From an uncultured Clostridia bacterium (GTDB taxonomy: Bacteria > Bacillota > Clostridia > TANB77 > CAG-508): DNA of 44,034 nt. Below, piece after piece: positions 1 to 44,034 of this stretch. The translations under genes were made by a program, and so were the position numbers. Under the pieces are notes generated by a model that saw nothing but the letters and a program-made list of their open reading frames with translations, did no database searches and had not been told where the DNA came from. The first letter of the stretch is position 1. Each line of letters opens with the position of its first letter. The DNA lies in the NCBI GenBank assembly GCA_947626735.1, contig CANQTK010000008.1:1-44034 (forward strand), given 5' to 3'.

Positions 1-1536
1 TTAGTTAATTTTTATTTAGAAAAGCAAAGAAGCATTGTTTGTTTTGATAATGATAAACAAATAAAAAATAAAATTTTTGAGAATATACAGAATGCCAATG
101 TTAGTACATTAGATAAAATACAAGTAGGAAAATTATTTAGCTTAACAACATCTCAAAGTTTTGAAGCATCAAGATTATTTATGTGGAATTTTATAGGATT
201 ATTTGCTTATAGAATAAAAAGTATTTTCGTTATATTCGTTATCATGTTATTTATAGATTGGCAAATTGCTCTTAGTGTTTTAGGAATATTTATAATATCA
301 TATATAATATTGATACCATTCTACAATAAAAATATGAAAACATATAAAAAATTACAGAAAACCATAATTAATTTACAAGAAAAAATAAATGAATATATTG
401 ATAGTTTTTCTACTACGAAGACCTTAAGGCTAGAAGAAACTAATATAGAAGATATTAAAAAATTATTAGAAAAATCGAAAAAAGATTTTATAAAATCAAG
501 TAAAATTTTAGGAGTACATACTGCACTATTTAGTTTATTATCGTTTTTGGCTACAATAGTTACATTATTAATTGGTGGAAATAAAATGATAATAGGAATT
601 GGTGTAGGTTCTACAATAATATTAATGATGGATTATATAAATGATATTAATGGACATATGAAAGGCGTTTTAGATCATGCACATGAAGCTATGAATAAAT
701 ATACTGCATTTTTAAATGTATTAGAAATAGTAGATATAGATAAAGAAGTAGATGAAGGAACATTAGAACTAAATAAGATAGATTCAATAGAATTTAAAGA
801 TGTAGCATTGAGTTATGATGATGTAAATGTAATATTAGAAAATATCAATCTTAAAATAGATGAACCAAAAACGATTGCAATTGTGGGAAAAAGTGGTGCA
901 GGAAAGACATCTCTTGTTAATTTAATACCAAGATTTTATAAATTGACAAATGGGCAAATTTTAATAAACGGAATTGACTATACAAAATATAAATTAAATG
1001 AACTTAGAAAAAATATATCGTATGTTTTTCAAGAACCAGTCATACTAAATATGTCTATAAGAAATAATTTGATGTATGGAAATGAAAATACTACTTTAGA
1101 AGATATTATAGCTCTTTGCAAAAAGATAGGTATTCATGAAAAAATAGAAAACTTTGAAAATGGATATGATACAATCATTACTGCAGAGACTGATTTACTA
1201 TCTTATGGTGAAAAACAATTACTAAGTTTTGCAAGAGCAATATTAAAAAATGGAGACATAGTAATACTTGATGAAGTTACATCAAATTTAGATTTAGAAT
1301 TTGAACAATATATTATGAAAGCAACAAAGGAAATATTAAATAATAAAATATCTTTTGTAATAGCACATAGATTAAATACAATAAAAAATGCAGATTTAAT
1401 TATTTTTATAGAAAACAAAAATATTGTAGAGATGGGTACACATGAAGAACTGATAGCAAAACAAGGATATTATTATAATTTATATAAAAGTAACGAACAA
1501 AACAAAGAATCTTTAAAGTCATATCAATCTATATAA
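1..1536 (+). CDS. ABC exporter, fused permease-ATPase, 5' partial
   Basis: The reading frame is open from the first base, so the N-terminus lies outside the window; 511 residues are visible. The first half has hydrophobic stretches of an ABC exporter membrane domain (visible residues about 60-105 and 175-220). The second half is an ATPase: Walker A GKSGAGKT near visible residue 295, Q-loop in FQEP, Walker B VILDE followed by TSNLD, and the H-loop in IAHRLNT. The signature is LSYGEKQ rather than LSGGQ, a mild deviation in the helical-domain contact. By family it should export a peptide, lipid or drug as a dimer in the membrane; the substrate is not readable. A Nudix gene follows after 36 bases, probably in the same transcript. 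An internal ATG at 181 is not the true start because the frame continues upstream without a stop. Confidence 0.9.
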   Translation, partial: LVNFYLEKQRSIVCFDNDKQIKNKIFENIQNANVSTLDKIQVGKLFSLTTSQSFEASRLFMWNFIGLFAYRIKSIFVIFVIMLFIDWQIALSVLGIFIISYIILIPFYNKNMKTYKKLQKTIINLQEKINEYIDSFSTTKTLRLEETNIEDIKKLLEKSKKDFIKSSKILGVHTALFSLLSFLATIVTLLIGGNKMIIGIGVGSTIILMMDYINDINGHMKGVLDHAHEAMNKYTAFLNVLEIVDIDKEVDEGTLELNKIDSIEFKDVALSYDDVNVILENINLKIDEPKTIAIVGKSGAGKTSLVNLIPRFYKLTNGQILINGIDYTKYKLNELRKNISYVFQEPVILNMSIRNNLMYGNENTTLEDIIALCKKIGIHEKIENFENGYDTIITAETDLLSYGEKQLLSFARAILKNGDIVILDEVTSNLDLEFEQYIMKATKEILNNKISFVIAHRLNTIKNADLIIFIENKNIVEMGTHEELIAKQGYYYNLYKSNEQNKESLKSYQSI

Positions 1537-1572
1537 GGAAAATAATTTATTATTATAGAAAGGGGAGAAATC

Positions 1573-2118
1573 ATGGAAGAATTATTTGATGTATTAAACG
1601 AAAAAGGACAATATACTGGAAGAGTAGAGACAAGGCAAAAATGTCATAAGGAAGGTTTATGGCATAAAGCAGTTACTTTATTCATTTTAAATAGCAAAGG
1701 GCAAGTTTTATTACAAAAAAGAAGTGCCAATAAAAAAATGTGGCCAAATATGTGGGATATTACAGCAGGAGGTCATGTATTAACAGGAGAATTTGGATTT
1801 GAAGCAATTATGAGAGAATGCAAAGAAGAATTAGGAATTACTTTAAATAAAAATGAAATTACCTTTATAGGAACAGCTATTTCAATAAATGAACAAAATG
1901 ATATTATCAATAAACACTTTAATGAATTTTATATTGCTAATAAAGAAATTGATGAAACTAAACTACATTTGCAACAAGAAGAAGTAGCAGAGGTAAAATG
2001 GATAGAGAAAGACGAAATCATAGAAAAAATAAAAAATCATGATGATAGCATTACAGATAAAGAAGGATGTTGGGAATATTTAATGAAATATTATGAGTGG
2101 TTAGAAAAACGCAATTAA
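1573..2118 (+). CDS. Nudix hydrolase, isopentenyl-diphosphate isomerase-like type
   Basis: 181 residues with a complete Nudix box near residues 67-89: GHVLTGE, seven residues, then REC-EELGI, matching Gx5Ex7REUxEExGU. The N-terminal segment (LFDVLNEKGQYTG, then WHKAVTLFILN) is typical of the YfcD/IDI-like Nudix group, which hydrolyse nucleoside diphosphate derivatives; the substrate is not known here. The ribosome site AAAGGGGAG precedes ATG at good spacing. The gene lies between an ABC exporter and an MFS-like permease. About 90 bases of its 3' part (from 1942) recur at 3327-3416 at the end of the downstream permease gene, a sign of local duplication. Confidence 0.88.
   Translation: MEELFDVLNEKGQYTGRVETRQKCHKEGLWHKAVTLFILNSKGQVLLQKRSANKKMWPNMWDITAGGHVLTGEFGFEAIMRECKEELGITLNKNEITFIGTAISINEQNDIINKHFNEFYIANKEIDETKLHLQQEEVAEVKWIEKDEIIEKIKNHDDSITDKEGCWEYLMKYYEWLEKRN
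1942..2031 (+). repeat. Direct repeat, copy 1 (inside the Nudix gene)
   Basis: About 90 bases encoding EIDETKLHLQQEEVAEVK and the following residues. It recurs at 3327-3416 with roughly 87 % identity by eye, at a constant offset of 1385 bases. Confidence 0.85.
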
Positions 2119-2165
2119 GATTTGAAAGATATTTTTACACAAAAATCAGTAGGAGATAATAAAAA

Positions 2166-3386
2166 ATGAAGCAATTAAAAGAAGAAAATAAAATATTAAT
2201 AATGCTAGCATTTTTCTCAATATCCATTGGATTATGGGGAAATTTTCGACAACTTTGGCTACAAGATAATGGCTTTATCGTAACACAAATAAGTAATATT
2301 ATTAGTATAGGAACTTTTATTAGTGTAATTGCAATTGCATTTATTGGTAAATATATTCGTATGGAAAAGTTAAAAAACACATTGATCGTTGTATTATTGG
2401 TAAAAATGATTAATATGTTAGCATTATATTATTTAAATGCAACAAACCATACAACATTAATCAAAATAACTATAGTGCTAGATATTGTAATGGAATATAT
2501 CGTAATAACAAGTATCTATCCACTTCTTACTACAATTAGAAAAAGTGGTACTATATATAGTAAAAGAAAATTAACGGAATATTTATTTAGAGATATTGGA
2601 ATTTTATTTGGTGGAATAGTGATTGGAAAAAGTGTAGCAGGAGTATTAGTAAATTATAATATTTGCTTAATCATATCAACTGCATTTTTAATGATTTCAA
2701 TTTTTACCATAATGAGTAGTAATATTAAGAGTACAAACGAAAAATATCAAAATGATATATCTATATGGAAAGTAATAAAACAAAGTAAAATTATAATATT
2801 ATATTTATTCGATGTTTTTATAGGGAGAATTGCAATGTCCACAGCATTAGGATTAAAAATGCTAACCCTAACTAATTATTTTGCATTTTCGGATAGCTTT
2901 GCAACAAATTATTTATTGATAGTAGGACTATTGGCTGATATTATTGGTGTAATAGCATTAAAATATCTTACACCAAAAAATGATTATGTAACAATAACCA
3001 TAAAATTTGGAATACGCTTAATAGGATATATCATTGCATTTGTCTCAAATAATATCATAATAACTCTAATAGCAATAACATGGTCTATCCTAATTTCAAC
3101 AGCTTATGAAAATATTTGTGATGGCATATATATTAATCGTCTTGATAATTGTTATCAATTATCTTTTGCTAATGTCAGGTATATCATACGATTTTTAGGA
3201 GAAGCAATAGGAGTATTTTTCTGTGGTATTATGTATGAATTAGGTCTTAGATATATGTTTGGCTTATCGGCAGTGTTTATTATGATACAAATAAGTTTAG
3301 CTTACTATTTAATTTATTTGAGAAGAAAAGAAATTGATGAAACTAAACTACATTTGCAACAAGAAGAAGTGGTAGAGGTAAAGTAG
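2166..3386 (+). CDS. MFS-like multi-pass membrane transporter
   Basis: 406 residues with about 12 hydrophobic segments from residue 10 to about 385, as in major facilitator permeases. The first helix region (SIGLWGNFRQLWLQDNGF) and a charged central loop near residues 185-200 agree with this fold. No substrate motif is recognisable. The last ~18 residues (from KEIDETKL onward) are not permease-like: they copy a piece of the upstream Nudix hydrolase, so the original C-terminus was replaced by recombination with a Nudix gene fragment, and the stop TAG is created inside the copy where the Nudix gene has TGG. The start ATG follows AGGAGATAATAAAA. Confidence 0.8.
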   Translation: MKQLKEENKILIMLAFFSISIGLWGNFRQLWLQDNGFIVTQISNIISIGTFISVIAIAFIGKYIRMEKLKNTLIVVLLVKMINMLALYYLNATNHTTLIKITIVLDIVMEYIVITSIYPLLTTIRKSGTIYSKRKLTEYLFRDIGILFGGIVIGKSVAGVLVNYNICLIISTAFLMISIFTIMSSNIKSTNEKYQNDISIWKVIKQSKIIILYLFDVFIGRIAMSTALGLKMLTLTNYFAFSDSFATNYLLIVGLLADIIGVIALKYLTPKNDYVTITIKFGIRLIGYIIAFVSNNIIITLIAITWSILISTAYENICDGIYINRLDNCYQLSFANVRYIIRFLGEAIGVFFCGIMYELGLRYMFGLSAVFIMIQISLAYYLIYLRRKEIDETKLHLQQEEVVEVK

Positions 3387-3416
3387 ATAGAGAAAAACGA
3401 AATTATAGTAGGAAAA
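3327..3416 (+). repeat. Direct repeat, copy 2 (tail of the MFS-like gene)
   Basis: Second copy of the Nudix 3' segment. It supplies the end of the permease reading frame, including the stop, and then decays before the ribosome site of the next gene. Confidence 0.85.
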
Positions 3417-3431
3417 ATAAAGGAGTAAAAA

Positions 3432-4442
3432 ATGCACCAAAAAAGTAATGTATTAGAACTTGCCAGTTATATTAATATGGAAAATGTGCCAGATTCTTGG
3501 CAAAAAGCAATGGAAAAAATAGAAAATCAAATTCCAAAGCAAATAGAATGGTTAAATATAAAAACAGCACAAGAAGTTTTAGATTTCTATGAAATAAAAG
3601 AAGAAAATTTTAGGAAACAATATTTAGAAACAATAGAAATGATTTACCAAGATGAAATACTAAAAACGATTGTATATTTGTGGCATTATATTTTATATAA
3701 AGATGAAACTTTATCTCATGATGTATGGAGTTGGAAAACAAACACCAATTTATATCAAAGTCACGGAAATTATATGCTTCCAGTAGTAGCAATGCTTAGT
3801 GGATATTCCATTCATAAAAAAGTAATTAAACAAAGAAATTTTAGTGAAAAACAAATTACTTATCAAAGAGAAAATATTAGAAAAACATGTTTAAATGATA
3901 GCAAAAAGTATCATATCTCTGGTATCAGATTTTCTCAAATGATATGGGGTTCCTATTTTATGAAAGGAAGAATAATTCAAGTAGGAAGATTACAATATGA
4001 ATTAAAAGCAACTAATTTTAAAAACTTAGAGCAATATGGTAAGAAGGATAGAGACTATGTTTATATTCATATACCAGAGGGAGAAAATTTATTAGAAGAT
4101 GAGGTAGCACAATCATTAAAAGATGCAAAAATATACATTGAAAAGTATTTTCCAGAAATCAATGTAAGTAAACTATCTTTTTACACACAAACATGGCTTT
4201 TAAGTGAGGAATTAGATGACATTTTGCCAAATAGCAGTAATATCATGAAATTTAAGAAAAGATTTCATGTAGTAGAACAAGTAGAAAATAAAGAAGATTT
4301 TTTAAACTTTGTATTTCAAGCAAATATGTGTGAACCAATAGATTACCAACAATTAAAAGAAAACACTTCTTTGCAAAAAAAACTAAAAGAACTATTAATC
4401 AAAGGGCAAGACTTACATATAGGTTTAGGAATTATAGAATAA
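3432..4442 (+). CDS. GNAT-like acyltransferase-domain protein
   Basis: 336 residues, soluble. The layout resembles Firmicutes proteins with an N-terminal helical domain and a GNAT-like C-terminal domain (the GNAT_C family). The supporting pieces are FSQMIWGSYFMKGRIIQVGRLQYE near residue 185, HIPEGENL and SLKDAKIYIEKYFPE near 215-250, and QTWLLSEEL, LPNSSNIMKF and RFHVVE near 260-290. By family it probably transfers an acyl group, but no substrate can be named. It starts at ATG after AAAGGAG, downstream of the duplicated Nudix fragment. A strong terminator follows. Confidence 0.65.
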   Translation: MHQKSNVLELASYINMENVPDSWQKAMEKIENQIPKQIEWLNIKTAQEVLDFYEIKEENFRKQYLETIEMIYQDEILKTIVYLWHYILYKDETLSHDVWSWKTNTNLYQSHGNYMLPVVAMLSGYSIHKKVIKQRNFSEKQITYQRENIRKTCLNDSKKYHISGIRFSQMIWGSYFMKGRIIQVGRLQYELKATNFKNLEQYGKKDRDYVYIHIPEGENLLEDEVAQSLKDAKIYIEKYFPEINVSKLSFYTQTWLLSEELDDILPNSSNIMKFKKRFHVVEQVENKEDFLNFVFQANMCEPIDYQQLKENTSLQKKLKELLIKGQDLHIGLGIIE

Positions 4443-4471
4443 GAAAAGGGGATTGAATAAAAAAATAAAAG

Positions 4472-4513
4472 ATAGCCAGATTTCTTAAAATTAAGAATCT
4501 GGCTATTTTTTTA
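4472..4513. terminator. Bidirectional terminator between convergent genes
   Basis: Arms ATAGCCAGATTTCTT and AAGAATCTGGCTAT pair with one bulge; a T-run follows on the + strand and an A-run precedes it, so it can end both the acyltransferase and the P-type ATPase transcripts. Confidence 0.9.
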
Positions 4514-7117
4514 AATCCATTCTCCATATTTTCGAATGTAAGTTTTTTTCGCAAAACTTGCCACAATGCAGTATAGAAAAGACATCATAAATAATACTGC
4601 AATAATGCCAAATCCAATAGGAACAAGACCAATGGCTTCTCCTAAAGGTGTGTAAGGAATGATAAGCGAAATGATAATAATGAAAATAGAAGAAAAGTAT
4701 ATTGCTTTACTTGGTTTGCTACCATTCCAAGGATTTTTTGCTGTTCGAATAATGTAAAGCCCAAGCAAATTGGAAATAATGCTATAAGTAAACCAAATAC
4801 TTTGGAACATAGCAACTTCGTGAATGTTAAATACAAACCATACATAAGCAAAAATTAGCAAGTCAAACAAAGAACTTAAAGGACCCATAAAAAACATAAA
4901 TCGTTTTAAACTTTTAATATCTAATTTTTTTGGCTCTTGCAAAGCTTCTTTATCAACATTATCAAAAGGAAGTGTCATTTGTCCAAAATCATATAATAAA
5001 CCTTCTACTAATAATTGAATTGGTGTTTCAGGTAAGAAAGGTAAAAGTACACTACCAACCATAACAGAAAGAACTTCTCCAAAGTTAAAACTGGTTGCCA
5101 TTTTAATATATTTCATTAAATTAACAAAAGTTCTTCTACCTTCTGTTACACCATCAAATAGAACATTTAAATCTTTTTCTAGTAAAATGATATCGGCAGA
5201 TTCTTTGGCAATATCAACAGCTGTATCTACAGACACACCAACATCGGAATTAAGTAGAGAAGGGCCATCGTTAATACCATCTCCCATATAACCAACAATG
5301 TTACCAGACGTTTTTAAAAGACGCACAATTCTTGCTTTTTGAATAGGAGAGAGTTTGGCAAAAATATTGGTATTTTTTAAATGCCTTAAAAGAGCAATAT
5401 CACTTAATTTATCAATTTGACTTCCTACTACAATTCTTTTTGAGTTAATACCAACTTTATTACATACTGCTCTGGTTACTTCTAAATTATCACCAGTCAA
5501 AACAATGACGCGAATGCCAGCTTTATTTAACTTCAAAATAGATTCTTTTGCGGTTTCTTTTGGTGGGTCTAAAAAGCCAATAAATCCCATTAAAACCATG
5601 TTTGATTCGGCTGAAACATCAAAATTTGTAATATGTTCAATGTCATTTTTTTGGCATACGGCAACTACTCTTAAACCATCTTCATTTAAACTTTTACTAA
5701 TATCTAAAATTTGTTTTTTAATTTCTTTAGTAATTGGGCTCACTTGTCCTTGATAATCTACAAAACTACAAATACTTAAAATTTCTTCCACTGCACCTTT
5801 GGTAATCATTTGTTTTTTATTTTCATCTTCTAAAATAACCGATAAGCGCCTACGAGAAAAATCAAAAGGAATCTCATCTATTTTTTTATATTTGGTTTGG
5901 AAAGTTTCCATTCCATTTTCCAGACCTCTTTTAATCACTGCCTCATCAATATTACCTTTTAAGCCAGTTTGAAAATAAGAATTTAGAAAAGCATGTTTTA
6001 AAACACGAATATCTTCGTTTCCTTTTATATCTAAATATTTTTCAAGAACAATTTCGTCTTTGGTTAAAGTTCCTGTCTTATCGGTACACAAAATATTCAT
6101 AGCGCCAAAATTTTGGATAGAGTCTAGCTTTTTGACAATAGTTTTCTTTTTTGACATACGAACGGCACCTTTAGACAAACTAGAAGATAAAATAACAGGA
6201 AGTAAAAGAGGCGTAATACAAATAGCAATGGCAACCGCAAAGGTAAAAGCAAGAATAACATGATGTTTCCAAGCGTTTAAAAGAAAAACAATAGGAATAA
6301 TAATGACCATAAAACGAATAAGGAGCCTACTAATATTTTCAATTCCTTCTTGAAAAGCGGTTTTAGGTTTACCAGTAGAAAGCGTATGAGCTACTTTTCC
6401 AAAATAAGTGTCATCACCATTTTTAATCACTACCGCTTTTGCACTTCCAGAAGTAACATTTGTGCCCATAAAACAAATCGTTTCTAAATCTGCAATGTTT
6501 TCAATTTCTTCCATAGAAAGACTAGGTTCTGATGATTTTTTTACAGCCTCCGATTCACCTGTTAAAGAGGATTGCCCTACATATAAGTCTTTTGCCTCTA
6601 ACACTCTTAAATCAGCAGGAATCATGCTACCAGCAGAAAGAAGAACAATATCTCCAAGTACTACTTCTTTCATAGGTATTTGCATTTCTTTTCCTTCACG
6701 AATGACAGTTGAGGTAGTTGCTACTAACTCTTTTAATTTTTCTGCAGCTTTATTTGAACGATATTCTTCAAAAAAATCTAACAAGGTACTTGCCGAAACT
6801 AAAATAGCAATAACAATAATATTGGCATAACTTGCTTCTTCTGCTAAATAAACGTCAGTATAAAATAGAATAAATACAATACCAAGCAGAATACAGTTAA
6901 AAGGGGAAAGAAGACTTTCCAAAAAATAATGATACCATTTTTTTGGCTTGGCACCTGTTATTTCATTTAGACCGAATTTTTCTAAATTTTCTTTTGCAGT
7001 ATTGGAATTAAGACCTTCTGTAGAAACAGAAAAGTCTTTCATAAATTGTTCTTTAGATAAAGTAGCTTCTTTTCCATATAATTTTGCTACATCTACTTCT
7101 TCTTTTGCGTCTGCCAT
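4511..7117 (-). CDS. mgtA: Mg2+-importing P-type ATPase (P3B type)
   Basis: 868 residues, the usual length for MgtA/MgtB. Seen in order: actuator loop LTGES near residue 185, phosphorylation motif CDKTGTLT with Asp near 346, VLTGDN near 535, GDGINDGPSL near 611, then a C-terminal membrane bundle. The segment QMTLPFDNVDKE followed by the FMFFMGPLSSLFD stretch is typical of the Mg2+ class and not of Ca2+ or heavy-metal pumps. It should import Mg2+ across the cytoplasmic membrane at the cost of ATP. The ATG is preceded by GGAGTG. No Mg2+ riboswitch is evident in the roughly 200-base leader; a possible -10 TATAAT lies at 7150-7155 on this strand. Confidence 0.93.
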   Translation of the reverse strand: MADAKEEVDVAKLYGKEATLSKEQFMKDFSVSTEGLNSNTAKENLEKFGLNEITGAKPKKWYHYFLESLLSPFNCILLGIVFILFYTDVYLAEEASYANIIVIAILVSASTLLDFFEEYRSNKAAEKLKELVATTSTVIREGKEMQIPMKEVVLGDIVLLSAGSMIPADLRVLEAKDLYVGQSSLTGESEAVKKSSEPSLSMEEIENIADLETICFMGTNVTSGSAKAVVIKNGDDTYFGKVAHTLSTGKPKTAFQEGIENISRLLIRFMVIIIPIVFLLNAWKHHVILAFTFAVAIAICITPLLLPVILSSSLSKGAVRMSKKKTIVKKLDSIQNFGAMNILCTDKTGTLTKDEIVLEKYLDIKGNEDIRVLKHAFLNSYFQTGLKGNIDEAVIKRGLENGMETFQTKYKKIDEIPFDFSRRRLSVILEDENKKQMITKGAVEEILSICSFVDYQGQVSPITKEIKKQILDISKSLNEDGLRVVAVCQKNDIEHITNFDVSAESNMVLMGFIGFLDPPKETAKESILKLNKAGIRVIVLTGDNLEVTRAVCNKVGINSKRIVVGSQIDKLSDIALLRHLKNTNIFAKLSPIQKARIVRLLKTSGNIVGYMGDGINDGPSLLNSDVGVSVDTAVDIAKESADIILLEKDLNVLFDGVTEGRRTFVNLMKYIKMATSFNFGEVLSVMVGSVLLPFLPETPIQLLVEGLLYDFGQMTLPFDNVDKEALQEPKKLDIKSLKRFMFFMGPLSSLFDLLIFAYVWFVFNIHEVAMFQSIWFTYSIISNLLGLYIIRTAKNPWNGSKPSKAIYFSSIFIIIISLIIPYTPLGEAIGLVPIGFGIIAVLFMMSFLYCIVASFAKKTYIRKYGEWI

Positions 7118-7322
7118 ATCATAATCACTCCATTTTAATTTTTTTATTTATTATACCACTATTTTGAAAAAGTAGTAAAAAAATATAAGATTCGTTATTA
7201 TTTTTTACTAAAATGACATTATTTCGTAAACAAGAAGATACAAATATTAAAAAAATACTAGGAAAATACAAAGTTTTGTGATATAAAAAAGAAAAGAATA
7301 TTATTTCAAGGAGATAAATGAA

Positions 7323-8201
7323 ATGGATAAAATCATAGTAGAAGTTGGCTCTACTTGCATAAAAGTAGATAAATTTGATGGAAAAAAGATAGAAAAATTA
7401 GAAGGAAGAACGATTCAATTTAAAAAGCATTATCATGAAGATAAACAATTGAGAAAAGCAGATGTAGAAGAATTAATGGAAAGCATTAAGGAATTAAAGA
7501 CAATTTCTGAAAATATCTATGTTTGTGGGACAAGCATTTTTAGAACATTACAGCCATTAGAAAGAGAAAGTTTTATTCATAATTTTAAAGAAGAAACCGG
7601 GTATGACTTTCATATTATTTCACAAGAAAAAGAAAACGAATTAACTGTATTGGGAACTACGCGTTTTGTGAAAGAAAAAGTATGTGTCTTTATTGGTGGA
7701 GGAGGCTCTACTGAAATTTCTATTTTTGATAAAAAAATCAAAGAAAGTGTAAATACTAAATTAGGCGTTATTGATGTCATGCAAAAGTTTCCAGACTTAG
7801 CAGAAGATGTTGCAACAACACCTTTAGAAGAAGTGAAAGAGTTTATTAAAGAACGATTAAATTTACCAAAAGAAAAAGCAGATATTTTAATACTAGCAGG
7901 AGGGGGACACGAAAAATTTGCAAGAAACTCTGGCATTTACTACGAAAACAATACTTTATATAAAGATATCGCATCTCCTATTATGATGAGCATAGAAAGT
8001 AGAAAGCAAGAAACACAAAGGTATTATAAAGAAATTTCTTTAAATGCTATAAAAGAAAAGACAAAAGATCCAGAATGGTGGTATGCAACACGAGCTATGT
8101 GTGCTTTTGTACTAGTAGTAGCAGAAGCCATTGGGGCAAAATATATTATACCAACTGATATTGCAATGTCATATGGCATTTTAGAGGAACAAGAAAAATA
8201 A
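7323..8201 (+). CDS. Ppx/GppA-like ASKHA phosphatase family protein
   Basis: 292 residues. The actin-like phosphate-binding motifs are present: EVGSTCIKVD at the N-terminus, CVFIGGGGSTEISIF near residue 120 and ILAGGGHEKFA near 190. This places it in the exopolyphosphatase/pppGpp phosphatase superfamily. Compared with Ppx (about 300 residues in the short form) it is complete, but the exact substrate is uncertain. An ATG five bases upstream (7318) is out of frame and closes at once, so 7323 is used, with AAGGAG upstream. A penicillin-binding protein follows after 74 bases. Confidence 0.75.
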   Translation: MDKIIVEVGSTCIKVDKFDGKKIEKLEGRTIQFKKHYHEDKQLRKADVEELMESIKELKTISENIYVCGTSIFRTLQPLERESFIHNFKEETGYDFHIISQEKENELTVLGTTRFVKEKVCVFIGGGGSTEISIFDKKIKESVNTKLGVIDVMQKFPDLAEDVATTPLEEVKEFIKERLNLPKEKADILILAGGGHEKFARNSGIYYENNTLYKDIASPIMMSIESRKQETQRYYKEISLNAIKEKTKDPEWWYATRAMCAFVLVVAEAIGAKYIIPTDIAMSYGILEEQEK

Positions 8202-8274
8202 ACTAAAATTTTTTATTAAAATAAGAAAAAAATAGACTATGACTTTTTAGTAAAGTAAGAAAGGAAAAATTAAA

Positions 8275-10317
8275 ATGAAGAAAAAGAAAAATAGTAATAA
8301 AAGAAAAATATTCGTGCTACTTATATTTGTTTTCATGATTGCTATTGTTTGTGCTTGTATTTTTCTAAAAAAGCCAACAAACACACCAGAGGCCACTTTA
8401 AAAACTTATTTGTCTTATATTGTAGAGAAAAACTATGAAGGCATGTATGAATTATTAAGTAGTAAAACGAAACAAGAAGTAGAAAAAGATACTTATCTTT
8501 CGCGTAACAAAAATATCTATGAAGGAATTGAAATAAGTGATTTACAGGTCAATATTGTAAAAACCAATAAAAAAGGGCAAAAAGTAGAGGTAATTTATCA
8601 AGTAACCATGCAAACAGTAGCCGGAGAAATCAATTTTTCAAATACCAGTTATTTAACCCAAGAAGAAGATAACTACAAATTAGACTGGTCTTCTCATGAT
8701 ATTTTTCCAGAATTAGAAAATGAATATAAAGTAAGAGTAGAAACCATAGAAGCAGATAGAGGCAAAATATTAGATCGAAATGGCATGATTTTAGCAGGAA
8801 AACAAACTGCTTCACAAGTTGGGTTCGTACCAGGTAAAATGAATAGCGATACCAAAGAACAAGATATCGCAAAAGTGGCTGAGCTTTTAGATTTATCTTC
8901 AGAAAGTATTCAAAATAGTTTATCTGCCTCTTATGTAAAAGAAGATACCTTTGTTCCATTAAGAACGATTCGAAAATCAGAACAAACGTTAAAAAATCAA
9001 TTATTAGAAGTAAAAGGAATTAAAATTATTGATACAGAAGAAAGAATTTATCCATTGGGAGAAGCAAGCTCACATCTTCTTGGGTATATTCAAGGGATTA
9101 GCGCAGAAGAATTAAAAGAAAAACAAAAAGAAGGTTATGATGAACATAGCGTAATTGGAAAATCCGGTTTAGAAAGAGCATATGAAAACCGTTTAAGGGC
9201 ACAAAATGGAGCAGAAATTTATATTGTTAATACGGATGGTAACAAAATAAAAACCATTGCAAAGAAAGAGGCAAAAAATGGAGAAGATATTAAACTAACC
9301 ATTGATAGTAATTTGCAAGAGGCTTTATATGAACAATTTAAAGAAGATAAAAGTGCTGAGGTAGCCATCAATCCAAAAACAGGTGAAATTTTAGCTTTGG
9401 TTAGTACGCCTACTTTTGATTCCAATGATTTTAGTTTAGGCATGACAACGAATCAGTGGAATGCTTTATCGGGAAATGAAGAAAAGCCACTATATAACAG
9501 ATATTTAGCAACTTATGCACCAGGCTCTTCTATAAAACCAGTAATAGGGGCTCTTGGATTAAACTTAGGTAAGTTTACGAAAGAAGAAAGCTTTGGCTCA
9601 AGTAGTACGAAATGGCAAAAAGATAGTAGTTGGGGCGATTTCTATATTTCGACTTTAACCACATATGCAGGAGAGCAAAATTTACAAAATGCTTTGATTT
9701 ATTCTGACAACATTTATTTTGCTAAAGCAGCCTTAAAAATAGGAGAAAATGATTTTGCAAAAGGGTTAAAAGAAATTGGTTTTAAGCAAAAAATAGACTT
9801 TGTGCAAGAAATGGAACAATCTTCTTATGCCAATTCTGATGCCATTACAAGTGAAAGACAACTTGCCAATAGTGGTTATGGACAAGCAGAGATGTTAGTA
9901 AATCCAATTCATATGGCAATGATATATTCTAGTTTTGTCAACGAAGGAAATATGATTATGCCTTATTTAGAAGATAAACCAAATACGGCATCTACTTATT
10001 ATAAAACAAATGCTTTTAGTAAAGAAACCGCAAATACCATAAAAGAAGATTTGATTCAAGTAGTAGAAAATCCAAATGGAACAGCTCACAGTGTGAAAAT
10101 AGATGGACTAACCATAGCAGGAAAAACAGGCACAGCAGAAATAAAAGCTTCCAAAGATGACACAGAAGGAACCGAAATTGGTTGGTTTGATAGTTTTATA
10201 GCAGATGAAAATAATAATAAACAAATTTTAATTATTAGCATGGTAGAAGATGTAAAGGGTAGAGGAGGAAGCCACTATTTGCTTGACAAAATAAAAACAA
10301 TTTATGAAGGAATTTAA
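8275..10317 (+). CDS. Class B penicillin-binding protein with MecA_N-type domain
   Basis: 680 residues. One N-terminal membrane helix (residues about 11-31), an NTF2-like MecA_N domain (about 36-150), a PBP dimerisation domain starting at the ADRGKILDRNG motif (about 160), then a transpeptidase domain with SSIK (serine near 417), SDN (near 475) and KTGTAE (near 615). It cross-links peptidoglycan outside the membrane. The layout is that of PBP2a/PBP3 of Gram-positive bacteria. The MecA_N domain does not by itself imply beta-lactam resistance, since many susceptible Clostridia carry this form. Confidence 0.92.
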   Translation: MKKKKNSNKRKIFVLLIFVFMIAIVCACIFLKKPTNTPEATLKTYLSYIVEKNYEGMYELLSSKTKQEVEKDTYLSRNKNIYEGIEISDLQVNIVKTNKKGQKVEVIYQVTMQTVAGEINFSNTSYLTQEEDNYKLDWSSHDIFPELENEYKVRVETIEADRGKILDRNGMILAGKQTASQVGFVPGKMNSDTKEQDIAKVAELLDLSSESIQNSLSASYVKEDTFVPLRTIRKSEQTLKNQLLEVKGIKIIDTEERIYPLGEASSHLLGYIQGISAEELKEKQKEGYDEHSVIGKSGLERAYENRLRAQNGAEIYIVNTDGNKIKTIAKKEAKNGEDIKLTIDSNLQEALYEQFKEDKSAEVAINPKTGEILALVSTPTFDSNDFSLGMTTNQWNALSGNEEKPLYNRYLATYAPGSSIKPVIGALGLNLGKFTKEESFGSSSTKWQKDSSWGDFYISTLTTYAGEQNLQNALIYSDNIYFAKAALKIGENDFAKGLKEIGFKQKIDFVQEMEQSSYANSDAITSERQLANSGYGQAEMLVNPIHMAMIYSSFVNEGNMIMPYLEDKPNTASTYYKTNAFSKETANTIKEDLIQVVENPNGTAHSVKIDGLTIAGKTGTAEIKASKDDTEGTEIGWFDSFIADENNNKQILIISMVEDVKGRGGSHYLLDKIKTIYEGI

Positions 10318-10327
10318 AAAATGAAAC

Positions 10328-10466
10328 GAACCTGTTTTTGGGGACGGAGGAAAAAAACAGGTAAATAATATCAATATATTTTAATTTTTAAGTTATAATT
10401 TTTAACTTTTAAATGCAACATTTTTCTATAACCCTGTTTTTTTCCTCCGTCCCCAAAAACAGGTTC
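10328..10466. repeat. REP-like element: 34-bp perfect inverted repeat
   Basis: Arms 10328-10361 and 10433-10466 are exact reverse complements, rich in the motif TTTTTGGGGACGGAGG, around a 71-base AT-rich centre. The element fills the space between two convergent genes and could also end both transcripts. No transposase is near. Resemblance to GGGACGG-type REP sequences of Clostridia is from memory. Confidence 0.85.
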
Positions 10467-10479
10467 TTACAACATTTGA

Positions 10480-11166
10480 TTAATCTCTTCTTTTTCCAAA
10501 GATAGATAAAACACGTAAAAAGATGTTAATGAAATCTAAATATAATTCCATAGCACCATAAATATGAATTTTATCTTGATTAATGGTATCAACGAAACTT
10601 AATTGTTTTATTTTATTCATATCATAAGCTGTAATACCAAAGAAAACAAGTAGAATAACCCAGTCAATGATAATATCTAAAACAGAATTTTTAAAAAACA
10701 AATTAAGCAAACTAACGACTAAACCTGCAAGTAAGGTTCCAAAAAGCAAAGTATGCCAATTACTTAAATCTTTTTTTGTTTTGTAACCATAAAGTGCAAA
10801 GCCGCCAAATAATAAGCTAGAAACAATAAATAATAGAATAATAGAGTTTAATTCAAAAACATAAAAAATAGTAGCAAGCGATACGCCATTAATGGCAGCA
10901 TATAAGAAATATAAAATTCCTACAATGGTTGCTGGCAATTTTCGAAATAAAAGCGAAAATAGTAATACTACCACTAGTTCCAAAATTAGTAATGGACCAA
11001 AATAGCCATTCATTAAAACAGTAGCAAATAAACCAGATGCATAAGTATAAAAACTAACAATAGCGGTTCCAAGTAGACCTAAAAACATCCAGAAAAACGT
11101 TTTTGGTAAAATAGCATTTGTGTTTGTAATGACATCTGAAAAATTTTTTTCTTCTTCCATCATCAT
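10480..11166 (-). CDS. BI-1/YccA family (Bax inhibitor-1-like) membrane protein
   Basis: 228 residues with seven hydrophobic segments. Family marks are the second-half helices ending in ILLVFFGITAYDMNKIKQL and YGAMELYLDFINIFLRVLSIFG, where the ITAYD and ALxLYLDFINLF-type signatures of the Bax1-I (UPF0005) family are clear. Bacterial members are proposed pH- or Ca2+-responsive membrane channels, and YccA of E. coli modulates FtsH; the role here is unproven. Three ATG codons open the frame; the first follows AGAGAGG at fitting distance. RNase HI lies upstream on the same strand. Confidence 0.88.
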   Translation of the reverse strand: MMMEEEKNFSDVITNTNAILPKTFFWMFLGLLGTAIVSFYTYASGLFATVLMNGYFGPLLILELVVVLLFSLLFRKLPATIVGILYFLYAAINGVSLATIFYVFELNSIILLFIVSSLLFGGFALYGYKTKKDLSNWHTLLFGTLLAGLVVSLLNLFFKNSVLDIIIDWVILLVFFGITAYDMNKIKQLSFVDTINQDKIHIYGAMELYLDFINIFLRVLSIFGKRRD

Positions 11167-11218
11167 AAATAACCTCTCTTTCTTATATAAAATTAGTTCA
11201 AAATTCTATATCCTAATT

Positions 11219-11666
11219 TTATATACCATTTGATAAATTTGAAATAGCAGTGCGCGCTAATTCGTCACAACGATTATTATATTCATTATCACTATGACCT
11301 TTTACTTTTTTAAACGTAATTTCATGCGTTTTAGTAAACTGATATAAGGTTTCCCACAATTCTTTGTTTTTAACCGGACTTCCATCGGCTGTTCTCCAAT
11401 TTTTTTTCATCCAGTTTTCAATCCAACCTTGCACAAAAGCATTTACCACATAAGCGCTATCACTATAAATTTCAATAGAACAAGGAAATTTAATTAACTT
11501 TAGTGCTTCAATAACAGCCGTTAATTCCATCATATTATTGGTAGTATTTTTTTGTCCACCAGAAATTTCTTTTTTATGGTCTTTATACATTAAAACAGCA
11601 CCCCAACCACCGTGGACCAGGATTACCAGAACACGCACCATCGGTATAAATTGTAACTTTTTCCAT
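11219..11666 (-). CDS. rnhA: Ribonuclease HI, interrupted by a +1 frame change at a CGG codon
   Basis: Degrades RNA in RNA-DNA hybrids. Start ATG at 11664-11666 after AAAGGA. Residues 1-18 read [18 protein letters not shown], the canonical RNase HI N-terminus with the first catalytic Asp. Codon 19 is CGG (11610-11612); in the zero frame a stop follows after eight more codons. Skipping the C gives GGT GGT TGG GGT, the conserved GGWGA, and the frame then runs to the end with the remaining catalytic residues: Glu in NNMMELTA, Asp in IYSDSAYV and Asp in [16 protein letters not shown]. The joined product is 148 residues, the normal size. Without the frame change no enzyme can be made from this start. 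An alternative start upstream (11695) in the downstream frame gives a non-homologous N-terminus lacking the first Asp. Confidence 0.88.
11610..11612 (-). other. +1 frame-change site, codon CGG, in rnhA
   Basis: Reading on the - strand: GGT CCA CGG TGG. Protein homology requires GGT CCA (C) GGT GGT. The fixed Gly of GPGG is restored by skipping the C. Confidence 0.85.
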
Positions 11667-11707
11667 AATATTTGTCCTTTCGATTGAAAAATCAAAAACT
11701 TTATGAT

Positions 11708-11736
11708 ATTATATCAATGGAATAAAAAATATACAA
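11708..11736 (-). promoter_or_regulatory. Promoter for rnhA (sigma-A type)
   Basis: On the - strand TTGTAT (11731-11736), 17 bases, TATAAT (11708-11713), about 42 bases upstream of the rnhA start. Confidence 0.65.
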
Positions 11737-11801
11737 GAGAAAATAAAAAGAAATGTGAAATAATATAAGCTATTTTAAAGGTAAGAGAGGGGAATTTACA
11801 T

Positions 11802-13034
11802 ATGGCAACTGTTCTAGGAATTATAGCAGAGTACAATCCATTTCATAATGGACATTTATATCAAATAGAGGAAGCCAAAAAACAAACTGGTGCAGAATAT
11901 GTTGTTGCTGTTATGTCTGGTAATTTTACGCAAAGAGGCAATACTTCTTTGGTAAATAAATGGGCCAAGGCACAAATGGCAATTGAAAATGGAGTTGATA
12001 TTGTATTAGAACTTCCTACCATTTATAGTATTTCCAGTGCTGAAAATTTTGCAGAAGGAGCTATCAAAGTATTAGATAGTTTAAAAATAGTAGATACCCT
12101 TTGTTTTGGAAGTGAAACAGCAGACTTTGCTGCATTAAATAATATTGCCAATGTGTTATATAATGAGCCAAAAGAATATGTAGCGATTTTAAATCATGAA
12201 TTAGGAAAAGGTTTATCTTACCCAAAGGCAAGAGAAAATGCTTTGCTTATGTATTTGAATGACATTAAACGTTATGCTAATCTTATGTCAGGATCTAATA
12301 ACATTTTAGGAATAGAATATTTAAAAGCCTTAAAACGTTTAAAAAGTGAAATGAAGCCATTTTCTGTAGAACGCAAAAAAGTATATTATAACGATGAAAA
12401 AATTATTGATGAATTTGCAAGTTCTACCGCCATTCGTAAATTAATTGCCATGGAACAATACGATGATTTAAGAAAAGTCATGCCAAGAAATTCGTATATG
12501 ATTTTAAAAGAAGAAATTCGTAAAGGAAGCTATGTTTTAGACTTAGTAAAATATGAAAAAGAAATTTTATATACATTAAGGAGAATGTCTTTAAAAGAGA
12601 TAGAAAAACTTCCTGATGTAACAGAAGGATTAGAAAATGCGATTAAAACAGCAGCTGATTCTTGTAATAATTTAATTGATTTAGTCAACATTGTAAAATC
12701 AAAACGATATACACAAACCAGAATTCAAAGAATTTTATTATATGCCTTACTTGGCATTACCAAAAAAGATATGCAAAATTCCAAAAAAGTAACGCCCTAT
12801 GCAAGAGTTTTAGGTTTTAATGCAAAAGGAAAAGAAATGTTATCCGATATTTGTAATATTAATCCAAAAATTCAAATGGTAACTTCTGTTAAAAAATATA
12901 CCGAACAAAATACTAATAAAATCTTAAAGGAAATGTTAGAAAAAGATATTTTTGCTACGAATATTTATACATTAGGTTATGAATATGATTCTTGGTCAAA
13001 TTTAGATTATACTAAGCAATTAGTAATTTTATGA
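11802..13034 (+). CDS. tmcAL: tRNA(Met) cytidine acetate ligase
   Basis: 410 residues. The N-terminus GIIAEYNPFHNGHLYQIEEA holds the nucleotidyltransferase HxGH-like motif, followed by VVAVMSGNFTQRG, both characteristic of TmcAL (formerly YlbM). The enzyme activates acetate with ATP and acetylates the wobble cytidine (C34) of elongator tRNA-Met, replacing the TmcA route of E. coli. The length matches the family (about 400). It begins with ATG after AGAGAGGGGA and stands alone, followed by a long palindrome at 13042-13110. Confidence 0.93.
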   Translation: MATVLGIIAEYNPFHNGHLYQIEEAKKQTGAEYVVAVMSGNFTQRGNTSLVNKWAKAQMAIENGVDIVLELPTIYSISSAENFAEGAIKVLDSLKIVDTLCFGSETADFAALNNIANVLYNEPKEYVAILNHELGKGLSYPKARENALLMYLNDIKRYANLMSGSNNILGIEYLKALKRLKSEMKPFSVERKKVYYNDEKIIDEFASSTAIRKLIAMEQYDDLRKVMPRNSYMILKEEIRKGSYVLDLVKYEKEILYTLRRMSLKEIEKLPDVTEGLENAIKTAADSCNNLIDLVNIVKSKRYTQTRIQRILLYALLGITKKDMQNSKKVTPYARVLGFNAKGKEMLSDICNINPKIQMVTSVKKYTEQNTNKILKEMLEKDIFATNIYTLGYEYDSWSNLDYTKQLVIL

Positions 13035-13041
13035 GATAATT

Positions 13042-13110
13042 GAGATAAATGGGACGGGTCTAAAAATCTTATTTTTAAAATGAGATTTTTAGACCCGTCC
13101 CATTTATCTC
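13042..13110. repeat. REP-like long palindrome, 28-bp perfect arms
   Basis: Arms 13042-13069 and 13083-13110 are perfect reverse complements and contain AAATGGGACGGGTC. The 13-base centre can pair further, leaving a loop of about three bases. It starts eight bases after the tmcAL stop and may act as a terminator. It shares the GGGAC core with the palindromes at 10328-10466 and 25922-25975. Confidence 0.85.
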
Positions 13111-13167
13111 ATTTATCTTATTTTTGTTACATATATATTACAATTTAATAACATTTATATAACATTG

Positions 13168-13196
13168 TTGAATTATAGCGTTTTTTACAATATAAT
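13168..13196 (+). promoter_or_regulatory. Promoter upstream of the 13238 gene
   Basis: TTGAAT (13168-13173), 17 bases, TATAAT (13191-13196); the gene starts 41 bases downstream. Confidence 0.7.
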
Positions 13197-13237
13197 AAAG
13201 AAAAGATACTAGAGATTAATTCCATAGGAGGGGAAAT

Positions 13238-13780
13238 ATGGAAGAAACATTTGCAGAATACATTTTAAAAGAACAAGATTGGGTTCGCAAAATGGAAATT
13301 ATGTTTTATTTAGAGAAAAAAGCGCGTATTTTTTTTGATAAGTCCGTTGTTTTAAAAACAGAATTGGCTAAATTATTTATAGATACAATGAAAATTGATG
13401 TAGATGAAAATTTAGTGATTACGGCATGCTTATTATGTAATTGTAAAAAACCAACTGACTTTAGCGATTTAAATAAAGTAAAATCCTATGCGAAAGAGGG
13501 AGCAGACTATTTAAGTACATTAGGTTTTTCAAAACGCTTTTGCAAAATTTGTGAAGAAGTAAATCGTTATTCAGAAAGCAATCCAAGGGAAAAAGAAAGT
13601 GACATTTTAGAACTGGTAGATCAATTTGGAGGAATGCTTTTAGATCGACCAGAGAGAATTGGGTTTAAACCAGATGAAGCGTTAGTATTATTAGAACACC
13701 GCAATTTAAAAGGAAAAGAAAATCGTTATTTAGAGCAATTTAAAGAATTTGTCAATAACATGCAGGAGGTGTATGTATAA
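13238..13780 (+). CDS. Hypothetical protein, possibly a degenerate HD-type helical domain
   Basis: 180 residues, soluble and mainly helical. I do not recognise a family with certainty. The order of segments (TELAKLFIDTM, then ENLVITACLLCNCKK, then KSYAKEGADYLSTLGFSKRFCKICEEVNRYSES) resembles an HD-type bundle, but the His-Asp pairs that bind metal are missing, so hydrolase activity is not supported. It has its own promoter and an AGGAGG ribosome site, and is followed one base after its stop by a small gene, so the pair is probably co-transcribed. Confidence 0.75.
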   Translation: MEETFAEYILKEQDWVRKMEIMFYLEKKARIFFDKSVVLKTELAKLFIDTMKIDVDENLVITACLLCNCKKPTDFSDLNKVKSYAKEGADYLSTLGFSKRFCKICEEVNRYSESNPREKESDILELVDQFGGMLLDRPERIGFKPDEALVLLEHRNLKGKENRYLEQFKEFVNNMQEVYV

Positions 13781-13781
13781 A

Positions 13782-14021
13782 ATGAGTGGATTTTATCGTG
13801 GAATGGAATATTTAGCAAACAAAATGAATGCAGCAAAAGATACCAAACAATCAATTATTACAGCTGCTAACTCTTATGACTATATTCAGAAAAAAGTAAA
13901 AGAAATAGAGGAAAAAGCGAAATTAAACATATCTAGGCAAGAACCAGAAACCATTCATTTTGATCCAAGTGAAATTGAACCAATTGTATTACAAAATAGA
14001 GAAAGTAGAGAAGAAAGATAA
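13782..14021 (+). CDS. Small hypothetical protein
   Basis: 79 residues, charged, with a probable helix at residues 1-45 (MSGFYRGMEYLANKMNAAKD onward) and an acidic C-terminal tail. No family recognised. It begins one base after the preceding stop, and the ribosome site AGGAGG sits inside the end of that gene; an in-frame ATG at 13773 overlapping the upstream gene is only three bases from this site, so 13782 is preferred. An imperfect hairpin at 14029-14062 lies between it and the EndoQ-like gene. Confidence 0.7.
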   Translation: MSGFYRGMEYLANKMNAAKDTKQSIITAANSYDYIQKKVKEIEEKAKLNISRQEPETIHFDPSEIEPIVLQNRESREER

Positions 14022-14028
14022 AGCAAAA

Positions 14029-14062
14029 CGTTTCTTTTTGAAAAATATTTCGAAAAGGAACG
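14029..14062 (+). terminator. Imperfect hairpin, possible weak terminator
   Basis: CGTTTCTTTTTG and CGAAAAGGAACG pair through G-U wobbles and are followed by TCTTTT. It is immediately upstream of the ribosome site of the next gene. Confidence 0.45.
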
Positions 14063-14087
14063 TCTTTTACGTTAGGAGGAAGTAGAA

Positions 14088-15275
14088 ATGAAAGAAATAT
14101 TTGCTGATTTACATGTTCATATTGGAAGATCAGAACAAGGAAAACCAATTAAAATAACAGCAGCAAGGTCATTAAACTTTGCTAACATTGCTAAGGAATG
14201 TTATGAAAGAAAAGGAATTCAAGTGGTTGGCATTATTGACTGTGCTTCTCCTTATGTCATAGAAGATATTGAAAACTTTTTAAAAACAGGAGATGCTTAT
14301 GAAATAGAAGATGGTGGCATTATTTATAAAGAGCAAGTGTGTATTTTACTTGGTAGCGAAGTAGAAACTTCTGAGATAGGAAGAAATGGAAAGAAAGGGG
14401 CAGCTCATAATATTTGCTTCTTTCCTCATTTAAAAGAGATAAAAGCTTTTTCACAAGAAATGAGTCATCATGTAAAAAACATTACACTTAGTACGCAAAG
14501 GTCAGATTTGTCGGGTTATGAATTAATTGATTTAGTAGAAAAATATCATGGTATTTTAATTCCAGCCCATGTGTTTACTCCCCATAAAAGTTACTATGGA
14601 AATTGCGTGAATCGATTAGAAGATATTTTTAAAGAAAAATTTTCCAAAATACTTGCCATTGAGTTAGGATTAAGTGCGGATACTTTTTTGGCAGACACGA
14701 TTTCAGAATTAGAAAGCAAAACATTTCTTACCAATTCGGATGCTCACTCTCTTCCTAAAATTGCAAGAGAATATAATAAAATGCAAGTAGAAGATATCTC
14801 TTTTAAAGAAATCGTAAAAGCACTAAAACAAGAAGATGGAAGAAAAATAGTCGCCAATTATGGCTTAGATCCAAAACTAGGAAAATATCATAGAACTTAT
14901 TGTGATGACTGCCAAAGTACCATTGAAACAAAAGAACCAGTAACTACTTGTCCAAAATGTGGTAGTTGCAATGTAACCTTTGGAGTATTTGACAGAATTG
15001 AATTAATTAGAGATAAAAAGGAAACGAAAAGTCCTAAAACTAGACCTCCCTATATTTATCAAATTCCTCTTCAATTTGTACCAGGAGTAGGAGGAAAGCA
15101 AATAGAAAAATTATTAACTCACTTTGGAACAGAAATGACAATTTTACACCAACTTTCTTGTGATGATTTAGAAGCTGTGGTAGGGAAAAAAATAGCAGAA
15201 AAAATCATCCAAGCAAGAGAAGGAAATATTACCATACAATCTGGTGGCGGTGGAGTTTATGGAAAAGTAAAATAA
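14088..15275 (+). CDS. PHP-domain endonuclease Q-like DNA repair protein
   Basis: 395 residues. N-terminal PHP domain: FADLHVHIG at residues 4-12, GIIDCASP near 50, and a late metal-binding NSDAHS near residue 220. A zinc ribbon follows (CDDC and CPKC, near 272-295), then a helix-hairpin-helix (VPGVGGKQIEKLLTHFG near 325). This order defines the TIGR00375/endonuclease Q family, including B. subtilis YqxK. EndoQ nicks DNA 5' of deaminated or abasic bases. Its place just before spoIIM and xerD recalls the yqxK-spoIIM neighbourhood of Bacillus and Clostridium. AGGAGG precedes the ATG. Confidence 0.88.
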   Translation: MKEIFADLHVHIGRSEQGKPIKITAARSLNFANIAKECYERKGIQVVGIIDCASPYVIEDIENFLKTGDAYEIEDGGIIYKEQVCILLGSEVETSEIGRNGKKGAAHNICFFPHLKEIKAFSQEMSHHVKNITLSTQRSDLSGYELIDLVEKYHGILIPAHVFTPHKSYYGNCVNRLEDIFKEKFSKILAIELGLSADTFLADTISELESKTFLTNSDAHSLPKIAREYNKMQVEDISFKEIVKALKQEDGRKIVANYGLDPKLGKYHRTYCDDCQSTIETKEPVTTCPKCGSCNVTFGVFDRIELIRDKKETKSPKTRPPYIYQIPLQFVPGVGGKQIEKLLTHFGTEMTILHQLSCDDLEAVVGKKIAEKIIQAREGNITIQSGGGGVYGKVK

Positions 15276-15361
15276 AGCTAATTTTTTTCATTTGGTTCTA
15301 AAATGTTTTTTTATAGAATACACATTATGTAGAAAGAACAAAAGGAAAGTAGGGAAATTCT

Positions 15362-16003
15362 ATGAGAAAACAGGCAAAAAAGAGTCAAATTTGGAATGCC
15401 ATAAAGCAACATATTTATCATAATTTGAAACAATATATCATGGTTTCTCTTTTCTTTTTGGTAGGAATTGTGTTGGGGGTCATTTTTATCAATAACGCAA
15501 CACAAGAGACACGAGAGCAAATAGAAAGTACGATTATTACATTTATCAATGCTTTAAAAACAGATTACCAAATTGATTCGATTAATCTCTTAAAAAGTGT
15601 TATAGGAAACCATATTTTATTTGCTTGTCTATTATGGTTTATGGGGTGTACCATTATTGGAATTCCGATTGTTTATGCATTAGTAGTAGCAAAAGGTTTT
15701 TCTTTAGGTTATACCATATCTTGTGTACTTTATACATTAGGCAATGGAAAAGGTAGTTTATTTTGTTTTATCACTTTGTTTTTACAAAATATCCTGATTA
15801 TTCCTTGCATTTTAGCTCTAGCGGTTAGTGGAATAAAATTATATGAAGCCATTATGAAAGATAAAAGAAGAGAAAACATAAAAATAGAAATTATTAGACA
15901 TACTGCTTTTTCCTTTTTTATTTTAGTGGCATTAATGTTAGCAGCGCTTATTGAAGTCTATGCATCCAATTCTTTCCTTAGTTTATGTATTTCCTATTTT
16001 TAA
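15362..16003 (+). CDS. spoIIM: Stage II sporulation protein M
   Basis: 213 residues with an N-terminal membrane helix (about 24-42), an outside loop with NATQETREQIES, and several further helices. The internal helix pair LLWFMGCTIIGIPIVYALVVAKGFSLGYTISCVL is the typical SpoIIM core. In sporulating Firmicutes SpoIIM scaffolds SpoIID/SpoIIP for engulfment. It lies between an EndoQ-like gene and xerD as in sporulating Clostridia. It suggests sporulation ability or descent from a spore former but does not prove it, because SpoIIM-like (DUF95) proteins persist in some non-sporulating lineages. Confidence 0.85.
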   Translation: MRKQAKKSQIWNAIKQHIYHNLKQYIMVSLFFLVGIVLGVIFINNATQETREQIESTIITFINALKTDYQIDSINLLKSVIGNHILFACLLWFMGCTIIGIPIVYALVVAKGFSLGYTISCVLYTLGNGKGSLFCFITLFLQNILIIPCILALAVSGIKLYEAIMKDKRRENIKIEIIRHTAFSFFILVALMLAALIEVYASNSFLSLCISYF

Positions 16004-16086
16004 AAATTTTTATGATTAAAAATGTTGAAAAATAAAGAAAAAATAAAAATAAAAGAAAAAAATTATATTTTTTTTCGAAAAATGTC

Positions 16087-16115
16087 TTTACAATTTACTT
16101 AGAATTTGATATAAC
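16087..16115 (+). promoter_or_regulatory. Promoter upstream of xerD
   Basis: TTTACA (16087-16092), 17 bases, TATAAC (16110-16115). Confidence 0.6.
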
Positions 16116-16170
16116 ATATACAGTTTACGTAAGGTAAAGAAAATATAAAAAGATAGGGGAGCTAAATCAA

Positions 16171-17052
16171 ATGGAAAAACAAGTAAAACTTTTTTTAGAA
16201 TTTCTTCAAAATGACAAAAAGGCATCAGACAATACATTACAGTCTTATAGAAGAGATATTGTGTACTACAATAAATATATTGAAAGTAAAAAATTAAATT
16301 ATACGAAAGTAAAAGAAGAAGAAATAAAAGAATATATAGAATATTTACAATCAGTAGGTAAAAAAGCATCTACCATCTCAAGAAGTTTAGCTTCAATACG
16401 TTCTTTTTACCAATTCTTAGTAAAAAATAAAAAAGTAAAACAAGATCCAACAGCTCATATACAATCACCAAAAATTGAAAAAAGAGTACCTAGTGTTTTA
16501 ACAGCAAAAGAAGTAGAATTATTATTAGATCAACCAAAAGATGTTGACCTAAAAGGAACCAGAGACAAAGCAATGCTTGAATTTGCTTATGCAACTGGTA
16601 TGCGTGTAACAGAAATTATTTCTTTGGACATTCAAGACGTAAAATTAGAGGAAGGCTATGTTGTATGCCATTCTGGTACAAAACAAAGAAATATTCCTTT
16701 AGGAGCAATTTCTTTAAAAGCATTAAAAGAATATATAGAAGAAGCAAGACCTGTTTTAATTCGTGATGAAAACGTCAAAGCTTTATTTGTTAACGTAAAT
16801 GGTCAAAGATTAACCAGACAAGGTTTCTGGAAAATTGTAAAATATTATAAAGAACAAGCACACATTACCAAAGATATTACACCACATGTATTAAGACATT
16901 CTTTTGCTACCCATCTTTTACAAAATGGTGCAGACTTAAAAGCAATTCAAACTATGCTTGGACATTCTGATATTTCCTCTACACAAGTATATATGCAATT
17001 CCAAGATAGTGGACTAAAAAATGTTTATAAAAAAGCTCATCCAAGAGCTTAA
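16171..17052 (+). CDS. xerD: Tyrosine recombinase XerD/XerC-type
   Basis: 293 residues. The N-terminal SAM-like core-binding domain includes ASDNTLQSYRRDI and KKASTISRSLASIRSFYQFL. The catalytic domain has Arg in ATGMRVTEI (near 145), Lys/beta-hairpin HSGTKQRNIPLG, HVLRHSFATHLL (His and Arg near 240), LGHSDISSTQVYMQF with the terminal His and nucleophilic Tyr near 272. It resolves chromosome dimers at dif with FtsK. The length equals the family norm. Its neighbours are spoIIM and a chromosomal housekeeping cluster, which favours XerD over a phage or element integrase. Confidence 0.9.
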   Translation: MEKQVKLFLEFLQNDKKASDNTLQSYRRDIVYYNKYIESKKLNYTKVKEEEIKEYIEYLQSVGKKASTISRSLASIRSFYQFLVKNKKVKQDPTAHIQSPKIEKRVPSVLTAKEVELLLDQPKDVDLKGTRDKAMLEFAYATGMRVTEIISLDIQDVKLEEGYVVCHSGTKQRNIPLGAISLKALKEYIEEARPVLIRDENVKALFVNVNGQRLTRQGFWKIVKYYKEQAHITKDITPHVLRHSFATHLLQNGADLKAIQTMLGHSDISSTQVYMQFQDSGLKNVYKKAHPRA

Positions 17053-17058
17053 AATAAA

Positions 17059-17092
17059 GAAGTGAACTTTCAAAAGTTCACTTCTTTTTTCT
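17059..17092 (+). terminator. Intrinsic terminator after xerD
   Basis: GAAGTGAACTTT pairs with AAAGTTCACTTC and is followed by TTTTTT. Confidence 0.92.
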
Positions 17093-17121
17093 TTCTTTTT
17101 TTACCAATTCTTCAAAATGTC

Positions 17122-17150
17122 TTGACAGTTTACAGTAATAAAGATAAAAT
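17122..17150 (+). promoter_or_regulatory. Promoter upstream of rny
   Basis: TTGACA (17122-17127), 17 bases, TAAAAT (17145-17150). Confidence 0.75.
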
Positions 17151-17239
17151 AGAAGAAGAGACAAAATATATTCTAAAAATAAATTAGAGTGATATATATT
17201 TATGTACATTGAAAATGAAATAGAAAGAGGTGTAAAATT

Positions 17240-18781
17240 ATGGATATCATAATTAATATCGCCGTTTTTCTAATCTCAGCTGTCATTTTCACCATAGTAG
17301 GTTTTATGATTCGAAAAAAAATAGCAGAATCTAAAATGAAAAGTGCAGAAAATGAAGCAAAAAGAATTGTAGAATTAGCAAATAAAGAAGCAGAAAATAA
17401 GAAAAAAGAAGAAATCTTTAAGGCAAAAGAAGAAATTATGGCTAGTCGAAAAGAGTTAGATCAAGAGATTAGAGAAAGAAGAGGCGAAGTACAACTACAA
17501 GAAAAACGTTTAATTCAAAAAGAAGAAAATTTAGAAAACAGAATGGACCAATTAGAAAAAAAGGAAAAAGACTTACTAACGAAAGTGCAAGACAACGAAA
17601 AAAGAAAAGAAGAGCTAGAGGACTTATATAATAGACAAATGGCAGAATTACAACGTATTGCAGGTTTAACTACAGAAGATGCAAAAAAACAATTACTAAG
17701 CGAAGTAGAAAAACAAATCACAACAGAAAAAGCAACTTTAATTAAAGACTTAGAACAAAAAGCAAAAGAAACCGCAGATAAAACAGCAAAAAACATTATT
17801 AGTTATGCGATTCAAAAGTGTGCAGCAGACCATTCACAAGAAACAACCGTATCAATAGTATCTCTTCCTAATGATGATATGAAAGGAAGAATTATTGGTA
17901 GAGAAGGAAGAAACATTAAAACTTTAGAAACATTAACAGGAATTGACCTAATTATTGATGATACACCAGAAGCAGTCGTTATTTCAGGATTTGACCCATT
18001 ACGTAGAGAAGTAGCGAAAATGGCATTAGAAAAACTGATAGAAGACGGAAGAATTCATCCAGCTAAAATTGAAGAAATGGTAGAAAAAGCAAAAGAAGAA
18101 CTAGAAGCAACCATTAAAGAAGAGGGTGAAAGAGCCGCTATGGAAGCAGGTGTCATTGGACTTCATCCAGACCTTATTAAATTACTAGGAAAATTAAAAT
18201 ATAGAACTAGTTATGGACAAAATGTATTAAACCATTCCATTGAAGTTTCTAATTTGGCAAGAATTATGGCAGAAGAATTAGGGTTAGACCCAAAATTAGC
18301 AAGAAGAGCAGGACTACTTCATGATATTGGAAAAGCCTTAGACCATGATATGGAAGGAACTCACGTAGAAATTGGGGTAGATGTATTAAGAAAATACAAA
18401 GAAAATGAAATGGTAATTAATGCAGTACAAGCTCATCATGGTGATGTAGAGCCACAAAGCATTGAAGCTGTATTAGTACAAGCAGCAGATGCCATTTCTG
18501 CTTCTAGACCAGGTGCAAGAAGAGAAACCTTAGAAGCCTACATAAAGAGATTACAACAATTAGAAGAAATTGCGGATTCCTTTGAAGGAGTGGACAAATC
18601 TTTTGCTATTCAAGCAGGTCGTGAAATAAGAATTATTGTAAAACCAGAAAAAATATCAGATAGTCAAATGACATTAATGGCAAGAGACATTGCAAAAAAA
18701 GTAGAAAATGAAATGGATTACCCTGGACAAATTAAGGTAAATGTGGTAAGGGAAACTAGAGTAGTTGATTATGCAAAATAA
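17240..18781 (+). CDS. rny: Ribonuclease Y
   Basis: 513 residues, the standard RNase Y size. N-terminal membrane helix (residues 3-25), long charged coiled coil (about 35-165), KH domain with [15 protein letters not shown] (about 215-230), then HD domain with [12 protein letters not shown] (about 358-370) and the second-half AVQAHHGD. It is the membrane-bound endoribonuclease that starts mRNA decay in Gram-positive bacteria. A monocistronic unit is likely: its own promoter lies upstream and a strong terminator follows. Confidence 0.97.
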
Positions 18782-18788
18782 CAAAAAA

Positions 18789-18819
18789 ATACTAGGTAAA
18801 ATATACCTAGTATTTTTTT
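18789..18819 (+). terminator. Intrinsic terminator after rny
   Basis: ATACTAGGTA pairs with TACCTAGTAT and is followed by a T-run. Confidence 0.92.
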
Positions 18820-18850
18820 GCTTTTTTTCTTAAAAATTTCTTAAAAAACC

Positions 18851-18879
18851 TTTTCAATTTAAGCAATCTATAATATAAT
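18851..18879 (+). promoter_or_regulatory. Promoter upstream of PBP1A
   Basis: TTTTCA (18851-18856), 17 bases, TATAAT (18874-18879); a second TATAAT overlaps at 18869. Confidence 0.55.
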
Positions 18880-18913
18880 GTATCTATCAATTTTATGCCA
18901 AGGGGGAAATAAA

Positions 18914-21592
18914 ATGAAAAAAACAAATGGCAAAAAAAAGAACATGAAAAAGAACAATAAAGAGGAAATAGAAAAGACAAAAAAATATAAAACAAAGACA
19001 AATAAAAAAGAAAAAAAGGCAAAGAAAAAACATCCAAAATTAAAAAAGGCAATTCTAATTATTTTTGTATTAGGTATTTTACTATGCTTAATTGGAGTAG
19101 GTATTATTGCGGGAATCTTTTTTAGTGACCAATATAAAGTAACAAGAAGTGAATTGCAAATTAACAATTTTAATACAAAAGTAGCCGATGCAGAAGGGAA
19201 TATTATTGCTACTATTAATGGAAAAGAAAATAGAAAATGGGTCACAGTAGAAGAAATGCCAGAATATTTACCAAAACTATTTGTTGCCTTAGAAGATGAA
19301 AGATTTTATAACCATAAAGGAATTGACCTTAAAAGAACTTTAGGAGCAACGCTTCAATTTGTTTTTAAGGGAGGAAGCTCTTCTTATGGAGGAAGCACGA
19401 TTACCCAACAATTAATTAAAAATACATTTGATGATAAAGACGATTCTGGTTTAGCAGGAATTGAAAGAAAAATTCGAGAAATGGCACGTGCTTATAATAC
19501 CGAACAAGTTCTTTCCAAAGATGAAATTTTAGAATTATATTTAAATAAAATCTTTATGGGTGGAACTTATTATGGTGTTGGAACGGCAGCAGAATATTAT
19601 TTCAGTAAAGAAGTAAAAGATTTAAGTTTAGCAGAAGCAGCTTATTTAGTTGCAATTAACACTTCACCAAATGCTTATGATCCATTTAGTACAGAACAAG
19701 AAGAAATAGATACCATTAAAAACAAAGTAAAAGTAGTGTTAGAAAAATTTAGAGAGGAAGCACCAAATTTAGAATATGATTTGACGGAGGAAGCTTATAA
19801 TACAGCGGTAGCAGAAGTAGAACAAGGACTTGCTTTCCAAAAAGGAAATGTCATTACCACAAAAGATTCTTACTCTTATCTGGTAGATGCTGCACTTCAA
19901 CAAATAACGGAACAATTAGCAGAAGAGCAAGGCTTAAAACTAGAGGAAGCACAATTAAGAATTGAAAATAATGGATACACCATTTATACGACACAAATCA
20001 ATTCCATTCAAGAAATTATGCAAAATGAGTTTGTAAAAGATAAATACTTAGTCAACGGAAAAGAAAAAGATAAAGATGGAAACCTATTAAACGAAGGTCA
20101 CACACAAGCAGCTATGGCAATTATTGACCCAAGTACAGGCTATGTAGTAGGATGTATGGGAGGTTTAGGACCAGATTCTAATCCAACTGGTTACAATCGA
20201 GTAATAAAAGGAAGCAAACAACCAGGTTCTTCTATTAAACCAATTGGTGTTGTAGCTCCAGCCTTAGAAAAAGGTATTATTAATGCGTCTACTGTATATG
20301 ATGATTCTTATACAGTATTTAGTGGAAGATACGATCCACATAATTCTGATTATAGTTGGCGCGGTTTGTTAACTGTAAGGCATGCGATTGAACATTCTTC
20401 TAATGTAATACATGTCAAAATTATGGCAGAATTAGGGCCATCTAATTCAGCTAATTTCTTACGAGAAATGAATTTTACTCAAATTGCAGATAAAGACTTA
20501 GGATTACCATTAGCCTTAGGTGCTACTAGCGTAACGCCGTTGGAAATGGCAGCAGCCTATGCTATGATTGCCAATAACGGAGTATATATAGAACCAACAT
20601 TTTATACAAAAGTGGAAGACATGGATGGCAATGTAATTATGGAACCAAAACAAGAAACAAAGCGCATGATGACAGAACAAAATGCATATATATTAAAAGA
20701 AATTCTTACAGAACCAGTAACAGGTAATGGCGGAACGGCAACAACCTGTTGGATTAAAGGAATGGAAGTAGGAGCAAAAACAGGCTCTACAGGAGATTAT
20801 AAAGATAGATGGTTATGTGGTATTACCCCATACTATGCAGGCGCATGTTGGTTTGGTTTTGATCGAGCAGAGCAACCAAAAGGCATTAGTGGAAATGGTG
20901 CTGCAACCTTATGGGGCGAAATTATGAGAGCCGTACATACGAATTTGCCAAGTAAACGTTTCGAAAAACCATCTGGTGTTGTTAGTTTTAAAATTTGTTT
21001 AGACTCTGGTAACATTGCAACCGATTCTTGCACAAGAACAGAAATGGAATATTTCACCAAAGGAAATTCGCCAAAGCAATGTGAAGGACATACAAAATTA
21101 AAAATCTGTAAAGAAACAGGCAAAATAGCAACAGAATATTGTAAAGACGTAGAAGAAAAGACTTATCTAGTGAAGCCACAAAAAGAAAATACAAAATTAT
21201 GGTCTACAAACCCTGGAGATAAATATGATATACCAACAGAAACTTGTGACGTCCATAAAGCACCGGAACAAGTTGAAATGATTAATGTAGTAGGAAAAAC
21301 TTTAGAGCAAGCAAAAAAAGATTTAGAAGCAAAAGGGTTAAAAGTGGAAGTAAAATATAGTGAGGATAAAAGCAAAAAAGACGGAATTGTATTAAAACAG
21401 AGCGTGGAAGAAAAGAAAAAAGTAGACAAAGGAACCACTATTACTTTAACCGTAAATAAATTGAGTAATAGTAAGCCAAATGAAAATACACTACAAAATA
21501 CTACGATAGATAACACAACAGGTAATACCACAGTGGACAATACAACAACAGGAAATACAACAGTAACGAATACCACAAATACCACAACATAA
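18914..21592 (+). CDS. Bifunctional class A PBP (transglycosylase/transpeptidase) with PASTA domain
   Basis: 892 residues from ATG 18914, after AGGGGG; an earlier in-frame ATG at 18878 lies on the -10 region and is rejected. The first 45 residues are extremely Lys-rich, then a membrane helix (about 48-70). GT51 domain: ALEDERFYNHKGID (catalytic Glu near 125), YGGSTITQQL. Transpeptidase: SSIK (near 437), SSN (near 495) and KTGST (near 621). A PASTA domain (about 792-855) and a low-complexity tail of NTT repeats (about 860-892) end the protein. It polymerises and cross-links peptidoglycan outside the membrane; the Asn/Thr tail is probably a wall-spanning or exposed linker. Probably co-transcribed with cysS 18 bases on. 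Confidence 0.94.
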   Translation: MKKTNGKKKNMKKNNKEEIEKTKKYKTKTNKKEKKAKKKHPKLKKAILIIFVLGILLCLIGVGIIAGIFFSDQYKVTRSELQINNFNTKVADAEGNIIATINGKENRKWVTVEEMPEYLPKLFVALEDERFYNHKGIDLKRTLGATLQFVFKGGSSSYGGSTITQQLIKNTFDDKDDSGLAGIERKIREMARAYNTEQVLSKDEILELYLNKIFMGGTYYGVGTAAEYYFSKEVKDLSLAEAAYLVAINTSPNAYDPFSTEQEEIDTIKNKVKVVLEKFREEAPNLEYDLTEEAYNTAVAEVEQGLAFQKGNVITTKDSYSYLVDAALQQITEQLAEEQGLKLEEAQLRIENNGYTIYTTQINSIQEIMQNEFVKDKYLVNGKEKDKDGNLLNEGHTQAAMAIIDPSTGYVVGCMGGLGPDSNPTGYNRVIKGSKQPGSSIKPIGVVAPALEKGIINASTVYDDSYTVFSGRYDPHNSDYSWRGLLTVRHAIEHSSNVIHVKIMAELGPSNSANFLREMNFTQIADKDLGLPLALGATSVTPLEMAAAYAMIANNGVYIEPTFYTKVEDMDGNVIMEPKQETKRMMTEQNAYILKEILTEPVTGNGGTATTCWIKGMEVGAKTGSTGDYKDRWLCGITPYYAGACWFGFDRAEQPKGISGNGAATLWGEIMRAVHTNLPSKRFEKPSGVVSFKICLDSGNIATDSCTRTEMEYFTKGNSPKQCEGHTKLKICKETGKIATEYCKDVEEKTYLVKPQKENTKLWSTNPGDKYDIPTETCDVHKAPEQVEMINVVGKTLEQAKKDLEAKGLKVEVKYSEDKSKKDGIVLKQSVEEKKKVDKGTTITLTVNKLSNSKPNENTLQNTTIDNTTGNTTVDNTTTGNTTVTNTTNTTT

Positions 21593-21610
21593 AAGAAAGG
21601 ATTAAAAAGT

Positions 21611-23011
21611 ATGACATTAAGATTATATAATACCTTAACAAGAAAAAAAGAAGACTTCAAACCATTACAAGGAAAGAAAGTACGCATCTACTCTTGTGGG
21701 CCAACTGTTTACAGTTATGCCCACATTGGTAATTTTAGAGCTTATGTTTTTATGGATACACTAAGAAGAGCTTTAAAAGCAAATGGCTATACGTTAAAAC
21801 ATGTCATGAATATTACCGATGTAGGACATTTAGAATCTGATGGTGATGAAGGCGAAGACAAAATGGAAAAAGCAGCTAAAAAAGAAAATAAGGATCCTTA
21901 TGAAATTGCTGCTTTTTATACCGATATATTTTTTCGAGATATGGGAAGACTAAATATAGAAAAACCAGAAATTATTGCCAAAGCAACGGATCATATTGCA
22001 GACATGTTAGAATATGTAAAAAAAATTATGGAAAATGGGTATGCTTACGAAACATCCAAAGGAATTTATTTTGATATTTCAAAATTAGACCATTATCCAG
22101 TCTTATCAAATCGCAATTTAGAAGAACAAATAGCAGGAGCCAGAGTAGATGTAGATGAAGAAAAAAGAAATCCTTACGATTTTGCTCTTTGGATTAAAGC
22201 ACCAAAAAATCATATTATGAAATGGGATAGTCCATGGGGATTATCTTATCCAGGTTGGCATTTAGAGTGTTCTGCTATGGGAAGAAAATATTTAGGGGAT
22301 GAATTTGACATTCATACAGGAGGAGTTGACCATATTCCAACTCATCATGAAAATGAAATAGCACAAAGTAAAGGTTGTACAGGTCATATTCCAGCAAAAC
22401 GTTGGATGCATGTAGAATTTTTACAAGTCAATAGCGGAAAAATGTCAAAGAGTTTAGGAAATACTTATACCTTAGATAACTTACAAGAAAAAGGAATTGA
22501 ACCACTTGCTTATAAATTATTCTGTTATACGGCACATTATCGAACCAAGTTAAATTTTACCTTTGAAAGTGCTAATTCCTCTCAAAAAGCGTTAAATCGT
22601 TTAAGAGAAAGTTATTTACTACATAGCCAAAGCAAAGAAAAAGTAGAAGATAAAATCATTGCTGAATATAAAGAAAAATTTATGGAAGCAGTAAATGATG
22701 ATTTAAACATGCCACTTGCTATGGGAATTGTATGGGAAGTAGCAAGAAATAAGCAAAAATCAGAACAATTTGCCAAGCTTTTATTAGAATTTGATCAAGT
22801 CTTAGGGTTAGCATTAGATAAGTCACAAGAATATATAGAAAAGCAAGAAAAAGTAGAATTACCAGAAGAAATAGTAACCTTAATAGAACAAAGAAAGAAA
22901 GCAAGAGAAAATAAAAATTGGGCTGAATCGGATCGCATTCGTGATGAACTAAAAGAAAAAGGTTATCTAGTCAAAGATACCAAAGACGGAATGAATATTG
23001 AAAAAGAGTAA
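21611..23011 (+). CDS. cysS: Cysteinyl-tRNA synthetase
   Basis: 466 residues, normal length. The zinc/Cys-binding N-terminus YSCGPTVYSYAHIGNFRAYV holds the HIGH-class motif (HIGN), GWHLECSAMG and GGVDHIPTHHENEIAQ are the zinc-site regions, and KMSKSLGN (near residue 276) is the KMSKS loop. It charges tRNA-Cys. The ribosome site is AGAAAGGA. It sits between PBP1A and a DUF1189 protein with short gaps, so one transcript from PBP1A to ftsH is likely. Confidence 0.97.
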   Translation: MTLRLYNTLTRKKEDFKPLQGKKVRIYSCGPTVYSYAHIGNFRAYVFMDTLRRALKANGYTLKHVMNITDVGHLESDGDEGEDKMEKAAKKENKDPYEIAAFYTDIFFRDMGRLNIEKPEIIAKATDHIADMLEYVKKIMENGYAYETSKGIYFDISKLDHYPVLSNRNLEEQIAGARVDVDEEKRNPYDFALWIKAPKNHIMKWDSPWGLSYPGWHLECSAMGRKYLGDEFDIHTGGVDHIPTHHENEIAQSKGCTGHIPAKRWMHVEFLQVNSGKMSKSLGNTYTLDNLQEKGIEPLAYKLFCYTAHYRTKLNFTFESANSSQKALNRLRESYLLHSQSKEKVEDKIIAEYKEKFMEAVNDDLNMPLAMGIVWEVARNKQKSEQFAKLLLEFDQVLGLALDKSQEYIEKQEKVELPEEIVTLIEQRKKARENKNWAESDRIRDELKEKGYLVKDTKDGMNIEKE

Positions 23012-23031
23012 GCAAAAAAAGGAGACGAAAG

Positions 23032-24084
23032 ATGAAAGAAGAAAAAGAAGTTTCTTTTTTTAAGAAAATAATCATTTGCATTAAAGATTTTGAAAAATAC
23101 CCAGAAATGGCTACGAAAAGTTGGAAAATTGTATTAGCTTATTTTGTGAAATTACTTCTTGTTTTTGTGGTTATTGCTTCTTTAACATCGGTTTATGGAT
23201 TAATAAGAGAATTTCAAAAAGAATTACAATATGTAAAAGAAGAATTGCCAGAATTTGTCTTTGAAAATGGCAAATTGCAAATGGAACAACAAGAACCAAT
23301 CGTAATCCAAAATAAGGACAACCTTTTTTCTACGATAATAATAGATACGAATGCTGTAGATACGGAAACGTTAGAAAAGGATAAACAAATCTTACAAAAA
23401 GCAGAAAATGGAATTCTCCTTTTACAAGATGAAATGGTGATTAAAACACAAATGGCAACACAACCAGTTACCTATTCTTATACTTCTTTCTTTGACAATA
23501 GCACAATGCAAACTTATACAAAACAAGATTTACTACAATTTTTTTCAGGAACCAATCTTCTTTTGATTAGTATAGGAATCTTCTTTATGATGTTGATTTA
23601 CCTTTTTGTTCTATATTTTATTAGTACATGGCTAGATATTATTTTATTAGCTTTGTTTGGATTTTTTACGGCACTATTATTAAGAATTCATCTTCGTTTT
23701 TCAGCAATGTGTAAAATTGTTATTTATAGTTTAACTTTGCCAATTTTATTGAATATAGGAACGATTTTAATTGAAACTTTTACTACATTGCGTATTGAAT
23801 ATTTTCAAATGATGTATATTGGAATTGCTTATATTTATATTATTACCGCAATTTTAATGATTAAATCAGACATTCTAAAAAGTCAAAAAGAACTAACCAA
23901 AATAATCGAAGAACAAGCAAAAGTTCGAGAAGAATTGCAAAAACAAAAAGAACAAGAAGAGGAAGAAGAACAAAAGGAGCAAAGAGAAAAGCAAAAAGAA
24001 GAACAAAGGAAAAAAGAAAAAAAGGAACAACAAGAAAAAGATAAAAATGTGGGAAATAATGAACCACAAGGAGAAAATGCTTAA
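23032..24084 (+). CDS. DUF1189-type membrane protein with charged C-terminal tail
   Basis: 350 residues. N-terminal helix near 36-55, a long outside region with [12 protein letters not shown] and [11 protein letters not shown] (hallmarks of the DUF1189 family), then three to four helices between about 180 and 278. The last 70 residues are a highly charged Glu/Lys/Gln coiled coil (from [13 protein letters not shown] on), longer than in typical DUF1189 proteins and presumably cytoplasmic. Function unknown. It sits between cysS and ftsH and ends 16 bases before the ftsH start, so a membrane-quality role with FtsH is possible but only inferred from position. Confidence 0.8.
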
Positions 24085-24100
24085 AAAGGAAGGAAAAAGA

Positions 24101-25919
24101 ATGAGCATGGAAGAAAATAATAACCCAGAAGAAAACAAAAATAAAGAAAAAATGAATAAAATTCTACTTGGAATTTTGGTTATCGTATTAGTTATAGCAA
24201 TTGGTGTAGTAAGTTATTTTCTATTTTTCTATCAAAATGAAAATACAGAAGAAAACAAACTTGCTTATACAGATTTAATTAAACAATTAGCCAATGGAGA
24301 AATTGAAAAAATAGAAATGACGGTAGGAAGTACAACCGTAAAAGTAAAACAGAAAAATGTAGAAGAAGAAAAAACAGCGATTATACCAAGTACACAAGCC
24401 TTTATTGAATTAGTACAAGAAAAAGTAGAACAAGGAAATAACATTGAATTAATCCAAAATCCACAAAATATATTAGTTAGTATTTCAGAAACATTTTTTA
24501 CTTTACTTCCAACTTTGATGATTGTTGCCCTATTCATTCTAGTCTTTAAAATGCAAGGACTTGGTGATAAAGGAAAAGTTTACGACCAAGATGCTTCCAA
24601 AGAAAAAGTAAAATTTGATGATGTAGCAGGACTAGATGAAGAAAAGCAAGAAATGATTGAAATTGTACAATTCTTAAAAGAACCAAAAAAATTCAATGAA
24701 ATGGGAGCAAAAATTCCAAAAGGTGTTTTACTTTATGGAAAACCAGGAACAGGAAAAACATTAATTGCCAAAGCCATTGCAGGAGAAGCAGGTGTTCCCT
24801 TTATTTCTATGAGTGGTTCCGAATTTATTGAAATGTTTGCAGGACTTGGTGCCTCTCGTGTTCGTAAACTATTTGAAAAAGCAAGAAAAGTAGCACCATG
24901 CATTGTCTTCATTGACGAAATTGATGCCATTGGTTCTAGAAGATCCAGTGGAAATGGAGCAGAATCAGAAAATAACCAAACCTTAAATCAATTATTAGTG
25001 GAAATGGATGGATTTGATACAGAAGAAACCATTATTGTACTTGCTGCTACCAACCGACCAGAAATGCTAGATAAAGCACTATTAAGACCAGGTCGATTTG
25101 ACAGACAAATTACTATTAATGTACCAGACTTAAAAGGAAGAGAAGAAATTTTAAAAATTCATAGTAAAGATAAAAAATTTGCAGAAGATATTACACTAAA
25201 ATCCATTGCAGAAGATACCGCAGGCTTTACCGGAGCAGAACTTGCTAATATTTTAAATGAAGCTGCTATTTTAGCTGCCATAAATGAACATGAAGTCATT
25301 GAGCAAGAAGACATCGAAGAAGCACTAAAAAAAGTAACCGTAGGACTCCAAAAAACAAGTAGAGTTATTTCTGACAAAGATAAAAAGTTAACTGCCTATC
25401 ATGAAGCAGGGCATGCTATTGTCAGTCGATATTTAGAGACACAAGAGCCAGTAAAAGAAATTTCCATTATTCCAAGAGGTATGGCAGGTGGCTATACCAT
25501 GTATAAAACCAACGAAGACAAAAACTATATTTCCAAAACAGAAATGGAAGAAAGACTAATTGCTCTTCTTGGCCGGTAGAGCAGCCGAAAAAATTGCTTT
25601 AAATGACATTTCCACAGGAGCAAGTAATGATATTGAAGTCGCAACTAAAATTGCGAAAGATATGGTAACTGTTTATGGAATGAGTGATGTAGTAGGAACG
25701 ATTTCTATTAATACCGAAAAAGATCCATACGAATTACAATTATTAGGAGAAAAATATACAGATGCTATTGGAGCAGAAGTAAAAATCTTATTAGATAATG
25801 CTTATAGTAAGGCACAACAATTAATTCTAGAACATATGGATAAACTTCATGAAGTAGCACAAACTCTATTAAAACAAGAAACAATTACCGAAAAAGAATT
25901 TGATAAAATATTCGAATAG
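24101..25919 (+). CDS. ftsH: ATP-dependent zinc metalloprotease FtsH, interrupted by a +1 frame change at a CGG codon
   Basis: Degrades membrane and short-lived proteins. Start ATG 24101 after AAGGAAGG. Two membrane helices (about 19-40 and 128-148) flank an outside domain; the AAA module has GKPGTGKT (near 212), [10 protein letters not shown] and RPGRFDRQI; the zinc site HEAGH is near 431. At codon 492 the frame reads CTT GGC CGG TAG and stops. Skipping one C gives GGT AGA GCA GCC, restoring GGRAAEK (or AGRAAEK), then [12 protein letters not shown] with the third zinc ligand Asp, and the frame runs to 25919. The joined product is 605 residues, normal for FtsH. The zero-frame product lacks the third zinc ligand and would have no complete protease site. 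A palindrome/terminator follows the end. Confidence 0.92.
25574..25576 (+). other. +1 frame-change site, codon CGG, in ftsH
   Basis: Zero frame GGC CGG TAG; +1 frame GGT AGA. The fixed Gly-Arg of the LLGGRxAE segment is restored by skipping the C. The stop follows directly on the CGG. Confidence 0.85.
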
Positions 25920-25921
25920 AA

Positions 25922-25979
25922 CAGGAGGGACGCCCCTTTTCGTTCCAAAATGGAACGGTGGGGACACCCCTTCTTTTTT
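25922..25979. repeat. REP-like palindrome and terminator after ftsH
   Basis: CGTTCCA and TGGAACG (25941-25957) form the core stem, flanked by GGGACGCCCC and GGGGACACCCC, and followed by TTTTTTT. It belongs by motif with the GGGAC palindromes at 10328 and 13042. It is GC-rich compared with everything around it. Confidence 0.7.
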
Positions 25980-26047
25980 TATATAGCAGAAAAGTTTTCC
26001 TTAATTCATATATGTAGTAAGGCTCTTCAAAAAAATTATGTAAAATA

Positions 26048-26076
26048 TTGCAGTTCATAAAAAAATATGATAAAAT
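26048..26076 (+). promoter_or_regulatory. Promoter upstream of the lipoprotein gene
   Basis: TTGCAG (26048-26053), 17 bases, TAAAAT (26071-26076), with TG at the extended -10 position. Confidence 0.65.
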
Positions 26077-26123
26077 AATATCATCTTGTAAACAACAAAT
26101 TCATATAAAATGGAGGAAAAGCT

Positions 26124-26522
26124 ATGAAAAAGAAAATAATTTTTGTTTTATCTTTTCTGATGATGGTGTTGTGTTTAACCGGTTGTGGTAGCACGAATGT
26201 AACACCTGATGAAATTCGGGAAATAACTGAAATTGCCCAAAATTATAAGGACATTGTAGGTTATGAGTTACCGGAAGGGTATACTTGTGAACTTGCAGAC
26301 AACAAAAGAAATAACCAGATTGTAATTGAAACAGACGAGAAAACTAATGTAAATCATATTTTATATTTAACATTTGATATAACAAAGGAGAAAGTTCAAT
26401 TGTTAAATATAAGAGATAATTATTCTGTTGAATACGTGTACATAGGAATAATTACAATATTATTATTTTTAGTAGTTATAGTTGTTGCTATGGCAAGCAA
26501 GAAGAATAATAAATACAAGTAA
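26124..26522 (+). CDS. Hypothetical lipoprotein with C-terminal membrane anchor
   Basis: 132 residues. A signal peptide ends in a lipobox, LCLTGCG, with the lipidated Cys at residue 21; the mature part is about 80 residues and a second membrane helix follows (about 106-125), ending in a Lys/Asn-rich tail. No family recognised. A lipoprotein with a second, C-terminal membrane helix is uncommon. It carries one sense CGG codon (26217-26219), rare in this window. It has its own promoter and a shared terminator, so it is a single-gene unit between ftsH and the convergent rluA-type gene. Confidence 0.75.
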   Translation: MKKKIIFVLSFLMMVLCLTGCGSTNVTPDEIREITEIAQNYKDIVGYELPEGYTCELADNKRNNQIVIETDEKTNVNHILYLTFDITKEKVQLLNIRDNYSVEYVYIGIITILLFLVVIVVAMASKKNNKYK

Positions 26523-26529
26523 ATATTAA

Positions 26530-26566
26530 AAAACCACCAATTTTGTATTAAGAGATTGGTGGTTTT
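26530..26566. terminator. Bidirectional terminator
   Basis: AAAACCACCAAT (26530-26541) pairs perfectly with ATTGGTGGTTTT (26555-26566), between convergent genes. Its right half overlaps the end of the re-framed rluA-type gene. Confidence 0.9.
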
Positions 26567-27406
26567 AATGTGATTTCTTTTTCATTTAAATATTCTAACA
26601 TACCACTAGGAGAAGAAAAATGAAACTTTAAAGAATAACTTTGTAATAATTGTATTTTTTGTTTAAAACGTTTGTTAATTTCATTTTTACCATATTTTCC
26701 GGTCGCCAATAATAGGAAAGCCAATATAGGCAAGATGAGCACGAATCTGATGAGTCTTTCCCGTTTCTAAATTAACATCTAAAAGAGAAGTATTATTTTT
26801 TTTATCTTCTTTTACAACTTTGTAAGAAGTAACAATTTTTTGATAGCCTTTTTTAGGTTCATTTGATAAATAAACCAAAGATTTTTTACTATCTTTAAAA
26901 AGATAAGCTTCTAATTTTGCTTGCTTTTTAGGTAAAATACCATAAACCGTAGTTAAATAATGTTTTTCTATTTCATGGTGCTTAAATTTATCTAGTAAAA
27001 TATCCAAAGCTTCTTTTGTTTTTGCAAATAAAACAAGGCCGGTGGTATTTCTATCTATCCTATGACAAGGCTTAAGAAAATCATAATTTTCTTGTAATAT
27101 AGAAGTAAGTGAATTTTCTCCTACTACTTCTAAATTAGAAGGTTTATCCACAACTAAAATGTAATTATCTTCATATACAATAGGAATCGTTGGTTTATTT
27201 TCAAGTAATTCATCTGAAATGAACACTTTAATCACATCATTTGTACAAACAACTATATTTTCAGAAACTCTTTTATCATTGACACGAATATCCTTTTTTC
27301 GAAGTGCTTTATAAAAAGTATTTGAACTTAAATTAGGAAAACTTTCAAATACCACTTTATCTAGTTTTTTATTATTCTGTTTTTCATTTACGATAATAAG
27401 TTTCAT
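26548..27406 (-). CDS. RluA-type pseudouridine synthase, interrupted by a +1 frame change at a CGG codon
   Basis: Converts uridine to pseudouridine in rRNA. The start ATG at 27404-27406 (MKLIIVNEKQNNKKLDK) follows AGGAG; in-frame codons further upstream give a non-homologous extension. An S4 domain (about 13-70) precedes the catalytic domain with HRIDRNTTGLVLFAK (catalytic Asp near 130) and GKTHQIRAHLAYIGFPIIGD. At codon 236 (26699-26701) the frame reads GAC CGG AAA ATA TGG TAA and stops. Skipping the C gives GAC GGA AAA TAT GGT, the conserved GDxKYG, then NEINKRFKQKIQLLQSYSLK and an end at 26548. The joined product is 285 residues, typical. The truncated form would lack the last 50 residues, part of the core fold. 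The target uridine cannot be assigned. Confidence 0.9.
26699..26701 (-). other. +1 frame-change site, codon CGG, in the rluA-type gene
   Basis: - strand GGC GAC CGG AAA; the +1 frame reads GGA AAA TAT GGT, restoring the family motif GDxKYG. The residue at the site varies in the family, so either Gly (skip) or Arg (four-base reading) would be tolerated here. Confidence 0.85.
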
Positions 27407-27476
27407 AAAAACTCCTATACGAAAAAAAGATGAAATATAATAAATTTGAAAAAAGCGTATTGAAAGTATTTGAGCT

Positions 27477-27551
27477 AGAAATTCTAAATAAATTTTATGG
27501 AAAGAGTTCATTTTTAATGGAAGGGTGCCATAAAATTTATCTAGAATTTCT
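27477..27551. repeat. Long inverted repeat between the rluA-type gene and secG
   Basis: Arms 27477-27500 and 27528-27551 match at 23 of 24 positions (AGAAATTCTAAATAAATTTT against its complement), around a 27-base loop. Pairing continues imperfectly outward to about 27465 and 27564. It lies in the roughly 300-base space between divergent genes. Function unknown; MITE-like or a regulatory fold. Confidence 0.8.
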
Positions 27552-27636
27552 GCGATAAATAGCTTGAACGAGCATTTTTGAAAATTGATTATATTTTGTC
27601 TTTTTGTATTATATAATAGAAAATTTAAAAAAGCAA

Positions 27637-27665
27637 TTGCATTTTTTTTAGATATATGTTACAAT
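27637..27665 (+). promoter_or_regulatory. Promoter upstream of secG
   Basis: TTGCAT (27637-27642), 17 bases, TACAAT (27660-27665). Confidence 0.65.
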
Positions 27666-27712
27666 AAGCAATGTTAAGAAAAAAGTTAAGAAAAAGAGGA
27701 GAAAGTGAAAAA

Positions 27713-27961
27713 ATGGAAATTGTAAAATACATAGTATTAGGAATATATTTAATTATTTGCGTAGCTTTAATTATCGTTGCTACCATTCAAACCAAAGATA
27801 GTCAAGGAGCATCAGGAACCATTACAGGTTCTTCTACCAATAACTTTTATGAAAAAAATAAAGGAAGAACCAAGGAAGGAAAAATGAAAAGATTTACTAT
27901 TTTACTTGGTATTCTATTTGTAGTATTTGCTATTCTACTTGGAATTTTGTATGTAATTTAA
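27713..27961 (+). CDS. secG: Preprotein translocase subunit SecG
   Basis: 82 residues with two membrane helices (about 4-23 and 61-80) and the linking loop with Gly/Ser-rich GASGTITGSSTNNFYEKNKG, as in SecG. It assists the SecYE channel. The ATG at 27713 is chosen because AGAGGAG precedes it; an in-frame ATG at 27671 adds only a basic stretch. The secG-rnr order is conserved in Firmicutes. Confidence 0.9.
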   Translation: MEIVKYIVLGIYLIICVALIIVATIQTKDSQGASGTITGSSTNNFYEKNKGRTKEGKMKRFTILLGILFVVFAILLGILYVI

Positions 27962-27980
27962 TTTTTTTGAAAAAATAAGG

Positions 27981-28006
27981 TGTAGTAGAGAAATACTACA
28001 TCTTTT
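27981..28006 (+). terminator. Hairpin in the secG-rnr gap, possible attenuator
   Basis: TGTAGTA pairs with TACTACA, loop GAGAAA, then TCTTTTATTTT. It sits just before the rnr ribosome site and could reduce read-through into rnr. Confidence 0.6.
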
Positions 28007-28023
28007 ATTTTAGGAGAAAATTT

Positions 28024-30270
28024 ATGGAAGAAAAAGAACAATTGATTTTAAATTTTATGAAAGAAGATATGTATGTGCCAATGAAAGCAAAAGAATTGGC
28101 ACTTATGCTTAGTGTGCCTAAAACAGAGTATGCTACTTTTGTAGAAGTATTAAATCATTTAGAACAAGAATATAAAATTCAAAAAAATAGAAAGTCAAAA
28201 TATTCCTTAGTAGAAGAAGGAAAGTACTTATCTGGCGTATTTCGTGCCAATGAAAAAGGCTTTGGATTTGTAAAAGTAGAAGGTAAGGAAGAAGAAATTT
28301 ATATTGCCAAAAATAATACGAAAGGTGCTTTAAATGGAGATAAAGTCTTATTAGAAATGATTCAAAATTCCAAAGAAAATACTCAAGAAGGACATGAAGA
28401 AGGAAAAATTATTAAAATCATTTCTCATGATAAAAATTGTTTAGTAGGAACTTTTACAAAACAGCAAAATTATGGTTTTGTTGTGCCAGATGATAGAAAG
28501 TTTGGAACGGATATTTATATTTCGAAAAAGAATATGTTAAAAGCAAAAAATAATACAAAAGTAGTGGTGCAAATTACGAAATATCCTGAAAAAGGAAAGA
28601 AGGCAGAAGGAAAAATTATTGAAGTTCTAGGAAATGTAAATGAGGCAGGAGTGGATATGCTTAGCCTTATTAAAGAATACAATCTTCCTTATGAATTTCC
28701 TAAAAAAGTGATGAAAGAAGCACAAAGCATAAAAGAAGAGATAGCCAAAAAAGATATTCCAAACAGGTTAGATTTAAGAGAAGAAGAAATTTTCACGATT
28801 GATGGAGAAGATGCTAAAGACTTAGATGATGCCGTTCAAGTGAAAAAATTACAAAATGGAAATTATTTGCTTGGTGTTCACATTGCAGATGTTAGTTACT
28901 ATGTCAAAGAAGATAGTGCTTTAGACAAAGAGGCTTTAGTTCGTGGTACTAGCATTTATATGTTAGATAGGGTAATTCCTATGCTTCCAAAGGAACTTTC
29001 CAACGGCATTTGTAGTTTAAATGAAGGAAAAGATAGATTCTGTCTATCTGTCATCATGGAAATTAACAATCAAGGAGAAGTGGTATCTTCTGACGTGCAA
29101 AAAAGCGTTATTAAAGTAACTAGAAGAATGAATTATTCTGATGTTGCTATTTTATTAAAATATGCAAAGAAAGAAAAACAAGAAGAAGCAGAAATAAAAG
29201 ATGCGAAAAAGGCGAAAGAAAGAATTAAAACCTTAGAAAAAGAATTAGAAGTAGTTAAGAAATATAAACCATTTATTAAGCATTTTCAAAGAATGGAAGA
29301 ATTAGCCCATATTTTGAAAAATAGAAGGGAAAAACAAGGTAGTTTAAATTTGGATTTGCCAGAAACGAAAATTGTATTAGATGAAAATGGTTTTGCTATT
29401 GATGTTAAAAAATATGAAATTACTTTTGCAAATGAAATTATTGAGCAATTTATGCTAACGGCAAATGAAACGATTGCAGAACGTTTTTATTGGATAGAAG
29501 CACCTTTTATTTACCGTGTGCATGAGATGCCAGACCAAGAAAAAATTGATGAATTAAATAAATTTTTATTTAATCTTGGCTATAAAATCAAAGCAAATAA
29601 AGATAATATTCACCCTAAAGCCTTTGCAGAGGTGTTAGATGCTATTGTAGGAAAACCAGAGGAAAGAGTTGTTTCTACTTTACTGTTAAGAACACTAAAA
29701 GTAGCAAGATATGAAAGCCAAAATAAAGGACATTTTGGAATTGCAAGTAATTACTATTGTCATTTTACTTCTCCAATTCGAAGGTATCCAGATTTATTTA
29801 TTCATAGAATGATTTCCTATTATCTAACACAAAATTATGATGTAGCAGAAGATTGGAAAGAAGAATATAGAGCAAAAGCAACAAGCTTTGCAGAGCAATC
29901 TTCAGAAAGAGAAAAAATTGCTCAAAAAGTAGAACGAGATAGCGTGGATATTAAGAAAGCAGAATATATGCAAGATAAAATTGGAAAAGAGTATGAAGGA
30001 ATTATTTCTTCGGTTACTTCTTTTGGTATGTTTGTAGAGTTAGAAAATACAGTAGAGGGCTTAATTCGCTTTGAAGATTTAGGAGATGACTACTTTATTT
30101 ATGATGAAAATAAAAAGACTTTATTAGGTGAAAGAACCAAGAAACAGTATCAAATTGGAGATAAAGTAAAAATTAGAGTAAAAAATGCCAATAAAGCATT
30201 AAGACAGGTAGATTTTGCATTAGTAGAAGAAAAATATGGTAAAGTGCTTGAAAAACAAGAGAATATATGA
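28024..30270 (+). CDS. rnr: Ribonuclease R
   Basis: 748 residues. N-terminal winged helix (1-65), cold-shock-like OB folds (about 65-215, GVFRANEKGFGFV and GTFTKQQNYGFV), RNB catalytic domain with TIDGEDAKDLDDAVQV (the Asp cluster near 255-270) and GVHIADVSYYV, and a C-terminal S1 domain (about 655-740, YEGIISSVTSFGMFVELENTVEG). It is a 3'-5' exoribonuclease that degrades structured RNA. In many Firmicutes smpB follows; here the next gene is an unrelated membrane protein. Confidence 0.96.
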   Translation: MEEKEQLILNFMKEDMYVPMKAKELALMLSVPKTEYATFVEVLNHLEQEYKIQKNRKSKYSLVEEGKYLSGVFRANEKGFGFVKVEGKEEEIYIAKNNTKGALNGDKVLLEMIQNSKENTQEGHEEGKIIKIISHDKNCLVGTFTKQQNYGFVVPDDRKFGTDIYISKKNMLKAKNNTKVVVQITKYPEKGKKAEGKIIEVLGNVNEAGVDMLSLIKEYNLPYEFPKKVMKEAQSIKEEIAKKDIPNRLDLREEEIFTIDGEDAKDLDDAVQVKKLQNGNYLLGVHIADVSYYVKEDSALDKEALVRGTSIYMLDRVIPMLPKELSNGICSLNEGKDRFCLSVIMEINNQGEVVSSDVQKSVIKVTRRMNYSDVAILLKYAKKEKQEEAEIKDAKKAKERIKTLEKELEVVKKYKPFIKHFQRMEELAHILKNRREKQGSLNLDLPETKIVLDENGFAIDVKKYEITFANEIIEQFMLTANETIAERFYWIEAPFIYRVHEMPDQEKIDELNKFLFNLGYKIKANKDNIHPKAFAEVLDAIVGKPEERVVSTLLLRTLKVARYESQNKGHFGIASNYYCHFTSPIRRYPDLFIHRMISYYLTQNYDVAEDWKEEYRAKATSFAEQSSEREKIAQKVERDSVDIKKAEYMQDKIGKEYEGIISSVTSFGMFVELENTVEGLIRFEDLGDDYFIYDENKKTLLGERTKKQYQIGDKVKIRVKNANKALRQVDFALVEEKYGKVLEKQENI

Positions 30271-30381
30271 TAAAATAACATAAAATTTGCATAACTCCTA
30301 TTTTCCACTTTAAAAAGGAAACTTACGAAAGTAAGAAATGCAAGATGAAACTAAAAAATAATTTTTGTAGGAGGAAAAAAT

Positions 30382-31035
30382 ATGAATAAGGAAAACAAAC
30401 GGAAAGTAAGAAAAGGTAATACAACTACCATTAAGCAGCTAAGAAAAAGAGAAGAAGTAATTAATAACATAACAAAAAATATTGCTTTATTAGTAAGATG
30501 TGCAGCAGTAGTTACGATTGTAGTAGTAGCAATAACAATTGATGTACATCCATTAGGTGGTGTGATTTGTTTAAGTATAATACTTGTACTAATTATATTA
30601 GTTAGTATTATATCACTAATAGCAAGTACAAAACAAAGAGAACTCAAACTTGCTGAAATCAAGAAAAGGGCAGAAGAAGGTAGTTTGTTAAAATATCCAG
30701 TTTTTTATAAGGAAAATACGGTTGCTAAAGTAATAGAACATGATATAGAAAACATTGTTTTTCAAAACGTTGAAAATGGTGCTATTACATTTGATATTCA
30801 CTTTAAAACAAAGTTTCAAACAGCAACTGTGCAAATTCCTATTCAAGAAATAATTTTAGATCATCTAGATGAAGAAATGGCAAATGGTATCTTAAAAGAT
30901 ACTATCACCAACATAACAATTGATACTACAGAAGAAGGAAAAACACAAGTAACATTACTTGGAAAAGATTTTTATGTAGAAGAAACAGATGTAACAGATG
31001 ATGACTTAATTGAAATGTTTGGAAAGGAAATGTAA
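30382..31035 (+). CDS. Hypothetical membrane protein
   Basis: 217 residues. Basic N-terminus (1-30), two closely spaced membrane helices (about 34-52 and 58-82), then a soluble region of about 130 residues with alternating strands and an acidic end (ETDVTDDDLIEMFG). No family recognised. Codon 7 is CGG, one of three plain sense CGG codons seen in the window. The ribosome site is AGGAGG. It sits where smpB is often found, but bears no resemblance to SmpB. Confidence 0.75.
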   Translation: MNKENKRKVRKGNTTTIKQLRKREEVINNITKNIALLVRCAAVVTIVVVAITIDVHPLGGVICLSIILVLIILVSIISLIASTKQRELKLAEIKKRAEEGSLLKYPVFYKENTVAKVIEHDIENIVFQNVENGAITFDIHFKTKFQTATVQIPIQEIILDHLDEEMANGILKDTITNITIDTTEEGKTQVTLLGKDFYVEETDVTDDDLIEMFGKEM

Positions 31036-31053
31036 AAAAATAAAACCTTATGC

Positions 31054-31086
31054 AAAACCTACTTGAAATTCAAGTAGGTTTTGTTA
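31054..31086 (+). terminator. Intrinsic terminator
   Basis: AAAACCTACTTGA pairs with TCAAGTAGGTTTT with a three-base loop; T-rich tail. Confidence 0.85.
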
Positions 31087-31096
31087 TACTCTAGGA

Positions 31097-31186
31097 AAGT
31101 CATCGTCGAAGACGATAGACTTGACGTAGAGGAGAATTATGCGGAGCTTAGATTTTCTAAGCTATTTATAGCATAGAAAATCTTAG
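31097..31186 (+). other. Structured intergenic region of unknown function
   Basis: Hairpin 1 (31097-31122): AAGTCATCGTC and GACGATAGACTT with one bulge. Then AGCTTAGATTTTCTAAGCT (31145-31163), which can fold alone into a six-base-pair stem or pair with AGCATAGAAAATCTTAG (31170-31186) at 15 of 17 positions. The two folds exclude each other, as in RNA switches. It lies about 85 bases upstream of the promoter of the ABC operon. I do not recognise a known riboswitch. Confidence 0.5.
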
Positions 31187-31270
31187 TTCGTTTTGTTGTG
31201 CGTTAATTTAATAGAAAACATAAATTTATATTTAACTCTATAAAAATATAAAAATAAAAACATAAATTAT

Positions 31271-31298
31271 TTGCTTTTTTGTAACCTTATGATAAAAT
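31271..31298 (+). promoter_or_regulatory. Promoter of the ABC-2 exporter operon
   Basis: TTGCTT (31271-31276), 16 bases, TAAAAT (31293-31298) with extended TGA. Confidence 0.6.
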
Positions 31299-31330
31299 AA
31301 GAAAAAAAAGAAAAGGAAGATTTAGAAAAA

Positions 31331-32332
31331 ATGGCAATCATCGAAGTAAAAAATTTAGTAAAAACTTATAAAATTAGTGAAAAACAAAATGGAATGCTCG
31401 GATATATCAAGCATTTATTCCATCCAAAATACAGAGAACAAACAGCAGTAAATAATGTAAGTTTTAATATTGAAGAAGGAGAATTAGTAGGCTACATTGG
31501 AGAAAATGGAGCAGGAAAATCAACTACTATAAAAATGCTAACAGGACTTTTAACTCCTACTTCTGGAAGTGTTATAGTAAACGGACTTGTACCAAATGAA
31601 AAAAGAATTCAAAATAACAAGCAAATTGGTGCTGTATTTGGCCAAAAAACGCAATTATGGTGGGATTTACCAGTTATTGAATCCTTTCGTTTAATCAAGA
31701 AAATGTATGAAATTCCAGAGGGAGAATATCGAAAAAATTTAAAAAAATTTACCGAAATTTTGCAGTTAGAAGAATTATTAGATAAACAAGTAAAAAATTT
31801 AAGTTTAGGGCAAAAAATGAGATGTGAAATTGCTGCTACCTTCTTACATAATCCTAAAATTGTATATTTGGACGAGCCAACCATTGGCTTAGATATTTTA
31901 GTAAAAGATAATATTCGCAAATTTATTAAAGATATTAATAAAGAAAAGAAAACGACCGTTATTCTTACTACCCATGATTTAAAAGATATTGAAGAAGTTT
32001 GCGATAGAATTATTTTAATAGATAAAGGTAGCATTATTTATGACGGCGAAAAAGAAAAATTTAAAGACATCTATGGAAATAAAATTATTGCAGAATTTGT
32101 AGTAAAAAATAAAACAAAAAGTGTTACCTTAGAAACACAGGAAGAAGACTTTGAAGTAATAGAAGAAACAGAAAATAGTTTAAAAATTCGCTTTAACCAC
32201 GACAAATTAACCGTTATTAATATTGTAGATAGTATATCAAAATATTGTGAAATTTTAGATATGCATGTGCAAGAACAAGGATTAGAAGAAATATTAAAAG
32301 AAATTTATAGAGGAGAAATCATTCGTGATTAG
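31331..32332 (+). CDS. ABC-2 exporter ATPase subunit
   Basis: 333 residues. Walker A GENGAGKST near residue 58, Q-loop in FGQKTQLWWDLP near 103, signature LSLGQKMRCE near 157, Walker B VYLDEPTIGLD near 178 and H-loop in TTHDLKDIEE. The FGQKTQLWWDLP sequence is typical of ATPases that pair with ABC-2-type DUF990 permeases. It energises export through the four permeases encoded next. The stop overlaps the start of the first permease by eight bases. Confidence 0.93.
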   Translation: MAIIEVKNLVKTYKISEKQNGMLGYIKHLFHPKYREQTAVNNVSFNIEEGELVGYIGENGAGKSTTIKMLTGLLTPTSGSVIVNGLVPNEKRIQNNKQIGAVFGQKTQLWWDLPVIESFRLIKKMYEIPEGEYRKNLKKFTEILQLEELLDKQVKNLSLGQKMRCEIAATFLHNPKIVYLDEPTIGLDILVKDNIRKFIKDINKEKKTTVILTTHDLKDIEEVCDRIILIDKGSIIYDGEKEKFKDIYGNKIIAEFVVKNKTKSVTLETQEEDFEVIEETENSLKIRFNHDKLTVINIVDSISKYCEILDMHVQEQGLEEILKEIYRGEIIRD

Positions 32333-33116
32333 GAAAATAATAGCGATTGCAAAACAAGATGCAAGAGAAGGCTTATATTATCGATTTGACTTATTGCTAT
32401 ACATTTGTAATTTTATGATACAAATTGCAGTGTATGTGTTTATTTGGCTTGCTATTTATAATCAAGGAAACCAAATTTTAGGCATGAGTTTTGAGCAAGT
32501 TACTACATATTATATTTTAGTAGTATCTTTAGATCCTATTATTGGTTGGGGAATTAACGAAATATTAGGAGAAGCTATTAGAGATGGACAAGTTTTACGA
32601 GAGTTATTACATCCAATTTCTTTCTTTTCCTACTACTTTGGTATTCGTATAGGAGAATTAGTAGAGGCTGGTATTGTAGGAATTATTACATTCTTACTAT
32701 GTGCTATCTTATTTGGAATTGTACTACCACAAAGTCTATTTCATTTTTGTGCTTTTCTTGTAGTTATTGTATTATCTATTATCGTGATATATTTTTTTGA
32801 AATGATATTAAGTATGAGTGCCTTTTATACAAATTCGGTTTGGGGAATTGAAATATTGAAAAGAGCGATTATTAGCATTTTTTCTGGTATGATAGCACCA
32901 CTTACTTTATTTCCAGAGTGGGTGCAAAAAATAGCAAACTTCTTACCATTTCAGGAATGTATTTACACACCAATTAACATTTATTTTGGAGAATTAAGTA
33001 ACATAGAAATATTACAAACAATTATAAAACAAGGAATATGGATTACTGTTTTATACTTACTTGCAAAATTCATATTCCATAAAGCAATTAAAAATATAAC
33101 AATCAATGGAGGATAA
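32325..33116 (+). CDS. ABC-2 permease (DUF990 family), type A, copy 1
   Basis: 263 residues, six hydrophobic segments. The C-terminal half has SIFSGMIAPLTLFPEW and NFLPFQECIYTPINIYFGE, the conserved end of this permease type. Together with the type B partner it should form the membrane channel of the exporter. Closely related to the gene at 33934, so the A-B pair was duplicated. Starts with ATG inside the end of the ATPase gene; its own stop overlaps the ribosome site of the next gene. Confidence 0.88.
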   Translation: MIRKIIAIAKQDAREGLYYRFDLLLYICNFMIQIAVYVFIWLAIYNQGNQILGMSFEQVTTYYILVVSLDPIIGWGINEILGEAIRDGQVLRELLHPISFFSYYFGIRIGELVEAGIVGIITFLLCAILFGIVLPQSLFHFCAFLVVIVLSIIVIYFFEMILSMSAFYTNSVWGIEILKRAIISIFSGMIAPLTLFPEWVQKIANFLPFQECIYTPINIYFGELSNIEILQTIIKQGIWITVLYLLAKFIFHKAIKNITINGG

Positions 33117-33117
33117 A

Positions 33118-33906
33118 GTGATAAGGAATATTCGTATCTATTTTTCATTTTTAGGAGCATCTTTAAAAAAGATGTTAGAATACAGAGTAGATTGTCTTGT
33201 TGGAATGGTATCACAAATTGCCTTCCAACTAATTGAACTAATTTTTATATGGATTATATTTCAAAATACAGATAATATTGGTGGATGGAATTTTACACAG
33301 TTACTTTTATTGTATGGAGTTATGATGCTTTCTGTAGCTGTAACCGATTTACTATTTGATGCAACATATGATATAGGGAATAGGTTTATTCGTAAAGGAA
33401 AATTTGATACTATTTTATTAAGACCAGTGAATCCTTTAATTTCTGTTTTAGGGGAATCTCAAACATCAACAGCATTAGGCTATATTATTCTTTCTTTTAT
33501 TTTAATTGTTTTTACTTTAATGAAATTAAATATAACAATTACTCTATTTTTAATCATAAAAATATTATATTTTGGCATTTTGGGTGGTATCATAATAGGA
33601 GGGTTTCAAACAATATTTAGCATATCAGGTTTTTGGACTTATAAATCGAATGAAGTCGTATGGTCTGTTTTTCAGTTGCATAAATTAGCAGAATATCCAA
33701 TCGAAATCTATAACAAATTTATTCGTGTGCTTATTACAATGATATTGCCTTTTGCGTGTGTTAGTTATTTTCCAACGTTAAACTATTTAGGAAGTAGTAA
33801 AGGAAAAATTGCGTATATAGCACCAGTTGTAGCAATTATTGTATGGTTTATTGCCATAAAAGTATGGAATTTCGCCTTAAATAAATATAGAAGTACAGGA
33901 AACTAG
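33118..33906 (+). CDS. ABC-2 permease (DUF990 family), type B, copy 1
   Basis: About 262 residues, six hydrophobic segments. GTG at 33118 is preferred because GGAGG lies five bases upstream and the protein (VIRNIRIYFSFLG) then aligns with copy 2 (VIKNISLYLSFVK); an ATG at 33106 overlaps the previous gene and lacks a ribosome site. LLRPVNPLISVLGESQ and FWTYKSNEVVW mark the family. The last roughly 60 bases are nearly identical to the end of copy 2 at 34765. Confidence 0.86.
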   Translation: MIRNIRIYFSFLGASLKKMLEYRVDCLVGMVSQIAFQLIELIFIWIIFQNTDNIGGWNFTQLLLLYGVMMLSVAVTDLLFDATYDIGNRFIRKGKFDTILLRPVNPLISVLGESQTSTALGYIILSFILIVFTLMKLNITITLFLIIKILYFGILGGIIIGGFQTIFSISGFWTYKSNEVVWSVFQLHKLAEYPIEIYNKFIRVLITMILPFACVSYFPTLNYLGSSKGKIAYIAPVVAIIVWFIAIKVWNFALNKYRSTGN

Positions 33907-33933
33907 AAAAGAAAACACAAAAAGGAGCAAAAT

Positions 33934-34725
33934 ATGTTAAAAAGTATGTTAAAGATTGGTAAAATGAGATGGCAAGAATATAACATTTATCCATCCAATT
34001 TTTATCTTTTTACCTTAAATCGAATTGTAGAAGTCGTAGTATACATCTTTGTTTGGCAAGCAATTTATAATCAAACAGGAAATGCCGGTGGACTTAGTAT
34101 AGAACAAATGGTAACCTATTATATTTTAGTTACTGCTTTAAGACCAATTATTTTATGGGGCTGTAACGAAGAAATGGCACATTCTATTCGCAATGGACAA
34201 ATTCATAAAGAATTATTAAATCCTATTTCTTATTTCCAATACTACTTTGGAATGGAAATAGGAGAATTTGCTTTTGCCACTGTAGTAGGTTTAGCTACTT
34301 TTGTTTGTTGTGCCATATTTTGGAAAGTGATGATACCAGCTAGCATAGTACATTTTTTACTATTTATTTTTATTATTTTATTGAGTGTACCAATTACTTT
34401 TTCTTTACAAATGATAGTAGGAACAGTAGGGTTTTATAGTAATTCTATATGGGGAATGCAAATTTTAAGAAAAGCCATTATTTCTATTTTTTCAGGAATT
34501 ATTGCACCAATTACTTTATTTCCTCAGTGGTTCCAAACGCTTAGCAATTTTTTGCCGTTTAAAGAACTAATTTATACACCAATCAACATTTACTTAGGAC
34601 AAATTAGTTTAAATGAAATTGGAATTATCATTATAAAACAAATGATTTGGGGCATCCTTTTATATATGTTAGCAAAATTATTTTTCAATCATGCAGTTAA
34701 AAAAGTAACCATTAACGGAGGATAG
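33934..34725 (+). CDS. ABC-2 permease (DUF990 family), type A, copy 2
   Basis: 263 residues, the same length as the gene at 32325 and strongly similar along its whole length, for example SIFSGIIAPITLFPQW and NFLPFKELIYTPINIYLGQ. AAAAAGGAG precedes the ATG. It is a paralogue from tandem duplication of the A-B pair; the two pairs may build two channels with different substrates or one heteromeric channel. Confidence 0.88.
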   Translation: MLKSMLKIGKMRWQEYNIYPSNFYLFTLNRIVEVVVYIFVWQAIYNQTGNAGGLSIEQMVTYYILVTALRPIILWGCNEEMAHSIRNGQIHKELLNPISYFQYYFGMEIGEFAFATVVGLATFVCCAIFWKVMIPASIVHFLLFIFIILLSVPITFSLQMIVGTVGFYSNSIWGMQILRKAIISIFSGIIAPITLFPQWFQTLSNFLPFKELIYTPINIYLGQISLNEIGIIIIKQMIWGILLYMLAKLFFNHAVKKVTINGG

Positions 34726-34732
34726 TTGTAAA

Positions 34733-34768
34733 ATGAAACAAAACCAGAAAGGAATATCTTTAGTATGA
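34733..34768 (+). CDS. Possible 11-residue leader ORF coupled to the next permease
   Basis: MKQNQKGISLV, with a GGAGG upstream. Its TGA overlaps the ATG of the 34765 permease (ATGA), which itself has only a distant ribosome site. Translation of the mini-ORF could therefore feed the permease by stop-start coupling. Too short to judge by composition. Confidence 0.45.
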   Translation: MKQNQKGISLV

Positions 34769-35559
34769 CGAATGTAATTAAAAATATCAGTTTATATTTA
34801 TCATTTGTAAAAACATCTATGAAAGAAATGTTAATTTATCGTTTGGATTGTATCGTAGGAATGCTATCTCAAATATTTACAGAACTTGTAGAAATTCTGT
34901 TTATTTGGATTGTATTTCAAAACACAGAAACATTAGTAGGTTGGACATTTGAACATATTTTATTATTATATGGAATTACATTATTATCTGTAGGAATTTC
35001 TGACTTCTGCTTTGATGCTTTATATGATATAGGTCCTAAATATATAAAAAGAGGAGACTTTGACAAAATTTTGTTAAGACCGATTCACCCACTTATTTCG
35101 ATTATAGGAGATTCTAAAGAATTTACTGCTTTAGGATATTTTGGACTAGGGTTATTTTTAGTGATAACAATGTTCATTAAATTAGCAATACCTGTTACTT
35201 TTGGACTATTATTACAAATTGTCTTTTTTAGTATTATTGGTGCAAGCATTATAGGAGCCATTAACACGATTTTTAGTATTTCTTCTTTTTGGACGTATCG
35301 TTCCAATGAAGTAATATGGTCATTTTATCGTACTTATACTTTTACACAATATCCAATTGATATTTATAATGGATTTATTAAATTGTTAATTACAGTAATA
35401 CTACCATTTGCTTTTGTTGCATATTATCCAACAATGAATTATTTAGGAATGAACTCTTATATGCTTTATTTATCACCAGTAGTTGCTATTGTTTTATGGG
35501 TTATTGCCATAAAAGTATGGAATTTCGCCTTAAATCAATATAGAAGTACAGGAAACTAA
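34765..35559 (+). CDS. ABC-2 permease (DUF990 family), type B, copy 2
   Basis: 264 residues, paralogue of the gene at 33118: LLRPIHPLISIIGDSKEF, FWTYRSNEVIW and the end AIKVWNFALNQYRSTGN match copy 1 closely. The last ~60 bases differ from copy 1 at only a few positions, so recent duplication or gene conversion is likely. Last gene of the exporter operon; metK follows after 119 bases. Confidence 0.88.
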   Translation: MTNVIKNISLYLSFVKTSMKEMLIYRLDCIVGMLSQIFTELVEILFIWIVFQNTETLVGWTFEHILLLYGITLLSVGISDFCFDALYDIGPKYIKRGDFDKILLRPIHPLISIIGDSKEFTALGYFGLGLFLVITMFIKLAIPVTFGLLLQIVFFSIIGASIIGAINTIFSISSFWTYRSNEVIWSFYRTYTFTQYPIDIYNGFIKLLITVILPFAFVAYYPTMNYLGMNSYMLYLSPVVAIVLWVIAIKVWNFALNQYRSTGN

Positions 35560-35565
35560 TCGATA

Positions 35566-35663
35566 TTTCATATTACTATATAAAAAGGAAAGAAAAATTT
35601 TCAAATTACTACATAAAAAGAAAGGTTAATCATTATTTTCAGATTAGTACATATAAAAGAAAG
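35566..35663 (+). repeat. Three imperfect direct repeats in the metK leader
   Basis: Units of about 27 bases begin at 35566, 35599 and 35637, each close to TTTCAAATTACTACATAAAA followed by GAAAG. The last ends near the metK ribosome site. Spacing is 33 and 38 bases. No S-box (SAM riboswitch) features are present here. Confidence 0.55.
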
Positions 35664-35678
35664 AAGGAGAAAATCCAA

Positions 35679-36791
35679 GTGAAACATTATTATTTTACCT
35701 CAGAAAGTGTAACAGAGGGGCATCCAGATAAATTATGCGATTTAATTTCAGATAGCATATTAGATGAATATTTAAAGCAAGATGAAAATTCTAGGGTAGC
35801 CGTAGAAACATTTGCTTCAAAAAATACCATTACCATAGCAGGACAAGTTACTTCAAAAGGAGAAGTCAATATTGAAAAAGTAGCAAGAAATGTGATGAAA
35901 GAAATTGGATTTGATAACGAACATACCGATATCGATTATAGAACTTGTCAAATTTTGATTAACATGACCAAACAAAGTCCAGATATTGCTATGGGAGTAG
36001 ATACAGGTGGGGCAGGGGACCAAGGCATCATGTTTGGCTATGCTACCGATGAAACCAAAAATTATATGCCTTATGCCCTTGATTTAGCACATAAACTTGC
36101 CAAACAATTAACAAAAGTAAGAAAAACAAACGAAATTCCTTATTTAAGACCAGACGGAAAAGTGCAAGTTACTGTAGAATATGAAGAGGATGTGCCAAAA
36201 AGAATCGATACCATTTTAGTATCTACTCAGCATTTAGAGGAAACTTCAATGGAAGAATTAAAAAAAGCTATCATAGAAAGAGTGATTTTTCCCATTGTTC
36301 CAGCAGAAAAAATAGACGAAAACACAAAAATCTATGTAAATCCAACAGGAAGATTTGTTATAGGAGGACCTTTAGGAGATACTGGTTTGACCGGAAGAAA
36401 AATAATCGTGGATACGTATGGCGGATATGCAAGACATGGCGGAGGTGCTTTTTCCGGAAAAGATGCTAGCAAAGTAGATAGGTCAGCAAGTTACATGCTT
36501 CGCCATATTGCTAAAAACGTGGTAGCAAATGGTTTAGCAAAAAAATGTGAATTACAAGTATCCTATGCTATTGGAAAAAAAGAGCCAATTTCCATTTGGA
36601 TTAACACCTTTCATACCAATACCATAGAAGAAGAAAAAATACTAGAAATCATGAAAGAAAAATTTGACCTAACACCAAATGGCATTATAGAATATTTAGA
36701 CTTAAAAAAACCAATCTATGCAAAAACAACGAACTATGGACACTTCGGCAAAGAAGATATGACGTGGGAGAAAGTAATAAAGTTAAAATAG
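35679..36791 (+). CDS. metK: S-adenosylmethionine synthetase
   Basis: 370 residues, slightly shorter than the usual 380-400. ESVTEGHPDKLCDLISDS at the N-terminus, GAGDQGIMFGYA near 107 (ATP and methionine binding), and GGPLGDTGLTGRKIIVDTYGG followed by GGGAFSGKDASKVDRS near 225-270. It makes SAM from ATP and methionine. It starts with GTG after GAAGGAG. No SAM riboswitch is seen in the leader, unlike many Firmicutes metK genes. Confidence 0.96.
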   Translation: MKHYYFTSESVTEGHPDKLCDLISDSILDEYLKQDENSRVAVETFASKNTITIAGQVTSKGEVNIEKVARNVMKEIGFDNEHTDIDYRTCQILINMTKQSPDIAMGVDTGGAGDQGIMFGYATDETKNYMPYALDLAHKLAKQLTKVRKTNEIPYLRPDGKVQVTVEYEEDVPKRIDTILVSTQHLEETSMEELKKAIIERVIFPIVPAEKIDENTKIYVNPTGRFVIGGPLGDTGLTGRKIIVDTYGGYARHGGGAFSGKDASKVDRSASYMLRHIAKNVVANGLAKKCELQVSYAIGKKEPISIWINTFHTNTIEEEKILEIMKEKFDLTPNGIIEYLDLKKPIYAKTTNYGHFGKEDMTWEKVIKLK

Positions 36792-36812
36792 GAGAAAACA
36801 AACTAAGTTTCA

Positions 36813-36841
36813 TTGACATTCCTTTCAACAAAAGATATAAT
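36813..36841 (+). promoter_or_regulatory. Promoter upstream of the glycosyltransferases
   Basis: TTGACA (36813-36818), 17 bases, TATAAT (36836-36841): a full-consensus sigma-A promoter. Confidence 0.88.
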
Positions 36842-36867
36842 ACAATCTGTATTAGGAGAAAGAAAAA

Positions 36868-37773
36868 ATGGAAAAAGTACAGGTATTATTATCTACTTAT
36901 AATGGACAAAAATATTTGAAAGAACAAATTGATAGTATTTTAAAACAAGAAGAAGTAGAAATCTCTTTACTTGTTCGAGATGATGGTTCAAAAGATGAAA
37001 CCATAGAAATACTGAAAAATCTAGCAAAAGAAAATAAAAATATAACGTATATAGAAGGGGAAAATTTAGGCCCAGCAAGAAGTTTTATGGAATTAGTAAA
37101 ACAATCGGGAGAGTTTCACTATTTTGCTTTTGCTGACCAAGATGATGTATGGAATCCTAAAAAAATCATTTCAGCGATTCATAAATTACAAGATATGGAC
37201 CAAAATAAACCAGCTTTATATTTGTCAGCATTAGAAGTTGTAGATGAAAACCTAAACACGCTAGAACTAAAACAGGTGAATGGAAATTTTTGCTTTGAAG
37301 GAGAAATGATAAAAAATTTTGCTACTGGTTGTACACAAGTATTTAACAAAGCATTGCGTAATCTTATTCATAGTTATTGCCCAAATTACTTAATCATGCA
37401 CGATTCTTGGATTACTCGAGTTTGCTACGCAGTAGGTGGTAATGTCATCATTGATGAGAAGGCTTTTATTCAATATAGACAACATGAAGGAAATGTTTTG
37501 GGGTATCAAGATGAAGGTTTTCAAAAGCTAAAAAGGCAATTTAAAGTAGCTTTTTTAGATAACATAAGAATGCGAGTAAATATCGCAAAAGAATTAAAAA
37601 ATGGGTATGAAGAAATGTTAACAGAAAACGCAAGAGAAGTTATTGATAACCTAATTGCTTATCCTGAAAATAAAAAAGCAAAAATGTGGTTATTAAAAAA
37701 CAAAAATTTTAGAACCAATAGTGTGAAAACAAATATGAAAATGAAGTTGTCAATTATATTAAACAAATTTTAA
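36868..37773 (+). CDS. Family 2 glycosyltransferase (rhamnosyltransferase-like)
   Basis: 301 residues, soluble. VLLSTYNGQKYLKEQIDSIL at the N-terminus and LVRDDGSKDETIEIL define the GT2 fold; FADQDDVWNPKK near residue 88 holds the metal-binding Asp residues. Such enzymes add one sugar (often rhamnose) to a lipid-linked polysaccharide at the inner face of the membrane. It leads a small polysaccharide group with its own consensus promoter. Confidence 0.88.
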   Translation: MEKVQVLLSTYNGQKYLKEQIDSILKQEEVEISLLVRDDGSKDETIEILKNLAKENKNITYIEGENLGPARSFMELVKQSGEFHYFAFADQDDVWNPKKIISAIHKLQDMDQNKPALYLSALEVVDENLNTLELKQVNGNFCFEGEMIKNFATGCTQVFNKALRNLIHSYCPNYLIMHDSWITRVCYAVGGNVIIDEKAFIQYRQHEGNVLGYQDEGFQKLKRQFKVAFLDNIRMRVNIAKELKNGYEEMLTENAREVIDNLIAYPENKKAKMWLLKNKNFRTNSVKTNMKMKLSIILNKF

Positions 37774-37805
37774 TTAGTATTGGGCATAAAAAGGAGAAAC
37801 GAAAA

Positions 37806-38960
37806 GTGGAAGAAAAACATGTTTTTATTGTAGGCTCTAATGGAATACCAGCTAACTATGGAGGATTTGAAACATTTGTTGAAAATTTAATTACCAAAAA
37901 AGAGAATCATCAAATAAAATACCACGTAGCATGCTTAGCACAAGATACGAAGGAAGTAGAATATCATGGTGCTCGTTGCTTTCATGTAAAAGTACCAAAT
38001 ATAGGATCTGCTAAGGCAGTATATTATGATTTAATTTCCTTAGAAAAAACGATAAAGTATATTAAGAAAAATAATTTAAAAAATGTTACAGTCTATGTCT
38101 TGGGAACTACAATAGGATTTTTTATTGGTTTTTATAAAAAAAGGTTGCAAAAGTTAAAGTGTAAATTATATGTGAATCCGGATGGATGTGAATGGAAAAG
38201 AACAAAATGGAATCAGATAATCAAAAAATATTTAAAATTATCCGAGAAAAAAATGGCAAAATATGCTGATTTGCTTATTTGTGATTCCATTCATATGGAA
38301 CAATATATGCAAGAAGAATATAAAAAGTATAAGCCACATACTATTTTTATTGCTTATGGCGCAGAAATAGAAAGCAATCAAACAGAAAAAACAGAAGAAA
38401 AGCTACGACAATGGCGAGAAGAAAAACACATAAAACCAAAAGAGTATTATTTAATTGTCGGAAGATTTGTTCCAGAAAATAACTATGAAACAATGATCAA
38501 AGAATTTATGAAGTCGAAAACGAAAAAAGATTTAGTAATTATTACGAATGTAGAACAAAACAAATTTTATGAAGAATTAAAACAAAAAACAAAATTTGAA
38601 CAAGACAAAAGAATTAAATTCGTAGGTACAGTATATGATGACGAATTGTTAAAACAAATTAGGAAAAATGCTTATGGTTATCTTCATGGACATGAGGTAG
38701 GAGGGACAAATCCATCTCTTTTAGAAGCATTGGCCTCTACGAATTTAAATTTGTTATTAGAGGTAAACTTTAATCGTGAAGTAGCAGAAGAAAGTAGTTT
38801 TTATTGGAATAAGCAAGAAGGAAATTTGGCTAGTTTATTAGATAGAGTGGAAAATATTTCCCAAGAACAAATAGAACAATTGGGTAAAAAAGCAAAAGCA
38901 AGGATTGAGGAAGTGTATAGTTGGGAAAAAATTATAAAACAGTATGAAAAATTATTTTAA
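37806..38960 (+). CDS. DUF1972-type rhamnosyltransferase (GT4-like)
   Basis: 384 residues. VFIVGSNGIPANYGGFETFVENL at the N-terminus is the mark of the DUF1972 glycosyltransferase group (RfaG-like, often rhamnosyltransferases). The second half has the nucleotide-sugar site: LIVGRFVPENNYETMI and a Gly/Glu-rich GYLHGHEVGGTNPSLLEALA. It probably works with the preceding GT2 on the same glycan. It starts with GTG after AAAAGGAG. Confidence 0.87.
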   Translation: MEEKHVFIVGSNGIPANYGGFETFVENLITKKENHQIKYHVACLAQDTKEVEYHGARCFHVKVPNIGSAKAVYYDLISLEKTIKYIKKNNLKNVTVYVLGTTIGFFIGFYKKRLQKLKCKLYVNPDGCEWKRTKWNQIIKKYLKLSEKKMAKYADLLICDSIHMEQYMQEEYKKYKPHTIFIAYGAEIESNQTEKTEEKLRQWREEKHIKPKEYYLIVGRFVPENNYETMIKEFMKSKTKKDLVIITNVEQNKFYEELKQKTKFEQDKRIKFVGTVYDDELLKQIRKNAYGYLHGHEVGGTNPSLLEALASTNLNLLLEVNFNREVAEESSFYWNKQEGNLASLLDRVENISQEQIEQLGKKAKARIEEVYSWEKIIKQYEKLF

Positions 38961-38985
38961 GTTATAATATTTTTCGAAAAATGTA

Positions 38986-39014
38986 TTGCATAGAAAGAGA
39001 CAATTCGATATAAT
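38986..39014 (+). promoter_or_regulatory. Promoter upstream of the CpsC-CpsD-CpsB-like genes
   Basis: TTGCAT (38986-38991), 17 bases, TATAAT (39009-39014). It lies inside a longer open frame, which supports the later ATG at 39055 as the true start. Confidence 0.75.
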
Positions 39015-39054
39015 AGAAGCAGATCAAAAGAAGAAAGGAAGAGCACAATCAAAA

Positions 39055-39774
39055 ATGGAAGAACTAGATTTAAAAGAAATATTTACGATGTTTTGGACAA
39101 AAATAGTACATATCATACTTATTGTCCTAATTTTTATGGTTATTGGAATTTTGTATTCCTATTTATATGTAACACCAAAGTATAAATCAGTTACTAGTTT
39201 AGTTTTAACAACAACAGCAGAAGGAGGAACCACTTCATCAGGGTCAATTACAACCACAGATATTACCTTAAATAATAATTTATTAGCAACTTATACGGAT
39301 ATTATTACAAGTAATACGGTTGTAAGACAAGTAATAGGCAATTTAGGCATTAATATATCGGAAGATTCATTAAAGAACAGAATATCCGTTACTTCAGAAA
39401 AAAGTACACAAATGATTTATATCGGTGTTGTAGATGAAAACCCATACCAAGCAAAAATTATTGCCAACGAAGTAGCAAAAGTATTTGCGGAACAAGTTCC
39501 ACAAATCTATAAATTAAATAATGTTTATATTTTAGACCAAGCAGAAGAAGAAACAACACCATATAACATTAACCATATCAAAGATATTGCTATTTTTGCT
39601 TTTGTTGGATTAGTGATTGCTTGTAGTTATGTTTTAGTTGCTAACATGTTAGATACTACTGTAAAATCAAAAGAAGATGTAGAAAGAAAAATGGGACTTA
39701 CGGTATTAGTAAGTATTCCAAACTGTAATTTTGATGAATTACCAAAAGCAATGAAAAAAGGAGGTAAAAAGTAA
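39055..39774 (+). CDS. Wzz/CpsC-type polysaccharide co-polymerase (tyrosine kinase adaptor)
   Basis: 239 residues from ATG 39055, after AGGAAG. Two membrane helices (about 18-42 and 177-200) flank an outside domain with IISNTVVRQVIG-like elements, as in Wzz/CapA. The C-terminal tail is cytoplasmic (VERKMGLTVLVSIPN). In Firmicutes the protein activates the CpsD kinase and controls chain length. An in-frame ATG at 38982-38986 is excluded because it would overlap the promoter. The stop overlaps the next start. Confidence 0.86.
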   Translation: MEELDLKEIFTMFWTKIVHIILIVLIFMVIGILYSYLYVTPKYKSVTSLVLTTTAEGGTTSSGSITTTDITLNNNLLATYTDIITSNTVVRQVIGNLGINISEDSLKNRISVTSEKSTQMIYIGVVDENPYQAKIIANEVAKVFAEQVPQIYKLNNVYILDQAEEETTPYNINHIKDIAIFAFVGLVIACSYVLVANMLDTTVKSKEDVERKMGLTVLVSIPNCNFDELPKAMKKGGKK

Positions 39775-40760
39775 TGAAAAAAGAAATTGTTACATTTCGA
39801 GAACCAAAATCTCCTATTTCGGAAATTTTTAGAACATTAAGAACCAATGTGCAATTCGCTAATACGAAACGTGGTTTACATTCTTTGTTAATTACTTCTA
39901 CTGCTCCATCCGAAGGAAAAAGTTGGGTATCGGCTAATTTAGCCGTTGCATTTGCACAAGCAGGGAAAAAAGTAATATTAGTAGATTGTGATATGAGAAA
40001 AGGAAGACAATTTTCTATTTTTGGCGTATCTCCTACACCAGGACTTTCCAATTTTCTATCAGGCATTAATTCCGATGGAGAAGAAAGTAACTCTAATATT
40101 TTATCTTATATCAAACAAACAGAAGTAGAAAATTTATATCTTATTACTGCAGGAAATATTCCACCAAATCCTTCAGAATTATTAGTTTCTGAGCAAATGA
40201 TGCAAGCAGTAGAAGAATTAAAATCAGTATGTGATTTAGTTATTTTTGACGGAACACCAAGTTCCCTTGTTACAGATGCGGTTATTATTTCCCGTTATGT
40301 AGATACAACCTTAATTATTTCTGCCTATAAAACAACCAAAATGGATGACCTAGAAAAAGTAAAAAGAGAAATTGAAAATGTAGGTGGAAAAATAGCAGGA
40401 GTAGTTATTAACAGATTACCTATGTCACAAAAACAATACTATGCTACTTACTATTATGGAAGTTCCAATTTGAGTATGAAAAATGCAAAAGCAAAAAAGC
40501 AAACAAAAGAAGAGGAAGAATTACAAATTGAAATAAAAAAACAAGAATTAAAAGAAAAATCAAAAAATGTAGTAAAACAAAATAGAGTAGAGAATAAACC
40601 AGAAACACCAAACAAAAAACAAGAAACAAAATCCAAAATCTATGATTTTGAAAAAGAAACAAAAGAAGATAAAATGGCAGACTCTACCGCTTTATTAAAA
40701 CAAATGACCCAATATATAGACGAAGAAAAAGCAAAATTAAAAAAAGGAGATCATGAATGA
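39774..40760 (+). CDS. CpsD/CapB-type BY-kinase
   Basis: 328 residues. REPKSPISEIFRTLRTNVQF at the N-terminus, Walker A APSEGKSWVSANLAVAF near 43-58, Walker A' ILVDCDMRKGRQ near 68, and LVIFDGTPSS (Walker B, with Gly where DTPP is more usual). A Tyr cluster, YYATYYYG, near 222 may be the autophosphorylation site. The last ~95 residues are an unusually long charged Lys/Glu extension not seen in short CpsD proteins. Its stop overlaps the next start by four bases. Confidence 0.88.
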   Translation: MKKEIVTFREPKSPISEIFRTLRTNVQFANTKRGLHSLLITSTAPSEGKSWVSANLAVAFAQAGKKVILVDCDMRKGRQFSIFGVSPTPGLSNFLSGINSDGEESNSNILSYIKQTEVENLYLITAGNIPPNPSELLVSEQMMQAVEELKSVCDLVIFDGTPSSLVTDAVIISRYVDTTLIISAYKTTKMDDLEKVKREIENVGGKIAGVVINRLPMSQKQYYATYYYGSSNLSMKNAKAKKQTKEEEELQIEIKKQELKEKSKNVVKQNRVENKPETPNKKQETKSKIYDFEKETKEDKMADSTALLKQMTQYIDEEKAKLKKGDHE

Positions 40761-41527
40761 TAGATTTTCACTCTCATCTTGTATACGACGTAGACGACGG
40801 TTCTGAAACAATAGAAAACTCCATAAACGTTTTAAAGAAAGCCCAAAAAGCAGGTTTTACTAAAATTTTCTTAACACCACATTATATGCCAGATTATTAT
40901 GAAATACCAAAAGAAGAAATAGGACAAAGAATCGAAAAACTGAAAAAAAGCTGTATTGAAGAAGAAATTGATATAGAATTATACCAAGCCAATGAAATTT
41001 ATATTACCAATCATATGGTAGAGTTATTACAAGAAAACAAAGCTTCTACTATGAATCATAGTCGTTATGTTTTGTTTGAATTACCAATGAATGAGAAACC
41101 ACAAAACTTATTGGAAGTAATTTATCAATTATTAGACCAAGGGAAAATTCCCATTATTGCCCATCCAGAAAGGTATACTTATATCCAAAAAGATCCTAAT
41201 AAATTAATAGATTTAATAGAACAAGGTGTGTTATTTCAGGCCAATTATGGTAGTATTATAGGACAATATGGAAAAAAAATTCAAAAAACAGTAAAATTAT
41301 TACTTCAAAATAATTTTATTCATTTTTTAGGAACCGATGTTCATAAAAATGGTTATATTTATGAACAAATGGACATGATTGAAAAAAAATTAAGAAAAAT
41401 AATAAGCAAGGAAAAAATAGAAGAATTAACAACAAAAAATCCCCAAAAAGTAATCAACAATAAAGAAATTGAAATCGATATACCAATTAAAATAAAACAA
41501 GGATTTTTCCAAAAGTTTTTTTCTTAA
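40757..41527 (+). CDS. CpsB/CapC-type PHP-family tyrosine phosphatase
   Basis: 256 residues. MIDFHSHLVYDVDDGSET at the N-terminus, FLTPHYMPDYYE near 36, IIAHPERYTYIQ near 135 and LGTDVHKNG near 195 give the metal-binding His/Asp set of the PHP phosphatases. It dephosphorylates the CpsD-type kinase and so controls polysaccharide assembly. The gene order is C-D-B here rather than the streptococcal B-C-D. The promoter at 38986 and the short gaps suggest one transcript. Confidence 0.92.
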   Translation: MIDFHSHLVYDVDDGSETIENSINVLKKAQKAGFTKIFLTPHYMPDYYEIPKEEIGQRIEKLKKSCIEEEIDIELYQANEIYITNHMVELLQENKASTMNHSRYVLFELPMNEKPQNLLEVIYQLLDQGKIPIIAHPERYTYIQKDPNKLIDLIEQGVLFQANYGSIIGQYGKKIQKTVKLLLQNNFIHFLGTDVHKNGYIYEQMDMIEKKLRKIISKEKIEELTTKNPQKVINNKEIEIDIPIKIKQGFFQKFFS

Positions 41528-41533
41528 AAAGTA

Positions 41534-41562
41534 TTGTCAAATAGAAAAAGCAGAGATATAAT
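41534..41562 (+). promoter_or_regulatory. Promoter upstream of the 41602 gene
   Basis: TTGTCA (41534-41539), 17 bases, TATAAT (41557-41562). Confidence 0.8.
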
Positions 41563-41601
41563 AAAAAACATACAAAAGAAATAAAAAAGGAGGAACAAAG
41601 G

Positions 41602-41940
41602 ATGCCACTTATTAATTTAGCAAGTCCATTTAATGCTTTCGTAGCATTAGTATTATTTGTACTAGTATTACTTTTAGCTAAAGAAATAAAAAGAAGTAAT
41701 GTAACTTGTATTATGCTATTAGTTTATTTAACTATTATTGTAGGTCATTGCATTGAATATGTTATGATAAAAGATCCAACAGGGCAAGTTAATTCTGTTA
41801 TTGCTCGTTCCATAGCAATGGATTTTATCTTTATCTTTTTATCTTTTTTGGCTTATTTATGGACAGACGAAATAGAAGCCAAAGAAAGAAAAATAAAAAG
41901 TATTGATAGTAGTTTAGATTGGTTTTGGAAAAAAGTATAA
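41602..41940 (+). CDS. Small hypothetical membrane protein
   Basis: 112 residues with three hydrophobic segments (about 8-26, 34-55 and 70-90) and a basic C-terminal end (IEAKERKIKSIDSSLDWFWKK). No family recognised. It has a strong promoter and an AGGAGG ribosome site, and is closed by a terminator, so it is a single-gene unit that is probably well expressed. Confidence 0.75.
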   Translation: MPLINLASPFNAFVALVLFVLVLLLAKEIKRSNVTCIMLLVYLTIIVGHCIEYVMIKDPTGQVNSVIARSIAMDFIFIFLSFLAYLWTDEIEAKERKIKSIDSSLDWFWKKV

Positions 41941-41957
41941 AATATAGTTTAGTAACA

Positions 41958-42007
41958 AAAATAAACTCTCTTCATATAATATACAAAAAATGAAGGGAGT
42001 TTATTTT
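41958..42007 (+). terminator. Terminator that also holds the ribosome site of the next gene
   Basis: AAAATAAACTCTCTTCA (41958-41974) and TGAAGGGAGTTTATTTT (41991-42007) pair over 17 positions with one G-U, and a T-run follows. The right arm includes the AAGGGAG ribosome site of the 42010 gene, and the loop contains TATAAT. Confidence 0.8.
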
Positions 42008-42009
42008 TT

Positions 42010-42270
42010 ATGGATTATGAAATTATGATGAATGGAAATGTAAAAATAGGAATGTATGCTCCGGAATTTGAGGCAGAAACTACCATGGGAAAAATAACAT
42101 TAAATCAATATAAAGGAAAATGGGTGATATTATTTTCTCATCCGGGAGATTTTACCCCTGTGTGCACAACAGAAATAATTGCATTTTCAAAAGCCAATAC
42201 ATATTTTGAAAAATTAAATACCTGTTTAATTGGATTAAGCGTTGATTCCAACAGTTCCCATGAAGTGTAG
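42010..42270 (+). pseudogene. Truncated peroxiredoxin (AhpC/TSA family), N-terminal fragment
   Basis: 86 residues. [19 protein letters not shown] and [14 protein letters not shown] (peroxidatic Cys near residue 52, in the PxxxTxxC context) are clear 2-Cys or 1-Cys peroxiredoxin sequence, and LSVDSNSSH is the next conserved segment. Then the frame ends after four unrelated residues. No remaining part of the family (about 130 more residues) appears in any frame within the next 190 bases, so this is a deletion or rearrangement, not a simple frame change. Probably inactive as a peroxidase. Confidence 0.8.
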
Positions 42271-42351
42271 TAAAAGTTACCAACAGAAAAATAAGACAAG
42301 CAATCACATGATAATACTGGTAGATAAAAGTAGCAAGACTTTAATAATGAC

Positions 42352-42380
42352 TTGAAATTAGCGAACAAATGTGATATACT
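42352..42380 (+). promoter_or_regulatory. Promoter upstream of the 42463 gene
   Basis: TTGAAA (42352-42357), 17 bases, TATACT (42375-42380) with extended TGA. Confidence 0.75.
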
Positions 42381-42462
42381 AAGTTCAAATATAAATTATT
42401 GCAAAATGCAATTGTTATATTAAAAACTATTTTCTTATACATTATGAAAGGAGACATAATAA

Positions 42463-42945
42463 ATGGTTGAACTGATTTATAAAGAACGGAAAAACGCAAA
42501 AGAATGGAACAGATTCTTTGTAAAAACAAAAGAAGATATACATTCTGTTGACTTTTGCAATCCTAAATGCAATAGGGATGTTGAATTTGTTCCTTTTACA
42601 AAAAAACTGTACCTATTGGATTTCCTGTTTTTTAATGTTCCTAAAGGGGTTAGTAAAGTAACGTTTCAAACTGTGCTTGATGCAATTCCTCAGGAAATTT
42701 TAAAAGATGTAGCTGCGGTGGAAATATGTTATATCTTTGATGTTGATGATTGTTGGCTTATAAACCTATTCAACAAAGAAAAGATTGATACTTCTATTTT
42801 TTGGATTTCTTTACTAACAGAGAAAGATACAGGAAAGGATTTACTACCTGTAAAACCAACTCCAAAAGATATACCTAAAACTGTACCTATAGGCATAAGT
42901 GATGAGGAATGGGATAGAATTTTAAGAGAGTTTTATCTCAAATAA
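42463..42945 (+). CDS. Hypothetical protein, probably acquired
   Basis: 160 residues, soluble, no membrane segment. A Cys-containing stretch, FCNPKCNRDVEF, lies near residues 28-40 and DVDDCWLINLF near 100; the C-terminus ISDEEWDRILREFYLK is helical. No family recognised. Codon use (CTG, CTT, GCG and a sense CGG at codon 9) differs somewhat from the housekeeping genes, suggesting transfer. It has its own promoter, ribosome site AAAGGAG and terminator, next to the AbiF module. Confidence 0.72.
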   Translation: MVELIYKERKNAKEWNRFFVKTKEDIHSVDFCNPKCNRDVEFVPFTKKLYLLDFLFFNVPKGVSKVTFQTVLDAIPQEILKDVAAVEICYIFDVDDCWLINLFNKEKIDTSIFWISLLTEKDTGKDLLPVKPTPKDIPKTVPIGISDEEWDRILREFYLK

Positions 42946-42972
42946 AGTTTAATGTATTAAGAAAATAGTTTT

Positions 42973-42998
42973 CTCCCTGTTGTAACAGGGAGTTTTTA
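42973..42998 (+). terminator. Intrinsic terminator
   Basis: CTCCCTG pairs with CAGGGAG and is followed by TTTTTAA. Confidence 0.88.
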
Positions 42999-43082
42999 AT
43001 TTAATATGAAATAATATCTAAAGATGTATAAATATTGTAAATAAAAATATAATACTATTAATAGATAAATTTAACATTTTAC

Positions 43083-43112
43083 TTGACAAACTCAAGATTA
43101 AGATGTTATACT
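43083..43112 (+). promoter_or_regulatory. Promoter of the AbiF-associated RNA
   Basis: TTGACA (43083-43088), 18 bases, TATACT (43107-43112). The start of transcription should be near 43119, just ahead of the two hairpins. Confidence 0.85.
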
Positions 43113-43118
43113 ATCTAT

Positions 43119-43205
43119 AGTAGATCAGTACTTCAGAAAACCTACGGGACTGAAGTCGGAAATGGATCGTACCTCGGGTAGCCTAAGGGTCCGAGGTCTT
43201 TTCTT
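43119..43205 (+). ncRNA. Structured RNA upstream of AbiF (abiF RNA-like)
   Basis: About 85 bases between a consensus promoter and the AbiF start, GC-richer than its surroundings. Hairpin 1: ACTTCAG (43130-43136) with CTGAAGT (43150-43156). Hairpin 2: ACCTCGG (43171-43177) with CCGAGGT (43191-43197), followed by CTTTTCTT as in a terminator. CTAC in loop 1 (43142-43145) can pair with GTAG in loop 2 (43178-43181), which would make a kissing-loop fold. A conserved RNA upstream of abiF genes is known (the abiF RNA motif); whether this matches its consensus is not tested. Ends are inferred. Confidence 0.7.
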
Positions 43206-43224
43206 ATCATATAGGAGGTAAATA

Positions 43225-44034
43225 TTGGAAAAAATATTTAAAACAATAGATGAACAAATAGAACTATTACAAAGTAGGAATTTACACATTGAAGACAAAG
43301 AAATTGCAAAAGAAATATTATTAAACAACAACTATTATTATTTAATCAATGGTTATAAAGATTTATTTATAGATAAAAACAGTAAAACAGAAACATTTCA
43401 TAACGAAACAACTATAGAAGAAATTTATAGTTTATATGAATTTGACAGAAAAATAAGAATTATATTTTTAGAATATATTTTGTTAATTGAAAGAAAAATT
43501 GATACTTATATAGCCTATGAATTTTCAAAAAATTATGGTCATAAAAATTATTTAATTCCAGAAAATTTTAATAATATCAATAAAAACAAAGACTTAATTA
43601 ATAAGTTCTTAAATGATATTAATCTTGAAATTTCCCATCAATACCAAAATTCAAATAAAATGGTTGTACATTATTTAGACAAATATAATTATATACCTTT
43701 ATGGGTATTAATAAGAATATTATCTTTTGGAAAAGTTTCAAAATTTTATAGCTTTATGAAGCAAAAGGAACAAAATAGTATAGCTAAAAAGTTCAATATT
43801 AGAAGTGAAACTTTAAAAACATATTTAATGAATTTAGGTAATGTACGAAATATATGTGCACATGATGAAAAACTATATGATATTATATTAACTAAAAGAA
43901 TAGGTATTACAGAGTATCATAGAAAATTGAAATTAATAAGTGACAAATTGAAAATAGTTTATGCTACAAGAGATTTATTTTCAATAGTTATTGCTTTGAA
44001 ATTATTATTGGAAGAGGAACAATTTAGAGCATTT
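43225..44034 (+). CDS. abiF: AbiF/Abi_2-family HEPN protein, 3' partial
   Basis: 270 residues visible and still open at the window end. TTG start at 43225, six bases after AGGAGG; no better start is present. Near residue 37 NYYYLINGYKDLF matches the YYRLSGY-type motif of the Abi_2 (AbiD/AbiF) family, YEFDRKIRIIFLEYILLIERKI near 75 matches the next conserved block, and GNVRNICAHDEKLYD near 211 carries the HEPN ribonuclease motif R-N-x-x-x-H. Family members stop phage growth by abortive infection, presumably by cleaving RNA. The structured RNA directly upstream is probably its partner or antidote. The neighbouring genes look acquired, in keeping with a mobile defence locus. Confidence 0.9.
   Translation, partial: MEKIFKTIDEQIELLQSRNLHIEDKEIAKEILLNNNYYYLINGYKDLFIDKNSKTETFHNETTIEEIYSLYEFDRKIRIIFLEYILLIERKIDTYIAYEFSKNYGHKNYLIPENFNNINKNKDLINKFLNDINLEISHQYQNSNKMVVHYLDKYNYIPLWVLIRILSFGKVSKFYSFMKQKEQNSIAKKFNIRSETLKTYLMNLGNVRNICAHDEKLYDIILTKRIGITEYHRKLKLISDKLKIVYATRDLFSIVIALKLLLEEEQFRAF

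Follow-up and report, generated by a model that had tools for sequence, protein, structure and literature searches.

A two-hairpin RNA upstream of abiF in gut Clostridia, a divergent subtype and probable antitoxin or attenuator

The analysed stretch of DNA (the window, a contig of 44,034 bases) carries at its terminus a sigma-A-type promoter, a predicted two-hairpin RNA and an abiF gene, which the contig end truncates after 270 codons. Judged from its sequence the RNA, which has a C(UACG)G tip and no match to the Rfam abiF RNA model RF03085, belongs to a divergent subtype. AbiF is likely to be a toxin with this RNA as its antitoxin or attenuator, as described for RCd22 of C. difficile. The kind of system, AbiF with a non-coding RNA, is already known; its RNA is here a well-conserved variant to which the Rfam model is blind.

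Organisation of the locus and the AbiF protein

The features of the locus are collected in Table 1. The full sigma-A promoter reported in the preliminary description is present, and the same -35 and -10 elements precede the RNA in 34 of the 35 close relatives with enough upstream DNA, at a spacing of 17-18 nt. These relatives belong to a set of 38 close loci, composed of the window and 37 loci from other gut Clostridia genomes, among which the promoter-RNA-abiF layout recurs. Rfam matches to PyrG_leader and ncr952 at 42900-43003 were discarded, being weak and falling on the upstream terminator.

Table 1. Features of the abiF locus in the window, and loci with stand-alone hairpins
Feature	Position or loci	Strand	Details
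Peroxiredoxin 5' fragment	42010..42261	+	codons 1-84, broken by the island; Pfam AhpC-TSA; tblastn map
AAAGTTACCAAC, island left end	42273..42284	+	relatives carry an inverted copy, TTGGTAACTTT, at the right end
160-aa ORF	42463..42945	+	without family match; probable further island cargo
Sigma-A-type promoter, extended -10	43083..43112	+	-35 TTGACA 43083-43088, 18-nt spacer, -10 TATACT 43107-43112
Two-hairpin RNA, predicted, ~85 nt	43118..43205	+	ends placed from promoter and U-rich tail
Hairpin 1, tip CC-UACG-GG	43130..43156	+	model R1 47.6 bits at 43123-43161; tip constancy
Hairpin 2 (43171-43197) and U-rich tail	43171..43206	+	model R1 48.7 bits at 43165-43204
abiF Shine-Dalgarno AGGAGG	43213..43218	+	kept in relatives
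abiF (Abi_2, HEPN RNase), TTG start	43225..44034	+	truncated by contig end; Pfam PF07751, PADLOC AbiD, PDB 8vz6
RNICAH motif of abiF	43846-43863	+	residues 208-213
Stand-alone hairpin copies	L209, L213, L214, L216, L218-L221, L223; also 3' of abiF in L009 and kin

The protein is clearly an AbiF, and its description as an AbiF with RNxCAH is confirmed by the agreement of Pfam, sequence match and fold match. It matches Pfam Abi_2 with 155.8 bits, the curated cut-off being 25.6, and is truncated at 270 of about 309 residues (307-311 aa in intact relatives; the full-length L042 is 93% identical). Of its RNICAH motif, the R, N, A and H are invariant in 25 homologues. The PDB sequence match is to 8vz6 (E 2e-16), entitled 'PbAbiF dimer bound to ncRNA', and R208 and H213 of the window protein align with the catalytic R210 and H215 of this structure, which according to PMC12373285 are needed for activity. 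In a fold search with the AlphaFold model of the window protein (pLDDT 92.9), 8VZ6 was also the sole PDB match at E <= 0.001 (E 3.6e-11, TM 0.76/0.70, 22% identity).

Structure and covariation of the RNA

The consensus of the hairpins opens with GAUC-(A)GUA and a 7-bp stem; CC-UACG-GG follows, with 3-4 nt before it on the 5' side and one base after it, then the stem again, UC and a U-rich tail. Both hairpins of the window have the 7-bp stem and the short CC/GG inner helix, and the C(UACG)G tip is of the UNCG tetraloop class. Single-sequence folding of the window RNA is unremarkable (z -0.93), so that folding energy was abandoned as a proof of the RNA and covariation was used instead. In a structure-free alignment (MAFFT) of 18 hairpins 96.9% of the cells are paired, compared to 81.1% for shuffled and at most 58.6% for slid alignments, and changes on both sides are found at 7 of the 9 pairs. 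In 61 distinct hairpins, whose alignment was fitted to the model, 97.8% of the cells are paired and all nine pairs show changes on both sides (107 cells). The covariation of the element at 43119-43205 is strong; it bears out the two-hairpin RNA of roughly 85 bases which had been proposed and shows this RNA to be real and selected for structure.

Kissing loops between the two hairpins, which had been considered possible, find no support: the two tips are identical or alike (UACG/UAAG) rather than complementary, the longest run of loop-loop pairing is 2 nt, and many relatives carry a single hairpin only. Pairing of the 5' strand of hairpin 2 (UACCUC) with the Shine-Dalgarno region (GAGGUA) is perfect in the window by eye; this candidate was rejected, as it is not conserved in relatives such as L067 and L072.

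Membership in the Rfam abiF RNA family, for which the covariance-model search was run, was rejected, as the window RNA did not match RF03085 at the gathering score or at E 10 and the RNAs of the relatives did not match at gathering. Both types are RNAs located before abiF and share by eye the basal frame AGUA-[stem]-UC-AUUU, whereas the apical part is A-CGC-loop-GCG-GACCA in RF03085 and NNAA-CC-UACG-GG-N here. The subtype is set apart from Rfam only, and it may already be covered by the AbiF RNA models of Zilberzwige-Tal et al. (AbiF5_iter3.CM and diverse_rna_xinsi.CM), which are named in PMC12804078. Hairpins of different sequence are found before abiF in six phage and plasmid records as well (Enterococcus IME197, Streptococcus Javan235, a faecal phage, Listeria LMC, and plasmids of Leptotrichia and L. 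innocua), and none of these hairpins matches RF03085. An upstream hairpin RNA thus looks usual for AbiF, of which the Rfam model captures one subtype. Within the order, the covariance model R1, which represents the hairpin described here, matches 74 of 385 genomes. A class-wide sample of 381 yields just three matching genomes outside the order, and the subtype is therefore mainly a lineage of that order.

Roles of the two hairpins and termination

At least one hairpin is detected by covariance model in all 38 close loci. Where two are present, CCUACGGG is almost always found in hairpin 1, while the tip of hairpin 2 is variable; hairpin 1 is the more conserved one and is presumed to be the AbiF-binding motif. 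L056 and L057 have a plain terminator hairpin in place of hairpin 2, and L058-L064, L066 and L067 have a single hairpin only, which in these relatives must serve both roles. The two-hairpin state requires two changes on the protein tree, as would be expected if a hairpin had been duplicated or lost.

The terminator-like end of the preliminary description stands as far as the U-rich tail after hairpin 2 is concerned (TCTTTTCTT); the simple terminator scan of the window, on the other hand, was failed by hairpin 2. The tail is stronger in the one-hairpin relatives (TCATTTTTT). From the failed scan and these stronger tails we infer that termination in the window is probably leaky; hairpin 2 is motif-like and presumably a leaky terminator at the same time.

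AbiF and its RNA as a probable toxin-antitoxin pair

In the mechanism which we propose, one promoter would give rise to a short two-hairpin RNA; hairpin 2 would halt most transcripts, making the RNA abundant, and rare read-through would produce an abiF mRNA whose TTG start is weak. Mainly through hairpin 1, the RNA would bind the AbiF HEPN dimer and block its RNase site. Upon loss of the RNA, for example in a host whose transcription a phage has shut off, AbiF would be freed, cut RNA and halt the cell. Termination, binding and inhibition, and likewise toxicity and phage defence, are here presumed by analogy with RCd22-AbiF and PbAbiF. C. difficile RCd22 represses AbiF in cis and neutralises it in trans by direct binding (PMC12373285). 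The earlier proposal that the RNA restrains AbiF, with abundant RNA and scarce toxin, is well supported by the comparison of loci and agrees with this tested pair.

In the close loci the RNA is retained wherever abiF is intact (32/32, the window's gene being intact as far as its sequence goes). The RNA is still there in six close loci with a broken abiF (L055, L057, L074, L075, L076 and L080), hairpin 2 alone remaining in L076, and in further genomes it is found beside mere remnants of abiF. The distant loci L081 (an Acetatifactor MAG) and L122 (a viral contig) have no hairpin 5' of abiF and carry one 3' of the gene with its own TTGACA promoter; as a separate downstream gene the RNA can, by this arrangement, act in trans. 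In a clade of nine loci of the L009 type a hairpin is found on both sides of abiF.

These arrangements bear on a different reading of the locus, in which the RNA is a cis-acting leader only, that is a transcription attenuator (autoregulatory or signal-sensing) which sets the expression of the toxin gene without binding or neutralising the protein. The terminator-like hairpin 2 does lie between promoter and gene, it is replaced by a plain terminator in L056 and L057, and the same leader is present before non-homologous toxin genes (see below). However, abiF cannot be attenuated by RNA genes which lie 3' of it behind a promoter of their own (L081, L122) or on both sides of it (L009 type), stand-alone copies of the RNA exist, and the homologous RCd22 was active in trans when tested (PMC12373285), all of which makes a leader acting only in cis quite improbable.

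The preliminary description had also left room for an RNA which guides AbiF; such an RNA would direct it to target RNAs, in the manner of a crRNA with Cas13. AbiF has indeed been proposed as the ancestor of Cas13 (PMC12165695; PMC12737573), but no evidence for guiding was found in the RNA, which lacks any spacer-like or variable segment, hardly differs between species outside the covarying stems, and in its minimal form is one hairpin of ~40 nt. We consider a guide function most improbable.

Against an RNA antitoxin of AbiF stands the occurrence of the same RNA unit before mntA-hepT, which is unexpected for a dedicated AbiF antitoxin. The failure to match RF03085, a Bacilli clade of AbiF homologues with intact HEPN motif and no hairpin, and the failed terminator scan count against it as well.

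Two irregular types of loci were observed. In L047, L055 and L074 an insert with inverted-repeat-like ends (GACAAATCTT...AGATTTGTC) separates the RNA from the Shine-Dalgarno of abiF, the gene being intact in L047 and broken in L055 and L074. L058 shows at 3600-3830 a tandem duplication, with a second promoter-RNA, a plain terminator and a decayed abiF following the intact abiF.

The RNA unit beyond abiF

The same promoter and two hairpins precede mntA-hepT in seven loci (L185, L186, L187, L201, L210, L215 and L222, where the contig stops after mntA). By Pfam the genes following the unit are a nucleotidyltransferase and a HepT-like gene, and they are assigned to MntA and HepT by NCBIfam with scores below the curated cut-offs. 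In six of the seven genomes (G581, G522, G569, G597, G478, G055) no Abi_2 protein is present. In a search started from MntA the close homologues mostly carried the unit (L232, L234, L236), which was decayed in L235 and absent in L233; distant MntA homologues were without it. A PemK/MazF-like gene follows the one-hairpin form in two genomes (L208, L211). The base of the stem in these two loci carries a compensatory A-U to U-A change. MazF was rejected as a regular partner, since the 98%-identical proteins of L244 and L245 are not accompanied by the RNA.

Such loci could be taken for an exchangeable control module, in which several RNase toxins (AbiF, MntA-HepT and rarely MazF/PemK) make use of the promoter-RNA unit, which is swapped between them by recombination within mobile islands. 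The seven mntA-hepT loci and the six genomes without Abi_2 protein would agree with this, as would L051, where an RNA remnant and mntA are followed by promoter-RNA-abiF, and the fact that most stems remain paired despite sequence differences. We nevertheless regard such a module as unlikely, since before mntA the tip motif drifts and parts of the unit decay (L210, L222, L235), a 90%-identical MntA (L233) has no unit, the MazF link is sporadic, and functionless capture by recombination is possible. The corresponding function, by which the unit would restrain each RNase toxin in cis or in trans and permit swapping of toxins, with the stand-alone copies as orphan antitoxins, is put forward as a doubtful possibility. 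In our view the MntA link represents a recurrent cassette whose function is unproven, and the MazF link is a sporadic one.

About ten stand-alone copies of the hairpin (GAGTGGTACTTAGAAAACTTTCGAAGCTCTAAGTCATTCA; Table 1), with a separate terminator, were observed at unrelated genomic places and resemble orphan small RNAs.

AbiF homologues without the RNA

A common absence of the upstream element from AbiF homologues had been named as a point against the RNA. Every close homologue has the element, and one distant clade does not: in the Bacilli/Tenericutes AbiF clade (19 tree rows, support 100/99; L088-L120) no hairpin was found before the gene. The HEPN motif is intact in this clade, and loss of catalytic residues was therefore dismissed as the cause of the absence of the RNA. 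In those of its loci which were read on the downstream side, abiF runs straight into another ORF, by eye that of a trypsin-like protease. The gene pair is apparently a fixed operon; perhaps these AbiF proteins are housekeeping derivatives, or they rely on a different antidote. The RNA is also absent from a homologue outside this clade, L008.

A probable mobile island in a peroxiredoxin gene

In many loci the cassette is flanked or adjoined by fragments of a peroxiredoxin gene (prx). In L060, L061 and L051 the order is the 5' part of prx, the left end AAAGTTACCAAC, cargo, promoter-RNA-abiF, a recombinase and the 3' part of prx, which in L060 and L061 is preceded by the right end TTGGTAACTTT. 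The recombinase, of approximately 500-540 aa, reads by eye as a serine recombinase. Islands in the peroxiredoxin gene were found in L060, L061, L051, L053 and L049, and their cargo varies between species. The window contains prx codons 1-84 with the same left end behind them, so that its abiF was most likely carried in by such an island, the right end of which would lie beyond the contig.

Relation to known systems

Dozens of gut Clostridia genomes share this conserved RNA class, which is invisible to Rfam. As CRISPR-Cas13 has been proposed to descend from AbiF-RNA pairs, the range of AbiF RNAs bears on the origin of crRNA. The class has a minimal one-hairpin form of ~40 nt and sometimes lies apart from the toxin gene, and it thereby offers small and easily tested candidate antitoxin RNAs. 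Since the unit also precedes MntA-HepT in genomes that have no abiF, one may ask whether more than one HEPN toxin is served by a single class of RNA.

Classical type III toxin-antitoxin systems (ToxIN) are characterised by a tandem array of antitoxin repeats and a ToxN-type toxin; here at most two hairpins, often one, are present and the toxin is Abi_2/HEPN. The type VII system MntA-HepT has in common with the window a HEPN RNase toxin and, in some members, the promoter-RNA unit, but its antitoxin is a protein, an adenylyltransferase. To our knowledge the described MntA-HepT system includes no RNA, and a literature search for an RNA in MntA-HepT loci found no paper.

PbAbiF-AbiFr (8VZ6; Zilberzwige-Tal et al. 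2025) shares the HEPN fold, the catalytic R/H pair and a non-coding RNA encoded in the locus, as described in PMC12373285 and PMC12737573; the comparison is by protein only, and identity over the fold match is 22%. The RCd22-AbiF pair of the C. difficile phi027 prophage (PMC12373285) differs in having two RF03085 motifs and a separate terminator hairpin, whereas the window has no RF03085 match, a hairpin 2 which itself runs into the U-rich tail, and a TTG start. RCd22-AbiF, with its RNA of ~100 nt, low read-through and neutralisation in cis and in trans, resembles the window in its SigA promoter, its two hairpin motifs, its terminator and an abiF with RNxCAH (PMC12373285).
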